64,000 bases of DNA from Dokdonella immobilis. Its GTDB lineage: Bacteria > Pseudomonadota > Gammaproteobacteria > Xanthomonadales > Rhodanobacteraceae. The stretch covers positions 62,001 through 126,000 of the forward strand of contig NZ_FOVF01000008.1 of the NCBI RefSeq assembly GCF_900115085.1, written 5' to 3'. The translations under genes and the position numbers were made by a program. Positions 1-64,000 of the stretch are shown here, piece after piece. Within the stretch, counting starts at the first letter, position 1, and each line of letters starts with the position of its first letter. A model generated the notes under the pieces. That model did no database searches, was not told where the DNA came from, and worked only from the letters and a program-made list of their open reading frames with translations.

Positions 1-563
1 TCGCGGTCGAGCCGACCATCGGTATCCACGAAGCGCTGCTGCTGTCGCGCGACGGCGAGGTGCCGGCCGGCAAGGTCGACACGATCGAGCACCTGCCGAT
101 CGGTGTGCAGCGTGATGCGAAGAGGGCCTGGTCCGACATGTCCGCACCCGGCGATGCCGAGGCCTATGCCGGCGCATGGCAACAGATCCTGGCCACCCTG
201 CGCATGATGCGCGAGCGCGGCATCCTGCTGATTCCCGGCACCGACACCGGCGGCTCGTTCAGCTACCACCGCGAACTCGAACTGTTCGAGAAGATCGGCT
301 ACAGCGCGCCCGAGGTGCTCAAGCGGGCGACCTGGGACATGGCCGAATACCTCGGCCGCGAACAGTCGCTCGGCTCGATCGAGAAGGGCAAGCTGGCCGA
401 CTTCTTCCTCGTTGCCGGCGACCCGACGAAGGACCTCAAGGCCATCAAGCGCATCCGCATGGTGGTCAAGGACGGCGTCGTCTACTTCCCCTCGGAAGTC
501 TATCCGCACTTCGGCATCAAGCCATTCGCCGAGCCGCCAAAGCTGACCGCGCCGAAGTCCTGA
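1..563 (+). CDS. Amidohydrolase family protein, C-terminal part (5' end outside the window)
   Basis: The reading frame is open from base 3 and ends with TGA at 561-563, so only the last 186 or so residues are present. The visible part fits the C-terminal half of an imidazolonepropionase-like amidohydrolase. A GTDTGG stretch (about residue 80) lies where such enzymes carry the last metal-binding or catalytic Asp. The following EYLGREQSLGSIEKGKLADF run is the usual 'G.i..Gk.ADl' signature where the chain returns to the small beta-sandwich domain, and KDGVVYFPSE closes that domain. The metal-binding HxH would lie upstream of the window. Substrate cannot be read from this fragment; cyclic amide or peptide hydrolysis is the family norm. 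It converges on the glycosyltransferase gene, with 131 bp between them. Confidence 0.85.
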   Translation, partial: AVEPTIGIHEALLLSRDGEVPAGKVDTIEHLPIGVQRDAKRAWSDMSAPGDAEAYAGAWQQILATLRMMRERGILLIPGTDTGGSFSYHRELELFEKIGYSAPEVLKRATWDMAEYLGREQSLGSIEKGKLADFFLVAGDPTKDLKAIKRIRMVVKDGVVYFPSEVYPHFGIKPFAEPPKLTAPKS

Positions 564-694
564 CGCCGACGGCGCGCGGATCACTGGCCGAGGTCGGCCC
601 GAGCTCGCCACCGCGCGCGGGGACCGCTCGCGTGCGGCTCAACGAGGCCCGCCGTCCGACCCGTTGCCCGGGTCGGCGAGCGGACCCGGACGGC

Positions 695-1807
695 TCATTG
701 CTGCGCGTCGCCGAGGGCCGACTGGGCAAAGCCCAGATTGGCCTCGATCCGCGCGCGCTCGGTCCCGGGCAGCAGCGGATTCGCCAACAGTTCGCGTGAG
801 AGTTCGGCGCTGCGTGCGTACTCGCCACACCAGTAGCTCGATACGGCCAGCTCGTCGCGCGCACGCCAGGCGTAGACGCTGTGATCGACGAACAGGACAT
901 CCTCGGTCGGCGGCAGGGCGACCGCGATGGCGGCGAAATCGCGACCCAGCGCGTAGTGCTTGTGCAAGCGGCAATAACGGGCCAGTTCGCACGGCGCTTC
1001 GGCACGGCCGGGGCGATAGTCGTAGGCATGCAGGTAGGCGGTCAGCACCTCCGCTTCCGGGCGCCCGCTGCGTTCGCCGAGCAGGGCGATCTGCAGCATC
1101 GACTGATAGACCTCCTCGCTCCAGCCGCCCATGGCCACGCGCTGGCGGTAGGCCGTGATTGCGTCCTCGATGCGACCTGCATCGCGCAGGCTCTGGGCCA
1201 GGTAGAACGCGTAGCGGGCATTGTCCGGCTCGTCGGCCAGGGCGCGTCGCAGCACTTCGGCATCGGCGGCGAATTTCTCGGCCTGCGGGCGCTGGCTGCG
1301 CGCGCCATCCGAATGCACATGGATGCGCAGACCGGGCAGATAGCGCGCCTCGGCGGCGCGGCTCGAGACCAGGGCCTCGTGCAGGACGCCGCGCCAGCAC
1401 CAGTCGAGATCGAGGCGCGGCAGCGCGACGCGCCGGTAGCGCGTGGTGCCGTAGACGAGTTCGAGCAGGTAACCCGGCGCGTCGAGCGCCGGCCAGCTGA
1501 AGTCCGCATCGCCGACCAGCACTTCGTCGGCATCGATGATCAGCGCGTAGTCGCCGTGCGCTCGCGCCAGTTGCAGGGCCTCGTTGCGGTTGTGGGCGAA
1601 ATCGACCCAGGGCCGCTCGATCAGCTCGCCGGGCAGATCGGCCATGGTGCGCCGAACGAGGTCCTGGGTGCCGTCGTTCGATCCGGTATCGGCGATTGCC
1701 CAGCTGTGGATGTACGGTCGAACCGAGCGCAGGCAGCGCTCGATCACGGGCGCCTCGTTGCGGACGATCATGGACAGGCAAATTCGCATCGGATCAGTGT
1801 GCCGCAA
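695..1807 (-). CDS. Family 2 glycosyltransferase with TPR-like C-terminus
   Basis: This 370-residue protein starts with the GT-A fold typical of family 2 glycosyltransferases: SMIVRNE near residue 12, DTGSNDGT at 40-47 (nucleotide-binding loop) and the acidic IDADE at 91-95 that would bind the metal of a nucleotide-sugar donor. The second half (about 190-370) is rich in helical repeats such as DNARYAFYLAQSLRDAGRIE, consistent with TPR-like units, an arrangement seen in SunS-like and tetratricopeptide glycosyltransferases. There is no signal peptide or membrane segment, so it is probably cytosolic. A second in-frame ATG at 1789 (MRICLSM) is an equally plausible start and fits the family N-terminus better. 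Donor and acceptor are unknown; no other glycan genes are adjacent. Confidence 0.85.
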   Translation of the reverse strand: MRHTDPMRICLSMIVRNEAPVIERCLRSVRPYIHSWAIADTGSNDGTQDLVRRTMADLPGELIERPWVDFAHNRNEALQLARAHGDYALIIDADEVLVGDADFSWPALDAPGYLLELVYGTTRYRRVALPRLDLDWCWRGVLHEALVSSRAAEARYLPGLRIHVHSDGARSQRPQAEKFAADAEVLRRALADEPDNARYAFYLAQSLRDAGRIEDAITAYRQRVAMGGWSEEVYQSMLQIALLGERSGRPEAEVLTAYLHAYDYRPGRAEAPCELARYCRLHKHYALGRDFAAIAVALPPTEDVLFVDHSVYAWRARDELAVSSYWCGEYARSAELSRELLANPLLPGTERARIEANLGFAQSALGDAQQ

Positions 1808-2056
1808 GCGGGTCGCGACTGGCCAGTCGCAGGGCCACGGTCAGCCTTCGTGCGGCACGGACGATCCGCACGGGCCGGTTTTCCGCATCACGCACGAAGG
1901 TCGGATCGGCCAGCGGACAGGCAAGCGGCCCCCGCGCGTTGCATCCTTCGAACGAACAGTGCGCCTGAGCCGTTCGCTTGCGCCCAACCTGCGCTGGCAG
2001 CATGGGTGGCCGGCGAACCGGCCACTTTGTCTGCTCCGCGACGCCCCGAACGCGGC

Positions 2057-3784
2057 CTACTGCAGTTCCTGCTTGGACGGCGCCGCAGGTTGCGGCGCGG
2101 TGTCGAAGCGCACCTTCTGGCCGTCCCACCAGATCGGCTTGGCCGAGTGCGCGGTGTCGGCTTCGTTGAACATGACCGCCTTCAGTTGCGCATCAAAGCC
2201 GCCATTGGCGAGTTCGGCTGGCAAGGACTTGACCTTGCTCGCGTCGGTACGGCTGCCGACCGCGATCCAGCTGAAGCGCACATTGGCCGTGCCCGAGGCC
2301 ACCGCGACCGTAAAGCCGTTCTTGTCGATGCTCGCGATGTACAACTGCGCGGGCGAACCGACCGGGGTCACGGTGACGTCCGGCACGCCACCGAGCATGC
2401 CGGCGTAGGTGCTGCTGAACGGCACGAACACCGAAGCGCCGGCGATCTGCGCCGAGCCGTTGTCGTAGACCTTCAGATCGGGCGAGGTGACTGCGAAAGC
2501 CGGCGCGCGCGGCGCGGCGGCGTTGGTGCTGTTGGCGACCAGATCGGCCGAGTAGCCGCTGGTATAGACGTTGCCGAGGTTATAGGAAGCGAACATCTCG
2601 CCGCTGCTGACCGCGCCCATGACCTCGCCGTGCGACCACGAGCCGATCATGCCGCCGTAGAAGCCGCCGCCGATGCCTTGCTGGTCGGGTGCCTGCGGAC
2701 TTCCACCGCCGCTGGCATAGGCGGAACTGCCGTAGACGCCGTAATTCGCCAGGCCGCTGCTTCGGTAACCCAGCGATCCCCAGTAGGCACCGTTGACCTC
2801 GGCGCCGAGCACGCCGCCCGTTCGCGTATAGTCGTTGTAGTTGTGACCGGCCACGCCGAAGGTGTAGACGTCCCCCCAGAAGTTGTAACCCGCAACGGCG
2901 CTGTTGACTTCGCTCTGCCTGTAGCTGAACCCATCATTTTGCGAATCGCGCGTGCGGTAGCCGAAGATGGTGGATTGCCCATCACCGTTTGCAGTCAGTT
3001 GCTGGCGGTAGACGTACTGCTGGTAAATCGCGGTAGGCGCGCCATTGATTGCTACGCTGGTGCCATTGTCCTGGATCAGGGAATTGCCCATGGTCGTGGC
3101 GGCCGTGAACTTGCCGACATAGTTCGGGGTGCCGGCCACGGTGCCGGTTCCGGCCGGACCCGTGGCACCGGTCGCGCCGGTCGCGCCGGTCGCACCCGTG
3201 GCGCCGGTCGGACCCGGCGCGCCGTCCGTGCCGGGGGGGCCGGGGGGACCGATGAGTCCATCCAGTCCGGTTGCGCCGGTCGGGCCGGTCGGACCGATGT
3301 CACCGGTTGCGCCGGTTGCGCCGGTTGCGCCCGTTGCACCATCTGCACCGGTCGGACCTGCCGCGCCGGTCGCGCCCGTTGCCCCGGTCGCACCCGTGGG
3401 ACCGGCGGTGCCGTCCGCGCCGGTCGGGCCGGCGACGCCCGTGGCGCCGGTGCTGCCGGTCGCGCCGGTCGGACCCGCCGGGCCGGTGGCGCCCGTTGCA
3501 CCGGTCGCACCCGTCGGAATCGTGTTGCAGGTTCCGAGCCGGCCGCTGACCGTATCGAAGCAGAGGAACTGGTCGACGCCGGCACTGCCGGGCAGGGCCG
3601 GCACGACGACGCTACCGTCGTCGTTGACGCGCAGCCGGACCACCGAGCCGGCCTGGCTGTTGACGACGAAACCATCGCCGGGGGCGAGTTGCGCCTCGAT
3701 GTCGGCGGCGCTGGCGGCGCCGCTGACCAGGGCAAGCTGGAGCGCGAGTGTGAGCGGATGACGGAGCATTTGGATCGGGCGCAT
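2057..3784 (-). CDS. Secreted collagen-like GXY-repeat protein
   Basis: The 575-residue product has a signal peptide (basic start, hydrophobic stretch, cleavage near GAASA-AD at about residue 27). A short globular segment follows, then about 125 residues (92-215) of almost uninterrupted Gly-X-Y triplets dominated by GAT, GPT and GAD. The remaining 360 residues are a Gly/Tyr/Ser-rich domain that I do not recognise. Bacterial collagen-like proteins form triple-helical stalks on the surface. The start codon shares one base with the stop of the preceding gene (TAATG), so both are very probably translated from one message and may act together at the cell surface. The triplet region contains G7 and G6 runs that could slip. 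Function beyond surface display is not evident. Confidence 0.85.
3130..3515 (-). repeat. GXY-coding short tandem repeat
   Basis: Nine-base units coding Gly-Ala-Thr, Gly-Pro-Thr and similar triplets are repeated about forty times in the collagen-like gene. The plus strand reads as variants of gccggtcgc. The antisense frame is also open here and gives a misleading PVAPVAPV product. Homopolymer runs of seven and six G lie at 3233-3239 and 3242-3247. Confidence 0.9.
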
Positions 3785-4551
3785 TAGTGTTCCCCTCGGT
3801 TCAGCGTACGCAATTGGGTCAGGGCGAAACCGGCAACCAGCAGCAACAAGGCCAGCAGGCCGCCCGGCGAAAGCGTCGGGAGCGGCAAGGCCAGTTCCTC
3901 GCCGAGGAAGCGCGGTGTGTTGCCGCGATCGATACTGTCGTAGAACTCGGGCGCCTGCGGAGCCAGGAACTGGCCGAAGGGCGCGCCACCGACATCGATG
4001 GCATCGACGCGACTGACGAGCTGGCTACCGCCGCCCGGCAGGTCGAGGAAGCCGACCGCACCCGGACTGCTGCTGCGCATGACCAGGCGTTCGGCGCCGC
4101 CGGCCAGTTGCAGCGAGCTCGCAATGAACTGGGTGCCGCCGGCCGGCAGCTCGAGGGCATGGGCCGCCGAGGTCTGCACGACGAAGTTGTTGAACTGATG
4201 ATTGCCGATGATTCGGCTTTCGCTGCTGCCGCAGCCGTCGCCGATGCGCACCGTGCCCGTCTGCGGATTCAGGCCGCCCGCCGCGGCCAGATCGCCACTG
4301 AGCGAAATCAGGCCCGAGCCGCCGTCGAGCTGGCCGCTGACGGTGAGATCGCGCACGCCCTGCAAACTGCCCGAGCCGATCGCGAAATTGCCGGGGATCT
4401 GCACGTCGCGACAGCCCGCATCGATCACCGAGCTGCCCATGACCAGACGGGCGCCGCTGCCGACGACGATCTGCTGGGCAAAGAGTGCGGACGACAGCGC
4501 GCATCCAGCCAACGCCGCGCAAACGAGTGCGCGTCGAAACCTCGAGTTCAT
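3784..4551 (-). CDS. Secreted protein with IPTL-CTERM-like C-terminal sorting signal
   Basis: This 255-residue protein has a clear signal peptide (basic start, hydrophobic core, ALFAQQ near residue 26). Its body is rich in Gly, Ser and Val with short repeating strands, suggestive of a beta-helix or autotransporter-passenger-like fold. The C-terminus reads [17 protein letters not shown], a hydrophobic segment, then a short tail with basic residues. That is the layout of the IPTL-CTERM tripartite sorting signal (PTL motif, transmembrane helix, basic tail), though the usual Ser-Glu-Trp-Gly after PTL is replaced by SPGG. It is the first gene of a unit with the collagen-like gene, overlapping by one base. 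The sorting assignment rests on pattern resemblance only. Confidence 0.75.
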
Positions 4552-4758
4552 TGCCTTGCCCCCTGTGGCTCAGCAGCATCTTTGCGATGCGAGTGGGGCG
4601 AGATTGTCACTTCGATTCGTGCTTGTAAATAGGGCCCGGTGCGCTTGCCTCGACGCATGCCCGCAGCCTGGCGCCCTCGCGCTTCGGCGTTTCCCGCGAA
4701 ATCCGATCGGGCCGCGGCATCGTCGATGCGCACCGCGAATCAGCCGCACACCGAGGAC

Positions 4759-5481
4759 TCAGATTCGTTCCTGTGGCGGCAGGTAGCGCCACTGCCCGGG
4801 CGGCATCTTGCCGAGCGGTATGCGGCCGATGCGGATACGCCGGATGGCCAGCACCTCAAGGCCAACCTGTCGGCACATGGCGCGCAATTGCCCGCCCTGG
4901 ACAGCCTTGATCGCGAAGCGCAGGCGCGTTTCGCTCTGCCAGCTGACCTTGCACGGTGCCAGTTCGCGGCCTTCGTAGCTGAGCCCGTGATTGAGCCGGC
5001 GCAGCCCCCACGGCGCGATCTCGCCGGCGACCTCGACCACGTATTCGTGTTCGATCTCGTCACCATCCTCGCTGAGCCTCCGCCAGACGCGGCCATCCTG
5101 GGTCAGCACGACCAGGCCGCTGGCTTCACGATCGAGTGGCACGAGCGGAGTCAGGTTGACCAGGTGACGGCGCAACGGACGCACGCCGCTGCCGTCTTCG
5201 CTCCAGTGCTTTGCCGGGGTGGCCAGGACCAGCGCGGGTTGGACGCCGCTGATCGCGTCGTAGCCGGGCGGCTTGTGCAACAGCAGGGTCGCCGGTTGCG
5301 GGGCTTCGAGCCGCGCCGCGGGATCGATGGCGACGTGCTGGTCGGTGACCTTGTGCTGCGGCCGGTCGACGATCACGCCATCGACCGTGACCCAGCCGTC
5401 CTCGATGTAGCGCTCGGCATCCGCGCGCGAGCACTGCACGATTTCGGCGACGCGTTTGGCCAGGCGGATCGGATCGGTCAT
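4759..5481 (-). CDS. RNA pseudouridine synthase, RsuA/RluF-type
   Basis: The 240-residue protein carries an N-terminal S4 RNA-binding domain (RLAKRVAEIVQCSRADAERY, residues 5-25) followed by the RsuA/RluB/E/F-type catalytic domain. The conserved loop is PLDREASGLVVLTQDG, whose Asp is the nucleophile that isomerises uridine. The final IGRIPLGKMPPGQWRYL matches the 'l.g.pl.pGqwr.Lt' end of this family. The usual GxNRQIRRM segment is replaced by GGQLRAMCRQVG, a departure from the family consensus. RluF of E. coli, which modifies 23S rRNA, is the closest relative I can name, but the exact target is uncertain. I chose ATG 5481 rather than the longer frame to 5568, because the S4 domain begins directly after MTDPI. 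Confidence 0.85.
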   Translation of the reverse strand: MTDPIRLAKRVAEIVQCSRADAERYIEDGWVTVDGVIVDRPQHKVTDQHVAIDPAARLEAPQPATLLLHKPPGYDAISGVQPALVLATPAKHWSEDGSGVRPLRRHLVNLTPLVPLDREASGLVVLTQDGRVWRRLSEDGDEIEHEYVVEVAGEIAPWGLRRLNHGLSYEGRELAPCKVSWQSETRLRFAIKAVQGGQLRAMCRQVGLEVLAIRRIRIGRIPLGKMPPGQWRYLPPQERI

Positions 5482-5554
5482 CGTTGTTGCCGGGAAGCGG
5501 GACGGCCAGTGTACGGCGCGCCGTCGAATCGAGGGCGCTCGATTCGGCTCGTGC

Positions 5555-7036
5555 CTACTCGCGAGCACGCAGGCGCAGGCCGCGCGGCATCAGGATCCGT
5601 TCGAGCCCCTCGAACAGGCCCTGCACGACCAGTGCCAGCAAGGCCGCGGGTACGGCGCCTTCGAGGATCAGCGCGAGATCGTCGAGGCGGATGCCGGCGA
5701 GGATCGGCTGGCCGTAGCCGCCGGCGCCGATCAACGCCCCGAGCGTGGCCGTGCCGACATTGATCACGGCGGCGGTCTTGATGCCGGCCAGGATCGAGCG
5801 CGAGGCCAGCGGCAGTTCGATGCGCCACAGGCGGGTCGAATGCGGCAGTCCTATCGCAGCGGCGGTTTCGCGCAACTCCGCCGGGATTCCAAGGATGCCG
5901 GCGTGCGTGTTGCGCACGATCGGCAGCAGGCTGTAGAGGAACAATGCGGCAATCGCCGGTCGCGCGCCGATGCCGAGCAAGGGGATCATGAACACGAACA
6001 CGGCCAGCGACGGCAGGGTCTGCAGCAGACCGGCCACGGCGAGCACGACCTGGCCGAGTCGCGGCCGGCGCGCGGCAAGGATGCCGAGCGGCAGCGCCAC
6101 GAGCAGGGCCAGGCCGAGCGAGACCACGACCAGGGCGAGATGCTCGCGCGTTCGCTGCGCGATGCGCTGCCAGCGATCGGGCGAATGCTCGGCGGCGATG
6201 CCGATCCAGCTCGCGGCGACATCGGCTTCCTGTTCCTTGTCGATCTTCACGCGGCCATTGAGCGCCTGCATGGTCGCTGCATCGAGGCGCCCAGCCATGC
6301 CTTCGAGGGCGGCGACCCAGGTCGGCGCGCGCCGCACGAGATCGTCGCGGTAGAGATAGATCGCCTCGTAGACCGGAAAGTACCGACGGTCGTCCACGAG
6401 CACGCGCAAGCCGTAGTAGGGGATCTCGGCGTCGGTGCTGTAGAGATCGGTGGCATCGAGCGCATCGCTGGCGAGGCCGCGATAGGCGAGGTCGTGGTCG
6501 AGACCGTTGGCCGTCTGCGGCAAGGCATACGCCTGGCGCAGGCCGGGCCAACCGTCGGCACGTTGCATGAATTCGTTGCTGAGGCCGAGGCGCAACCGCG
6601 GATGGTTGCGCAGGTCGCCGATCGTGCGGATACCGAGCGTGCTGGCCTTTTCTTCGCGCATGCCGATCGCGTAGGTGTCGTTGAAACCGAGCGAGGCGGT
6701 CATGCGCAAACCGCGCATCGCGAGCGCCTTGCGCACAGCGTCCTCGTCGGCATCGGGTATCTGCAGCAGTTCCTGCAGCAAGGTTCCGCTGTATTCCGGA
6801 TAGACGTCGATTTCGCCATCGAGCAGGGCGCGCCAGAGGATGCGCGTGCCGCCGAGCTGGCGCCGATGCGAGACCTCGACCCCGGCCTGACGAGCGAGCC
6901 CTTGCGCAATCTCGCCGAGGATCACCGATTCGGTGAAGTTCTTCGACCCGACGGTCGGCGTCTGCGCGTCGAGTGCCGGCGCGAGCAGGAAAAGCCCGAG
7001 CCCCAGCAGCGCCGTTGCAGCCTGTCGACCGCTCAC
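5555..7036 (-). CDS. Glycine betaine/osmoprotectant ABC transporter, fused binding protein and permease
   Basis: The 493-residue protein joins two parts. Residues 1-280 are a secreted-type OpuAC/OsmF substrate-binding domain: signal peptide, then TVGSKNFTESVILGEI, the classical start of quaternary-amine binding proteins, and YPEYSGT in the ligand region. Residues about 295-480 are an OpuCB-type permease with several hydrophobic helices and an EAA-like loop around ELRETAAAIGLP. Such fusions are known in bacterial osmoprotectant importers. The start is GTG at 7036, overlapping the stop of the ATPase gene by four bases (GTGA), so the two are translated together. The likely substrates are glycine betaine, carnitine or choline; specificity cannot be decided from the sequence. 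Confidence 0.88.
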   Translation of the reverse strand: MSGRQAATALLGLGLFLLAPALDAQTPTVGSKNFTESVILGEIAQGLARQAGVEVSHRRQLGGTRILWRALLDGEIDVYPEYSGTLLQELLQIPDADEDAVRKALAMRGLRMTASLGFNDTYAIGMREEKASTLGIRTIGDLRNHPRLRLGLSNEFMQRADGWPGLRQAYALPQTANGLDHDLAYRGLASDALDATDLYSTDAEIPYYGLRVLVDDRRYFPVYEAIYLYRDDLVRRAPTWVAALEGMAGRLDAATMQALNGRVKIDKEQEADVAASWIGIAAEHSPDRWQRIAQRTREHLALVVVSLGLALLVALPLGILAARRPRLGQVVLAVAGLLQTLPSLAVFVFMIPLLGIGARPAIAALFLYSLLPIVRNTHAGILGIPAELRETAAAIGLPHSTRLWRIELPLASRSILAGIKTAAVINVGTATLGALIGAGGYGQPILAGIRLDDLALILEGAVPAALLALVVQGLFEGLERILMPRGLRLRARE

Positions 7037-7770
7037 GCGGATACCTTGAGGCTGCGTTGCGCCGTCATGAAAGGGCGCACGAACGGTTCCGCCGGCGCGT
7101 CGAGCAGATCGCGCGCGCTTCCCTGCTGGATGATCGCGCCATCGCGCATTAGGACGAGGCGGTCGGCCAGGAAGGCCGCCTCGGCGACATCGTGGGTGAC
7201 CAGCACGACGGTCTTGCCGAGCGTGGCAAACAGTTCGCGCATTTGCGCCTGCAGGTCATGGCGCACGATCGGATCGAGCGCACCGAGCGGTTCATCGAGC
7301 AGCAGCGCCGGCGGATCGAGCATCAACGCGCGGATCAGGCCGACGCGCTGACGCTGGCCGCCGGAGAGCTCGGCCGGATAGCGTGCCAATGCGTCGACCG
7401 GCAACTGGCAGCGTTCGGCCAACTCGCGGCTGCGCTCCGTGATGCGTGCCGGCGACCAGCCCAGCGTGCGCGCGAGCAGGCCGACATTGGCCGCGCAATT
7501 CAAGTGCGGAAACAGGCCACCTTCCTGGATCACATAGCCGATACGTCGCCGCGTCGAAAGCAGGTCGGCGCGTCGCAGCGGCGCGCCGTCGAATCGGACT
7601 TCACCGGCATCGGGCCAGTCGAGCCCGAGCAGCAGGCGCAGAATCGTCGACTTGCCGGCACCGCTCGGTCCGATCAGTGCGGTCGTGCTGGCTGGCGCCA
7701 GGGCCAGGTCGATAGGACCCAGGGCGAAGCCGGGCCCGTAACGCTTGCTGACGGCGGTCATCGAGAACAT
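7033..7770 (-). CDS. ABC transporter ATP-binding protein (osmoprotectant uptake)
   Basis: This 245-residue cytosolic ATPase powers the fused permease encoded directly downstream. Motifs are intact: Walker A GPSGAGKS (34-41), signature LSGGQRQ (135-141), Walker B LLLDEP (156-161) and the switch His in VLVTHD (near 190). It matches the OpuCA/ProV group but is short and lacks the C-terminal CBS domains that in OpuA-type transporters sense ionic strength. I chose ATG 7770 ([12 protein letters not shown]); the reading frame stays open much further upstream only because it runs antisense to the oxidoreductase gene. A second ATG at 7761 is possible. Confidence 0.88.
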
Positions 7771-7917
7771 CGCGGCACCATAGCGCAACCACGCGATACG
7801 TGGCGGCATCACGTGCCCGGTCGGCGCCGGGTACGCAAGGCGCCGGACAATCTTGCATCTCTGCAAAAGGGCTCCATGTTCAGGCATTCGTGGCCGCCCC
7901 TCGCCCTGGAGCTCGCG

Positions 7918-8916
<999 letters not shown>

Positions 8917-8982
8917 ATTCGGCCGCCAACGACGTCCGCTGAAGCGGCAGGGGCGCGACGAGGCTGCCACCGCCGCGCCCGG

Positions 8983-9951
8983 TCAAGCGCCTGGCGCGCG
9001 CTCCCGGCGGACCCGAGTTCGCGTCGCCTGTTCGCCCGCAGCCGGTTCGACCGTGCCTCGCCATTTCCACAGCAAGAGGATGACGCCGAGGTCGACGAGC
9101 ACCGCGAACACGCTCGACTCGGGACCGAACTCACCGCCGCTCAGCCATTGCGGCCGATCCGAGAAAACCGGCTGGAACCAGCCCACGTAATCGAAGCCGC
9201 TGACGCCGAAGCCGAGCACGTGGCCCTGCATCCAGTTCCAGCCGAGGTGCAGTCCGACCGGCAGGGCGAGGCTGCGCGTGCGCAGCCAGGCCAGCCCGAG
9301 CATGATCGCGCCAAGGGCCAGATCGAGACTGGCGACGACTTCGGTGGCGCCCTGCATGCCCGGATTGCCCCAATGCCCGGCGGCGAACAGCAAGGCGAGA
9401 CTGAGCTGGGCGATCCAGATCCCGGCTCCATCGACGAGACGCTGGAACAGGAAGCCGCGGAACAGGGTTTCCTCGAACAGGGCCACGCAGAGAAACAGGT
9501 ACAAACCGTAGCCGAGCGTGCCGAAGTTGCGCGCAGGCTCGAGGACGAGACGCACGCCGCCTGCCATCCAGATCAGGCCGACGATGACCAGCATCGAAGC
9601 GATGCCGAGTCCGCTGCCGATCATCAGCTGGACCAGCCACTGGCGATTGAGGCGGAAACCGACGCTCGCCAGCGGCTCGCCACGCAGGCGTACGCAGATC
9701 CAGGTCACCAGCAGAACGAACATCAACCGCAGCGGCTCGAGCCAGGTGGCCGGAACACCGGCATGGCGGAGCGCCTGTGACAGCGGCGTGTAGAGGGCGC
9801 GACTGAGCAGGAACAGCGTAACGAACAGCACAATCCACCAGCCGTTGCGCAAACGACGGTTCGAATCGAGAAAGAGGGTCTTCAAAGTCGGCGCCCGGCA
9901 ACGGAAAGGCAAGAATGGCGCAAATCCGTCGGCGAACCTGCACGGCGCCAT
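8983..9951 (-). CDS. CPBP-family intramembrane metalloprotease
   Basis: The 322-residue membrane protein has about eight hydrophobic segments. It carries the CPBP (CAAX protease and bacteriocin-processing, Abi) motifs: EETLFRGFLFQRL (motif 1, EExxxR, near residue 160), AAGHWGN (motif 2 His) and HLGWNW (motif 3). Members are glutamate-type intramembrane proteases related to Rce1. In bacteria they process peptides or act in immunity to bacteriocins, but no peptide precursor gene is adjacent here. The N-terminal 25 residues before LKTLFLDSNRR are unlike the family and a later start is possible. The last 25 residues are basic and probably cytosolic. Confidence 0.85.
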   Translation of the reverse strand: MAPCRFADGFAPFLPFRCRAPTLKTLFLDSNRRLRNGWWIVLFVTLFLLSRALYTPLSQALRHAGVPATWLEPLRLMFVLLVTWICVRLRGEPLASVGFRLNRQWLVQLMIGSGLGIASMLVIVGLIWMAGGVRLVLEPARNFGTLGYGLYLFLCVALFEETLFRGFLFQRLVDGAGIWIAQLSLALLFAAGHWGNPGMQGATEVVASLDLALGAIMLGLAWLRTRSLALPVGLHLGWNWMQGHVLGFGVSGFDYVGWFQPVFSDRPQWLSGGEFGPESSVFAVLVDLGVILLLWKWRGTVEPAAGEQATRTRVRRERAPGA

Positions 9952-10066
9952 CTTCGCAGAATGTACCCGATCGACGATGTGCCATCGGTCTGTTCAACGT
10001 CTGGTGCCGAAAGCGCATCGCCTCGTCGGTCGCCAGCCGTGTCCGGAATGGCCGGACGCCCCAGAA

Positions 10067-10468
10067 TCAGTCCGGGGCAAGGTCACCGTCGAGGTAGAAC
10101 CAGCGATCTGCTTCGCGCACGAATCGGCTGCGTTCATGCAGGCGCTCGGCGCGCCCGCCGCCGACGCGGAAGCGCGCGACGAACTCGACCTCGGCACGAT
10201 CGGTCGCCATGGGCCGGTGAGCGCTGACCGAAAGCCCGAGCCAGCGTGGCTGCCCTGGCACCAGCCCGAGCGCCGCGGGTCGCGTCGAGGGATGCCAGGT
10301 TTCGAGCAGGTAAGGCTCGAGCCCGAGCGCGTAGGCGCTGTAGCGCGAGCGCATCAGGCTCTCGGCATCGGCGGCCGCCGCACCCCCGTGCAGCGGCCCG
10401 CAGCAACGTGCATAGGCGCGGCCCGAGTCGCAGGGACAGGGGCTATTTGGCGGATTTCTCGCGGACAT
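10067..10468 (-). CDS. YchJ-family protein with SEC-C zinc motif
   Basis: The 133-residue protein begins with a SEC-C-like zinc motif ([16 protein letters not shown], residues 9-24) followed by the NTF2-like YchJ domain with [13 protein letters not shown] and [11 protein letters not shown]. It corresponds in length and order to E. coli YchJ, which has both domains, except that a second C-terminal SEC-C is missing here, as in many shorter homologues. Biochemical function is unknown; the NTF2-like fold suggests a small-molecule pocket. ATG 10468 is chosen because the domain starts there; the frame extends to 10561 without similarity. It is divergent from the amidotransferase gene, 131 bp apart. 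Confidence 0.85.
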
Positions 10469-10599
10469 GTGTCCATTCTCGCAGCACCTGGGTCCGGCCG
10501 CACGCGGGAATCGTCCTGGAGGCGCGCCGGTGTTTGCATTTGGACGTCTAGACGTCGACACGTTAGAGTGCAGGATCAGTCAGCCTTGCCGGGATCCCG

Positions 10600-11361
10600 A
10601 TGTCGCGTCTTCTCGTCTTCCAGCACGTCGCGGCCGAGCCGCTAGGCACGCTGGATCCGCTGATCCGCCGGCGCGGCCATCGCATCAAGTTCGTCAATTT
10701 CGAGCGCCAGCCCGAGGCCCGGCCGAACATGGACCGCTATCGCGGCCTCATCGTGCTCGGCGGGCCGATGAACGTCGAGGAACAGGCAGCGCGGCCGCAC
10801 CTGCGCACCGAACTGGCGGTGATCGAGCAGGCCCTGGCCCAGGGCAAGCCCGTGCTCGGCATCTGCCTCGGCGCGCAACTGCTGGCGCATGCTCTTGGCG
10901 CGCTGATTTCGCGCAGCGCGCAGACCGAAATCGGCTGGTACGAGCTCGAAACCCATGCCGAAGGTGCCGCCGACCCAGTCATGGCCAGCTTCGGCACGCG
11001 TCTACCGGTGTTCCAGTGGCACAGCCGCACTTTCGCCATTCCGCACGGCGCCGTGCACCTGGCCCGCACGGCCAGCTGCGCGCACCAGGCGTTCCGGTAC
11101 GGCAGCAACGCCTACGGCTTCCAGTTCCACCCCGAGGTCAACCAGGCCCTGATCGAGCGCTGGCTCGGCATTCCGGCCTATCGCACCGAGTTGGCCGAGG
11201 CCGGCCTCGGCCACGACGCCGACGCGATCCGGACACGCACGCCGGATGCACTGGCCTTGATGCAGACGCGCGCGCTGGCCGCCTTCAACCGCTTCCTCGA
11301 CCAGGTCGGACGCCCGCGCCGGCTTCAGGTTGGACCCGCCGCAGCCCTTGCCGGGGCTTGA
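10600..11361 (+). CDS. Class I glutamine amidotransferase-like protein
   Basis: The 253-residue protein is a stand-alone class I (triad) glutamine amidotransferase. The nucleophile elbow GICLGAQ places the catalytic Cys at 89, and FQFHPEV supplies His177 and Glu179. The VLGGPMNV loop near residue 52 is typical of the GuaA-like/YfeJ group. Such proteins, often annotated 'type 1 glutamine amidotransferase' or gamma-glutamyl-gamma-aminobutyrate-like hydrolase, release ammonia from glutamine or cleave gamma-glutamyl compounds. There is no synthase partner next door, so the acceptor is unknown. The 289-bp gap before the EF-G gene probably carries that gene's promoter. Confidence 0.87.
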   Translation: MSRLLVFQHVAAEPLGTLDPLIRRRGHRIKFVNFERQPEARPNMDRYRGLIVLGGPMNVEEQAARPHLRTELAVIEQALAQGKPVLGICLGAQLLAHALGALISRSAQTEIGWYELETHAEGAADPVMASFGTRLPVFQWHSRTFAIPHGAVHLARTASCAHQAFRYGSNAYGFQFHPEVNQALIERWLGIPAYRTELAEAGLGHDADAIRTRTPDALALMQTRALAAFNRFLDQVGRPRRLQVGPAAALAGA

Positions 11362-11650
11362 ATCCTGCCGAATATCGCGGCCGTTCAGGTTGCAGGCGGC
11401 ACGGCAGCCGCAGTTCGTGTAAAATCCGCGCGCCCATTCAGGCCGGACCTGGATGTTCGTGCGGGTCCAGACCCGCCACGGGACAGGGCAGCAAGTGCAG
11501 TTTCCACGACAACCACCGGACAGCAGCGCGATCAAACGCGCCGATGCTGGTCGGACGGGTGTCGTCTTTTTCGTGGTCGAAAGCTGGCGCGTTTCTTGAT
11601 CGCCTGTCGGTTCGGCCCAGCATTTTCATCTTAGGCATCAGAGAAGAACC

Positions 11651-13780
<2,130 letters not shown>

Positions 13781-13820
13781 TCGGCTGACTTATCCGCGCG
13801 GCCCTTCGAGCCGCCGAGAG

Positions 13821-13860
13821 AACGCCTGCGTGCCGTATCCCGGCCGCAGGCGTTTTCGTT
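13821..13860 (+). terminator. Rho-independent terminator after the EF-G gene
   Basis: A 10-bp stem (aacgcctgcg paired with cgcaggcgtt, 13821-13830 and 13844-13853) with a 13-base loop is followed by TTCGTTT, about 40 bp after the EF-G stop codon. Confidence 0.85.
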
Positions 13861-13938
13861 TCCGGCCCTGCGATCCGGGCAACAGACGGCGGCGCGCAGG
13901 TGCGGAATAATGCCGCCTCCTCCGCAGTCGGCCGATCG

Positions 13939-15120
13939 ATGACGACACCCGACGAGACACCGCCAGCGGCCGCCGGTCGCAACGCCGCCATCGACCTGTT
14001 GCGCGGCTTGTCGATCCTGCTGGTCGTGGTGCATCACGTTGCACTGCGCATTCCCCTGCGCGATGGCGCCCTGCAGACCTTCCTGCCGCGCTCCGTGCTT
14101 GGTGCCCTGAGCTACAACGGCTATGAGGCCGTGTTCCTGTTCTTCGTCGTCTCCGGGTTCCTGATCGCCGGCAACGCCCTCGAACGTTGGGGCAGCCTCG
14201 CCGCGATCGACCTGCGCGTTTTCTATGCCCGGCGCGCGGCGCGCATCCTGCCGTGCCTGGTCTTGCTGATGCTCGTGTTGAGCGCCCTGCACGTGGCAGG
14301 CGTGCCGTATTTCACGATCGAGCGCGACGGCCAGTCGCTCGGCCGCGCCGTGCTGGCCGTGCTCGGCCTGCACCTGAACTGGTACGAGGGCGTGACCGGT
14401 TACCTGCCCGGCAACTGGGATGTGCTGTGGTCGCTGTCGATCGAGGAAGTGTTCTACCTGGGCTTTCCGCTGCTCTGTCTGGCGACAAGAAGGGAAACCA
14501 CGCTGTTGGCATTACTGGCGTTGCTGATGCTTTCATTGCCGATAGCGCGAGCGGCACTTGTTGGGAACGAGATCTGGCAGGAAAAAGCCTACCTGCCGGG
14601 CATGGCCGCGATCGCGAGCGGCGTGGTCAGCGCGATCCTGGTGCGCCGCTGGCGCGGGGTTCCGCGGATGCTGCGGTCCATCCTTTGCGTCCTCGGCTGC
14701 GTCGGCATCGCGGCCAACCTGCTGTTCGGCTCGATGCTGTGGCCCGTGCTCGGCAACGGCCTGATGCTGGTGCTGACGCTGGGCGCGGCCGTGCTGCTGT
14801 TCGCCCTGCACGGCGAGCACGCCGCGGCGCCGCGCGGCACCGGCTGGCTCGCATCGATGGGCCGACTCAGCTACGAGATCTACCTGACCCACATGTTCGT
14901 CGTGTTCGCGGCCGTGGCGCTGTACCGGCACTTCGAAGGGAATCCGTGGTTCGGCTTCCTCTGGTACGCACCGGTGGTATTGCTCTGCTGGTTGCTCGGT
15001 GCGGCGCTGGCCCATGCCTGGTCGATTCCCTGCGATCGCGCGTTGCGCCGGCGCTGGCTTGCCGATATGCAGCACGCGCCCATGCCATCCGCGCCGGCAG
15101 CACCGGTTATCTCGCGCTAA
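13939..15120 (+). CDS. Acyltransferase 3 family membrane protein (OafA/YrhL-like)
   Basis: The 393-residue multi-pass protein has the acyltransferase-3 opening AAIDLLRGLSILLVVVHHVA (residues 15-34), where the RG and HH pair are conserved, followed by LFFVVSGFLIAG, RRAARILPCLVLL and about ten hydrophobic helices. The family transfers acetyl or other acyl groups to sugars of O-antigen, exopolysaccharide or peptidoglycan. No SGNH domain is fused. The segment 14500-14600 is less GC-rich than its surroundings. ATG 13939 (MTTPDETPP) is preferred over the frame start at 13900, which lies in the spacer. No polysaccharide cluster is adjacent, so the acceptor is unknown. Confidence 0.87.
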   Translation: MTTPDETPPAAAGRNAAIDLLRGLSILLVVVHHVALRIPLRDGALQTFLPRSVLGALSYNGYEAVFLFFVVSGFLIAGNALERWGSLAAIDLRVFYARRAARILPCLVLLMLVLSALHVAGVPYFTIERDGQSLGRAVLAVLGLHLNWYEGVTGYLPGNWDVLWSLSIEEVFYLGFPLLCLATRRETTLLALLALLMLSLPIARAALVGNEIWQEKAYLPGMAAIASGVVSAILVRRWRGVPRMLRSILCVLGCVGIAANLLFGSMLWPVLGNGLMLVLTLGAAVLLFALHGEHAAAPRGTGWLASMGRLSYEIYLTHMFVVFAAVALYRHFEGNPWFGFLWYAPVVLLCWLLGAALAHAWSIPCDRALRRRWLADMQHAPMPSAPAAPVISR

Positions 15121-15164
15121 CCCTGACGGCGTTAGCATCCGCCCAACCTCAAGGAGACCCCGCC

Positions 15165-15644
15165 ATGAGCACCAAGACGAACGTAAACCCCATCCCCGAG
15201 GGCTATCACTCGGTCACCGCCTACCTGACCGTCGATGATGCGGCCCGGGCAATCGAGTTCTACAAGGCCGCTTTTGGCGCCGAAGAGCTGTACCGCCTGC
15301 CGATGGGCGAGCGCATCGGCCATGCCGAGATCCAGATCGGCGACACGCGCCTGATGCTTTCCGATGAATTCGCCGACATGAACATCCGCGGGCCGAAGGC
15401 GCGCGGGGGCCCGACCGCGGCCTTCATGATCTACACCACCGACGCCGACGCCGCCTTCGTGCGCGCAATGAAGGCCGGGGCAATCGAGGATCGACCGGTC
15501 AGCGACCAGTTCTGGGGCGACCGCATGGGCTCGGTGTTCGATCCGTTCGGCCACAAATGGTCGCTGGCGACCCATGTCGAGGATGTCTCGCCCGAGGAAA
15601 TGCAAAAGCGCATGGCCGCCTGGAGCGCCTCCCAGGGCGGCTGA
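15165..15644 (+). CDS. VOC-family (glyoxalase/PhnB-like) protein
   Basis: The 159-residue protein has two beta-alpha-beta-beta-beta modules of the vicinal-oxygen-chelate superfamily. AAFGAEELYRLPMGERIGHA and SDQFWGDRMGSVFDPFGHKW are the hallmarks of the PhnB/YcgI-like subgroup. The metal ligands of true glyoxalase I are not all evident, so enzyme activity is uncertain. The AAGGAG at 15151-15156 sits eight bases before the ATG and fixes the start. It follows the acyltransferase by 44 bp in the same direction and could share its transcript. Confidence 0.85.
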   Translation: MSTKTNVNPIPEGYHSVTAYLTVDDAARAIEFYKAAFGAEELYRLPMGERIGHAEIQIGDTRLMLSDEFADMNIRGPKARGGPTAAFMIYTTDADAAFVRAMKAGAIEDRPVSDQFWGDRMGSVFDPFGHKWSLATHVEDVSPEEMQKRMAAWSASQGG

Positions 15645-15751
15645 TCCCGGCACGGCGCGGATGCTCGCGCCGACGCGGAGTATCTGCGACGGTCGATCGC
15701 CGCGGCGTGGCCACGCTTTGCAGCGCGCGGGAACAATGCGAGCATCCCGGG

Positions 15752-16534
15752 ATGGAGCTACGCACCGTCACCGCAACCCGCTATGTCACGCCGCTGCGCG
15801 AGGGTGGCTCGCTGCCGGCCATCATCGAAGCCGACGATTCGGGCATGTACGTGCTCAAGTTCCGCGGCGCCGGCCAGGGACCGAAGGCGTTGATCGCCGA
15901 ACTCGTTGGCGGCGAACTGGCCCGCGCGCTGGACCTGCCGGTCCCCGAGATCGTCTTCGTCGAGGTCGATGCCGAGCTCGCGCGCACCGAGCCGGACCCG
16001 GAAATCCAGGACCTGATCCGGGCCAGCACCGGCCTCAATCTCGCCCTCGACTATCTACCCGGCGCGGTCACGTTCGACCCGCTGGCCTGGCCGGTCGATG
16101 CCGAACTGGCCTCGCGCATCGTCTGGTTCGACGCGTTCGTGACCAACATCGATCGCAGCCCGCGCAATGCCAACATGATGGTCTGGCATCGCCAGCTGTG
16201 GCTGATCGACCACGGCGCGGCCCTGTATTTCCACCATGCCTGGGACGGTGCGCTGGCGCGCAGCCGTTTCCCACTCGCGCAGATCCGCGACCACGTGCTG
16301 TTGCCGATGGCGAGCCGCCTGGCCGAGATCGATGCCGACATGGCGAGCCGCCTGGATTGCGGGCGGGTGCGCGATATCGTCGCTTCGATACCCGATGCCT
16401 GGCTCGGCCACGAACCGGGTTTTGCCAGTCTCGACGCGCACCGCGCGGCCTACCTCGATTGGCTCCAGCAGCGCATCGAGGCACCGCGCGCCTTTGTCGA
16501 GGAGGCCATCCGTGCCCACGCCGCACTGGTATGA
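15752..16534 (+). CDS. HipA-like kinase-fold protein, partner of the DUF3037 protein
   Basis: The 260-residue protein matches the short HipA-related family usually annotated 'HipA family kinase'. The kinase-like features are YVLKFRG (residues 32-38, possible ATP-binding Lys), FDAFVTNIDRSPRNANMM (catalytic-loop-like Asp and Asn, near 130-147) and LIDHGAALYF (DFG-like Asp, near 155). It lacks the N-terminal HipA domain and no HipB antitoxin gene is adjacent, so a toxin-antitoxin role is not supported. It overlaps the DUF3037 gene by 23 bp, a pairing commonly seen for this family. Start ATG 15752 follows a clear break in coding; the frame upstream is antisense to nothing recognised. Confidence 0.8.
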   Translation: MELRTVTATRYVTPLREGGSLPAIIEADDSGMYVLKFRGAGQGPKALIAELVGGELARALDLPVPEIVFVEVDAELARTEPDPEIQDLIRASTGLNLALDYLPGAVTFDPLAWPVDAELASRIVWFDAFVTNIDRSPRNANMMVWHRQLWLIDHGAALYFHHAWDGALARSRFPLAQIRDHVLLPMASRLAEIDADMASRLDCGRVRDIVASIPDAWLGHEPGFASLDAHRAAYLDWLQQRIEAPRAFVEEAIRAHAALV

Positions 16535-16913
16535 CTATGCGATCGTTCGCGTCGTGCCGCGCCCCGAGCGCGAGGAGTTCCTCAACGTCGGCGTGATCCT
16601 CTCGTGTGCCGCGGCAAAGTTCCTCGAGGCCCGCATCGAGCTCGACAGCGGCCGGCTGCTTGCCTTCGATCCGTCGATCGACCTCGACCTGGTCGAGGGC
16701 CACCTGGCGACCATGGCACGCATCTGCGCGGGCGGCGCCGCGGCGGGCCCGATCGGCCGGCTCAGCCAGCGCGAACGCTTCCACTGGCTGGTCGCGCCGC
16801 GCAGCGCGGTGATCCAGACCTCGGCTGCGCACAGCGGCCGCTGCGCCGAGCCGGCCGAGGCCGTCGAGCACCTGCTGGAAACCATGGTCCGCCTGCCCGA
16901 TTCCTTGCGCTGA
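16512..16913 (+). CDS. DUF3037 family protein
   Basis: The 133-residue protein fits DUF3037: HWYDYAIVRVVPRPEREEFL at residues 5-24, NVGVILSC after it, and a C-terminal helix region. Nothing is known about its biochemistry. The only plausible start is GTG 16512, inside the end of the HipA-like gene, which suggests translational coupling of the two. The pair is conserved in many proteobacteria, and I infer that the two proteins act together. Confidence 0.8.
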   Translation: MPTPHWYDYAIVRVVPRPEREEFLNVGVILSCAAAKFLEARIELDSGRLLAFDPSIDLDLVEGHLATMARICAGGAAAGPIGRLSQRERFHWLVAPRSAVIQTSAAHSGRCAEPAEAVEHLLETMVRLPDSLR

Positions 16914-17065
16914 CGCGGCAGGTTCCCGCGCCGGCCCCGGCATCGATGGCTGGTCGCCGGATTGCGCAACCGAAGAGCCCTGTGCCGGTACTCACTGCAT
17001 GCGCGGTTGCACTTCCGCGATCCGTCGCGTTCCTCCACCCACGTTTTCCACAGGGAGATCCAACC

Positions 17066-17506
17066 ATGGCCTTGCGTCCCTTTAGCCCGCGCGCCCATGT
17101 CCGCACGGCACTGTTCGCCATCGGCCTGCTCGCCGCCAGCTCATCCGCCTGGGCCGGCGATCCGCCGATTTCGATGGATGTCGTCAACAACGGCATGAGC
17201 AGCTGGAGCATCGATGGCGTCGCCAATCCGCCACTGACCCTGCTGCGCGGCAAGACCTATGCCTTCGTCATGCAGAACGTCAGCGGCGCCCACCCGTTCA
17301 ACATCAACACGACCAACACCACCGGCTCGGCCAACCTGTACAACGACGGAGTCACCAACAATGGCGCCACCGGCACCCAGACGCTGACCTTCGTGGTGCC
17401 GCTCAATGCGCCCGACAGCCTGCACTACAACTGCGGCAACCATGCCCCGATGAACGGTCCGATCACGATCCTGAGCGACGCGATCTTTGCCGCCGGATTC
17501 GACTGA
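17066..17506 (+). CDS. Secreted cupredoxin-like protein with IFAAGFD tail
   Basis: The 146-residue protein has a signal peptide (basic start, hydrophobic segment, SSAWA-GD near residue 31). A small beta-sandwich domain follows: GKTYAFVMQNVSGAHPFNIN and DSLHYNCGNHAPMNG. The His, Cys, His and Met in these two segments are spaced as in blue-copper ligands (His ... Cys-x-x-His ... Met), so copper binding is plausible. The protein ends in SDAIFAAGFD, resembling the tail of the BNR protein at 55.7 kb. GGGAG at 17053-17057 lies eight bases before the ATG. It is probably periplasmic or exported. Confidence 0.75.
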   Translation: MALRPFSPRAHVRTALFAIGLLAASSSAWAGDPPISMDVVNNGMSSWSIDGVANPPLTLLRGKTYAFVMQNVSGAHPFNINTTNTTGSANLYNDGVTNNGATGTQTLTFVVPLNAPDSLHYNCGNHAPMNGPITILSDAIFAAGFD

Positions 17507-17629
17507 GCGACAACCGGGCTGGCCAGGCCGCGGTCGGACCACATCCAACCTGAACCGTCTCGACGCAGGGCCTGAGACGCGTTCGGGTGTAGGCTTGCTT
17601 TTCCCGTCAAGCCGACGCATATCGCCTCG

Positions 17630-22255
<4,626 letters not shown>

Positions 22256-22369
22256 TCCGCCAGCGAAGTCGGATTGGCAAGCATCAGCTGTGCGAGAATC
22301 CGGCATGCGGAACCGCATACAGTACCGACGATTCTGCCCGCGCTGCCCCATCACCCAGGGAGTACCGCC

Positions 22370-22654
22370 ATGATTCGCATCGCCCTTGCATTCGCCCTGT
22401 TCATCCTCGCCGGCGCCTTGACCCCCTCGTCGGTGCGCGCCGATTCCGGCGCCGACGCAAGCTTCCAGGGTGAGCTCAAATCCATCCTCGCCCGTGGACT
22501 GGAGTCGAAGCGCGGCATCGTGTTCCACATCAATGGCCAGGAGGTGGCGGGCGTCGTCAAGCGCATCCTGTCCGATGCCGTCATCGTCGCCAACCAGCAG
22601 AATGCGACCGTGCTGATCCGCCTCGATCGCATCGATGCGGTGGCCCTGGATTGA
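22370..22654 (+). CDS. Small secreted protein, function unknown
   Basis: The 94-residue protein has a signal peptide (MIRIALAFALFILAGALTPS, cleavage near VRA-DS at about residue 25). A mature part of about 70 residues follows: FQGELKSILARGLE, then strands such as IVFHINGQEVAGVVKRI and ATVLIRLDRIDAVAL. The pattern suggests a small beta-barrel of SH3 or Sm-like type, but I do not recognise a family. GGGAG lies eight bases upstream of the ATG. The stop overlaps a possible TTG start of the next gene (TTGA), so the two may be cotranslated. Periplasmic location is likely. Confidence 0.65.
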   Translation: MIRIALAFALFILAGALTPSSVRADSGADASFQGELKSILARGLESKRGIVFHINGQEVAGVVKRILSDAVIVANQQNATVLIRLDRIDAVALD

Positions 22655-22728
22655 CCGATCCGGCCGGGCCGTACCGGGCCCGGCCGCGCGGATGCCTCCA
22701 GGCCGTCCGCGAACCGGTCGCCGCAGCG

Positions 22729-23121
22729 ATGAACGAGGCCACGTTCAACGAGTTCCTGCTCGCCTTCCCGATGCGGCGCACGCGCGCTGCCCAGCTCGAC
22801 GCGGACCTCGCGACGACCCCGGCCCTGCTCGACATCCTGTTCCTCTGGGGTCGCGACTGCGTGAACTGCGAGATCGCCAAGGCCGCCATGCTCGCCGCGG
22901 GTCCGCGCTTCCACTGGGTCGATGTGCGCTGGCTGCATGCCAACGTCTACTCCGATCCTGACATGGCCACGCGATTCGGCTTGCATGGCGTTCCGACCTT
23001 CTTCGTTTTCCATCACGCACGCCGGCTGGGAAGGATCACCGAATGGCCGGGCGCCGATGCGTTCGTCGGCGCGATCGAGCACCAGCGCGCGCGCCTGATC
23101 GCCGCGGCCGCCGCGCGCTGA
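22729..23121 (+). CDS. Thioredoxin-fold protein with CVNC motif
   Basis: The 130-residue protein has a thioredoxin-like fold. The strand LLDILFLWGRDCVNCEIAKA carries a CxxC (CVNC) active site near residues 44-47, and GLHGVPTFFVF supplies the cis-Pro. The CVNC dipeptide differs from thioredoxin's CGPC and resembles the thioredoxin-like group with WG.dCpnCe motifs; a disulfide-reductase or chaperone-type role is likely. No signal peptide is visible, so it is probably cytosolic. ATG 22729 gives a typical N-terminus. The frame is open back to a TTG at 22651 that overlaps the stop of the preceding gene, which would add 26 residues, but no good ribosome site supports it. Confidence 0.75.
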   Translation: MNEATFNEFLLAFPMRRTRAAQLDADLATTPALLDILFLWGRDCVNCEIAKAAMLAAGPRFHWVDVRWLHANVYSDPDMATRFGLHGVPTFFVFHHARRLGRITEWPGADAFVGAIEHQRARLIAAAAAR

Positions 23122-23157
23122 GTCCGCGGTCCGGCGCGGATTCGCGGACGAGCGCGA

Positions 23158-23796
23158 TCAGCCGTCTTCGCCGGTCAGCACGACGTCGGCACGGCGCTGC
23201 GCGAACAGGCCGACCGTCACCACGCCGACGATCTGGTTGATCTCGCGTTCGAGGGCCACGGGGTCGGTGATGCGCAGGTTGTGCACGTCGAGGATCCAGT
23301 TGCCGTTGTCGGTGACGACGCCGTCGCGCCAGACCGGCTGGCCGCCGAGCAGCACGAGCTGGCGGGCGACGTGGCTGCGCGCCATCGGAATCACTTCGAC
23401 CGGAAGCGGGAACCTGCCGAGCACCTCGACACGCTTGCTCGGGTCGATGATGCAGACGAACTGGCGCGAGACCGCGGCAATGATCTTCTCGCGGGTCAGC
23501 GCGGCGCCACCGCCCTTGATCAGGCAGCGATTCGGATCGCACTCGTCGGCGCCGTCGACATACAGGGCGAGCTCGCCGACCGAATTGAGATCGACCAGCG
23601 GTATGCCGCGCTCCCTGAGCAGACGGCTCGACTGTTCCGAGCTCGAAACCGCGGCTTCGATGTCGCCGCGGCGCTCGCCCAGGGCATCGATGAAGTGGGC
23701 CACGGTCGAACCGGTGCCGACGCCGACGATCATGCCGGGTTCGACGAATCGCATGGCGGCACGGCCGGCGCGGCGCTTGCCTTCTTCCTGGGACAT
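23158..23796 (-). CDS. rpiA: Ribose-5-phosphate isomerase A
   Basis: The 212-residue enzyme interconverts ribose 5-phosphate and ribulose 5-phosphate in the non-oxidative pentose phosphate pathway. [15 protein letters not shown] (residues 24-38) binds the phosphate, VDGADECD contains the active-site Asp pair, and [15 protein letters not shown] holds the catalytic Glu and Lys. Length is close to the 219 residues of E. coli RpiA. ATG 23796 ([11 protein letters not shown]) is chosen because the family begins there; the longer frame to 23898 overlaps the EVE gene. The gene follows the EVE gene by about 100 bp in the same direction. Confidence 0.94.
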
Positions 23797-23898
23797 GGGG
23801 CTGGCTCCAGAGGAATGGAAAATGGAAATGTCGTTGCAACGTATCGGGGGACGCCGACGGCTGCCGGCGAGCGGCTCGCCTTGCCCGCGTCTATCCAC

Positions 23899-24363
23899 TC
23901 ACTGCATTTCGAGATCGATGATGAAGTCCCAGTGCGCACGCGTCACCGGCATCACCGAGAGCCGGTTGCCGCGCCGGACCAAGGTGAATTCCGAGAGTTC
24001 GTCGTGGTCCTTCAGCTCGGCGAGGCTGATCGTGCGCACCAGTTTGCGCACATAGCGCACGTCGATGGCTAGCCAGCGGGGTTCTTCGCGCTTGCTGGCA
24101 GGGTCATAGTAGTCGCTGCGCTTGTCGAACTGGGTCGGATCGGGAAACGTCGTGCTCGCCACTTCGGCGATGCCGACCACGCCCGGCTCCGGGCAGTTGG
24201 AGTGGTAGAACAGGATGCCGTCGCCGATCTGCATGCCGTCACGCATGAAGTTGCGTGCCTGGTAGTTGCGGATACCGGTCCAGGGCTCGACCTTGACCTT
24301 GGCCAGGGCGTCGATCGAAAACTCTTCTGGTTCGCTCTTGATCAACCAGTATCGCTTGGTCAT
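23899..24363 (-). CDS. EVE-domain protein
   Basis: The 154-residue protein consists of one EVE domain, a PUA/YTH-like fold thought to read modified bases in DNA or RNA. It opens with RYWLIKSEPEEFSID, and NYQARNFMRDGMQIGDGILFYHSN and VVGIAEVASTTFPDP complete the pocket. It corresponds to the E. coli/Pseudomonas PA14-type family of stand-alone EVE proteins, whose cellular ligand is unknown. The first 12 codons and the ribosome site are repeated twice immediately upstream in 53-bp units, producing two 18-codon ORFs whose stops overlap the next ATG (ATGA). Translation of this gene is therefore probably coupled to those mini-ORFs. Confidence 0.9.
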   Translation of the reverse strand: MTKRYWLIKSEPEEFSIDALAKVKVEPWTGIRNYQARNFMRDGMQIGDGILFYHSNCPEPGVVGIAEVASTTFPDPTQFDKRSDYYDPASKREEPRWLAIDVRYVRKLVRTISLAELKDHDELSEFTLVRRGNRLSVMPVTRAHWDFIIDLEMQ

Positions 24364-24416
24364 GGCTTCCCCGAGGCGGTTGGTTCGCTCTTGGTCAACC
24401 CGTAGCGCTTGGTCAT
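24360..24416 (-). CDS. Upstream mini-ORF 2 (18 codons), decayed copy of the EVE N-terminus
   Basis: The frame reads MTKRYGLTKSEPTASGKP and stops at TGA 24360-24362, overlapping the EVE start at 24363 (ATGA). It is the middle member of the 53-bp tandem repeat. Coupled re-initiation from mini-ORF 1 into this ORF and then into the EVE gene is inferred from the two overlaps. Confidence 0.5.
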   Translation of the reverse strand: MTKRYGLTKSEPTASGKP

Positions 24417-24469
24417 GGCTTCCCCATGAAGGCTGGTTCGCTCTCGATCAATCCATGGCGCCTGGTCAT
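24413..24469 (-). CDS. Upstream mini-ORF 1 (18 codons), decayed copy of the EVE N-terminus
   Basis: The frame reads MTRRHGLIESEPAFMGKP and stops at TGA 24413-24415, overlapping the next ATG at 24416 (ATGA). GGAGGG lies five bases upstream, the best ribosome site of the three repeats. It may serve as a leader that feeds ribosomes to the genes behind it. Whether a peptide is made is unknown. Confidence 0.5.
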   Translation of the reverse strand: MTRRHGLIESEPAFMGKP

Positions 24470-24730
24470 GGCATCCCTCCAGAAGTTCGTCACGGCCACC
24501 GGCTGCGGCCCGAATCGCTCGACCATCAACCCGGATGGCTTCGCCATTCTTGCCGGCTTTCGGGGTGAATTCAAAGGGCCGCGCACCAACCTCGTTCGGA
24601 CGGAAAGGTGTCCGCTGCCGCACGCCCGAACCTGACAATACGCAGCCGGTTGAACGCCTGCCAGACCGGCCCGCATGCGGCCTTCGCCGTTCAGTTATCT
24701 GTCCCGTCGTGTTCCGATGCCCCCGGGAGC

Positions 24731-24892
24731 CTCTGGACACGTGGCACAACCGTCACGACACCTGCCTGCGTGCAGATCGCGGCGCGCCGACGCAGACAGA
24801 CTGGCCGTCTTTCAAGGCGGCGCAACAACGAGCTGCGCGCAGGCAGGCGTCGCCCAATCGATTGATTCAATGGAACGCGGGTGGTGTTCAGA
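24731..24892. repeat. Dispersed palindromic repeat, interrupted copy
   Basis: Both flanks match the repeat at 55549-55643: gtggcacaaccgtcacgaca and gcctgcgtg-like sequence on the left, cgcgcaggcaggcgtcgccc and cgattgattcaatg on the right. The centre of the palindrome is split by about 60 bp of unrelated sequence. The rest of the 24490-24898 gap shows no convincing gene. Confidence 0.7.
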
Positions 24893-24898
24893 GGCTCC

Positions 24899-25498
24899 CT
24901 AGGATTCCCAGCAGTCGATCAGCCCGCGTTCGGTCGCGACATAATCGAGTCGGACGTCCCATGGAGCCAGCTCGATGAGGTCGAGTTCCTGGGCCGAATA
25001 GGCGATGCCGACCAGCAGCGGGCGGGTCGCCTCGCTGCGCTCGCGCAGGAAGGCGAAACTCGCATCGTAATAGCCTCCGCCGTAGCCGATGCGCCCGCCG
25101 CGGCGGTCGAATCCGAGCAAGGGCAGCAGGACGATATCGAGATCCGCGGGCTCGAGCAGGTCTTCCTTCGTGCACACCGGTTCGGGAATGCCGTAGCGGT
25201 TCGATTCGAGGTCGGCGCCGGATTTCCAGGGCACGAAGGAGAGCTGGCGGGGGCCGGTAATGCGCGGCAGGCAATATTGCTGGTCGCGACGCGCGAGGTT
25301 CGACACCACGATGTGCAGCGGCAGCTCGCCATCGATCGCCCAGTAGCCGGCGATCCGATGATCGACGAGAAAATCGGCCAGCTGTTCCAGCGATTCGGCG
25401 ACGCCATTGGCTGCGGCGATACGCTCGCTGGCATGCAGGGCCTTGCGCCGCGCGCGCAGTTCGGCACGCAGGGATTGGCGCGCATCGTCGACCGTCAT
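24899..25498 (-). CDS. fau: 5-formyltetrahydrofolate cyclo-ligase
   Basis: The 199-residue enzyme converts 5-formyl-THF to 5,10-methenyl-THF using ATP. LRAELRARRKAL (9-20) is the nucleotide-contacting N-terminal helix. YGIPEPV, DIVLLPLLGFDRRGGRIGYG and GGYYD form the conserved phosphate and folate loop. Length agrees with YgfA/Fau of E. coli (182 residues). It lies downstream of 6S RNA and zapA in the same orientation, the order conserved in most gammaproteobacteria, where fau is cotranscribed with 6S RNA. Confidence 0.93.
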   Translation of the reverse strand: MTVDDARQSLRAELRARRKALHASERIAAANGVAESLEQLADFLVDHRIAGYWAIDGELPLHIVVSNLARRDQQYCLPRITGPRQLSFVPWKSGADLESNRYGIPEPVCTKEDLLEPADLDIVLLPLLGFDRRGGRIGYGGGYYDASFAFLRERSEATRPLLVGIAYSAQELDLIELAPWDVRLDYVATERGLIDCWES

Positions 25499-25524
25499 GC
25501 TGCCAACACGAAAAGGAAAGGGGT

Positions 25525-25714
25525 GGCGTCCTCCGCCATGCCGATGCGCATCTAACGACCTTGAACCGATCGGTTCAGGTGGGAAGGTCTGGCACGGTCA
25601 TCAGGCTTTCCGCTCGGGGCGGACTTGCACACCGACCTGTACGTAACCGACCCGGGGTCGCTACAGGAACAAGGCAAAATGTTGAATGAGCTGTCGGACA
25701 CTGCCGAGGACACC
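25525..25714 (-). ncRNA. ssrS: 6S RNA
   Basis: This lies between zapA and fau, the standard site for 6S RNA, and is about 190 nt long (184 in E. coli). On the minus strand the 5' end ggtgtcctc (25714-25706) pairs with gaggacgcc at the 3' end (25533-25525), forming the closing stem. The 3' arm includes acctgaaccgatcggttcaa, an analogue of the E. coli ACCTTGAACCAAGGGTTCAAGG hairpin, and a terminal ATGGCGGAGG like CGGCATCTCGGAG. 6S RNA mimics an open promoter and binds RNA polymerase holoenzyme in stationary phase. The exact ends are inferred from the stem. Confidence 0.88.
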
Positions 25715-25719
25715 GGGGT

Positions 25720-26016
25720 CTATTGTAGTGATGTCGGCAAACCCGCTTCAAGCTTTGTCTTGATCGCTTGCAGATGCTGTGCCAGGTTTTCGCTGCTGCT
25801 CGCCTGCTGCTGCTGCTGATCGAGCAGTTCATGGGCGATGTTCAGCCCGGCCAGGATAGCAATGCGTTCGAGGCCACCGCCGCGGTGGCTGTCGCGCAGC
25901 TCGCGCAACTTGCCGTCCAGGTAGGCGGCAGCGGCGACCAGGCCCTTGCGCTCCTCGGGCTTGCAGGCGATCAGGTATTCCCGATCAAGGATTCGTACCG
26001 CGACCGGGTCACTCAT
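25720..26016 (-). CDS. zapA: Cell division protein ZapA
   Basis: The 98-residue protein belongs to the ZapA family, which binds and bundles FtsZ at the division ring. VAVRILDREYLIACKPEERK (residues 5-24) is the conserved N-terminal strand-helix region. LERIAILAGLNIAHELLDQ begins the long coiled-coil that makes the tetramer, continuing through a Gln-rich run. ATG 26016 overlaps the stop of the upstream gene by four bases. The 6S RNA promoter lies in its last codons. Size (98, against 109 in E. coli) and neighbourhood both fit. Confidence 0.93.
   Translation of the reverse strand: MSDPVAVRILDREYLIACKPEERKGLVAAAAYLDGKLRELRDSHRGGGLERIAILAGLNIAHELLDQQQQQASSSENLAQHLQAIKTKLEAGLPTSLQ
25722..25751 (-). 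promoter_or_regulatory. Sigma-70-type promoter of 6S RNA
   Basis: On the minus strand TTGAAG (25751-25746) and TACAAT (25727-25722) are separated by 18 bp, and the predicted start falls a few bases before the 6S closing stem. The promoter overlaps the last codons of zapA. Confidence 0.75.
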
Positions 26017-26240
26017 GCCTGGTTCTGCTCCAGCGATTTGAGACGGCCGATCATCGCCTCGACCCGGGCCCGCGCCTGTTCGTTGCGAGCGATCAATCCG
26101 GCCCGTTCGCTGGCCAGCTGTTCCTGGCTCTGGCGCAAGCTGCGGTTTTCCTCGCTCAGGCGCCGGCACAGTTCGACCAGCTGGTCGACGCGGGCGGCGA
26201 TTTCGGCGACGGTATTCTGCATCGGCTCGTTCTCGGGCAT
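26013..26240 (-). CDS. TIGR02449-family coiled-coil protein (ZapA neighbour)
   Basis: The 75-residue protein is almost entirely one coiled coil: AARVDQLVELCRRLSEENRS followed by QEQLASERAGLIARNEQAR. It matches the small TIGR02449 family that precedes zapA in gammaproteobacteria, sometimes considered a ZapB-like cell-division factor; no biochemical role is established. It overlaps zapA by four bases (ATGA), so the two are coupled. ATG 26240 (MPENEPMQNT) and ATG 26222 (MQNTVAE) are both possible starts. Confidence 0.85.
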   Translation of the reverse strand: MPENEPMQNTVAEIAARVDQLVELCRRLSEENRSLRQSQEQLASERAGLIARNEQARARVEAMIGRLKSLEQNQA

Positions 26241-26393
26241 GGCAGGAACTATACACCGGTGGACGGGCATTGCCTCGACGCGGTCGACACTTGCCCGGAT
26301 CGCCGACAAGCCCCCTGGCGAGCGCCTCTGTGCAGCCCCGACCCGGCCCCGGCGACGCGCCCGCGGACCCCGCAATTCGCACGTACGGCCCGG

Positions 26394-29300
26394 CTACTTG
26401 TTGTCATCGAGCACCTCCTGGCGCCGCCGCGCGCGGTCGCGCAGGAACACGAAGCACTGCTCGGGCGGCAGCGGCGTCGACAGCCAGTGGCCCTGGATCT
26501 CGTCGCAGCCCTGCTCGCGCAGGTATTCGGCCTGCTCGGCCGTTTCCACGCCCTCGGCGACCACGTTGAGGCCGAGCGAATGGGCCATGTTGATGACGGT
26601 CGCGGTGATCGCCTCGTCGTCCGGATCGGTGGTGATGTCGCCGACGAATTCCTTGTCGATCTTGAGCGCATCGATCGGCAGCCGGCGCAGGTAGCTCAGC
26701 GACGAGTAGCCGGTGCCGAAATCGTCGATCGACAGGGTCACGCCGACCGCCTTGAGCTGGCGCAGCGTGCTGATCGACTGTTCGGCGTTGGCCATGATCA
26801 CGCTCTCGGTCAGCTCGAGTTCGAGCTGGTTCGGCGCCATGTCGTTTTCGGCGAGGATGTCGCACAGGCGCTGGGTCAGGTCGCCGCGCTGCAGCTGCAG
26901 CACGGAAAGATTGACCGACATCGAGATGTCACGCAGGCCGTCGCGGTGCCATTGCGAGAGTTGCTCGCAGGCCCTGACCAGGACCCAGTCGCCGATCTCG
27001 ATGATCATCCCGGACTCCTCGGCGACCGGGATGAAGGTGACCGGGGAAATCTCGCCGAGGTCCTGGCTGTTCCAGCGCAGCAGGGCCTCGACGCCGGTGA
27101 TGCGTTCGTCGAGCAGGGACAGCTTGGGCTGGTAGACCAGGCTGAATTCGCCGCGCTCCATGGCCTTGCGCAGCGCACCGACCAGGGTCGCGCGCATGCG
27201 CGCCGCGGCATCCATGGTTTCGGTGTAGACCATGTAGGTCTTGCGGCCGCGATCCTTGGCCTGGTACATGGCCGTGTCGGCGAACTTGAGCAGGTCGGTC
27301 GGCGTCTGCGCGTGATCGGGATAGAGGCTGATGCCGATCGACGGCGAGATGACCACGTCCTGGCCATCGTTCAGCTCGAGCGGCTTCTCGAAGGCGGTGA
27401 TCAGCTTCATGGCGACGCGCTCGGCCTCGCCGGCATCGGCCAGTTCCTCGAGCACGACCGTGAACTCGTCGCCGCCGATGCGGGCCACGGTATCGCCGTC
27501 GCGGACGTTGTCGCGCAAACGGCTGCCGGCCGCCTTGAGCATGCGGTCGCCGGCGGCGTGGCCCATCGAATCGTTGACGTGCTTGAAGCGGTCGAGATCG
27601 AGAAACAGCACGGCCACCTTGCGCCCGCCACGGCGCGCGCGAATCACGGCGTGACCGAGCCGCTCCGAGAGCAGGGTGCGGTTGGGCAATCCGGTCAGGG
27701 TGTCGTAATTCGCCAGGTAGCGCAGTTCCTGCTCGGTCCGCTTGCGTTCGGTGATGTCGGTGAGGACGCCGATGTAGTGCGTGCGCTGGCCTTGCGCGTC
27801 GCGCACCTCCGAGCTTTGCAGCCAGCACAGGAATTCCTCGCCGTCCTTGCGGCGCTGCCACAGCTCGCCGCGCCAGAGGCCTTCGCGCATGACCGAATCG
27901 CGCAGGTTCTGGTAGTACTCCGGGGAGTGTTGCGCGCAATTGAGCAAAGCCACGGAACGCCCGACGACCTCGTGTTCCTGCCAGCCGGTGATCCGGGTGA
28001 ATGCCGGGTTCACCGAAACGAACTTGAACTCGAGGTCGCAGACCGTGACCGCCTCGCGCATGCTGCTGATCACTTCCTGGACGATGCGGCGCTCGCGCTC
28101 GGCTTCGCGCGAAGCCGTGATGTTGCGCGCGGTGCCGCAGATGCGCAGCGGCCGCCCCTGCTCGTTGCGCTCTACGATCTTGCCGCGCGCCAGCACCCAG
28201 ATCCATTTGTCCTTGCGAACGCGCACCCGCTGCTCGGATTCGAACAGGGCGACCTTGTTGCTGATGTGATCGTCGAGCCGCTGGGCAATGGCGCGCTGGT
28301 CGTCCGGATGCACGTGTTCGCGCACCCAGTCGTAGACCGAATGGATTTCCTCGCGCTGGCTGGCCTGGGTGCGTGCCGCGCTGAGTCGGACCAGCACGCC
28401 GGAGTCCATGTTGAGATCCCAGAATTCGTCGCTGGAACCCCACAGGGCCAGGCGCAGGCGCTGTTCGCGCTCCTCCAGTTCGCGGGCGTGCTGGCGCTGG
28501 GCCTGGCGCTGGCGCCGCATCGCCCACCAGAATGCCAGCGCGATCAGAAGTCCCGCGCCGGCATAGGCGATCCTCATCGCCCGCGTGTTCCACCAGGCCG
28601 GCTCGACCTGCAGCTCGACGGACGCTCCGGTATCGCCCCAGTGCCCGTCGTGGTTGCTGGCCAGCACGCGGAATTTGTAACGCCCGGCATCGAGGTTGGT
28701 GTAGGTGGCCTCGTGGCGCGTACCTGCATCGACCCAGTCTTCGTCGAAGCCTTCGAGGCGATAGCGGAAGCGGTTGCGTTCGGGCGCAGTGTAGTCGAGT
28801 GCGGCAAAACTGAAATGGATGAGACGGTCGACCTGCTTCATGTGCAATGGCTGTCCGGCAAGCACCCTGACCGGATCGGCATCGCCGATACGAACCTCGT
28901 TGATCTCCACCGGAGCGACGAATCGGCTCGCCGCGACGGCTCCCGGCTTGACCAGATTGAGGCCGTTGATTCCACCGAAGGCAAACTCGCCGCTGCGCAG
29001 TACGGCGACGGCGCCACCGTTGAACTCCTGGCCCTGCAGGCCGTCCTTGACCGAGAACGGGTGCACCGCGCCGGTGTTGCGGTCGTAAGAGGCGATGCCG
29101 CGATTCGAGCTCAGCCAGAGGCGGCCCATGCCGTCTTCGAGGATGCCGTAGATGGTCGCATCGGGCAGGCCGTCGCGCTGGAGGACGCGGTCGAACCGGG
29201 GCGAGACGGCATCCGCGTCGATGAGCCGGTTGAGGCCGCTGTGGGTACCGATCCAGAACGTCCCGTCATCGCTTTCGTGGATCGAGCGCACGATGTTTCC

Positions 29301-30977
29301 GGACAGCGAGTGCGGATCACCGGGCACGAATCTGACCGTGCGCACCTGGTCGGATTGCGGATCGATGATGTTGAGTCCATCGACCGTTCCAGCCCAGATG
29401 CGCCCCTCGCGATCCTCGTGGAGGGCAAGCACGTGGTCGTGGGTCAGGCTGGTGGCATCACCATCGCGGTGCCGCCAGTTTCGCCTCGATCCATCGCGCG
29501 GGTCGTAGCGCACGACACCCGTGCTGCGACCCGAGAACCAGATGCTGCCGTCGCGCGCGATGATGAGGCTGCGCCGCCCGCGCTCCGGGTCATCGACGGC
29601 GCTGCCAAGTCCGGCTGGCAGGGCCGCGACCTTGCCCGTTCGCGGTTCGAGCGAACCGACGCCGAGGCTGCCGGCGAACCAGATCTTTCCATCGACGGCC
29701 TCGGCAAGCGCTTCGATCTGGATGCGCGCCGGCAGCGCGACCTCGAAGGCGCGGGCCAGGTCCGCATCGTGGTATTCGAATTCGCCGGCTTCGCGCGAAT
29801 AGCTCTTCAGGCCGTCGCCATCGGTGCCAAGCCAGATCCTCCCGGTCTTGTCCTCGAGAATGGCGCGGATGTTGTTGGTCGAGCCCGGGTCGCGCGAACG
29901 CTCGTTGTCGACGATGTAGTGAAAGGTCGCTCCGAGCGGGTCGGCCTTGCTCAGGCCAAGCGCTTCGCTGCCGATCCAGAGCAGGCCGGACTGGTCGACC
30001 AGCAGTGTCGTGACTTCGGAGGGCGGCAGGCTGCCGCGCAGGTTGCGGTCGCTGCGGATCCACTGTAGCCGCCCCGATTGCGGATCGAGGTTGGCGAGGC
30101 CGCGGCCGCGCGCCGCCATCCAGACCTTGCCCACGCCATCCTCGGCGATCGCGATGATCGGGTTGATGCCGTCGTTGGCCCAGATCTGTACGGCCTTTCC
30201 GGCGACCGGGTCGATCCGGAAGAGGCCCAGCTTGCTGCCGACAAGAATGGAATGGTCCGTGGCCTCGTGGACGCTGTACAACTCTCCGAGCACTCCGGCG
30301 TCGATGCGCTCGGCGCGATCTGCGCTGGCCGGGATCCGCCACAGTCCGCCGTTGCCGACCACCCAGATCGTATGGTCGCCGGAGATCGCGATGCCGCGCA
30401 CGGCGCCGATGGCGCCGGAGTCGTTCTGCGGCTGGATGCGCTGGCGCTCCCCGGTCTCCGGGTCCATCCGCTCCAGACCACTGCGGCCGCCCAGCCAGAG
30501 GCCGCTCTGGCGATCGAAGGCCAAGGCGCTGAGTGCCTCGCGCTCGTTGCGCTCGGCCGCCTCCGCCGGCAGCGCGAACGAATCGAAACGGGACGTTCGC
30601 GGATCAAAACGGGCGACGCCACTGGCGCTCGTGGAGACCCAGAGGCGACCCTCGTCATCTTCGGCGAGTGCGGAGATCACGCTGTCGGGCAGGCTATGCG
30701 GATCGTCCGGATCGTGTTCGTAGACCTTGAATCGATAGCCGTCGAACTGATGCAGGCCGGCCTGGGTGCCGATCCACATCGTGCCGTCGCGTGTCTGCGC
30801 CAGCGCCTGGATCGAGTTCTGCAGCAGGCCCCTTTCGTTGTCGAGATGGTCGAAGAAGTACTCGCGCTCGAGCGCGGAAGCCGCGAGCGAGCCTGAAACC
30901 ATCAGGCCGATCACCAGGCCACGCGCCAGCAGACAGACGAGATGTCGGAAGCGGCAGGCTGTCTGCATCCCGTTCAT
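26394..30977 (-). CDS. Large two-component-propeller sensor with PAS, GGDEF and EAL domains
   Basis: The 1527-residue protein has a signal peptide, then about 700 periplasmic residues of repeated 'DxxGxlWigT' blades (for example TRDGTMWIGTQAGLHQFDGY, EDKTGRIWLGTDGDGL, HEDREGRIWAGTVDGLN) and a Y_Y_Y domain. A transmembrane helix follows near residue 800, then two PAS domains, GGDEF (RIGGDEF near 1165) and EAL (GVEALLRW near 1293, with DDFGTGYSS and AEGVET). Both catalytic motifs look intact, so the protein may make and degrade cyclic di-GMP in response to a periplasmic ligand. The propeller resembles those of hybrid sensors that bind sugars. It separates the zapA unit from ygfB-pepP. ATG 31013 is an alternative start. 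Confidence 0.9.
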   Translation of the reverse strand: MNGMQTACRFRHLVCLLARGLVIGLMVSGSLAASALEREYFFDHLDNERGLLQNSIQALAQTRDGTMWIGTQAGLHQFDGYRFKVYEHDPDDPHSLPDSVISALAEDDEGRLWVSTSASGVARFDPRTSRFDSFALPAEAAERNEREALSALAFDRQSGLWLGGRSGLERMDPETGERQRIQPQNDSGAIGAVRGIAISGDHTIWVVGNGGLWRIPASADRAERIDAGVLGELYSVHEATDHSILVGSKLGLFRIDPVAGKAVQIWANDGINPIIAIAEDGVGKVWMAARGRGLANLDPQSGRLQWIRSDRNLRGSLPPSEVTTLLVDQSGLLWIGSEALGLSKADPLGATFHYIVDNERSRDPGSTNNIRAILEDKTGRIWLGTDGDGLKSYSREAGEFEYHDADLARAFEVALPARIQIEALAEAVDGKIWFAGSLGVGSLEPRTGKVAALPAGLGSAVDDPERGRRSLIIARDGSIWFSGRSTGVVRYDPRDGSRRNWRHRDGDATSLTHDHVLALHEDREGRIWAGTVDGLNIIDPQSDQVRTVRFVPGDPHSLSGNIVRSIHESDDGTFWIGTHSGLNRLIDADAVSPRFDRVLQRDGLPDATIYGILEDGMGRLWLSSNRGIASYDRNTGAVHPFSVKDGLQGQEFNGGAVAVLRSGEFAFGGINGLNLVKPGAVAASRFVAPVEINEVRIGDADPVRVLAGQPLHMKQVDRLIHFSFAALDYTAPERNRFRYRLEGFDEDWVDAGTRHEATYTNLDAGRYKFRVLASNHDGHWGDTGASVELQVEPAWWNTRAMRIAYAGAGLLIALAFWWAMRRQRQAQRQHARELEEREQRLRLALWGSSDEFWDLNMDSGVLVRLSAARTQASQREEIHSVYDWVREHVHPDDQRAIAQRLDDHISNKVALFESEQRVRVRKDKWIWVLARGKIVERNEQGRPLRICGTARNITASREAERERRIVQEVISSMREAVTVCDLEFKFVSVNPAFTRITGWQEHEVVGRSVALLNCAQHSPEYYQNLRDSVMREGLWRGELWQRRKDGEEFLCWLQSSEVRDAQGQRTHYIGVLTDITERKRTEQELRYLANYDTLTGLPNRTLLSERLGHAVIRARRGGRKVAVLFLDLDRFKHVNDSMGHAAGDRMLKAAGSRLRDNVRDGDTVARIGGDEFTVVLEELADAGEAERVAMKLITAFEKPLELNDGQDVVISPSIGISLYPDHAQTPTDLLKFADTAMYQAKDRGRKTYMVYTETMDAAARMRATLVGALRKAMERGEFSLVYQPKLSLLDERITGVEALLRWNSQDLGEISPVTFIPVAEESGMIIEIGDWVLVRACEQLSQWHRDGLRDISMSVNLSVLQLQRGDLTQRLCDILAENDMAPNQLELELTESVIMANAEQSISTLRQLKAVGVTLSIDDFGTGYSSLSYLRRLPIDALKIDKEFVGDITTDPDDEAITATVINMAHSLGLNVVAEGVETAEQAEYLREQGCDEIQGHWLSTPLPPEQCFVFLRDRARRRQEVLDDNK

Positions 30978-31172
30978 CGGTCGGCGCTGGCTCCCGGATT
31001 GTTGCGAGCGCATTCACGCCCAGTCTCCAGTGTAGGCAATCGGCCCGGGGCTTGCCACGAGTCCCGCCAGGGCCGGTTTCCCGTCGCCAGTGCCCGGGCC
31101 GACGGTCTCCGGGGTGAACACGGACAACGGATGCAGGCTAGAATCAGCCATCGCTCGTACTTCCCGTTCGCC

Positions 31173-31748
31173 ATGCCTCACGCGCGTATCAGCCATCAGG
31201 AACTTGCCGACATCCTGGCCCGCCTGCAGGTCGGGGTCAGTGCCAGCGATCTGCATGGCTCGCTGACCGGCTATCTGTGCGCGGGCGGTTCGACCACGGC
31301 CGAGTCCTGGCCGGAGGCCCTGGAACTCGATACCGGCCCGACCGGGATCCCGCAGGATGCCGCATTCCCGCTGCTGTTCCGCCATTGTCGCGAACAGCTC
31401 GACGATGTGGATCTCGGCTTTGAACCGCTGTTGCCGGGCGAAGACGTGGCCCTGGCCAGGCGTGCCGAAGCCCTGGTCGAATGGTGTCGCGGTTTCCTCG
31501 GCGGCGTCGGGCTGGCCGGCATCGGCGGCAAGCGCGAGGCGCTGTCGGCTGAGGCGCGCGAGATCGTCCAGGACTTCAGCACGATTGCCGCCTCGAACTT
31601 CGACTATTCCGACGACGACGAAGACGAGACCGCACTCAGCGAGGTCCTCGAATTCGTCCGCGTCGGCGTCCTGCTTCTCTACAGCGAACTCGACCCGACT
31701 CCGCTGCGCCGGGATCTCCGCACCGCGCCCAGCCGACGCCTGCACTGA
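31173..31748 (+). CDS. YgfB/UPF0149 family protein
   Basis: The 191-residue protein is a YgfB-type member of UPF0149 (YecA/YgfB family). Signatures are SDLHGSLTGYLCAGG (residues 28-42), WCRGFLGGVGLAG near 105 and FSTIAASNFDYSDDDEDETA near 140. E. coli YgfB is all-helical and of unknown primary function; in Pseudomonas a YgfB homologue modulates ampDh3 expression. The stop codon shares one base with the pepP start (TGATG), so the two are coupled. ATG 31173 agrees best with the family; ATG 31131 is also in frame. Confidence 0.87.
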   Translation: MPHARISHQELADILARLQVGVSASDLHGSLTGYLCAGGSTTAESWPEALELDTGPTGIPQDAAFPLLFRHCREQLDDVDLGFEPLLPGEDVALARRAEALVEWCRGFLGGVGLAGIGGKREALSAEAREIVQDFSTIAASNFDYSDDDEDETALSEVLEFVRVGVLLLYSELDPTPLRRDLRTAPSRRLH

Positions 31749-33058
31749 TGATAGACCGCAAGGAGTTCAGCCGTCGCCGACGCCAGCTGATGCGCATGGC
31801 CGGACGCGACGCCATCGTCATCGTGCCTGCGGCTCCGGAACACCTGCGCAACAACGATGCGCACTATCCGTATCGCCAGGACAGCGACTTCCATTACCTG
31901 ACCGGCTTCGGCGAGCCCGAAGCCGTGCTTGCCCTGGTCCCGGGCCGGGCCCAGGGCGAGACCATCCTGTTCTGCCGCGAGCGCGATCGCACCCGCGAAC
32001 AGTGGGACGGCTACCGTGCCGGACAGGAAGGCGCCGTCGCCGACTTCGGCATGGATGATGCGTTTCCGATCGAGGACATCGACGACATCCTGCCGGGATT
32101 GATCGAGGGGCGCTCGCGCGTCTATTACCATTTCGGCCGCGACAGCGACTTCGACCTGGTCCTGATCGGCTGGGTCAACAGCGTACGCTCGCAGATCCGC
32201 CAGGGCGCCCGTCCGCCGCACGAATTCGTCGCCCTTTCGCATTTGCTGCACGACTTGCGCCTGTACAAGTCGCGGGCCGAACTGCGCCTGATGCGCAAAT
32301 CGGCGCAGATCGGTGCCGAGGCGCACGTGCGCGCGATGCGCGCGACCCGGCCCGGCATGAACGAACACGAGGTCGAGGCCGAACTGCTGCATACCTTCCG
32401 CCGCCACGGCGCGGTGCCGAGCTACGAACCGATCGTCGGCGGCGGCGCCAATGCCTGCGTGCTGCATTACCGGGCCAACAATGCGGTGCTCGCCGACGGA
32501 GACTTGCTGCTGATCGACGCCGGCGCCGAATACGCCTGCTACGCCTCCGACATCACCCGCACGTTTCCGGTCAATGGCCGCTTCTCACCCGAGCAGCGCG
32601 CGCTTTACGAAGTCGTCCTCGCTGCCCAGCATGCCGCGATCGACAAGGTCCGCGTCGGCAAGCCGTTCGATGTCTACCACGAAGCGGCGGTGGGCACGCT
32701 GACCGAGGGCCTGATCGAGCTCGGCCTGCTCAAGGGCAGCCTGGCGAAGAATCTCGCCGAGCACAGCTACCGCAAGTTCTACATGCACAAGACCGGCCAC
32801 TGGCTCGGCCTCGACGTGCACGACGTCGGCGATTACCGTGTCGACGGCGAGTTCCGCGAACTCGAGGCTGGCATGGTGGTGACGGTCGAGCCGGGCCTTT
32901 ACATCGGCCGCGACTTGAAGGGCGTACCGGCCCGCTGGCGCGGCATCGGCATCCGCATCGAGGACGATGTCGTGGTCACCAACGGCGATCCGGAGGTGAT
33001 CTCGGCGGCGGCGCCCAAGGATCCGGATGACATCGAAGCGCTGATGGGATCCCGCTGA
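31748..33058 (+). CDS. pepP: Xaa-Pro aminopeptidase (aminopeptidase P)
   Basis: The 436-residue enzyme removes the N-terminal residue from peptides with Pro at position two. It has an N-terminal creatinase-like domain (YPYRQDSDFHYLTGF, residues 37-51) and a pita-bread catalytic domain. Two-metal ligands are visible: LLIDAGAEY (Asp), SDITRTFP (Asp), HKTGHWLGLDVHD (His), TVEPGLYI (Glu) and IRIEDDV (Glu). Length is essentially that of E. coli PepP (441). It follows ygfB with a one-base overlap, as in E. coli, but the ubiH/visC genes that usually continue the operon are absent here. Confidence 0.95.
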   Translation: MIDRKEFSRRRRQLMRMAGRDAIVIVPAAPEHLRNNDAHYPYRQDSDFHYLTGFGEPEAVLALVPGRAQGETILFCRERDRTREQWDGYRAGQEGAVADFGMDDAFPIEDIDDILPGLIEGRSRVYYHFGRDSDFDLVLIGWVNSVRSQIRQGARPPHEFVALSHLLHDLRLYKSRAELRLMRKSAQIGAEAHVRAMRATRPGMNEHEVEAELLHTFRRHGAVPSYEPIVGGGANACVLHYRANNAVLADGDLLLIDAGAEYACYASDITRTFPVNGRFSPEQRALYEVVLAAQHAAIDKVRVGKPFDVYHEAAVGTLTEGLIELGLLKGSLAKNLAEHSYRKFYMHKTGHWLGLDVHDVGDYRVDGEFRELEAGMVVTVEPGLYIGRDLKGVPARWRGIGIRIEDDVVVTNGDPEVISAAAPKDPDDIEALMGSR

Positions 33059-33168
33059 CTCCGCAACGCGGACATCACGCCTGGCCATGATGGCCGGCGG
33101 CCGACGGCGCTGGCCGCCTGAAGACGATGGCCTTCACTGTTCGCCGGCGCAGATCCGGCGCTGACCGC

Positions 33169-33798
33169 TCAGCTGCTGCCGACGAGGCTGTCGCCGGAAT
33201 GCTCGACCAGCACGTCGGGTCGTCGCGCTCCGGCGAAGCGGCGCGACCAGTAATGCTCGGACAGGCTGCTGACGCTGACCGTCTTGCCGCTGCTCGGGGC
33301 ATGGATGAAGCGGCCCTCGCCCAGATAGATGCCGACATGGGACACACGCTTGCCGCGGGTCCGGAAGAAGACGAGGTCGCCGCTGCGCATGGCATCGCGC
33401 GCAACGGCGTGGCCGGTGAGGAACTGCGCCGACGAGGTATTCGGAAGCTCGGCGCCGATGCCCTGGCGGAACACGTAGCGGACAAAGCCGCTGCAGTCGA
33501 ATCCGGTCGTCGGTGAGCGTCCGCCGCGCTTGTAGCGGATATTGCGCAGGCCATCGGCGAGCCGGGTCAGCAGTTGCACCGGCGAGAAGGACGCGGCGCC
33601 GGTCGCAGCCGCGGGTGCAAGCGATGGCTTCGGCAAGGCGGTGTCGGCTACCGGCGGAGCCAGCCATTCCGCCATTCCGCTGTCGATCTGCCAGACCGGT
33701 GGCGGCGCCAGTGCGACCGGCCCGGCCAGCACGCTGCCCGAGCCGAACAGGCAAAACAGGACGACAACGGATAGGGGAAACCGGCGGCAGGTTCGCAT
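33169..33798 (-). CDS. NlpC/P60 (C40) family peptidoglycan hydrolase
   Basis: The 209-residue protein has a signal peptide (cleavage near VLA-GP at about residue 25), a Pro/Ala linker, and a C40 cysteine peptidase domain. TTGFDCSGFVRYVF carries the catalytic Cys102, RVSHVGIYLGEG His154, and FIHAPSSG the third residue His166. NlpC/P60 enzymes cut the D-glutamyl-diaminopimelate bond in stem peptides. Size and layout are like E. coli Spr/MepS, but with a single domain and no lipobox cysteine. It converges on pepP and is divergent from the secreted protein at 34297, with a 498-bp gap. Confidence 0.9.
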   Translation of the reverse strand: MRTCRRFPLSVVVLFCLFGSGSVLAGPVALAPPPVWQIDSGMAEWLAPPVADTALPKPSLAPAAATGAASFSPVQLLTRLADGLRNIRYKRGGRSPTTGFDCSGFVRYVFRQGIGAELPNTSSAQFLTGHAVARDAMRSGDLVFFRTRGKRVSHVGIYLGEGRFIHAPSSGKTVSVSSLSEHYWSRRFAGARRPDVLVEHSGDSLVGSS

Positions 33799-34296
33799 GC
33801 GCTCAGGCTCTCGATCGGAATGCTGAATCGGTCGTGCCCGGGCGGTCTCCCCGCGGGCCGCCGCGACCTTAGCAGACCGCGCTGCGGGCGGTGTTCAAGC
33901 CTCGTTAACCGCACCGCGCTGGCCGCCATGGTGGGCACCCGCACCGGCATGGGCGACAGTGCTGCTGGCGGGTGGCCAGTTTCCGCGTAGGGTCCCAGCG
34001 GCCCCTACCCCTTGGAGGTGGCGCTGCACGTGCAAAGCTTCCTCCACTCCTCCGCACGGTCGCTGGCAACCCGCGCGTGGACGGGCGCGCACTCCGGGAA
34101 ACAATATCCATTCATGCTCGAATGGATCACGCGGGCTTAGGATGTCACTTCTTCTTAACCACTCGCGTCGTGTGAGCGGCTACGCTTATTGCCGAAGGGG
34201 ACATGTGAAATGCGTGCGCTGCGCCAATCGGGGCCCGACCCTGGCGGCATTGCCGGCTTGCGATGATATTGCGCACATCAAACCAGGAGAGGGAAC
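33799..34296. other. 498-bp intergenic stretch without a recognised gene
   Basis: It lies between two divergent secreted-protein genes. Several short open frames exist but none has similarity or codon use that supports a gene. A GC-rich part at 33950-34060 contains several short inverted stretches on the minus strand (for example ggggtaggggccgctgggac) and could be structured RNA. GGAGAGGG before 34297 is a ribosome site for the next gene. Confidence 0.5.
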
Positions 34297-35427
34297 ATGC
34301 TGAATACGACTCATCATGCGTTCTTGGCTCTTCTCGCGGGGCTTGCCGTGACTTCGTCCTGCATGGCCTGCAGCATCGCGCCCTTCAACGAAACCTGGAG
34401 TCCCTCAGGAACGGTCGCCTGGGTCCAGAATGGTGACGACTGCGTGCTTACTGCCGCGGTCGCGGCGGCCCAACCTGCTGCGGCGACGGTCCACTATCGC
34501 CGCGCCGACCGAACTGCGGCTTTCCGCATCAGCTTCGTGCTAACGCCTGCGCCTGCACTGACCTCGATCGACCCCACGCAGAGCGCAACCCTGAGCTCGG
34601 GAGCGGCGCTCGCCGTGCCGGATATCGGTCCGCCGCAGGTCTCCCTGTACGCGCTGAGGCTATCGGGAGACGCGTCGGGGACGCATCCGCAACTGACCGT
34701 GGACGCGGCCTGCGCGTCGCCACAAGGCCAGAATGGCCTGTGCAGCGGGACACTGCCATTCGCCCTGACCGACCTGCCCCTGCGCATCACCCTGGAGCTC
34801 GACGTGGGCGCGGGTGATGGGGATCAGGGTCAGTTGCGCGCCTGGCTCGGCGACGACACCTCGGGCTCACCCGCGCTGACGCTGGATCATCTCGACAATG
34901 CACGCTGGGGCGGTATCGACCGGATCAGCCTCGGTCTCAGCGATGTTTCGACTGCACTCGCCACGACGATCGGCTCGCAGCCGTTCACGTTCAGCGAAAT
35001 CGCGGTCAACGAACCGCGACTGTTCTGGAGCGATTTCGAAAGCGATCGGGTCGGCAATATCGTCGTCACCGGCTCTCCGCTCAACAGCCCGACCAACATC
35101 TCCGGAACCACGTGCAATGGACAGTCGCAGTTTCCGACGATTGCCTCGGGAACGACCCGGCTGTCGGGCTTGTCCGTTGTCCACCCGCTGACCCTGGGCC
35201 CCTCGGCGACCTTCGCCGTTCAAGTGATCCCGAACTCGACTTCCATGGTGGCATTCGCCTGCCCGGCCGGCAGCGGTCCGTCAGGGCCTTGCGTGAGCGC
35301 GATCAATGCGATCGGACAGAATCTTCAGTTTCCTCAGCTTCCGGCCGGCGACTACCAGATCGTGATCGGCGACACGGATGGGGCGTGCGGGAATTACAGC
35401 CTGAATCCCATCGGTTCTCCGAACTGA
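34297..35427 (+). CDS. Secreted protein, paralogue 1 of a duplicated pair
   Basis: The 376-residue protein has a signal peptide (cleavage near CMA-CS at about residue 25). A jelly-roll-like domain follows, with WSPSGTVAWVQNGDDC, HYRRADRTAAFRISF and AWLGDDTSGSPALTLDHLDN, then RLFWSDFESDRVGNI around residue 245 and a C-terminal domain with AFACPAGSGPSGPCV and LPAGDYQIVIGDTDG. The same order occurs in the gene at 35880; I judge them roughly half identical. The family is unknown to me. GGAGAGGG directly precedes the ATG. The end converges on a copy of cydX on the other strand, and gene plus cydX plus the end of cydB form a duplicated unit. Confidence 0.75.
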   Translation: MLNTTHHAFLALLAGLAVTSSCMACSIAPFNETWSPSGTVAWVQNGDDCVLTAAVAAAQPAAATVHYRRADRTAAFRISFVLTPAPALTSIDPTQSATLSSGAALAVPDIGPPQVSLYALRLSGDASGTHPQLTVDAACASPQGQNGLCSGTLPFALTDLPLRITLELDVGAGDGDQGQLRAWLGDDTSGSPALTLDHLDNARWGGIDRISLGLSDVSTALATTIGSQPFTFSEIAVNEPRLFWSDFESDRVGNIVVTGSPLNSPTNISGTTCNGQSQFPTIASGTTRLSGLSVVHPLTLGPSATFAVQVIPNSTSMVAFACPAGSGPSGPCVSAINAIGQNLQFPQLPAGDYQIVIGDTDGACGNYSLNPIGSPN

Positions 35428-35464
35428 CGCTTCGGGTTGGCGCTCACGAACTGGAAGCGCCGGC

Positions 35465-35596
35465 TCAACGCGACTGCGCTTCCTCGTCCGCATTGCGCTT
35501 CGCCGCTGCGTCGGCATGCAGCTCGAACCACATCGCATTGAGGATGGCGAAGCTGCAGGCCAGGCCGACGCCGAGGATCCAGCTGAAATACCACAT
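35465..35596 (-). CDS. cydX: CydX-like small subunit, duplicate copy
   Basis: An intact 43-codon frame starts MWYFSWILGVGLACSFAILN and continues AMWFELHADAAAKRNADEEA before the stop. It matches CydX, the single-helix subunit of cytochrome bd oxidase (E. coli MWYFAWILGTLLACSFGVIT). Its first 30 residues equal those of the cydX at 37193, but the tail differs. AGGAG lies nine bases upstream. Behind it lies only the last 43 codons of a cydB copy. No promoter is visible, so expression is uncertain; an intact frame argues that it is not decayed. Confidence 0.8.
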   Translation of the reverse strand: MWYFSWILGVGLACSFAILNAMWFELHADAAAKRNADEEAQSR

Positions 35597-35745
35597 GGCG
35601 GATGGCTCCTGTGTTCAGTACAAAGAGTGCGACTCGCGGATGTGCTTGCGGCTGATGCGCCCGCGCAGCACGTGGTAGACCCAGGTCGTGTAGGCCACGA
35701 TCAGCGGCATGAAGACGATCACCGCGATCGGCATGAAGCCAAACG
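35508..35745. repeat. Direct repeat copy 1: cydX plus end of cydB
   Basis: This segment matches 37101-37342 with about a dozen mismatches by eye over some 235 bp. The distance between the copies (1.6 kb) equals one secreted-protein gene plus this segment. Confidence 0.9.
35615..35745 (-). pseudogene. cydB: Remnant of cydB 3' end (duplicated fragment)
   Basis: The last 43 or so codons of cydB are present (VFMPLIVAYTTWVYHVLRGR ... HIRESHSLY), nearly identical in DNA to 37212-37342. The rest of the gene is missing: beyond 35745 the sequence has no relation to cydB. It is the right end of the tandem duplication and has no start. Confidence 0.88.
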
Positions 35746-35879
35746 ACCATCGTGCTACGGCATAATGGCAATGCGCAGCTCGTCTCCAACCGTATTCGGT
35801 GTGATACTGGGTGTCTGGATTACAAGCCAGAAAAGCCTTTGTGATAGCAGAAGCTTTTTTAGGAATAGGGAGGATGAGA

Positions 35880-36992
35880 ATGCAGCGGCGGATGATAGCT
35901 TTCCTGATTGTTGCTATCGGGTCTTTTCCATTGACGACCCTGGCCTGCATTTCGCCGCCATTCGTCGAGACGTGGACGAACAGCGGTTCGGTGAGCTGGA
36001 CCGAAGGTCCATCGGCATGCAGTCTTGATTCAAGCGTGAGCGGGCCAAGCCCCAGCGCGGCAACGGTTCATTTTCGCCGAAGATCGCCGCACGAGCCGCT
36101 GCAATTGAGCTTTGTCGTCGACCCGCACCTGACTTCATTGGCTGGTACCCAATCCGCAACCTTGGCAACCGGAGTCGCCGAACGGGTGCCGGTGGCGGGT
36201 CCGAATACCGCAACGCTGTTCCAGGTTTCGCTGACGGGAAACACCGGCGGGAGCCCCCGAATCGTGCTTTCCGGTGCCTGCAACCAAGCGGCAGCAAGCG
36301 ATGGCGTGTGCTACTCGATCGCATCGACATCGTTCGAAAATTTTCCGCTGCGAATCACTGTGGAAGTGCAGATAGGCTCCGGTAGTGCCGGTCAAATCCA
36401 TGCGTGGCTCGGTAATGACACCTCCGGGCCCCCGACTCTGGCGCTGGACGATCTCGACAATGAGCGCTGGGCAGGTGTCGACCGCGTCGGCATCGGTCTG
36501 AGTGACGTGTCACCAGCGCTTTTCGCGGCGATCGGGACGCAAGCCTTTACGTTCAGCGACATCTCGGTCAGCGACCCCGAGTTGTTCTGGAGTGGATTCG
36601 AGAATGACTCGGTTGGTGGGATAGCAATCAATGCCGGGGATCTTTCGACCATTCCTTTTTCACTGACAGGAAGCACTTGCGGCGGAAGCGTGCAACTACC
36701 GGTCATCGCATCGGGGAGCACACGACTCGCGGGCCCAACTGCCATCCATTCGCTGGCAGCGCCCAGCGCAAACCAGCGATGGGTGCAACTCTCATCGTCG
36801 GTGCCCGGCATGGTCGTTTTCGCGTGCCCTGCGGGTAGTGGACCTTCGGGTCCGTGTGTCCAGGGGAGCGTCGACCAGGGAATCGTGGCGATGCAACCGG
36901 GCAACTACCAGATCGTCGTCGGCAGCCTCTATCCGAGTTGTGGCGTGTACCAGGTCAACGTGGGAGGAACGCTGGGCCAGGCTGAGCCCTAG
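35880..36992 (+). CDS. Secreted protein, paralogue 2 of a duplicated pair
   Basis: The 370-residue paralogue of the gene at 34297 has a signal peptide ending near TLA-CI. It shares HAWLGNDTSGPPTLALDDLD, ELFWSGFENDSVGGI, FACPAGSGPSGPCVQ and PGNYQIVVGS with the paralogue in the same order. Function is unknown; the pattern suggests a two-domain exported protein with disulfides. ATG 35880 (MQRRMIAFLIV) has AGGGAGG seven bases upstream and leaves a normal signal peptide; the frame runs back to 35811. The stretch 35750-35880 is less GC-rich than the rest of the window. It converges on the functional cydX gene. Confidence 0.75.
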   Translation: MQRRMIAFLIVAIGSFPLTTLACISPPFVETWTNSGSVSWTEGPSACSLDSSVSGPSPSAATVHFRRRSPHEPLQLSFVVDPHLTSLAGTQSATLATGVAERVPVAGPNTATLFQVSLTGNTGGSPRIVLSGACNQAAASDGVCYSIASTSFENFPLRITVEVQIGSGSAGQIHAWLGNDTSGPPTLALDDLDNERWAGVDRVGIGLSDVSPALFAAIGTQAFTFSDISVSDPELFWSGFENDSVGGIAINAGDLSTIPFSLTGSTCGGSVQLPVIASGSTRLAGPTAIHSLAAPSANQRWVQLSSSVPGMVVFACPAGSGPSGPCVQGSVDQGIVAMQPGNYQIVVGSLYPSCGVYQVNVGGTLGQAEP

Positions 36993-37055
36993 CGAGGGTC
37001 AAATGCCGCAGCGCCTGCTGGCAAGGATTCTGCAGGCCGACGCGGTCGAGCGTAC

Positions 37056-37193
37056 TCAGTGTCGACCCGAAATTTCGTCGGCTTTCGACAGGGCTGCGGC
37101 TGCGGCGTCGGCATGCAGCTCGAACCACATCGCATTGAGGATGGCGAAGCTGCAGGCCAGGCCGACGCCGAGGATCCAGCTAAAGTACCACAT
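37056..37193 (-). CDS. cydX: Cytochrome bd oxidase small subunit CydX
   Basis: The 45-codon gene reads MWYFSWILGVGLACSFAILN, then AMWFELHADAAAAALSKADE and ISGRH before TGA. It directly follows cydB (18 bp after its stop) with AGGAG nine bases before the ATG. CydX is a one-helix subunit needed for stability and activity of cytochrome bd quinol oxidase in the inner membrane. Length is slightly above E. coli CydX (37 residues). A second copy lies at 35465. Confidence 0.9.
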   Translation of the reverse strand: MWYFSWILGVGLACSFAILNAMWFELHADAAAAALSKADEISGRH

Positions 37194-37342
37194 GGCGGAT
37201 GGCTCCTGTGTTCAGTACAGCGAGTGCGACTCGCGGATGTGCTTGAGGCTGACGCGCCCGCGCAGCACGCGGTAGACCCAGGTCGTGTAGGCCAGGATCA
37301 GCGGCATGAAGACGGTCACGGCGATCAGCATGAGGCCAAGCG
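37101..37342. repeat. Direct repeat copy 2: cydX plus end of cydB
   Basis: Here the duplicated segment is in its functional context, contiguous with the full cydB. Compare 35508-35745. Confidence 0.9.
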
Positions 37343-38345
37343 TGTGCTGGCTCGACGAGGCGTCCCAGACGGTCAGGCTGCTGCGCGGATCGAGGCTCGA
37401 GGGCAGCAGGAACGGAAACAGCGCGAAACCGGCCGAGAACAGCATGGCGAAGACCATCATCGCGCTGGCGAGGAAGGCGCTGCGATGGTGCTGGCGACGC
37501 GCCAGCAGCGGCACGCCGGCGGCGAGTGCGATGGCGATCGCGGCGAGTGCGCAGGCCCAGCCACCGAGGGCGCCATCGGCGAGCCAGTGGCCGCCGACCA
37601 TGACCTGCTTGGCCAGTGGATTCGATGGCGCGGCAGCCGCGGCGACGCCGTCGATCGCATAAGCCTCGATGCCGAACGCGAGCCAGGCGCCCGCGCCAAG
37701 ATAGAGCACGATCAACGCAGGCGAGAGCCAACCCAGCAGGCGCTCGGCGCGCGGCCCGATCGGTGCCTCGGACTTCAACGCGGCCCAGGCGCATCCATGC
37801 AGCAGGAGCATGATCAGGGAAACACCGCCGACCAGCAGCGGAAACGGCCCGAGCAGATCGATCAGGCCGCCCTCGTAGCTCATGCGCAGGGTGTCGTCGA
37901 AGCGGAACGGCACACCGAGGAACAGATTGCCGATGGCGACGCCGAAGATCAGCGCCGGCACCACGCCGGACACCGTGATGACCCAGTCCCAGGCATTGCG
38001 CCAGCGTGGATCGGCGACCTTGTTGCGGAAGCTGAATCCGCCCGGGCGCAGGATCAGGGCGAACAGCACCAGCAGCATCGCGAAGTAGAAGCCCGAGAAG
38101 GCCACCGCATAGAGCAGCGGCCAGGCCGCGAAGATCGCGCCAGCACCGAGGACGAGCCAGACCTGGTTGCCTTCCCAGGTCGGTTCGATCGTTTCGAGCA
38201 GGGCACGGCGTTCGGTGTCGTCGCGGGCCAGCACGCGGACCAGGGCGGCGATGCCGAGATCGAAGCCGTCCATGATCGCGAAACCGGCCAGCAACACGCC
38301 GAGCAGCAGCCACCAGATGATCCTGAGGGTTTCGTAATCGATCAT
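37212..38345 (-). CDS. cydB: Cytochrome bd ubiquinol oxidase subunit II
   Basis: The 377-residue membrane protein with about eight or nine helices is CydB. It opens [20 protein letters not shown] and GFDLGIA, includes [20 protein letters not shown] and ends [20 protein letters not shown]. With CydA it reduces oxygen to water using quinol at low oxygen tension. Length equals E. coli CydB (379). It follows cydA after a 142-bp spacer that shows no ORF. The last 43 codons are duplicated at 35615. Confidence 0.96.
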
Positions 38346-38487
38346 GCTTCTGGCCCTTCGTGGATCAGCGGTGTGCCTGACATTTCAGGCTCGCTTCGTT
38401 TGACTTTGGCATTTGTGCGTTCGTCCTTGAACGCAAAGCCAGAGCAGCGGCCATCCGTGGCCGCACTTTTCATAGAGGCGCTTCCGC

Positions 38488-40044
38488 TCATCCGGGATTC
38501 TCCGCGGATTGGTTCGGCCACATGCCGAGGCCGTCGGGGCCCTTGCGCGCGTAGCGCACCATCAGGAAGGCATCGACCACGGCCAGGGTCGTGTAGAAGA
38601 TGACGAAGCCGATCAGGCTGGTCCAGACCTGGCTCGCCGAGACCGACGAGACACCAAGCGCGGTCGGCAGGATGCCTTCGATCGCCCACGGCTGGCGCCC
38701 GTGCTCGGCGACGATCCAGCCGAGTTCGGCGGCGACCCAGGGCAGCGGCAGGCTCCATAGCGCCACGCGCAGATACCAGCGCTTGCGGTCGAGCTGACGC
38801 TTCGAGGCGAGCCAGAACGAGTAGGCGAACAGGGCAATGAAGTAGAAACCGCAGGCGACCATGATGCGGAACGACCAGAACAGGACCGGCACGTTCGGAA
38901 TCGTGCTGTCGGCAGCGCGACTGACGTCCTCCGGGGTCGCCGTCAGCGGATCGATGTTCAGGCGCGAGAGCAGCAGGGCGTAGCCGAGGTCGTCCTTGTG
39001 CGCCTCGAATTGCGCCCGCGCTTCGGCATCGTCCCGGTTGGTGCGAAGTTTCTGCATTGCCGCATAGGCGATGCGTCCGTTTTCGATCTTGTCGGCGGTT
39101 TCCTCGACGAGCTGGCTGATGCCAGGCAGCACGCCATCGAGCGAACGCGTGCCGATCAGGCCCATGACCCAGGGAATGTGCACGGCGTAGTGGGTCTTGC
39201 GTTCGGCCACGTCGGGCAGGCCGAACAGGGTGAAGGCGGCCGGCGGCGGCTCGGTCTCCCACATCGCCTCGATCGCAGCGAGCTTCATCTTCTGATGCTC
39301 GGTGATCGTGTAGCCCGATTCGTCGCCGAGCACGACCACGCTGAGCGCAGCGGCCAGGCCGAAGCTCGCGGCCACGGTCATCGAGCGCTTGGCGAAGTCG
39401 ATGTTGCGGCCCCTGAGCAGGTACCAGGCGCTGATCGAAAGCACGAACATCGCGCCGAGCACGTAGCCGGCGCTGACCGTGTGCACGAACTTCGACTGCG
39501 CGACCGGATTGAAGAAGACTTCGCTGAACGAGGTCACCTCCATTCGCATCGTATCGATGTTGAACTCGGCACCGACCGGATTCTGCATCCAGGCATTGGC
39601 GGCGAGGATCCACAGTGCCGACATGCTGGTGCCGAAGGCGAGCAGCCAGGTCACGACGAGATGGGCGACGCGGCTGAGCCTGTCCCAGCCGAAGAAGAAC
39701 AGGCCGACGAAGGTCGCCTCGAGGAAGAAGGCCATCAGGCCCTCGATCGCCAGCGGCGTGCCGAAGACGTCGCCGACATAGTGCGAGTAGTAGGCCCAGT
39801 TGGTGCCGAACTGGAACTCGAGGGTGACACCGGTGGCCACGCCCATGGCGAAGTTGATGCCGAACAGGATGCCCCAGAACTGGGTCATGCGCTTCCAGAT
39901 CTCGCGTCCGGTCATCACATAGACCGACTCCATTATTGCGAGCATGAAGACGAGACCAAGCGTCAGCGGCACGAACAGGAAGTGGTACAGCGCGGTCAGC
40001 GCGAACTGCAGGCGCGAGAGGTCGACGACGGCGTGATCGATCAT
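38488..40044 (-). CDS. cydA: Cytochrome bd ubiquinol oxidase subunit I
   Basis: The 518-residue subunit carries hemes b558, b595 and d. LSRLQFALTALYHFLFVPLT includes the axial His, FGTNWAYYSHYVGDVFG and GLMAFFLEATFVGLFFFGWD are hallmark CydA segments, and KFVHTVSAGYV and WSFRIMVACG contain the second His and Met ligands. Length is close to E. coli (522). The start overlaps the stop of the upstream small gene by four bases (ATGA). The order cydP-cydA-cydB-cydX forms one leftward operon, a high-affinity terminal oxidase for microaerobic growth. Confidence 0.97.
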   Translation of the reverse strand: MIDHAVVDLSRLQFALTALYHFLFVPLTLGLVFMLAIMESVYVMTGREIWKRMTQFWGILFGINFAMGVATGVTLEFQFGTNWAYYSHYVGDVFGTPLAIEGLMAFFLEATFVGLFFFGWDRLSRVAHLVVTWLLAFGTSMSALWILAANAWMQNPVGAEFNIDTMRMEVTSFSEVFFNPVAQSKFVHTVSAGYVLGAMFVLSISAWYLLRGRNIDFAKRSMTVAASFGLAAALSVVVLGDESGYTITEHQKMKLAAIEAMWETEPPPAAFTLFGLPDVAERKTHYAVHIPWVMGLIGTRSLDGVLPGISQLVEETADKIENGRIAYAAMQKLRTNRDDAEARAQFEAHKDDLGYALLLSRLNIDPLTATPEDVSRAADSTIPNVPVLFWSFRIMVACGFYFIALFAYSFWLASKRQLDRKRWYLRVALWSLPLPWVAAELGWIVAEHGRQPWAIEGILPTALGVSSVSASQVWTSLIGFVIFYTTLAVVDAFLMVRYARKGPDGLGMWPNQSAENPG

Positions 40045-40256
40045 GGCTTCGCCTCCTGGCCGGCCGGCACCGAGAAATGCTGCTCGATCGCGGCCGGTGC
40101 GGTGTCGGCCCGCGGCAGGGGCCGGATCACGAGCACCCAGAGGGCGCTCAGTAGTACCAGCTTGACGACGATGATCAGGGCGAACTCGAGGGCAAAGCGC
40201 CGACCTCCGCGGCTGCGGAACCAGGAGCTCGGCACATCGCTGCGCTTGGTCGACAT
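40041..40256 (-). CDS. cydP: Putative cytochrome bd small subunit CydP
   Basis: The 71-residue protein has a basic N-terminus (STKRSDVPSSWFRSRGGRRF), a single membrane helix (FALEFALIIVVKLVLLSALW) and a short periplasmic tail. This layout matches the small CydP subunit encoded before cydA in many proteobacteria. It overlaps cydA by four bases. ATG 40262 (MTMSTKR) is an alternative start. Function within the oxidase is presumed structural. Confidence 0.78.
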   Translation of the reverse strand: MSTKRSDVPSSWFRSRGGRRFALEFALIIVVKLVLLSALWVLVIRPLPRADTAPAAIEQHFSVPAGQEAKP

Positions 40257-40385
40257 CGTCATAACCTTGTCGCGCAGTCTAGTCCGATCGGATTTCCATT
40301 TCGTGCGGCTAGCTGTCACAGCGTGCGGGTTTGCCGCACTTGAAAAAGATCGGGCCCGCCAGCGAGACCCGGGAATCGCGCGCAC

Positions 40386-40411
40386 AAAAAACCCCGCGCG
40401 AGGCGGGGTTT
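40386..40411 (-). terminator. Rho-independent terminator after tRNA-Gln
   Basis: On the minus strand aaaccccgc and gcggggttt (40411-40403 and 40397-40389) form a 9-bp stem with a 5-base loop followed by further T residues. It lies about 90 bp after the tRNA and would end an rplM-rpsI-tRNA transcript. Confidence 0.88.
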
Positions 40412-40500
40412 CTTGTGCATGTTGCCGTTTTCCGTTGGCATCCCGGCTGGATCGTTTCCGATCCTGGGCCGGTGCGGCGGTCGCTCCCTTGACCTGGATT

Positions 40501-40575
40501 TGGCAGCCCCGGATGGATTCGAACCACCGAATGCCTGAGTCAGAGTCAGGTGCCTTACCGCTTGGCGACGGGGCT
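40501..40575 (-). tRNA. tRNA-Gln (anticodon CUG)
   Basis: The minus strand reads agccccgtcgccaagcggta at the 5' end, closely like E. coli tRNA-Gln (atcgccaagcggtaaggcac). Acceptor stem agccccg pairs with cggggct. The anticodon loop CTCTGAC gives CUG and reads CAG codons. GGTTCGAATCC is the T arm. CCA is encoded at the 3' end. It sits 9 bp after rpsI. Confidence 0.97.
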
Positions 40576-40584
40576 GTGGACGGA

Positions 40585-40980
40585 TTAGCGCTTCGAGTAC
40601 TGGGTCGCGCGACGGGCCTTGTGCAGACCGATCTTCTTGCGCTCGACCTCGCGCGCATCGCGGGTCATGAAACCGGCCTTGCGCAGCGGCGACTTGAGGT
40701 TCTCGTCGTACTCGACCAGGGCGCGGGCGATGCCGAGGCGGATGGCGCCGGCCTGGCCGGTCGTGCCGCCGCCGGAAACGCTGACCAGCACGTCGAACTT
40801 CTCGGTCGCATCAACCAGCTGCAGCGGCTGGCGCACGATCATGCGCGCGGTTTCGCGGCCGAAGAATTCGTCGAGGGCCTTGCCGTTGACCGTGATCGCG
40901 CCGCTGCCCTTGCGCAGGTACACGCGCGCTGCGGAGGATTTGCGACGGCCGGTGCCGTAGTTCTGCTGGATCGCTGCCAT
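40585..40980 (-). CDS. rpsI: Small ribosomal subunit protein uS9
   Basis: The 131-residue protein begins [20 protein letters not shown], includes [20 protein letters not shown], and ends in a basic [18 protein letters not shown] tail that contacts P-site tRNA. It is uS9, at the same size as E. coli (130). It follows rplM by 20 bp, the universal order. Confidence 0.98.
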
Positions 40981-41000
40981 GACTGTCGATGCCTAGTAAA

Positions 41001-41429
41001 TTAAATATCCAGCACTTGCGGCTGCTGGGCGGTATGCGGGTGGTTCGGGCCGGCGTAGACCTTGAGCTTGCGATACATCGCACGGCCCAGCGGGTTCTTC
41101 GGCAGCATGCCCTTGACGGCGATCTCGATGACGCGCTCCGGATGGGTCGCGAGCATGTCCTTCAGCGAGGTCGTCTTCAGGTTGCCGATGTGGCCGGTGA
41201 AGCGGTGGTAGTTCTTGTCATTCAGCTTGTTGCCGGTGACCGCGACCTTTTCGGCGTTGACCACGACAAGGAAATCGCCGGTATCGACGTGGGTCGTGTA
41301 GATCGGCTTGTGCTTGCCCTTCAGGCGGCGTGCAAGTTCGGTCGACAGGCGCCCCAGCGTCTTGTTGGTGGCGTCGACAATGAACCAGTCGCGCTTGACG
41401 CTTTCTGGCTTGGCGCTGATCGTCTTCAT
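41001..41429 (-). CDS. rplM: Large ribosomal subunit protein uL13
   Basis: The 142-residue protein has the full uL13 signature: [27 protein letters not shown]-like [39 protein letters not shown] and a PHTAQQP end. It is exactly the E. coli length. It is first in the rplM-rpsI unit. ATG 41429 is supported by the family start MKTISAKP. Confidence 0.98.
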
Positions 41430-41480
41430 ATCAAAACCTTGATGCCCCTGATGGGCTGGATGCGGCGAAAGGCGCGGGAG

Positions 41481-41507
41481 AATATAGGAAGCGCCCGCGC
41501 CACGCAA
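41481..41507 (-). promoter_or_regulatory. Probable promoter for rplM-rpsI
   Basis: On the minus strand TTGCGT (41507-41502) and TATATT (41486-41481) are 15 bp apart, about 50 bp before the rplM ATG. The -10 is good and the spacing short. Confidence 0.5.
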
Positions 41508-41564
41508 GTCTGAGCGCCCCGGAAAAGGCCGAGCGCAGCGAGCCGCGAATGATAGCATCAACGC

Positions 41565-42794
41565 ATGGCCGAAACGACCCCTGGGCAATCCGGCAGCGCC
41601 ATCGAGGCCCTGGCCGACCAATGCGTGATGTGCGGGCTCTGTCTGCCGCACTGCCCGACCTATGCCCTGGACCGCCATGAGTCGGAGTCGCCGCGTGGCC
41701 GCATCGTGCTGGCCCGCCAGTTCGCCCGCGGGGCCCTGCAACCCACGGCCGAGGCCGTCGCCCACCTGGACCGCTGCCTGGGCTGCCTGTCCTGCCAGGC
41801 GGTTTGCCCTTCCGGGGTCCGCTACGAGGCCATCCTGGTGCAGAGCCGGGCCCTGCTGGCTCCGTTGCGACCGGCGCCCGGCCCGCTGCGGCGCTGGCTG
41901 ACCCAACCTGCGCGGCTGCGCCGACTGGCCGCGCTCAGTGCGTTCGTGCGTGCCGAGCGCTGGCTGCCGCGGCTCGGGCGCTGGCTGCCGGCCGCTTCGC
42001 CCCTGCGCCGGCTGGCCCTGGAAGTGCCGGCGGCGCCCAAACCCTTGGCTTCATCGACCCGGAATCCCCCGAATGCCGCCCCGCGCGGTCCCTTGACCCT
42101 GTTTCCGGGCTGCATCGCCAGTGTCTTCGACCGCGATACGCTGGCCGCGGGCCGCGTCCTGCTCGAGGCGCTCGGCTACGAGGTTCGCCTGCCGCAGGGA
42201 ACGGTCTGCTGCGGCGCGTTGGCCCTGCACGCCGGTGACAGCGCGGGTGCAGCAGCGAGTGCAGCCGGCACCCGGGCGGCGCTGGAGTCGCTCGGCGCCG
42301 ACCGCGTACTGGTCAGCGCATCGGGCTGCCTGGGCAGCCTGCGCGATCATGCCCTGGCCGGCAGCCACCTCGAGGTCGAGGACATCCTGGCCTTCGTGGC
42401 CCGGGATCCGGGACTCGAAACCCTGCGGTTCCGGCCGCTGGCCGCGCGCGCGGCCCTGCACCTGCCCTGTACGCAGCTCAATGGTGGCTCGGGGGCAGCA
42501 CCGATCCGGGCCCTGCTCGGCCGGATTCCGGGCCTCGAAGTGCTCGAGTTGCCGGCGCAGCCACGCTGCTGCGGCGCGGCCGGCAGCTATTTCCTCGAGC
42601 ACGCCGACCAGGCCGACCGTCTACGTGCCGATAGGCTCGACCAGGTCGTGGCCCAGGCGCCCGACCTGCTGCTGACCAGCAACATCGGCTGCCGGATCTT
42701 TCTCGGCAACGGCCTGCGCCAGCGCGCCTCGGCGGTGCCGGTCCGCCATCCGCTTGCCATGCTCGCCATGCAACTGGAAACTGCCCGCCCATGA
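41565..42794 (+). CDS. Fe-S oxidoreductase, GlcF/LutA-like
   Basis: The 409-residue protein has two 4Fe-4S clusters at the N-terminus ([20 protein letters not shown], residues 19-38, and [15 protein letters not shown] near 70) and two CCG domains ([12 protein letters not shown] and [15 protein letters not shown]). This is the layout of glycolate oxidase subunit GlcF and related heterodisulfide-reductase-type subunits. GlcD and GlcE are not adjacent, so the electron donor is unknown. It overlaps coq7 by four bases (ATGA), suggesting one transcript and a link with quinone metabolism. Confidence 0.87.
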
Positions 42795-43435
42795 ACCCGC
42801 GTCCGCTCTCCCGAATCGACCGCATCCTCGTCGAAATCGAACGCGCCCTCGGCACCGCGTTCGATGCCGAGCCGATCGCCCGCCGGCCTTCGCCGGCCGG
42901 TGAACTGGCCGACGCCGACCTCGACGAGGCCGCCCGCCGCCATGCCGGCGGCCTGATGCGCATCAACCATGTCGGCGAGGTCTGTGCGCAGGCGCTCTAC
43001 TCGGGCCAAGCCGCGGTCGCCCGCGATTCCGCCGTGCGCGAACAGCTGCTCGAGGCGGCGGCCGAGGAAACCGACCATCTGGCCTGGTGCGGCGAACGCC
43101 TGCGCGAACTCGGCGACCGCCCGAGCCTGCTCAACCCGCTCTGGTATGGCGGCGCCTACGCGATCGGCGCCGTGGCCGGCCTGGTCAGCGACCGCCTCAG
43201 CCTCGGTTTCGTGGTCGAGACCGAACGCCAGGTCGAGGCCCATCTGCAGGGTCATCTCGGCAAGCTGCCGGCAAGCGACCAGCGCAGCCGTGCGATCGTC
43301 ACGCAAATGAAGGAAGACGAAGCCCGCCATGCCGAACTGGCCCAGGCCGCCGGCGGCGTCGCGCTGCCGGCACCGGTCCGCGGCGCGATGCGCCTCGCCG
43401 CCAATGTGATGCGGGCGGTGGCTTATAGGATCTAG
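42791..43435 (+). CDS. coq7: 3-demethoxyubiquinol 3-hydroxylase
   Basis: The 214-residue diiron hydroxylase of the COQ7/CAT5 family catalyses the last hydroxylation in ubiquinone synthesis. Iron ligands are visible in [15 protein letters not shown] (Glu), [12 protein letters not shown] (Glu and His), [12 protein letters not shown] (Glu) and [11 protein letters not shown] (Glu and His). This matches the coq7 enzymes of Pseudomonas and Xanthomonas, which replace UbiF. The N-terminal 55 residues are less conserved. It is translationally coupled to the Fe-S protein gene. Confidence 0.94.
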
Positions 43436-43588
43436 GGATTCGGGATTCGAGATTGGGGATTCGGTAAAGCCGGCTCATGGCTGGCTGGTCGTTCCTCGCT
43501 CCAGCCCGCGAATTCTGGAGTCGGAACCGCGGCGTCGCCCGCAAAGCGGCGACCTGCGTTTCCCAATCCCGAATCCCCAATCCCGGCC
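43434..43588. repeat. GGGATTCGG-type tandem repeats in inverted orientation
   Basis: The plus strand reads gggattcgggattcgagatt followed by ggggattcgg at 43437-43462. The complementary order ttcccaatcccgaatcccca then atcccgg appears at 43560-43586. The two could pair as a long, imperfect hairpin around a 97-bp loop, between the coq7 and speD 3' ends. Similar sequence occurs at 58750-58985. Confidence 0.7.
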
Positions 43589-43589
43589 T

Positions 43590-44375
43590 TCAGGCCAGAT
43601 TGCGCCCGTGGAAGAGTTCCTCGATCTCGCGGCGGAGCAGGGCGCCGATGCGCTGGCGTTCCTTGAACGAGAGGTCGTCGGAGTGGGCTTCGAACAGGTA
43701 GGTGTCGAGGTCGAAGTCCTTGATGTGCATTTTCGTGTGGAACATGTTTTCCTGGTACACGTTGACGTCGAACATCTCGTATTTCTGGCGGATGTGCTTG
43801 GCCAGGTATTCCTGCACCGAGTTGATGCGGTGGTCCATGTAGTGCTTGCGGCCCTTCACGTCGCGGGTGAAGCCGCGCACGCGGTAGTCGGCGATGACGA
43901 TGTCCGACTCGAAGCTGTCGATCAGGAAGTTGAGCGCCTTCAGCGGCGAGATGACGCCGCAGGTGGCCACGTCGATATCCGCGCGGAAGGTCGCGATGCC
44001 GTTGTGCGGATGCGTTTCCGGATAGGTATGGACGGTGATGTGGCTCTTGTCGAGGTGGGCGACGACGGCGCCCGAGATCGTGTCGCGACCGAGCTTCTCG
44101 ACCACCGGCTCCTCGGAGATCAGGATCGTCACGCTGGCGCCCTGCGGATCGTAGTCCTGGCGCGCGACGTTGAGGATGTTGGCGCCGATGATGTCGGCCA
44201 CGTCGGTCAGGATCGTGGTCAGGCGCTCGGCGTTGTAGGCCTCGTCGATGTACTCGATGTAGCGCTGGCGCTGGTCTTCCGACACCGCGTAGCAGATGTC
44301 GTAGATATTGAAGCTGAGCGCCTTCGTGAGGTTGTTGAAACCCTGCAAACGCAGACGGGGGATGGGCTTTACCAC
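43590..44375 (-). CDS. speD: S-adenosylmethionine decarboxylase (proenzyme)
   Basis: The 261-residue pyruvoyl enzyme decarboxylates AdoMet to provide the aminopropyl donor for spermidine. The E. coli-type (class 1b) sequence is obvious: [52 protein letters not shown] (self-cleavage before Ser) and [20 protein letters not shown]. Start: GTG 44375 has GGAGG eight bases upstream and yields a family-like N-terminus (264 residues in E. coli). The ATG at 44417, used by the longest frame, has no ribosome site. No speE is adjacent. Confidence 0.95.
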
Positions 44376-44734
44376 TGCGACGACCTCCGACCCGGACCCC
44401 GGGGAAACGGCGCGCATTATGGGGCAATCAGGCAGGTGAATAAACCTTTGTCATGCCGGCCCGGCCGATTTCCGCGCATCCTGTGATCATCATCCTCAGG
44501 TCACATTCATATGCATGCCCGCGCCGGCCAAGCCAACCGGCAGGCGCTGGCAGTCCGGCTGGCTCCCGGCTGGGCCAGGTTCGCCGTTCGCCTGGCCTCG
44601 GCGCTGGCGGCGCTTGCATGCGCGCCACGCCGGGCTGCCATCGGCTGCTTGCCGACACCTGAGAGCCGATTTGCAATAAGATTGAGGCGAGGCTGCGAAT
44701 CAGGGGCGCAGTCGATGGAAAATTCCAGCCGCAT
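44376..44734. other. 359-bp intergenic region between speD and clp
   Basis: The divergent spacer must hold promoters for speD and clp. I see no ORF with coding support. A Trp/CRP-like operator could not be identified by eye. Sequence 44440-44520 is AT-richer than its surroundings. Confidence 0.45.
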
Positions 44735-45484
44735 ATGACCTGCGAATGCGGCGCCATGGGAGAACCTCGCGTGAAAATGGCTGATTTCCGATACACCCTG
44801 CAGCGCAATGTCTCAAAGGTGCAGGCCCCGCCATCGCTGACGCCGGACCGCGAGGCCATGGAGCGGTTTCTCGGCATGTGCCATCGCCGGCGCTACCCGA
44901 ACAAGACCGCGATCATCCGACCGGGCGATTCGGCCAACATTCTCTATTACGTCATCGACGGCTCGCTGACGGTCTCCTCGGAAGACGAGGAAGGCCGCGA
45001 GCTGATCCTCACCTATCTCAACCGCGGCGAGTTCATCGGCGAGATGGGCATCTTCGTCGAGACCCCGCGCCGCGAGGTCATGGTGCGCACGCGCACGCCG
45101 TGCGAGCTGGCCGAGATCGGCTACGAGCGCATGTTCAACCTGTTCGAGGGCCCGCTGCGCGACGAATGCCCGAAGATCCTGTTCGCGATCGGCTCGCAGC
45201 TGACCAACCGCCTGCTGCACACCAGCCGCAAGGTCAGCCGCCTCGCCTTCATGGACGTCACCGGCCGCGTCGGCAAGACCCTGATCGACCTGACCAACGA
45301 GCCCGATGCGATGACCCATCCGCTCGGCACCCAGATCCGCATCTCGCGCCAGGAAATCAGCCGCATCGTCGGCTGTTCGCGCGAGATGGTCGGACGCGTG
45401 CTCAAGCAGCTTGAAGAGCAGCGCATGATCGATGTCTCGGGCAAGACCATCGTCGTGCTCGGGCGCCGCGCGGATCCGCCCTGA
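44735..45484 (+). CDS. clp: CRP/FNR-family regulator, Clp-like
   Basis: This is a CRP-family transcription factor of up to 249 residues, like Xanthomonas Clp. RRRYPNKTAIIRPGDSANIL and YYVIDGSLTVSSEDEEGREL form the cyclic-nucleotide-binding barrel, followed by FIGEMGIFVE and RTRTPCELAEI. The long helix is KVSRLAFMDVTGRVGKTLID, and the helix-turn-helix is RQEISRIVGCSREMVGRVLK. Clp homologues bind cyclic di-GMP rather than cAMP and control virulence genes. In-frame starts at 44756, 44771 (GTG) and 44777 are all possible; the first 14 residues are atypical. It shares a divergent spacer with speD. Confidence 0.92.
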   Translation: MTCECGAMGEPRVKMADFRYTLQRNVSKVQAPPSLTPDREAMERFLGMCHRRRYPNKTAIIRPGDSANILYYVIDGSLTVSSEDEEGRELILTYLNRGEFIGEMGIFVETPRREVMVRTRTPCELAEIGYERMFNLFEGPLRDECPKILFAIGSQLTNRLLHTSRKVSRLAFMDVTGRVGKTLIDLTNEPDAMTHPLGTQIRISRQEISRIVGCSREMVGRVLKQLEEQRMIDVSGKTIVVLGRRADPP

Positions 45485-45502
45485 AGCCGACGACGGGGCG
45501 GC

Positions 45503-46207
45503 TCAGAACCAGTCGACCCGGCGCACCGTTCGCCCGAGCGCCGCTTCGACCCGCTTCACGGTCTGCGGCCCGGCATTCACCAGCACCGCTTCGCGCGCCG
45601 CCCTGAGCATCGGGATGTCGCGCGAGGAATCGCTGTAGGCGATGTCCCAGGTTTCAGCAAGCCCATGCGCTGCGATCTGCACCGGTTTGCGCGCGCCGAT
45701 GTTGTGCACATCCTTGCGCATGCCGAGCCGGCCTTCGCGCAATCGCGATGCGATGATTTCAAGATCGTGCAGGCCGACGGCCTCGAAGATCGCGCGGGCC
45801 AGGGTTTCCTCGCAACCAGTCACGATGACGACCCGATCGCCGTCGACGACATGGCGGCGCATCGCGGCAATGCCATCGCGGATGAAGATGCGCGGCCGCT
45901 GCACGAGCTCGGCGGCGAACGCGCGCGCCATCTCGCGGTAGCGCGCGGCGCCCACGCCGAGCAGGCCGATGCGCACGAACACGCCGGCCACCGGCATGCG
46001 CAACGAGCGGATCCCGGTCAACGGCAGCAGCAGCGGCACCGCGACCAGGGCAATCGAAAGCCGCCACCACGAGCGGCGCAGGCGCGAACGCACGAAGCGC
46101 GTATAGGCATCGCCGCGCATCAGCACGCCATCGAAATCGAACAGGACCAGGCGCTGTCGGCCTTCCGCCGTGCCTGGCGGAACGGCGCTTTCCAAAGAGG
46201 CGTCCAT
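45503..46207 (-). CDS. HAD-IB family phosphatase-like protein
   Basis: The 234-residue protein has HAD motifs VLFDFDGVLMRGDAYTRF (motif I, Asp nucleophile near residue 24), VVIVTGCEE (motif II) and AYSDSSRDIPML (motif IV). A hydrophobic stretch (LSIALVAVPLLLPLTGI) suggests a membrane-anchored cap, as in the PgpC/phosphoserine-like HAD-IB group. Its one-base overlap with trpC (TGATG) and fixed place behind it in Xanthomonads suggest cotranscription with trp genes. Substrate unknown. Confidence 0.83.
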   Translation of the reverse strand: MDASLESAVPPGTAEGRQRLVLFDFDGVLMRGDAYTRFVRSRLRRSWWRLSIALVAVPLLLPLTGIRSLRMPVAGVFVRIGLLGVGAARYREMARAFAAELVQRPRIFIRDGIAAMRRHVVDGDRVVIVTGCEETLARAIFEAVGLHDLEIIASRLREGRLGMRKDVHNIGARKPVQIAAHGLAETWDIAYSDSSRDIPMLRAAREAVLVNAGPQTVKRVEAALGRTVRRVDWF

Positions 46208-47001
46208 CAGTCGGCCTGGAACAGCGCGCGCAAGGCCACGCCCGGATCCTCGGCGCGCATGAACGATTCGCCGACCAGGAACGCACCGATGCCGGCTTCG
46301 CGCAGGCGCGCGACGTCGGTACGGGTCGCAATGCCGCTCTCGCTGACCAGCAGACGATCGGCCGGCGTCTGCCGACGCAGGTCCAGCGAGGTCTCCAGCG
46401 CCACCTCGAAGCTGCGCAGGTTACGGTTGTTGACGCCGATCAGCGGCGCCGGCACGTCGAGGGCCCGCTCCAGCTCGTCGGCGTCATGCACCTCGACCAG
46501 CACGTCGAGATCGAGCTCCGCGGCGAGCAGGCAGAGCTCGAGCAGGCGCGCGTCGTCGAGCGCGGCGACGATCAGCAGGATGCAATCGGCGCCGATCGCG
46601 CGTGCCTCGTAGACCTGGTAGGCATCGATCGTGAAATCCTTGCGCAGCACCGGCAAGGCGCAGGCGGCACGCGCCTGCTGGAGGAAGGCCTCGCTACCCT
46701 GGAAGAAATCCGCATCGGTCAGCACCGAAAGGCAGGTTGCACCGCCCTTCTCGTAACTGCGCGCAATCGCGGCCGGATCGAAATCGGGGCGGATCACGCC
46801 CTTGCTCGGGCTCGCCTTCTTGACCTCGGCGATCACCGCCGGCTGGCCGGCTTCGAGCCGCGATTCGATCGCCGCCGCGAAGCCGCGCGTGTCGGCGAGG
46901 TCGGCGCAGCGCGCGACCAGCTCGCGCAGCGGCGTGCGCGCGCTGCGCTCGGCGATTTCCTCGACCTTGCGGGCAAGGATACGGTCCAGAATGTCACTCA
47001 T
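46207..47001 (-). CDS. trpC: Indole-3-glycerol phosphate synthase
   Basis: The 264-residue TIM barrel converts CdRP to indole-3-glycerol phosphate. [20 protein letters not shown] (residues 53-72) has the phosphate-binding and catalytic Lys, [18 protein letters not shown] holds the second catalytic Lys and Asp, [10 protein letters not shown] the Glu, and [14 protein letters not shown] the Asn. It is monofunctional; the PRAI (TrpF) part is not fused. Length agrees with trpC elsewhere. It is separated from trpD by a REP-like element (47034-47110). Confidence 0.96.
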
Positions 47002-47033
47002 CGGTGCCCCTGTTCACTCATCATCATCGAATC

Positions 47034-47110
47034 GTAGGAAGCGGCTTCAGCCGCGATGCTCTTCGTTTCATATCCAAAGCAAGGGCATCGCGGCTGAAGC
47101 CGCTTCCTAC
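47034..47110. repeat. REP-like inverted palindrome between trpD and trpC
   Basis: The arms gtaggaagcggcttcagccg and cggctgaagccgcttcctac are perfect complements separated by 37 bp, the same unit as in lhr. It lies in the 105-bp trpD-trpC spacer. Confidence 0.9.
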
Positions 47111-48150
47111 AAGGGTTTCTCGACGGCCAGCCGCTGCGTGGCGCGCACGAATTCGTCGAGCTTGGCCCGGGCCGCGCCGCTTTCAATGGCCGCACGGGCC
47201 AGACCGATGCCCTCGGCGATCGAACCCGCTGCATTCGCCGCGTACAGCGCCGCGCCGGCATTCAGGCTGACGATGTCACGGGCCACCCCGGGCCGGTTCT
47301 CCAGCGCCTCGAGTACGCGCTCGCGCGACTGCTCGGCATTGTCCACGCGCAATTGCTGGCCGGAGGCCATGGCCAGGCCGAATTCCTCGGGATGCACTTC
47401 GTATTCATGGACGACGCCGTCACGAAGTTCGCCGACCAGGGTCGCCGCACCGAGCGAGATCTCGTCCATGCCGTCCTTGCCCCAGACCACCAGCGCATGG
47501 CGCGCGCCGAGCTGCTTGAGCACGCGCACGAGGATGCCAACCAGGTCGGGATGGAAGACGCCGAGCAGGATGTTCGGCGCGCCGGCCGGATTGGTCAGCG
47601 GACCGAGGATGTTGAAGATCGTGCGCACGCCCATTTCGCGGCGCACCGCCGCGACTGCTTTCATCGCCGGATGATGGATCGGCGCGAACATGAAGCCGAT
47701 GCCGACCTCCTCGATGCAGGCGGCCACCTGGGCCGGTTGCAATTCGATCGCGGCACCGAGCGCCTCGAGCACGTCGGCGCTGCCCGATTTCGACGACACG
47801 CTGCGGTTGCCGTGCTTGGCCACGCGCGCGCCGGCAGCGGCCACGACGAACATCGAGGCCGTGGAGATGTTGAAGCTGTTGCCGCCGTCGCCCCCGGTGC
47901 CGACGATATCGACGAAGTGCTCGCGCTCGGCGACGATCACGGGCGCGGCCAGCTCGCGCATGACCTCGGCCGCCGCGCTGATCTCGCCGATGCTTTCCTT
48001 CTTCACGCGCAGGCCGGTCAGGATCGCCGCCAGCATCGCGTCGGAGACTTCGCCGCGCATGACCTGGCGCATCAGCGCGACCATCTCGTCATGGAAGATC
48101 TCGCGATGCTCGATGGCGCGCTGCAGGGCCTGTTGGGGCGTTATCGACAT
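47107..48150 (-). CDS. trpD: Anthranilate phosphoribosyltransferase
   Basis: The 347-residue enzyme joins anthranilate to [23 protein letters not shown] (the GTGGD motif, near 80-98) binds [24 protein letters not shown] (KHGNR-SSxxGSAD) follows, and [13 protein letters not shown] completes the family signature. Its length matches other TrpD proteins. The REP-like element lies just past the stop codon and slightly overlaps the last four bases. Confidence 0.96.
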
Positions 48151-48174
48151 GTCAGTTTCGTCTCAATCGCTTCC

Positions 48175-48248
48175 GTAGGAGCGCCTTCAGGCGCGATGCT
48201 TTTCCGGGGCGCATCGTCGAAAGGCATCGCGCCTGAAGGCGCTCCTAC
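48175..48248. repeat. REP-like inverted palindrome between trpG and trpD
   Basis: The arms gtaggagcgccttcaggcgc and gcgcctgaaggcgctcctac pair perfectly around a 34-bp core. It is a sequence variant (gcgcctt instead of gcggctt) of the elements in lhr and before trpC. It occupies most of the 133-bp trpG-trpD spacer. Confidence 0.9.
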
Positions 48249-48283
48249 GCCGGTGCCGGCGAATGCGTGGATGTTGCGCGCGT

Positions 48284-48862
48284 TCATCGACGCAGAAAAT
48301 TCCGCAGCAAGGCATGGCCATGCTGGGTCAGGATCGATTCGGGATGGAACTGCACGCCTTCGACGGCGAGCTCGCGATGGCGAAAGCCCATGATTTCGTC
48401 GCGACTGCCGTTGGCGCTCTCGGTCCAGGCCGTGACTTCGAGGCAATCGGGCAGCGAGTCCTTGTCGACCACGAGCGAATGATAGCGCGTGGCCTCGAAC
48501 GGATTGGGCAGGTCGCGGAACACGCCCTTGCCGGTATGGTGGATCGGCGAGGTCTTGCCGTGCATGATCTGGCGCGCACGCACGACCTTGCCGCCGAAGG
48601 CCTGGCCGATCGCCTGGTGGCCGAGGCAGACGCCGAAGATCGGCACAACGGCCGAAAGCTCGGCGAGCAACTCAAGCGACACCCCGGCTTCGTTCGGCGT
48701 GCACGGCCCGGGCGAAATCACGATGGAACTCGGTTTGAGCTCGGCAATCTGCGCCACCGACAACTCGTCGTTGCGCACCACCTTGACGTCCTCGCCCAGC
48801 TCGCCCAGGTACTGCACGAGGTTGAAGGTGAAGCTGTCGTAGTTGTCGATCATCAGCAGCAT
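48284..48862 (-). CDS. trpG: Anthranilate synthase component II (glutamine amidotransferase)
   Basis: The 192-residue amidotransferase supplies ammonia to Trp[21 protein letters not shown] at the start, [29 protein letters not shown] (catalytic Cys near 83) and [10 protein letters not shown] (His, Glu) define TrpG/PabA. Starts at 48862 (MLLMID) and 48853 (MIDNYDS) are both plausible. trpE is about 5 kb away, separated by unrelated genes. Confidence 0.95.
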
Positions 48863-49022
48863 GGCGGGCGCCCAGGGTTCGATCCGGGCGTGACGCCAGC
48901 GGAAGCGGCCGCCGATTGTATAGGCGAACCGTGCGGGCCTCCATCGACGCGGGAGGGTCCCGGCCCGCCGCCGATAGTGTCGGCCGCGGGCCGCTGCTGC
49001 CGGAAGCCGGATCGCTCTGGCC

Positions 49023-49724
49023 TCAGCGCGGCAGGTCGAACAGCAGGAACTCGGCGTCGTTGCCACCGTCGACCACCACCGCCGTTTCGTCGGTAATCTT
49101 CAGGGCGTCACCGCCCTTGAGGGCAATGCCGTTGGCCGACAGGGAACCGCGGATCAGGTGCAGATAGGCGATGCGGCCCGGCTCGAGCGCGTGCTGCAGA
49201 CGATCGGCGCCATCGACGATCGAAGCGTAGATGGCCACATCCTGATGCACGAGCACCGAACCTTCGCGGCCATCGTCCGAAGCGATCAGACGCAGCCGTC
49301 CGCGCTTGGATTCCGTCGGGAAGTGCTTCTCCTCGTAGCTCGGCGCGATGCCACGGCGCTCGGGGATGATCCAGATCTGCAGGAAGTGCACCGGTTCGCG
49401 GTTCGAGTGATTGAACTCGCTGTGCTGCACGCCGGTTCCGGCGCTCATGCGCTGCACGTCGCCGTAGCGGATGACCGAGCCGGTACCCATGCTGTCCTTG
49501 TGCTCGAGGGCGCCATCAAGCACGTAGGAGATGATCTCCATGTCCTGATGGGCATGGGTTCCGAAACCCTGGCCTGGCTGCACGCGGTCCTCGTTGATCA
49601 CGCGCAGGGGACCAAAACCCATATGTGCCGGATCGTGGTAGCCGGCGAACGAAAAACTGTGGCGCGACGACAGCCAGCCGTGCTCGGCCGGACCACGGTC
49701 CTCGCCTTTGTGGACTTGCAACAT
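49023..49724 (-). CDS. Pirin family protein
   Basis: The 233-residue cupin protein has the pirin pattern [20 protein letters not shown], then [20 protein letters not shown] with the two His and Glu metal ligands, and [19 protein letters not shown]. Bacterial pirins bind iron and have quercetinase or regulatory activity. AGGAG lies about eight bases before ATG 49724, which fixes the start against the longer frame to 49760. It is divergent from a LysR-type regulator with 155 bp between the ATGs, a common pairing in which the regulator controls pirin. Confidence 0.9.
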
Positions 49725-49879
49725 GATGCTTCTCCTGATCCTGTTCAAATTCATCGACACTTGAATTTCGGCTACTTGACGGGCCCGAACTCAGTGCTAC
49801 CTTGGATGACGCGCATTATCCGCCCAGCAAACCGATTCCAAAAACGAGTAATTTCCGTGTCTATCATCGATTTCTTCGA

Positions 49880-50824
49880 ATGTTGCGCCTGAGCCTCGAT
49901 GCGCTCGAGGTCGTCGACGCGATCGATCGCCGCGGCTCGTTCTCGGCGGCCGCACGCGAGCTGTTCCGGGTGCCCTCGACGGTCTCCTACACGGTGGCCA
50001 GGCTTGAGGAAGACCTCGGCGTGGCGCTGTTCGAGCGTCACGGCCCACGCGTGGTCCTGACCCAGGCCGGCCAGGAGCTGCTGCGCGAGGGCCGACACCT
50101 GCTGAAGGCGGCCGAGGATCTGGAACATCGGGTTCGCCGCGTCGCCTCGGGCTGGGAAACCGAGTTCGCCATCGGCATCGATTCGATGTTCGCGCCGATC
50201 TGCCTGCGCGCCGAAATCGAAGCCTTCTGCGCGGTGGCCGAACAGACCCGCCTGCGCATCGCCCAGGAGACCCTGTCTGGTACCTGGGAGTCGCTGCTCG
50301 ATCATCGCGTCGACCTGCTGGTCGGCGCCGCCGGCGATGGCCCCTCCGGAGGCGGCTATGGCTCGGTACCGCTTGGCACCATGCAATTCGTTTTTGCCGT
50401 CGCGCCCGAACACGCCTTGGCGCGCCTGCGGCGACCGCTCGGCAAGGGCGATCTGCAGGCCCACCGGGCCATCGTTGCGGCCGACTCCGCGCGCCGACTG
50501 GCGCCGCGCACGGTCGGCGTCATGCTCGGGCAGGACACGCTGACCGTACCCGACATGCGCAGCAAGCTCGACTTCCAGCTGGCGGGGCTCGGCTTCGGCT
50601 TCCTGCCGAAGGCGTGCGCCCAGGCCGCCATCGATGCCGGTCGCCTCGTCGCCCTGGAGGTCGAGGAGCCCAAACCCGACGAGACCTTTCACCTCGCCTG
50701 GCGCACCGAAGAGGGCGGGCAGGCACGCGCCTGGTGGCTGCACGCGATGGGCCAGCCGAACGTGTTCGACCGCATGCTGCGTCATTGCATCGAACCTTCA
50801 TTCATGGCGGAGGCTGTGCCTTGA
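49880..50824 (+). CDS. LysR-family transcriptional regulator
   Basis: The 314-residue protein is a LysR-type regulator: HTH in AAARELFRVPSTVSYTVARL (residues 20-39), then EEDLGVALFERHGPRVVLTQ and a substrate-binding-like effector domain. The conserved FLPKACAQAAIDAGRLV lies near 245. Its position divergent from pirin suggests control of pirin and itself. ATG 49880 (MLRLSLDALEVVDAIDRRG) fits the family start; the longer frame to 49802 would cross the pirin promoter region. The stop overlaps the TTG start of the next gene. Confidence 0.9.
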   Translation: MLRLSLDALEVVDAIDRRGSFSAAARELFRVPSTVSYTVARLEEDLGVALFERHGPRVVLTQAGQELLREGRHLLKAAEDLEHRVRRVASGWETEFAIGIDSMFAPICLRAEIEAFCAVAEQTRLRIAQETLSGTWESLLDHRVDLLVGAAGDGPSGGGYGSVPLGTMQFVFAVAPEHALARLRRPLGKGDLQAHRAIVAADSARRLAPRTVGVMLGQDTLTVPDMRSKLDFQLAGLGFGFLPKACAQAAIDAGRLVALEVEEPKPDETFHLAWRTEEGGQARAWWLHAMGQPNVFDRMLRHCIEPSFMAEAVP

Positions 50825-51390
50825 CCCCTTCTGCGTTGCCGCACCCGAACGAACTGATAACCCTGGTCATCCGCCACCTGATCCGGCCTGGCCTCGCACC
50901 AGCCTATGAAGCGTGGCTCAGCCGGATCATGCCGATCGCACATGACTTCCCTGGCCATCTTGGTACCCAGGTGATTCGTCCGACGACTGCGTCGGAGCCC
51001 TACACGATCGTGATCCGCTTCATCGACAGCGAACATCTGAATGCATGGATGGGTTCGCCGCAGCGGCGCGCACTGATTGCCGAGATCACGCCGATCCTGG
51101 CCAGCCCCGATACTTTTGAAACACATCCCGGTGCGGCGTTCTGGTTCACGCCGAGCGTCGTCGGCAGCCGCGCGCCCGTACGCTGGAAGCAGGCCCTGCT
51201 GACCCTGCTCGTGATCTATCCATTGACCGTGCTGGTGCCGTTCCTCCTGCACCCGCTGTTCGACGCCGTGCCCTGGTTCGCAACCCAGCCGCAGCGCGGA
51301 CTGCTGGTCACGCTGTGCATGGTGCTGCTCGTCGTCTACCTGATCATGCCGCGGATGACGCGTTGGCTGGCGGGGTGGCTGACGCGCTGA
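50821..51390 (+). CDS. Antibiotic biosynthesis monooxygenase-like protein with two membrane helices
   Basis: The 189-residue protein has an ABM-type ferredoxin-like dimeric alpha-beta domain (ITLVIRHLIRPGLAPAYEAW, and FIDSEHLNAWMGSPQRRAL) followed by two membrane helices near the C-terminus (ALLTLLVIYPLTVLVPFLLH and LLVTLCMVLLVVYLIMPRM). This pairing is known in proteins annotated 'antibiotic biosynthesis monooxygenase' with unknown substrates. The start is TTG 50821 with a perfect GGAGG seven bases upstream, overlapping the LysR stop (TTGA), so it is probably translationally coupled and under LysR control. Confidence 0.82.
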   Translation: MTPSALPHPNELITLVIRHLIRPGLAPAYEAWLSRIMPIAHDFPGHLGTQVIRPTTASEPYTIVIRFIDSEHLNAWMGSPQRRALIAEITPILASPDTFETHPGAAFWFTPSVVGSRAPVRWKQALLTLLVIYPLTVLVPFLLHPLFDAVPWFATQPQRGLLVTLCMVLLVVYLIMPRMTRWLAGWLTR

Positions 51391-51391
51391 A

Positions 51392-53149
51392 TCAGACCGG
51401 CTGCGGACTCTCGCCGGCAGCCTCGCCGGGGGTTGGCAACTGGTTGGCCGCCTCGAGGCGCTGGGCCAGGCGCACCAGCGATTCGACCGAATCGCACATG
51501 CTGCGCGCGATTTCACTTTCGCCCATGATCGTGGCGTCCGCGCCGGCCTTGTGCAGATAGGCGACCTCCTCGTCGGAGTGCGCGCGCGCAAGGATGGCCA
51601 ATCCCGGATTGGCCTCGCGGGCCAGCTTGATGATCGGGCCCGCCTCGAGGGCCTGGGAGATCGCCACCAGCAGCGCGCGCGCGCTGCCCAGATGGGCGTC
51701 GCTGAGCACTTCGGTCGAGACTGCGTTGCCGAAGATGCACGGAATGCCGAGCTTGCGCGCGTCGATGCAGTGGTCGCGGTCGGAATCGATCAGGACCAGC
51801 GGCATGCCGTGCTCGTGCAGCGCCCGGGCCACGCGCGAACCGACCTGGCCATAGCCGACCAGGATGATGTGGTTGGCGGTCGGAATGGCGGCGCGATCCG
51901 GCAGGATATCGTCTTCGCGGCTATCCAGTGAGCGCTCGGCGGCCGCATGGATCTCAGGCCCGTGAGCGGCCGACCAGCGATCGAGCAGGACGAACAGCAT
52001 TGGATTGACGATGATCGAAAGCAGCGCGGCGGCGAGGATCAGGTTGCGCGCGTCGGGGCTGAGCAGACCGAGGCTGACGCCCAGCGCGGCGAGGATGAAG
52101 GAAAACTCGCCGATCTGGGCCAGCCCGGTGGCCAGGGTCAGCTGGGTCTGCTTCGGCTGGCGAAAGATGCGGGTGACGATGAAGCCGCAAAACGAATTGC
52201 CGAGCACGATGATCAGGAAGGTGGCGAGGATCGCCAGTGGTTGCTCGAGCAGGATGTGCGGATCGAACAGCATGCCGACCGAAACGAAGAACAGCACGGC
52301 GAAGGCATCGCGCATCGGCAGCGAATCGTTGGCCGCCGCATGGCTGAGCTTGGACTCGTTGAGCATGACCCCGGCGAGGAACGCACCGAGCGCGAAGGAA
52401 ACCTCGAAGATCGCCGCGGAAACATACGCCACGCCAAGCGCGATCGCGAGCACGGCCAGGGTGAACAGTTCGCGCGAGCCGATGCTGGCGGTGCGCTCGA
52501 GTGCCCACGGAATGACGCGCCGGCCAATGGCCAGCATCAGCACGATGAAGACGGTGACCTTGCCAAGGGTCCAGCCCAGTGCACTGAGCAGGCTGCCGCG
52601 AGCGCCGGCATCGGCCGCATCACCGCCGAGCACGCCGGCCAGCGGCGGCAGCATGACCAGCACGAGCACCATCAGCAGGTCTTCGACGATCAGCCAGCCG
52701 ATCGCGATGCGACCGCGCTGGGTTTCGAGCAGGCGGCGTTCCTCGAGCGCGCGCATCAGGACCACCGTGCTGGCCACGGACAGGCAGACCCCGAAGATCA
52801 GCCCCGAACCCCAGCTCCAGTCCATGAACCAGCCGAGCAGCATGCCGAGACTGGTCGCCACGAGCACCTGGAACAGGGCGCCGGGCACGACGATCTTGCG
52901 CACCGCCCAGAGGTCGCCGATCGAGAAGTGGAGGCCCACGCCGAACATCAGCAGGATCACGCCGATTTCGGACAGTTGCTGGGCGATCGCCGAGTCGGCC
53001 ACGAATCCGGGCGTGAATGGACCGACCACGACCCCGGCGACGAGATAGCCGAACAACGGCGACAGGCGCAGGCGCTGGGCCAGCATGCCGAACACGAAGG
53101 CCAGGCAGATGCCGCCGACGAGCATCGCGATCAGGGGCGTATGGTGCAC
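51392..53149 (-). CDS. Kef-type K+/H+ antiporter with TrkA-N domain
   Basis: The 585-residue transporter has about 12 membrane helices of the CPA2 type: SPLFGYLVAGVVVGPFTPGF, SEIGVILLMFGVGLHFSIGD and GFIVTRIF. A cytosolic Rossmann RCK/TrkA-N domain (IILVGYGQVGSRVARALHEH, near 435) could sense NAD(H) or thiols. It resembles YbaL/KefB of enterics and probably exchanges K+ or Na+ for protons. The start is GTG 53149, six bases after GGAGGG. It converges on the ABM-like gene with one base between stops. Confidence 0.92.
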   Translation of the reverse strand: MHHTPLIAMLVGGICLAFVFGMLAQRLRLSPLFGYLVAGVVVGPFTPGFVADSAIAQQLSEIGVILLMFGVGLHFSIGDLWAVRKIVVPGALFQVLVATSLGMLLGWFMDWSWGSGLIFGVCLSVASTVVLMRALEERRLLETQRGRIAIGWLIVEDLLMVLVLVMLPPLAGVLGGDAADAGARGSLLSALGWTLGKVTVFIVLMLAIGRRVIPWALERTASIGSRELFTLAVLAIALGVAYVSAAIFEVSFALGAFLAGVMLNESKLSHAAANDSLPMRDAFAVLFFVSVGMLFDPHILLEQPLAILATFLIIVLGNSFCGFIVTRIFRQPKQTQLTLATGLAQIGEFSFILAALGVSLGLLSPDARNLILAAALLSIIVNPMLFVLLDRWSAAHGPEIHAAAERSLDSREDDILPDRAAIPTANHIILVGYGQVGSRVARALHEHGMPLVLIDSDRDHCIDARKLGIPCIFGNAVSTEVLSDAHLGSARALLVAISQALEAGPIIKLAREANPGLAILARAHSDEEVAYLHKAGADATIMGESEIARSMCDSVESLVRLAQRLEAANQLPTPGEAAGESPQPV

Positions 53150-53293
53150 GTTCGTCCCTCCTTCACCCGCGCGAGCATCGCTCGGGCGTGGACTTCACTA
53201 TAGCAAGCGTCGATCGGGCCACGCGCTCGGCACACGCCCATGCACGGCGCGCGTGCGGCGCGGCCGGGTCGAATTGAAGGGACCTGCCTGAGA

Positions 53294-53881
53294 TCAGCGA
53301 ACGGGGCAGTACTCGAGCTTCGGGATGTCGGCGTAGAACGACCACAGCTGCGAGTAACCACTCAGCAGCTCGGCCTGCAGCGCCGCCGACCAGACCCTGC
53401 CGCAGGCGGCATGGCGCGCCTTCGCGTCGGCCGGGCAGGCGTCGGTGAACGTGTAGTAATCCGATGCCTCGCTCATCGTGCAATGACAGGTCACGCTGCC
53501 GTCCGCATGCACCGCGCACGGGGCGTCGAGGCAGAACGCCCAGACTCCGGCATCCTCCCCCGTGCACGCGAGCGAGTGCTTGGCCGCTTTTTTCGCGGTG
53601 CGCGTGAGGTCCCAGACCGAGAACGTCGAGGTCAGCGTCGCGGCGCGCGATTGGCAGGTCGAATCGCCGATGTTGAGTCCATCGAGTGGGCCTTCACAAC
53701 GGCAGGTCGCGTGCTGCGGATCCTTCGCGTCGATGCTGCAGGCGGCCGACGAGCACAGCGCGTAGCGTCCGTCGCAGATCTGCTGGCCGCCGGAACTGTT
53801 GGCGCGAGCCAGCGTGAGCGCGGAGACACCGGCAAGCACGACCGATGTGAGGATCGACGCGAAGCGGAATCCGGAGTCCAT
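53294..53881 (-). CDS. Secreted cysteine-rich protein, unknown function
   Basis: The 195-residue protein has a signal peptide (cleavage near ARA-NS at about residue 31) and about 14 cysteines spaced through the mature part, for example CDGRYALCSSAAC, CRCEGPLDGLNIGDSTC and CHCTMSEASDYYTFTDAC. A compact disulfide-rich exported domain is expected. I do not recognise the family. GAGGA lies about six bases before ATG 53881. It sits after trpE and is transcribed in the same direction. Confidence 0.7.
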   Translation of the reverse strand: MDSGFRFASILTSVVLAGVSALTLARANSSGGQQICDGRYALCSSAACSIDAKDPQHATCRCEGPLDGLNIGDSTCQSRAATLTSTFSVWDLTRTAKKAAKHSLACTGEDAGVWAFCLDAPCAVHADGSVTCHCTMSEASDYYTFTDACPADAKARHAACGRVWSAALQAELLSGYSQLWSFYADIPKLEYCPVR

Positions 53882-53985
53882 GGCAACGTCCTCGAAGCGA
53901 AGGTCATCGCAGGCTAGCATCCACTCTGCGCGAACTTCCAGTTCTATCGATGTGGCGCCCGTGGAATCGCAAGAGCCACGTCTGC

Positions 53986-55461
53986 TCAGAGGCCAGCGGC
54001 CGCCTTCGTGACCGCACGGAACAGGGCGCGGCCTTTGTTCATCGTCTCCTCCCACTCGGTAGCGGGATCGGAGTCGTAGACGATGCCAGCGCCGGCCTGC
54101 ACATGCAGGCGCCCGTCTTGGATCACTGCGGTGCGGATCGCGATCGCGGTGTCGGTGTCGCCGTCCCAGCCGATGTAGCCGATCGCGCCGGCGTAGATGT
54201 TGCGCTTGATCGGTTCGAGTTCGCGGATCACCTCGAGCGCGCGGATCTTCGGCGCGCCGCTGACCGTGCCGGCCGGGAACGATGCCTTCAGTACATCCAT
54301 GGAATTGAGGCCCTCGCGCAGCTCGCCTTCGACCTGGCTGACGATGTGCATGACGTGCGAATAGCGCTCGACCACGAAACTGTCGGTGAGTCGCACCGTG
54401 CCGGTCCTGCTGACCCGGCCGACGTCGTTGCGGCCGAGGTCGATCAGCATCAGGTGCTCGGCACGCTCCTTCGGATCGGCGAGCAGCTCGGCCTCGAGGG
54501 CAAGATCTGCTTCGGGAGTCGCGCCGCGCGGGCGCGTGCCGGCAATGGGACGCAAGGTCACGCGGCCCTTCTGTTGGCGCACGAGGATCTCCGGCGATGA
54601 GCCGACGATCTGGGTCGCGCCGAGGTCGATGAAATACATGTACGGCGACGGATTCATCGAACGCAGGGCGCGGTAGACGTCGACCGGCCGCGCGCGGAAC
54701 GGCACGCTGAGGCGCTGCGACAGTACGACCTGGAAGATGTCGCCAGCGCGGATGTAGTCCTGGGCCCGGCGCACGGCGTTCTCGAAGCCTTCGCGCGTGA
54801 AGCCCGATACGAAGTCCGATTCATCCAGGGGCTTCGGATCGAGCGTTTCCGGATAGCTCGAGCCCGCGTGGCGCAGGCGGAATGCGAGCTGGTCGAGGCG
54901 CCGGCAGGCCTGCGCGTAGGCCTGCGGCTGGGCCGGTTCGGCATGTACGATCAGGTATAGCCGGCCCTTGAGGTTATCGAAGACCGCGACTTCCTCGCTC
55001 AGCATCAGCAGCGCGTCGGGCGTGCCGAGCGGGTCGGGCTTGTCGTCCATGGCGAATCGCGGTTCGATCCAGCCGATCGTTTCGAAGCCGAAATAGCCGA
55101 CCAGCCCGCCGGTGAAGGCCGGCATGTCGGGCAGCACCGGCACGCGGTACTGCGCCCGCAACGCTTCGATCTCGGCGAGCGGATCGGCCAGTTCGCGCGT
55201 CTCGACGACTTCACCGAGGTCCTCGATGCGAAGCGTGCGCCCGCGCAGCGAATGGATGCGCCGGCAGGGCAAGCCGATGATCGAGTGGCGTCCCCAGTTC
55301 TCGCCGCCCTGCACCGACTCGAGCAGGTAGGCATAGGGACCATCGGCGAGCTTGAGGTAGACCGAAAGCGGCGTGTCGAGATCCGAGAGCACCTCGCGCA
55401 TGACCGGAATGCGGTTGTAACCCTGCGCGGCGAGCGCGTTGAATTCGTCCTGGCTGATCAC
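53986..55461 (-). CDS. trpE: Anthranilate synthase component I
   Basis: The 491-residue chorismate-binding enzyme makes anthranilate using ammonia from TrpG. LDTPLSVYLKLADGPYAYLL and SIIGLPCRRI lie in the feedback-binding N-domain. DIFQVVLSQRLSVPF, PSPYMYFIDLG, LRPIAGTRPRG, DLGRNDVGRV and SFPAGTVSGAPKIRA are catalytic motifs. GTG 55461 gives VISQDEFNALAAQGYNRIP, the start expected for Xanthomonad TrpE; the frame to 55572 crosses a repeat. trpG-trpD-trpC lie 5-8 kb away with pirin, LysR and antiporter genes in between. Confidence 0.94.
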   Translation of the reverse strand: MISQDEFNALAAQGYNRIPVMREVLSDLDTPLSVYLKLADGPYAYLLESVQGGENWGRHSIIGLPCRRIHSLRGRTLRIEDLGEVVETRELADPLAEIEALRAQYRVPVLPDMPAFTGGLVGYFGFETIGWIEPRFAMDDKPDPLGTPDALLMLSEEVAVFDNLKGRLYLIVHAEPAQPQAYAQACRRLDQLAFRLRHAGSSYPETLDPKPLDESDFVSGFTREGFENAVRRAQDYIRAGDIFQVVLSQRLSVPFRARPVDVYRALRSMNPSPYMYFIDLGATQIVGSSPEILVRQQKGRVTLRPIAGTRPRGATPEADLALEAELLADPKERAEHLMLIDLGRNDVGRVSRTGTVRLTDSFVVERYSHVMHIVSQVEGELREGLNSMDVLKASFPAGTVSGAPKIRALEVIRELEPIKRNIYAGAIGYIGWDGDTDTAIAIRTAVIQDGRLHVQAGAGIVYDSDPATEWEETMNKGRALFRAVTKAAAGL

Positions 55462-55548
55462 GAAACGGGTCTTCGGCGGCGGGCGGCCCGAGAAGATAGC
55501 AGGGCCCAACCGGGTGCAAAAGCGCCGTCTGGATCCACCAGGGAGGAT

Positions 55549-55643
55549 CTGAACAAGTGGAACAACCGCCACGACGCCTGCCTGCGCGCAGGCAGGCGTC
55601 GCCCAAGCGATTGATTCAATGAACCAAGGGTGGCGTCCACAAG
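55549..55643. repeat. Dispersed palindromic repeat upstream of trpE
   Basis: A perfect 15 + 15 bp palindrome (cgacgcctgcctgcg and its complement, 55572-55601) lies between gtggaacaaccgcca and gcccaagcgattgattcaat. The whole unit matches 24731-24892, where the palindrome is interrupted. Its left part also resembles 62120-62151 at the start of the sortase gene. Confidence 0.8.
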
Positions 55644-55670
55644 GCCCGGCCCAGGCGTCGCGCCAAATCC

Positions 55671-56702
55671 CTATCCGTCGCCGAATCCGTCGGCGAAGAT
55701 GGCATCGAGGACGACCACGGCCGGATCGCGGACGATGTCGTAGTCGCCGCTGCCGAGTGGCGATTCGCGGCCCCAGTAGAGCTCGACGAGACCGGGCGAC
55801 GCGCCGACCAGCGGGTGGGGTTCGACGTCGTTCTCATCGGCGCTCGCCGTCACGACGATGTCATCGCTCCAGTTCGCCCCATCCGCCGAGCGGCGCGCCG
55901 CGATGTCGAACTGGCCACCGGCCTCGCGAATCCAGAACAGGACGAACGCATCGTCCCGCATCACCACCGGCAGTGAATCGTGGTTGTTGCCGCTCGTCGC
56001 AAACGCCTGCGCCGGCGCGCCCCAGTCGCGCAGGTCGGTCGTGGTCTTGACCCACATCTGCAGGTCCGTGCCGCCGGTCTGGTAGCTGGCCAGATAGAGG
56101 CCGTCGCTGTCACGATAGGTGATCCGCGGCAACTGGCCATTGGCGTTGATCGCGGTCTGTTGTGCATCCCAGGTCACCCCGCCGTCGCTCGATTCGGCGA
56201 CGTAGACGCCGCCCGAGAGGCGCTGGTAGCTCATCGTCAGCCTGCCGTCCGCGCGGCGGATCACGTGCGGATTGACCTCGCCGCCGGTCGCCCAGCCGAG
56301 GTCGAGCATGCCCTGTTCGCTGAAGGTGATGCCGTCGCTGCTGGTCGCGCGCCACAGGCGGTAGCTCGAACCCGCGCCACTGCCCTTCAGATAGAACAGC
56401 GCAAACGCACCCGGTGCCGTCTCGACCAGGGCCGGGTGGCGTTCGTTCGCGGCGCTCGCGATGATCGGGACCGGTGGACTCCAGGTCTGGCCGCCGTCGA
56501 TCGATCGGGTCAGCCACAGGTCGCCGGACACCGACGCATCCAGGCGTTCGAAGACGACGATGCGGGCGCCGCCGCTGCTCGCGCGCAGGATCGCGGCCTG
56601 GTAGTCGAGCCCGCTGCCCGAGGTCACCGGTTGCACGCTGGCCGCGGCCAGCGCCGGCAACATGCCGAGCAGCACGAAGGCGCATGCACGAATCATGGTC
56701 AT
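55671..56702 (-). CDS. Secreted BNR-repeat (sialidase-like) protein coupled to pdsS
   Basis: The 343-residue protein has a signal peptide (cleavage near LAAAS at about residue 21) and then a six-bladed sialidase-like propeller. Asp-box motifs are SIDGGQTW, SSDGITF, SSDGGVTW and SADGANW. The Arg triad of true sialidases is not evident, so binding rather than hydrolysis is likely. It ends in VVVLDAIFADGFGDG, the IFxDGF tail also found in the cupredoxin-like protein. Its start overlaps the pdsS stop by four bases (ATGA), placing it in the pds operon. It may be an exported partner or target of the sortase system; that is an inference. Confidence 0.8.
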   Translation of the reverse strand: MTMIRACAFVLLGMLPALAAASVQPVTSGSGLDYQAAILRASSGGARIVVFERLDASVSGDLWLTRSIDGGQTWSPPVPIIASAANERHPALVETAPGAFALFYLKGSGAGSSYRLWRATSSDGITFSEQGMLDLGWATGGEVNPHVIRRADGRLTMSYQRLSGGVYVAESSDGGVTWDAQQTAINANGQLPRITYRDSDGLYLASYQTGGTDLQMWVKTTTDLRDWGAPAQAFATSGNNHDSLPVVMRDDAFVLFWIREAGGQFDIAARRSADGANWSDDIVVTASADENDVEPHPLVGASPGLVELYWGRESPLGSGDYDIVRDPAVVVLDAIFADGFGDG

Positions 56703-58744
56703 GTGGAATCACTCTCGCTGAGGCGTCGGCGCGGCATGCCGGCCAGGCGCAGGCTGAATTCGACGCCGCTGCCGTCGGCGAGATTCGCCGCCGAGGCGCG
56801 TCCACGGTGCAGCTCGGCGACCAACCGCACGACATGCAGGCCGAGCCCGAGATGGGGTGTCTCGCCGGCCGTCCGACTCGAGCGTTCGCGCAGGCTCACG
56901 AGCGAATCGAACAGGCGATCCTGGAGCTGCCTCGGCAGCGCGGGGCCGCTGTTGGCCATCGTCACGAGCACGCCGCCATGCTCAGCGCGCAGGCCGATCG
57001 CGATCCAGCCATCCTCGGCGCTGAACGAGCGCGCGTTGTCGAACAGCTTGTCGAGCGCCTGGGCGAGCAGGTCCGGTGCGCCATGGAACGGCAGCGGCGA
57101 GTCCGGCAGGCTCACGCGCAGGTCACGCGTGCCGGCCAGGGCCCGATAGCCTTCGGCGCATCCGGCGACCAGCGCACGCAGGTCGAAGTCCTCGGCATCG
57201 GCCGATGCGATGGCGCGCTCGACGCGACTCGATTCACTCATCGCGCGGACGATCGCACCGAGCCGTCCGGCCCCGTCGCGGGCGCGGTCGAGATAGGACT
57301 GCGAGTCGGCCGGCAAGCCCTGGTGATCGAGATTGTCGAGCGAGGACTTGACGATCGCGAGCGGTGTGTTGAGCTCGTGCGAGAGTTTCGAGGCCAGCGT
57401 GCGCAGGTACTCGGTGTAGGCCTCGACTTCGTCGAACAGGCGGCCGAAGCTGCGCGCGAGGTCGCCCAGTTCGTCGTTGGCGTCCGCCAGCGGCAACGGG
57501 CCTGACAGGCGGCCGCCGGCGCGCGTGGCGCGCTCGGTGGCATTGCGCAGGCGCCGGATGCGCCAGCTCAACAGGCCGCCGAACAGCAACAGCAGTGCGG
57601 CGGTGACGAGCAGGGCCAGCAGGCTCGCGCCGAGCAGACTCGACAGGGCACGGTTGGCCAGCATCGGCAAGGCCGGATTGGCCTGTTCGAGGACGAGGGC
57701 GCCGAGCAAGGCATCGCGGCTGCGCAAGGGCACCGCGGCGACCAGCAGCACGCCGCCGTCGTCGCTCGATCGCCATCCGGTCGCCGGCGCCCCGGACAGG
57801 GCCTGCCAGAGATCCTCGCCCTGCAGGCGCGGGTCGATCGTGCCGAACGCGTCCACGTTCGGTCGCCTCGCCGTCGCATCGGTGGACTCCGGGGCGAGCA
57901 GGTTGCGATAGATCAGTCCGGCCAGCCAGCCCTGCTGGGCGGACGAGGGCGCCACCGCATCGAGCGAACCGCCCGCGGCGACCAGCCAGCCATCGGCAGA
58001 AACCATGCGCACGCGCACGTGTTCGGGGGCCAGTCGCGCCAGCATGTGCGCGGTCGTTTCGTTGTAGCCGAGCAGGGCCAGCGCCTGTCCCGGCACCGGA
58101 TCCGGCACCGCCGAGTCGTGCACGTCGAAGCGCAGGTGGTCGGGTACTTCGTCGCGTCGCATGCGCAACTCGATGCTGTAGCTCGAGCCGTCTTCCTGCC
58201 ATTCGCCGGTCAGGCGATCGGGAAACGGGCCGATGCCGTCGATGGCCGGCGCATCGAAGCTGCCCGGAGCCGCGCTGGCGATCCGGTAGCGCCGGCTCTG
58301 ATCGCCTCGGCTCAGGACCAGGTCGAGATAGTCGCTGCGTGCGATCGCCGGGTCGCGCGCGTCGACGCGCTGGCGGGTTGCATCGCGGACCTGGGCGAAC
58401 AGGTAAAGCCACTGCGCATCCTCGGCGAGCATGACCTCGAGTTTCGCGCTGTCGCCATCGGCGGCGAAAGTCTGCGCATAGGCACGGAACGGTTGCCAGT
58501 CATCGGCGTAGCCATCGATCCGCAGCACCGTGCTGCGCTCGTGCACATAGAGTGCGGCATCGGGTTGCGGCGGCTCGATGCCGAGCACGTCGAGTGCGCG
58601 CGCCAGGGTGCTCGCCGAGGCCAGCAGGGTCTGCTCCTGGCCCTGGCGCAACACCGCCTCGGTCTGGCGCACGAACTGCCAGCCAGCCCAGGGCAAGGTC
58701 AGGGTCGAGAGGGCGACGAGCAGGAGTTTCAGGCGGAGGGACAT
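56699..58744 (-). CDS. pdsS: Sortase-system histidine kinase, PdsS-like
   Basis: The 681-residue kinase has an N-terminal membrane helix and a large periplasmic domain with a DOMON/CBM9-like part (TVLRIDGYADDWQPFRAYAQ near 75-94, then SDYLDLVLSRGD). A second membrane helix follows (LLALLVTAALLLLFGGLL near 375), then HAMP, HisKA (LASKLSHELNTPLAIVK, His456) and HATPase (LFDNARSF, LGLGLHVVRLV). It matches TIGR03785, the kinase dedicated to class GN sortase loci. pdsR is transcribed in the same direction with 251 bp between. The sensed ligand could be a carbohydrate or heme, judged only by fold. Confidence 0.9.
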   Translation of the reverse strand: MSLRLKLLLVALSTLTLPWAGWQFVRQTEAVLRQGQEQTLLASASTLARALDVLGIEPPQPDAALYVHERSTVLRIDGYADDWQPFRAYAQTFAADGDSAKLEVMLAEDAQWLYLFAQVRDATRQRVDARDPAIARSDYLDLVLSRGDQSRRYRIASAAPGSFDAPAIDGIGPFPDRLTGEWQEDGSSYSIELRMRRDEVPDHLRFDVHDSAVPDPVPGQALALLGYNETTAHMLARLAPEHVRVRMVSADGWLVAAGGSLDAVAPSSAQQGWLAGLIYRNLLAPESTDATARRPNVDAFGTIDPRLQGEDLWQALSGAPATGWRSSDDGGVLLVAAVPLRSRDALLGALVLEQANPALPMLANRALSSLLGASLLALLVTAALLLLFGGLLSWRIRRLRNATERATRAGGRLSGPLPLADANDELGDLARSFGRLFDEVEAYTEYLRTLASKLSHELNTPLAIVKSSLDNLDHQGLPADSQSYLDRARDGAGRLGAIVRAMSESSRVERAIASADAEDFDLRALVAGCAEGYRALAGTRDLRVSLPDSPLPFHGAPDLLAQALDKLFDNARSFSAEDGWIAIGLRAEHGGVLVTMANSGPALPRQLQDRLFDSLVSLRERSSRTAGETPHLGLGLHVVRLVAELHRGRASAANLADGSGVEFSLRLAGMPRRRLSESDST

Positions 58745-58749
58745 TCAGG

Positions 58750-58990
58750 GGCCGGGAATGGAGAATGGGGAATGGAGAATCGATGAGGAGCAGTGCTTTT
58801 CAAGATTCCGCTCTGCTTATTCAAATGGCCATTCAGCAATCGAAGCTCGCTCGGCAACTGCGATGGTTGAATCATTTCGGGAAACCCGGCTTTTTCCATT
58901 CCCGACTCCCCATTCCCGACTCCCCATTCCCCATTCCCAGTTCCAACTCATTCCCGGCTCCAACCCATTCCCTATTCCCCATTGTCCATT
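58750..58990. repeat. GGGAATGGGGAATGG-type repeats in inverted orientation between pdsR and pdsS
   Basis: gggaatggagaatggggaat lies at 58754-58773, and ccattcccgactccccattc repeats several times at 58898-58985. They form long inverted complements around a loop of about 120 bp. No ORF with support lies in the 251-bp pdsR-pdsS spacer. Confidence 0.75.
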
Positions 58991-58995
58991 CCCGG

Positions 58996-59691
58996 CTAGC
59001 CCCGACCAACCCACCGATACCCCGCACCATGCACGGTGTCGATGGCGTCGAAGGCCGGGTCGATGGCGAGGAACTTGCGGCGGATGCGTTTGATGTGGGA
59101 GGTGATGGTGGCGTCGTCGACGACGACCTGGGCGTCGCGCATGAGTTGTTCGCGGCTCTTCACGTGGCCGGGGAAGCGCACGAGGGTGTGCACCATCCAG
59201 AATTCGGTCACGGTCAGCGGCACTTCCTCGCCGTTCCAGGTCACGCGCATGCGTTCGGATTCGAGGCGCAGCGGGCCCTGTTCGTGGACGCTGTCGGCGA
59301 CGGTCGGCTTGCGCAGCGCCTCCATGCGCCGGAACAGCGCGCTGATGCGTGCAGCGAGCTGGTGGAACGAGACGTCCTTGGCCAGGTAGTCGTCGGCGCC
59401 GAGGCGTAGTCCGGAAATCACGTCGAAATCCGAGTCGCGCGCGGTCAGGAAGATGATCGGCAGGGTCGGCGCCCTGGCCCGCAGGCTGCGACAGAGGTCG
59501 AAGCCGCCCTCGGGTTCGTCGCCGAGGCCGACATCGATGATGACCAGCTCGGGCATGCGCTGGGCGAAGGCGGTTTCGGCCTCGATGCGACCGGCATGGC
59601 CGCGCACTTCGTAACCGGCGCGGGTCAGGGCCTCGACATAGTTGGCCCGGATCAACGGTTCGTCTTCGACGATGGCGATGCTGCGCGGCAT
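58996..59691 (-). CDS. pdsR: Sortase-system response regulator, PdsR-like
   Basis: The 231-residue OmpR-type regulator has a receiver domain (IAIVEDEPLIRANYVEAL, phospho-acceptor Asp53 in LVIIDVGLGDEPEGG, Lys in DYLAKDVSF) and a C-terminal winged helix (PLTVTEFWMVHTLVRFPGHV, DDATITSHIKRIRRKF, DTVHGAGYRWVG). It fits TIGR03787, the regulator of the proteobacterial dedicated sortase system. It is divergent from the sortase target gene, 173 bp apart, a natural place for its binding site. Confidence 0.92.
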   Translation of the reverse strand: MPRSIAIVEDEPLIRANYVEALTRAGYEVRGHAGRIEAETAFAQRMPELVIIDVGLGDEPEGGFDLCRSLRARAPTLPIIFLTARDSDFDVISGLRLGADDYLAKDVSFHQLAARISALFRRMEALRKPTVADSVHEQGPLRLESERMRVTWNGEEVPLTVTEFWMVHTLVRFPGHVKSREQLMRDAQVVVDDATITSHIKRIRRKFLAIDPAFDAIDTVHGAGYRWVGRG

Positions 59692-59864
59692 TGGCGGTAC
59701 TCCCGGGACTGGAATCGAGCTTACGCAGCGCCGCGGGCCGTGCGCAATGCGCGGGGCGCATTTGCCCGCAAATCGCCAGAACTCGTCGCCGGCCTGCCCG
59801 CGTCGCGTCGCCGTCGCGGCCGCGGCCGACGCTGCAATGGCAGCGAACCCGACCGGAGCGTGCG

Positions 59865-61892
59865 ATGAAAGCGAACCGCAGCGAAAAAGACACCGATCTC
59901 GAACGCGGCTTCGAGCCGCTGCGTACGATCTTCGCCCTGCTCGTCCTGCTGCTCGGCTTCGCCGCCGGCGCGCGCGCCGAAACCGGATTCGGCACGATCA
60001 AGGCAACGGCCAGGGACGGCCAACCTTTCGAACTCGTTGCGCTGGCCAGCGATGTCCACTACCAGATCGGCGGGCTCATCGCCGAAGCCAGCATCCGCCA
60101 GCGCTTCAGCAATTCCAGCAACGACTGGGTCGAGGTCGAGTACCTGCTGCCCCTGCCCGACGGCGCGGCCGTGCACGACATGACCCTGCGGGTCGGCGAG
60201 CGCGTCATCGTCGGCGAGATCCGCGAGAAGGAACAGGCCCGCGCCGAATACGTCGAAGCCGCGGCCAGCGGCAAGCGTGCGGCCCTGGTCGAGGCCGACC
60301 GGGCCAACCTGTTCCGCACGGCGGTGGCGAATGTCGGACCGGGCGAGACGATCGAAGTCGAGGTGCGCTGGTGGCAGACGATCCAGTATCGCGACGACCG
60401 CTTCACGCTGAGCCTGCCGCTGACCTATACCCCGCGCTATGCCTCACAGCAGGCCCTCTCCGCCGAAATTCCGAGCATCGACGACGCCCTGGCCGGATAT
60501 GACTATGAGCGCCTCTCGACCACGCACGACGACGTCCACTCGAACAACGCGCCACGGGTCGAGGTCCGCATCGATCTCGATCCAGGCGTAAGCCTGAGCC
60601 GCATCGAGAGTTCGAGCCACGCGATCACGGTCGCCCGTCGCGGCGCGGCCTATTCGATCAGCCTCGCCGATGGCCCGGTGCCGGCCGATTGCGACTTCGT
60701 GCTCGAGTGGACGCCGGTCCTCGGAAAGGCGCCGGCCTCGGCGGTGCTGACCGAAACCGTCGACGGCGACACCTATGCGATGGTCATGATGCTGCCGAAC
60801 AGCCAGCTCAGCCGTCCGCTGCCGCGCGAGCTGATCCTCGTCATCGACACCTCGGGCTCGATGGGCGGCGAGTCGATCCGCCAGGCCCAGGCCGCGCTCG
60901 ACCTCGCCCTGGCCTCGTTGCGCCCGAACGACCGGTTCAACGTGATCCAGTTCAATTCGGTCACCGAGGCCCTGTTCGACAGCGCCGTGCCGGCCAGCCC
61001 GCGCGACGTCGCCCTGGCCCGCGAGTGGGTCGGTCGCCTGTACGCCACTGGCGGCACCGAAATGCTCGGTGCGCTGCGCACGGCCCTGCAGGGTACGCCG
61101 CCACCCGGCTACGTGCGCCAGGTCGTGTTCGCCACCGATGGCGCGGTCGACAATGCCGCCGGCCTGTATAGCCTGATCGATCGCGAACTGGGCCAGTCGC
61201 GGCTGTTCCCGATCGGCATCGGCAGCGCGCCGAATGCGCAGTTCATCGCCCGCGCGGCGACCTCGGGTCGCGGTTCCTCGATCGTGATCCGCGGCCCGGC
61301 CGAGGTTGGCGAGCGCATGCGCGAACTGTTCGGAAAACTCGATCGCCCGGCCCTGCGCGACCTCAGCCTGAGCTGGCCCGGCACGGCCGAGGTCTATCCT
61401 GAGCGCCTGCCCGACCTGTATGCCGGCGAGCCGCTGCTGGTCGTGGCCCGGGTGTCCGCTCTGAACGGGACCCTCGAGGCGCGCGCTGCCAGCAGCGAGG
61501 CGCCGTGGGCGGCCTCGCTGGCGCTCGCTCGCGCGGCCACGGCTGGCGGAATCGCGCGGCTCTGGGCGCAACGCAAGATCGAGAGCCTCGAACAGTCGCT
61601 CGAGCGCGGCGCCAATGCCGCCGAGGTCCGCAACGAGGTGCTCGGGCTGGCCATCGCGCACCATCTGGTCAGCCCGTACACGAGCCTGATTGCGGTCGAC
61701 CGCACCCCGGCACGCGACCCGATGCTCGACCTCGCCTCGCATCGCATCGCCAACGGCCAGCCGGCAGGCAGCCTGGCCTATGCGGCGACCGCGACCTCGG
61801 CGCCGCTGCAGTTCCTGATCGGCCTGGTTCTGCTTGCCCTGGCTGCCCTGCTGGCCTGCGGCGGACGTCGCCGCGGCGATCTGGCTGCTTGA
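59865..61892 (+). CDS. pdsP: VIT/VWA sortase target protein, PdsP-like
   Basis: The 675-residue protein has a membrane-spanning signal region (RTIFALLVLLLGFAAGARAE, 20-39), a VIT domain (about 55-165: VHYQIGGLIAEASIRQRFSN, VEVEYLLPLPDGAAVH) and a VWA domain with the MIDAS motif DTSGSMGG (Asp328). A C-terminal helix and basic end follow (FLIGLVLLALAALL then CGGRRRG). This is TIGR03788, the target of the class GN sortase. The region before the helix reads AYAATATSAPLQ, a weak version of the expected LPxTA-like signal without Leu-Pro. ATG 59865 has GGAG seven bases upstream. Confidence 0.9.
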   Translation: MKANRSEKDTDLERGFEPLRTIFALLVLLLGFAAGARAETGFGTIKATARDGQPFELVALASDVHYQIGGLIAEASIRQRFSNSSNDWVEVEYLLPLPDGAAVHDMTLRVGERVIVGEIREKEQARAEYVEAAASGKRAALVEADRANLFRTAVANVGPGETIEVEVRWWQTIQYRDDRFTLSLPLTYTPRYASQQALSAEIPSIDDALAGYDYERLSTTHDDVHSNNAPRVEVRIDLDPGVSLSRIESSSHAITVARRGAAYSISLADGPVPADCDFVLEWTPVLGKAPASAVLTETVDGDTYAMVMMLPNSQLSRPLPRELILVIDTSGSMGGESIRQAQAALDLALASLRPNDRFNVIQFNSVTEALFDSAVPASPRDVALAREWVGRLYATGGTEMLGALRTALQGTPPPGYVRQVVFATDGAVDNAAGLYSLIDRELGQSRLFPIGIGSAPNAQFIARAATSGRGSSIVIRGPAEVGERMRELFGKLDRPALRDLSLSWPGTAEVYPERLPDLYAGEPLLVVARVSALNGTLEARAASSEAPWAASLALARAATAGGIARLWAQRKIESLEQSLERGANAAEVRNEVLGLAIAHHLVSPYTSLIAVDRTPARDPMLDLASHRIANGQPAGSLAYAATATSAPLQFLIGLVLLALAALLACGGRRRGDLAA

Positions 61893-61930
61893 TCAGACCG
61901 TCCCTGACCCACTGAACCAGGAGATCCGTC

Positions 61931-62116
61931 ATGTCTTTTTCACTCTTTGCACAACGCCGCGGCAACGCCGCTTCGACGCAGGCCAGCCCGGCGTTCGAGG
62001 GCGACTGGTTCGGCGCCGAGGCCTGGGTGGTCGCGGCCGGACTGGCCGAACGCCACGCCGAAGCCGACCGCGAAGTGCGCGTCGAGGACGCAGCCAGCGA
62101 TTGGCTGCCGCTCTAG
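61931..62116 (+). CDS. 61-residue protein between sortase target and sortase, unknown
   Basis: The frame starts MSFSLFAQRRGNAASTQASP and continues AFEGDWFGAEAWVVAAGLAE to an acidic tail ending DWLPL. It has AGGAG seven bases upstream of the ATG and lies 38 bp after pdsP and 14 bp before the sortase ATG, all in one direction. No signal peptide or membrane helix is visible. I do not recognise a family, and it is not one of the named Pds components I know. Context argues for a role with the sortase. Confidence 0.65.
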   Translation: MSFSLFAQRRGNAASTQASPAFEGDWFGAEAWVVAAGLAERHAEADREVRVEDAASDWLPL

Positions 62117-62130
62117 GGGGATCTGAACCA

Positions 62131-62817
62131 ATGGCACAACCATCACGACGACTGGCCCTGCTGCTCGCACTGTGCGCCTGCATGCCGCTCGGCCACGCGA
62201 GCTATATGCAGGCCAAGGCCGGCCTGGCCCAGGTCCTGCTGCGACAGGCCTGGCAGCGGCATCTCGAGAGCGGCGACGCGGCCCGGCCGTGGCCCTGGGC
62301 CGACATGTCGCCCGTGGCGCGCCTGCGCGTGGCCCGCCTCGGCGTCGACGAGATCGTGCTGAGTGGCGATTCGGGCCGCACCCTGGCCTTCGGTCCGGGC
62401 TGGGCCGAATCGAGTGCGCCGCCGGCGTCGTCCGGTCTCAGTGTCATCAGCGCGCACCGCGACACCCACTTCGCCTTTCTGCGCCAGCTCAGCGTCGGCG
62501 ATGCGATCACGCTCGATGCGATGCACGAAGCGGAAGACTACCGCGTGGCATCGATCCGAATCGTCGACGCCCGCCATGAGCGCATCGAGACCGCGACCGC
62601 GGCCGATGCGCTGCTGCTGGTCACCTGCTATCCGTTCGATGCCCTCGACCCAGGTGGCCCGTTGCGCTACGTGGTCACCGCCGTGCCGGGCCGATCGGCC
62701 CAGCCGGCGGTTACGCAGGCTCAGGCCTTCGGTGCGTCGTCGCTCTCGTCCTCGTCGATCGGCGGCGCCTGGTCGGGACCGCCGGACATGCCGGGACCGC
62801 CGCGCATGCCTGGATGA
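62131..62817 (+). CDS. Class GN sortase (proteobacterial)
   Basis: The 228-residue protein begins with a signal-anchor (RRLALLLALCACMPLGHASY, 6-25). Catalytic residues of sortases are all present: His109 in VISAHRDTHFAFL, Cys166 in LLLVTCYPFDAL and Arg179 in GPLRYVVTAV. RLRVARLGVDEIVLSGDSG is the family N-terminal strand. It matches TIGR03784, the class GN sortase of Gram-negatives. The tail from residue 186, Ala/Ser/Pro/Gly-rich, lies antisense to the next gene over 97 bp, and the family normally ends shortly after the Arg. The codons around the start resemble a dispersed repeat. Confidence 0.9.
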   Translation: MAQPSRRLALLLALCACMPLGHASYMQAKAGLAQVLLRQAWQRHLESGDAARPWPWADMSPVARLRVARLGVDEIVLSGDSGRTLAFGPGWAESSAPPASSGLSVISAHRDTHFAFLRQLSVGDAITLDAMHEAEDYRVASIRIVDARHERIETATAADALLLVTCYPFDALDPGGPLRYVVTAVPGRSAQPAVTQAQAFGASSLSSSSIGGAWSGPPDMPGPPRMPG

Positions 62818-63167
62818 CGACGATCACCATGCTTGCCGCGCGCATGCATGCGACCCTCTCCGCGACCGTGGCCGTGCGACAGTTTCCATTCGGCATACTT
62901 GCGATAGCCCTCGTCACCGAGCGCCTTGCGCAGCTTCTGCGCCGTGTCGGCGTCGATGCGCTCGCGCTCGGCGCGCTGCTTGGCGAACAGGTCGGCATAG
63001 GCCGAGCGACGCTCGTTCTCGATACGGTGGATGGTCTCCTGCTGGGCAGCGCTCGTGTCGGGCAGGGTCGCGAGCATTTCGTAGGAGTTCGGCCCGCGGG
63101 CCTGGCTGACCGCGCTCGCGCCGACGAGCAGGGCGGCGATGACGGCATTTCGGATGGCAGTTCTCAT
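62721..63167 (-). CDS. Secreted Spy/CpxP-like periplasmic protein
   Basis: The 148-residue protein has a signal peptide (cleavage near SQARG at about residue 24) and a helical part: LPDTSAAQQETIHRIENERR, AYADLFAKQRAERERI and LRKALGDEGYRKYAEWKL. These resemble Spy/CpxP or heavy-metal resistance proteins. A Gly/His/Met-rich tail follows (GHGRGEGRMHARGKHG, then MRGGPGMSGGP) that could bind metal. GAGGAAA precedes ATG 63167. Its stop lies within the end of the convergent sortase gene. The BaeS-like kinase starts 247 bp away on the other strand; together they suggest an envelope-stress unit. Confidence 0.7.
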   Translation of the reverse strand: MRTAIRNAVIAALLVGASAVSQARGPNSYEMLATLPDTSAAQQETIHRIENERRSAYADLFAKQRAERERIDADTAQKLRKALGDEGYRKYAEWKLSHGHGRGEGRMHARGKHGDRRHPGMRGGPGMSGGPDQAPPIDEDESDDAPKA

Positions 63168-63413
63168 GGGGATTTCCTCGTTGGGGATGGTGAGGTGGAT
63201 GAAGCGACCCCGGACCAGGACCGGGAGTGGGAGCGGGAGGGTTCGGTGCACGCGCTCATAGCCTGAGTCGCGCCGGCCCGGGGTCGATTCAGGCTCCACC
63301 CTACGCCGCCAATGCGCAGCGAATACGCAGGAATCGTGGATTTTTTGCGCAACCCGGACGCGCGCCCGCCAACGGCGCTATGGTGTCGCCATGCTTTCCG
63401 TTCTCACCCGCCC

Positions 63414-64000
63414 ATGAAGCTGCGTCTCTGGCAACGCCTGTTCCTGACCTTTGCCGCGATCAGCAGCCTGGCCCTGGCCGCCTTCGTGATCTGGCAGCAG
63501 CAGACGTTCCGCAAGGGCTTTCTCGGCTATCTCGATGAAGTCGCGCTCGAACGCCTGCAGCCGGTCAGCGAACGCCTGGCGATCGCGTATTCCGAAAACG
63601 GCGGGTGGACCTTCCTGCGCGGTGATCCGCGCGCGTTTGCCGACCTGATCGAACCCGATCTGCGCCGCGGCCAGCGCATACCGCGGCATCGACCGCCACT
63701 CGACCGGTCCGGATCCGACGACGAACCACCACCGCCGCGCGACGACGACTGGCGCCGTCCACCACCACCAAGGCACGGTCCGGAGCGGGCCCGGCGGGCG
63801 CATCTGGCCGAGCTGAACCTGCTTTCTCGGCTGCTGCTGGTCGACGCGCGCGGCCTGCCGGTGGTCGGCGATCCCGAGATCGCCGGCGCTGCGGCCAGCC
63901 TGCCGATCGAGGTCGATGGCCAGACGGTCGGCACCCTGTACCTGCGTCGGTTGCCGCAGTTGCGTGGCGATACCGACCTTTCGTTCGCCCGCGACCAGCT
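63414..64000 (+). CDS. Sensor histidine kinase, BaeS-like (5' part; continues past the window)
   Basis: The first 195 residues are present. A membrane helix (FLTFAAISSLALAAFVIW) is followed by FRKGFLGYLDEVALERLQPV and AIAYSENGGWTFLRGDPRAF, which correspond to the periplasmic domain of E. coli BaeS (FERGFIDYIKHGNEQRLQLL, NWRFLRNN). The unusual Pro/Asp/Arg-rich stretch (RPPLDRSGSDDEPPPP near 90) is an insertion. DTDLSFARDQ starts the segment before the second helix, and the frame is open to the end of the window. The neighbouring Spy/CpxP-like protein fits a BaeSR-type envelope response. The catalytic part lies outside. Confidence 0.8.
   Translation, partial: MKLRLWQRLFLTFAAISSLALAAFVIWQQQTFRKGFLGYLDEVALERLQPVSERLAIAYSENGGWTFLRGDPRAFADLIEPDLRRGQRIPRHRPPLDRSGSDDEPPPPRDDDWRRPPPPRHGPERARRAHLAELNLLSRLLLVDARGLPVVGDPEIAGAAASLPIEVDGQTVGTLYLRRLPQLRGDTDLSFARDQ

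Follow-up and report, generated by a model that had tools for sequence, protein, structure and literature searches.

A Gram-negative class GN sortase locus without pdsO, whose regulator and two microprotein families often persist where sortase and target are lost

Genes and elements of the locus

The stretch of Dokdonella immobilis DNA analysed here, referred to as the window, is 64,000 nucleotides long and holds a genuine Gram-negative class GN sortase locus that is devoid of pdsO. It comprises the following genes and elements:

55671-56702, minus strand: BNR protein, 343 aa, with a putative signal peptide (Pfam BNR_2, E 2e-13)
56699-58744, minus strand: PdsS-type sensor kinase, 681 aa (best family TIGR03785, 506.5 bits vs cut-off 612.2)
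58996-59691, minus strand: PdsR response regulator, 231 aa (TIGR03787, 358.5 bits vs cut-off 335.7)
59761-59796, plus strand: conserved operator-like element (TTGCCCGCAAATCGCCAGAACTCGTC...), a putative PdsR box with two TGCC-type half-sites ~11 bp apart
59865-61892, plus strand: VIT/VWA sortase target, 675 aa (TIGR03788, 638.4 bits vs cut-off 551.65; Pfam VIT and VWA_3)
59865-59972, plus strand: microprotein A-like N-terminus of the target (MKANRSEKDTDLERGFEPLRTIFALLVLLLGFAAGA; A model built without the genus, E 5.3e-10)
61779-61796, plus strand: variant sorting motif YAATAT near the target C-terminus (position derived by hand from the sequence)
61931-62116, plus strand: 61-residue microprotein of family B (...DWFGAEAWV...DWLPL; held-out model, E 2e-6)
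62131-62817, plus strand: class GN sortase, 228 aa (TIGR03784, 206.8 bits vs cut-off 158.25)

The original prediction had recognised PdsR, PdsS, the VIT/VWA target and the class GN sortase, and all four are confirmed by their open reading frames and NCBIfam scores. The sortase is the sole TIGR03784 match in its own genome, and its candidate active site, which we take to consist of H109, C166 and R179, has the same residues in all six family members compared. The kinase matches TIGR03785 over nearly its full length, yet scores below the cut-off. At the target C-terminus, YAATAT is followed by a hydrophobic segment and a basic tail, i.e. a predicted LPxTG-like sorting-signal layout, and the C-termini of relatives bear LPQTAT, LPNTAT, FAQTAT, FAATAT or YAATAT. 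The gene order trpE, pdsS, pdsR, target, sortase is common to relatives. The idea of a mobile element flanked by dispersed-repeat copies at 55546 and 62120 is unsupported, given that relatives keep this order; the repeat pattern was found in none of the five relatives searched.

The operator-like element lies between pdsR and A. Two held-out models score it at 29.4 and 34.6 bits (next best in the window, 17.7 and 16.2), and it is the only site with fewer than three mismatches in its own genome. Scans for other regulatory signals gave no sigma-70-like promoter sites (0.5 in shuffles), three terminator-like sites (3.2 in shuffles) and, between 53000 and 64000, no known RNA element at gathering score.

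Comparison with known Pds loci

In Pds systems, as described in PMC3237569, the sortase adjoins a single vault-type target, and the same is true of the sortase here. Among the Pds models (TIGR03784, 03785, 03787, 03788 and 03789), sortase, target and regulator exceed their cut-offs and the kinase finds its best family in TIGR03785. Unlike in Pds systems, pdsO is missing, the kinase stays below its cut-off, the sorting motif reads YAATAT, A is fused to the target, B lies between target and sortase, and regulator and microproteins are kept in family members after the sortase has gone.

The predicted absence of pdsO is confirmed, and a copy elsewhere in the genome can be ruled out: seven OmpA-type matches were obtained, all below the TIGR03789 cut-off, the best at 80.8 bits vs 152.2. 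This absence had also been taken as the mark of a variant Pds system, which it is not, since most sampled genomes share it: PdsO exceeds the cut-off in 0/18 sortase-bearing genomes of the family and in none of 49 diverse sortase genomes. Because of the latter result, PdsO is treated here as accessory. Immediately upstream of the target, OmpA-type PdsO-like genes occur at four Pseudomonadota class GN loci (L094 from Motiliproteus, L102, L104 and L122), every one scoring below the cut-off of 152.2 bits (99.6 to 145.4). These loci resemble the present one in having target and sortase adjacent and a gene upstream of the target, whereas that slot is filled by A, or by A and B, in the host family.

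Two microprotein families

Family A comprises proteins of ~38 residues with one hydrophobic segment. The model built without the genus, which matches the start of the target ORF, has its next best match in the window at E 0.92. Among 40 sortase-less loci examined, A lies beside pdsR in 35 (E 1.2e-10 or better), with its motif kept across 20 genera; three of the five searched loci in which no A was found come from one genus. The A core has a pooled dN/dS of 0.36 (602 non-independent pairs), and A is under purifying selection. Its relation to the target varies: in genera g4, g19, g22 and g25, the two are separate genes within one locus, and in genus g1, A forms the leader of the target. Among 80 named sortase loci, A is present in 12, each of which comes from the family or from PS02065. 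In 67 sortase loci outside the family group, the model of A gave no match at E of 1 or below, and a control with reversed sequences yielded nothing better than E 0.13.

The 61-residue protein that the original prediction had noted ahead of the sortase is a real gene, belongs to family B and sits between target and sortase. It is more than a chance reading frame because a held-out model matches it and the G+C contents of its three codon positions (0.74/0.55/0.79) are close to those of the sortase gene (0.72/0.58/0.83); in the six frames of the window, the model built without the genus gives the E value listed above, with the next best match at 0.3. Family B evolves fast. B or a short form was found with E below 1e-3 in 17/40 sortase-less loci, the short form being assigned to B in some genera by position and a DW.PL ending rather than by a shared model. 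In eight Arenimonas-type loci, this gap contains another ORF, of 60 residues, which could not be linked to B. Searches of Pfam and NCBIfam with nine sequences (B forms, A forms and one Arenimonas ORF) returned no family at E up to 5. All 18 sortase-bearing genomes of the family possess both A and B, as judged by model, motif or reading of frames, and the two occupy three different relative positions among loci.

The BNR propeller and the PdsS sensor

As predicted, the BNR start and the pdsS stop overlap (ATGA), the two genes sharing four bases at 56699-56702. AlphaFold2 (pLDDT 86.0) predicts a six-bladed sialidase-like propeller with BNR repeats, a fold shared with GH33 sialidases. Compared with known structures, the model matches sialidase folds with TM to query up to 0.70, a value reached by the Porphyromonas sialidase 8gn6 (E 4.7e-13), as well as the PLL and PHL lectins; it differs from sialidase-fold proteins in its low identity (19 percent to the best match) and contains no large extra domains.

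Recurrence of the BNR and 61-residue genes beside related loci, the original prediction's own test, is borne out. In two genera, the BNR gene adjoins pdsS irrespective of whether a sortase is present, and its linkage is limited to these, PS02065 and, at another place, UBA2363; it recurs in sortase loci L053, L055, L056 and L033 and, behind the sortase, in L095. G019, from the same genus as the window, has no BNR gene beside pdsS, and in genus g25 it sits away from pdsS in all six carriers (in G226 by position only). An orthologue is present in 24 family genomes, 15 of them without a sortase match, and the order pdsR-pdsS-BNR is kept in seven sortase-less genomes; the supposed coupling of BNR to the sortase is thus not borne out. 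A counter-argument is that, within the family, BNR and sortase co-occur more often than at random (odds ratio 13, Fisher p 8e-6, in a test that ignores kinship), although both occur in the same few genera.

The suggestion that the BNR protein is a sortase substrate is likewise unsupported, as the gene persists without a sortase and its C-terminus (IFADGFGDG) has no sorting motif, hydrophobic segment or basic tail, unlike that of the target. Because its linkage to pdsS is independent of the sortase and a sorting signal is absent, a part in sensing is the likelier role for the BNR protein. It may be an exported ligand binder, the other role originally suggested.

Along PdsS itself, a CBM9-like region in the periplasmic part (about residues 71-217) precedes another sensor domain, which is followed by HAMP, HisKA and HATPase. 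Profile matches of the sensor to CBM9 are weak (E 9.4e-5 and 6.1e-4, the best single stretch in the former at 0.029). The window's own sensor domain has no Pfam match; among 30 relatives, Pfam CBM9_1 was found in four. The top three Foldseek matches are all CBM9 (TM to target 0.54 to 0.57), and the sensor weakly resembles modules 1i82, 7nwn and 7nwo by profile and fold, with TM to query of 0.31 at most and 15 to 17 percent identity. Based on these weak matches, the sensor probably contains a CBM9-like carbohydrate-binding domain, here as part of a kinase rather than a xylanase.

Distribution and history in the family

Of 233 family genomes, 205 encode a PdsR over the cut-off and 18 a sortase; target and sortase are extra genes, missing from most. 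The PdsR-PdsS pair together with A and B is often retained where relatives lost sortase and target, with pdsR-pdsS divergent from the A-B pair across the conserved DNA element. Trees, which agree with each other, suggest that sortase and target were inherited together with pdsRS and lost later. One genome, G021, preserves a remnant, namely the N-terminal part of a target, matched over about 59 residues, together with B and with no sortase match. Judged by where the sortase occurs, the core of the locus would seem younger in the family than it is.

A regulator with two microproteins as the lasting core

On balance, we consider it probable that the lasting core of the system consists of A, B and a regulator responding to a glycan, and that sortase and target form an output the system can do without. 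PdsS would sense a glycan via its CBM9-like domain, optionally assisted by the secreted BNR propeller as a second glycan binder, and PdsR would bind the TTGCC-type repeat, switching on the divergent operon. A may be a small inner-membrane protein and B a soluble partner, both tuning the envelope or PdsS; these functions are inferred. Where retained, the target would be exported (here on an A-derived leader) and then cleaved and anchored by the sortase at YAATAT. A related formulation is put forward more tentatively: PdsR-PdsS might in essence be a glycan-sensing envelope system rather than a sortase regulator, with A and B as lasting membrane-associated targets that may act back on the kinase or reshape the envelope, sortase and target as one dispensable output and A captured as the substrate's export leader in this genus.

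An ordinary dedicated sortase system, in which the BNR and 61-residue genes are unrelated neighbours and A serves simply as the target's signal peptide, would accommodate the fit of the four core genes to known families, the narrow BNR linkage and the fast evolution of B. We regard it as unlikely, since A and B are still found next to pdsR where target and sortase are missing, and at three relative positions, A is under purifying selection and an outside-trained operator model matches in front. It is more doubtful still that A and B are relics lacking a present function, left when the target was cut down to its leader (A) and the following gene (B) after sortase loss; the G021 stub resembles such decay and A is the target's leader in g1, but the breadth over which its motif is kept, its dN/dS and its separation from the target within the same locus in four genera speak against decay. 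That BNR stands in for PdsO, serving the sortase as an exported partner or as its substrate, as originally proposed from its overlap with pdsS and in line with its recurrence in five sortase loci and its association with the sortase within the family, is very improbable in view of the BNR genomes and pdsR-pdsS-BNR loci that have no sortase and the missing sorting signal.

Within this family, the sortase is far rarer than the regulator that takes its name from it. That regulator is accompanied by two microproteins that fit no Pfam or NCBIfam family and by a single conserved operator-like site, an association that offers a concrete starting place for asking what the signal and the outputs of the system are. 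Two families of short genes, easily overlooked by annotation, now have names and models.

Locus organisation and flanking sequence

The genes that the original prediction named are present at their positions, with sortase, target and PdsR over their NCBIfam cut-offs, and a genome search found the class GN sortase as a single copy in D. immobilis:

55671-56702, minus strand: gene of a putatively secreted BNR-repeat protein (Pfam BNR_2)
56699-58744, minus strand: pdsS, sensor kinase (NCBIfam 506.5, below the cut-off of 612.2)
58996-59691, minus strand: pdsR, response regulator (358.5; cut-off 335.7)
59761-59796: TTGCCCGCGTTTTGCCACAATTCGTC-type element (36.8 bits)
59865-61892, plus strand: VIT/VWA target (638.4; cut-off 551.65)
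61931-62116, plus strand: 61-residue ORF between target and sortase
62131-62817, plus strand: class GN sortase (206.8; cut-off 158.25)

The overlap of the BNR start with the pdsS stop is likewise borne out by coordinates and sequence, at four bases.

Several features surround these genes. A convergent gene (62721-63299) overlaps the sortase 3′ end, as in relatives' loci L032, L033 and L035, where a second two-component pair follows (kinase and regulator matches, 27 to 36 percent). A dispersed repeat (TCTGAACAAGTGGCACAACCGTCACGACG and onward) lies at 55546-55576 and 62120-62150, one copy covering the sortase start together with its ribosome-binding region; it occurs at 22 places in the genome with up to three mismatches (backward control: none), and a search of five relatives did not find its pattern. 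GGGAATGGGGAATGG-type simple repeats lie within 58750-58990, between pdsS and pdsR.

Two microprotein families at the sortase locus

The sortase model matches 18 of 233 Rhodanobacteraceae genomes, 17 over cut-off and the eighteenth (G029) split over two contigs. All 18 loci carry two short ORFs, some of them identified by reading the translated frames: A, of about 38 residues (N-A-E-L..E-P-L-R plus a hydrophobic run), and B (with a central W-L-G-[AG]-E-A-type motif, a D-W-x-P-L-type ending, or both). Genera g19, g22 and g25 have the order A, B, target, sortase, and genus g4 (G036; G029 on the split contig) has target, sortase, A, B; in g1, the genus of D. immobilis, A makes up the N-terminal part of the target, and B follows the target, ahead of the sortase. 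Models from which g1 was left out match the window's target ORF (A; E 5.3e-10) and its 61-residue ORF (B; E 2e-6). The 61-residue gene is a member of family B, and the recurrence in related loci that the original prediction had named as a check was seen in all 18 genomes. In g19 and g22 B has a short form, tied to the family solely by place and ending.

Other ORFs occupy comparable places. In L058, L060 and L095, target-sortase gap ORFs ending in DWQPL, EWQPI and DWWPL were not joined to B by a model and may be distant members. Eight Arenimonas-type loci (L064, L065, L066, L068, L070, L075, L076, L080) hold in the target-sortase gap a different ORF, well conserved and 60 to 64 residues long (MVLI...TAQEAP). 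In genome G231 a 1633-residue ORF (L027 1575-6476, in coordinates of the turned locus) separates the A-B pair from the target, and L028 and L030 have minus-strand ORFs at this place.

A proposed regulatory core without target and sortase

PdsR exceeds its cut-off in 205 of the 233 family genomes, versus 17 for the sortase (18 with the split G029). Among 40 sortase-less pdsR loci from 20 genera, hand-chosen among the PdsR places listed, none matched target or sortase. A adjoins pdsR in 35 of them (E at most 1.2e-10) and was not found in the other five (L149, L150, L151, L158 and L171); B or its short form is found in 17 (E below 1e-3). The loci retrieved on account of BNR add seven sortase-less cases with pdsR on the retrieved stretch, and A is present in all seven. 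As controls, the A model had no hit (E up to 1) in a further 67 sortase loci, and its best match to reversed sequences was 0.13. Beyond the family, too, regulator and sortase go together only in part: of 369 genomes sampled across the class, 58 have PdsR above its cut-off and 56 a sortase match, with 34 having both, 24 PdsR only and 22 the sortase only; seven of these 22 have a PdsR match below cut-off.

The family group is recovered in the tree of PdsR plus PdsS (support 1.0) and again in that of target plus sortase (0.986), each with 44 sequences. Both trees also contain three smaller groups, namely g1 plus PS02065 plus g4, g25, and g19 plus g22; g19, g22 and g25 come together in the PdsR-PdsS tree only (0.839). 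This agreement fits inheritance of target and sortase in common with pdsRS, followed by repeated loss. Genome G021, from g1, appears to show one such case: a target N-terminus (59 residues matched, 59 percent) and B lie beside pdsR, and the genome, 87 percent complete, has no sortase match.

PdsO and the BNR protein

The missing pdsO was confirmed, the model search of the own genome giving no PdsO over cut-off. The same holds for all 18 sortase-bearing family genomes and for 49 wider sortase genomes (50 chosen, 49 searched, of 80 named sortase loci), a sample weighted to near relatives because only the best 80 of at least 550 confirmed relatives were taken. OmpA-type matches at E up to 1e-15 occur in 32 of the 49. 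Four of the better hits (L094, L102, L104, L122) sit just upstream of the target gene and have PdsO as best family (99.6 to 145.4 bits, below cut-off), so the search is able to detect PdsO-like genes in the expected slot. Absence of PdsO is the usual state among the sampled sortase loci and, contrary to the original prediction, does not mark a variant system.

Within the family, 24 of 230 genomes, belonging to three genera, have a BNR orthologue. The gene recurs at related loci: among sortase-bearing genomes it follows pdsS in the window, G026, G024 and G036, not in G019, and it also follows pdsS in PS02065 (L056); UBA2363 (L095) has it after the sortase. BNR and the sortase are associated across the family (odds ratio 13, p 8e-6, a statistic that ignores kinship), which speaks for the original prediction; nine of the 24 BNR genomes have a sortase match and 15 do not. 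Of 14 BNR loci fetched, seven (L133-L138, L144), from genomes with no sortase match, show the order pdsR-pdsS-BNR with trpE beyond; one short contig carries pdsS-BNR (L143), and in six BNR lies elsewhere. Structure prediction and fold search give BNR a predicted sialidase-type propeller fold. A C-terminal [IL]F.DGF tail, perhaps a shared signal, ends BNR in seven loci and three other ORFs in about 0.98 Mb scanned (window 55671-55700, L028, L030, L033, L034, L138, L139, L143, L145).

Sensor, putative sorting signal and shared DNA element

A profile built from the sensor regions of 30 PdsS proteins, searched against solved structures, matches the xylanase CBM9 modules 7nwn (9.4e-5; best single stretch 0.029) and 1i82 (6.1e-4, one stretch, residues 72-217). 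The three best matches of the predicted sensor structure (pLDDT 82.7) are CBM9 modules, with WalK sensors ranking lower, and Pfam CBM9_1 is found in four of the 30 members, with no match in the window's own PdsS. A carbohydrate is therefore the likely candidate signal of PdsS. Target C-termini carry LPQTAT or LPNTAT in distant loci, FAQTAT in g22, g25 and g19, FAATAT in G036 and YAATAT in g1, so that within the family another residue stands where the usual motif has proline; sortase residues H109, C166 and R179 are kept in six aligned family members.

A motif with the consensus TTGCCCGCGTTTTGCCACAATTCGTC recurs in the space separating pdsR from the divergently transcribed gene; of 93 intergenes used for training, 84 score 14.8 bits or more and four below 4. 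The window's element compares with 15.5 bits for the next site and 21.8 for the largest of 20 shuffled windows. Trained solely on sortase-less loci outside g1, the motif scores it at 29.4 (next 17.7); trained solely on sortase-bearing loci with both g1 and g4 excluded, at 34.6 (next 16.2). With training on 39 loci outside the family group, 31 of 38 sortase-less intergenes contain a site above 12 bits (shuffled control: 0 of 38). The own genome holds one perfect match to the element pattern and three others with three mismatches, as many as the backward control. We take 59761-59796 as a putative PdsR box.

Proposed working of the system

The comparisons document the order and conservation of the genes, the DNA element common to the loci, and the loss of target and sortase; beyond these, a working scheme can be proposed. 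PdsS would sense a glycan, assisted by BNR, and PdsR would act at 59761-59796; A would sit in the inner membrane with B as a partner, and the target would be sorted at YAATAT. On balance, we lean slightly towards a lasting, glycan-responsive pdsRS-A-B core to which target and sortase are an extra. More tentatively, and at rather less than even chances, A and B, and not the sortase, may be the lasting purpose of the system.
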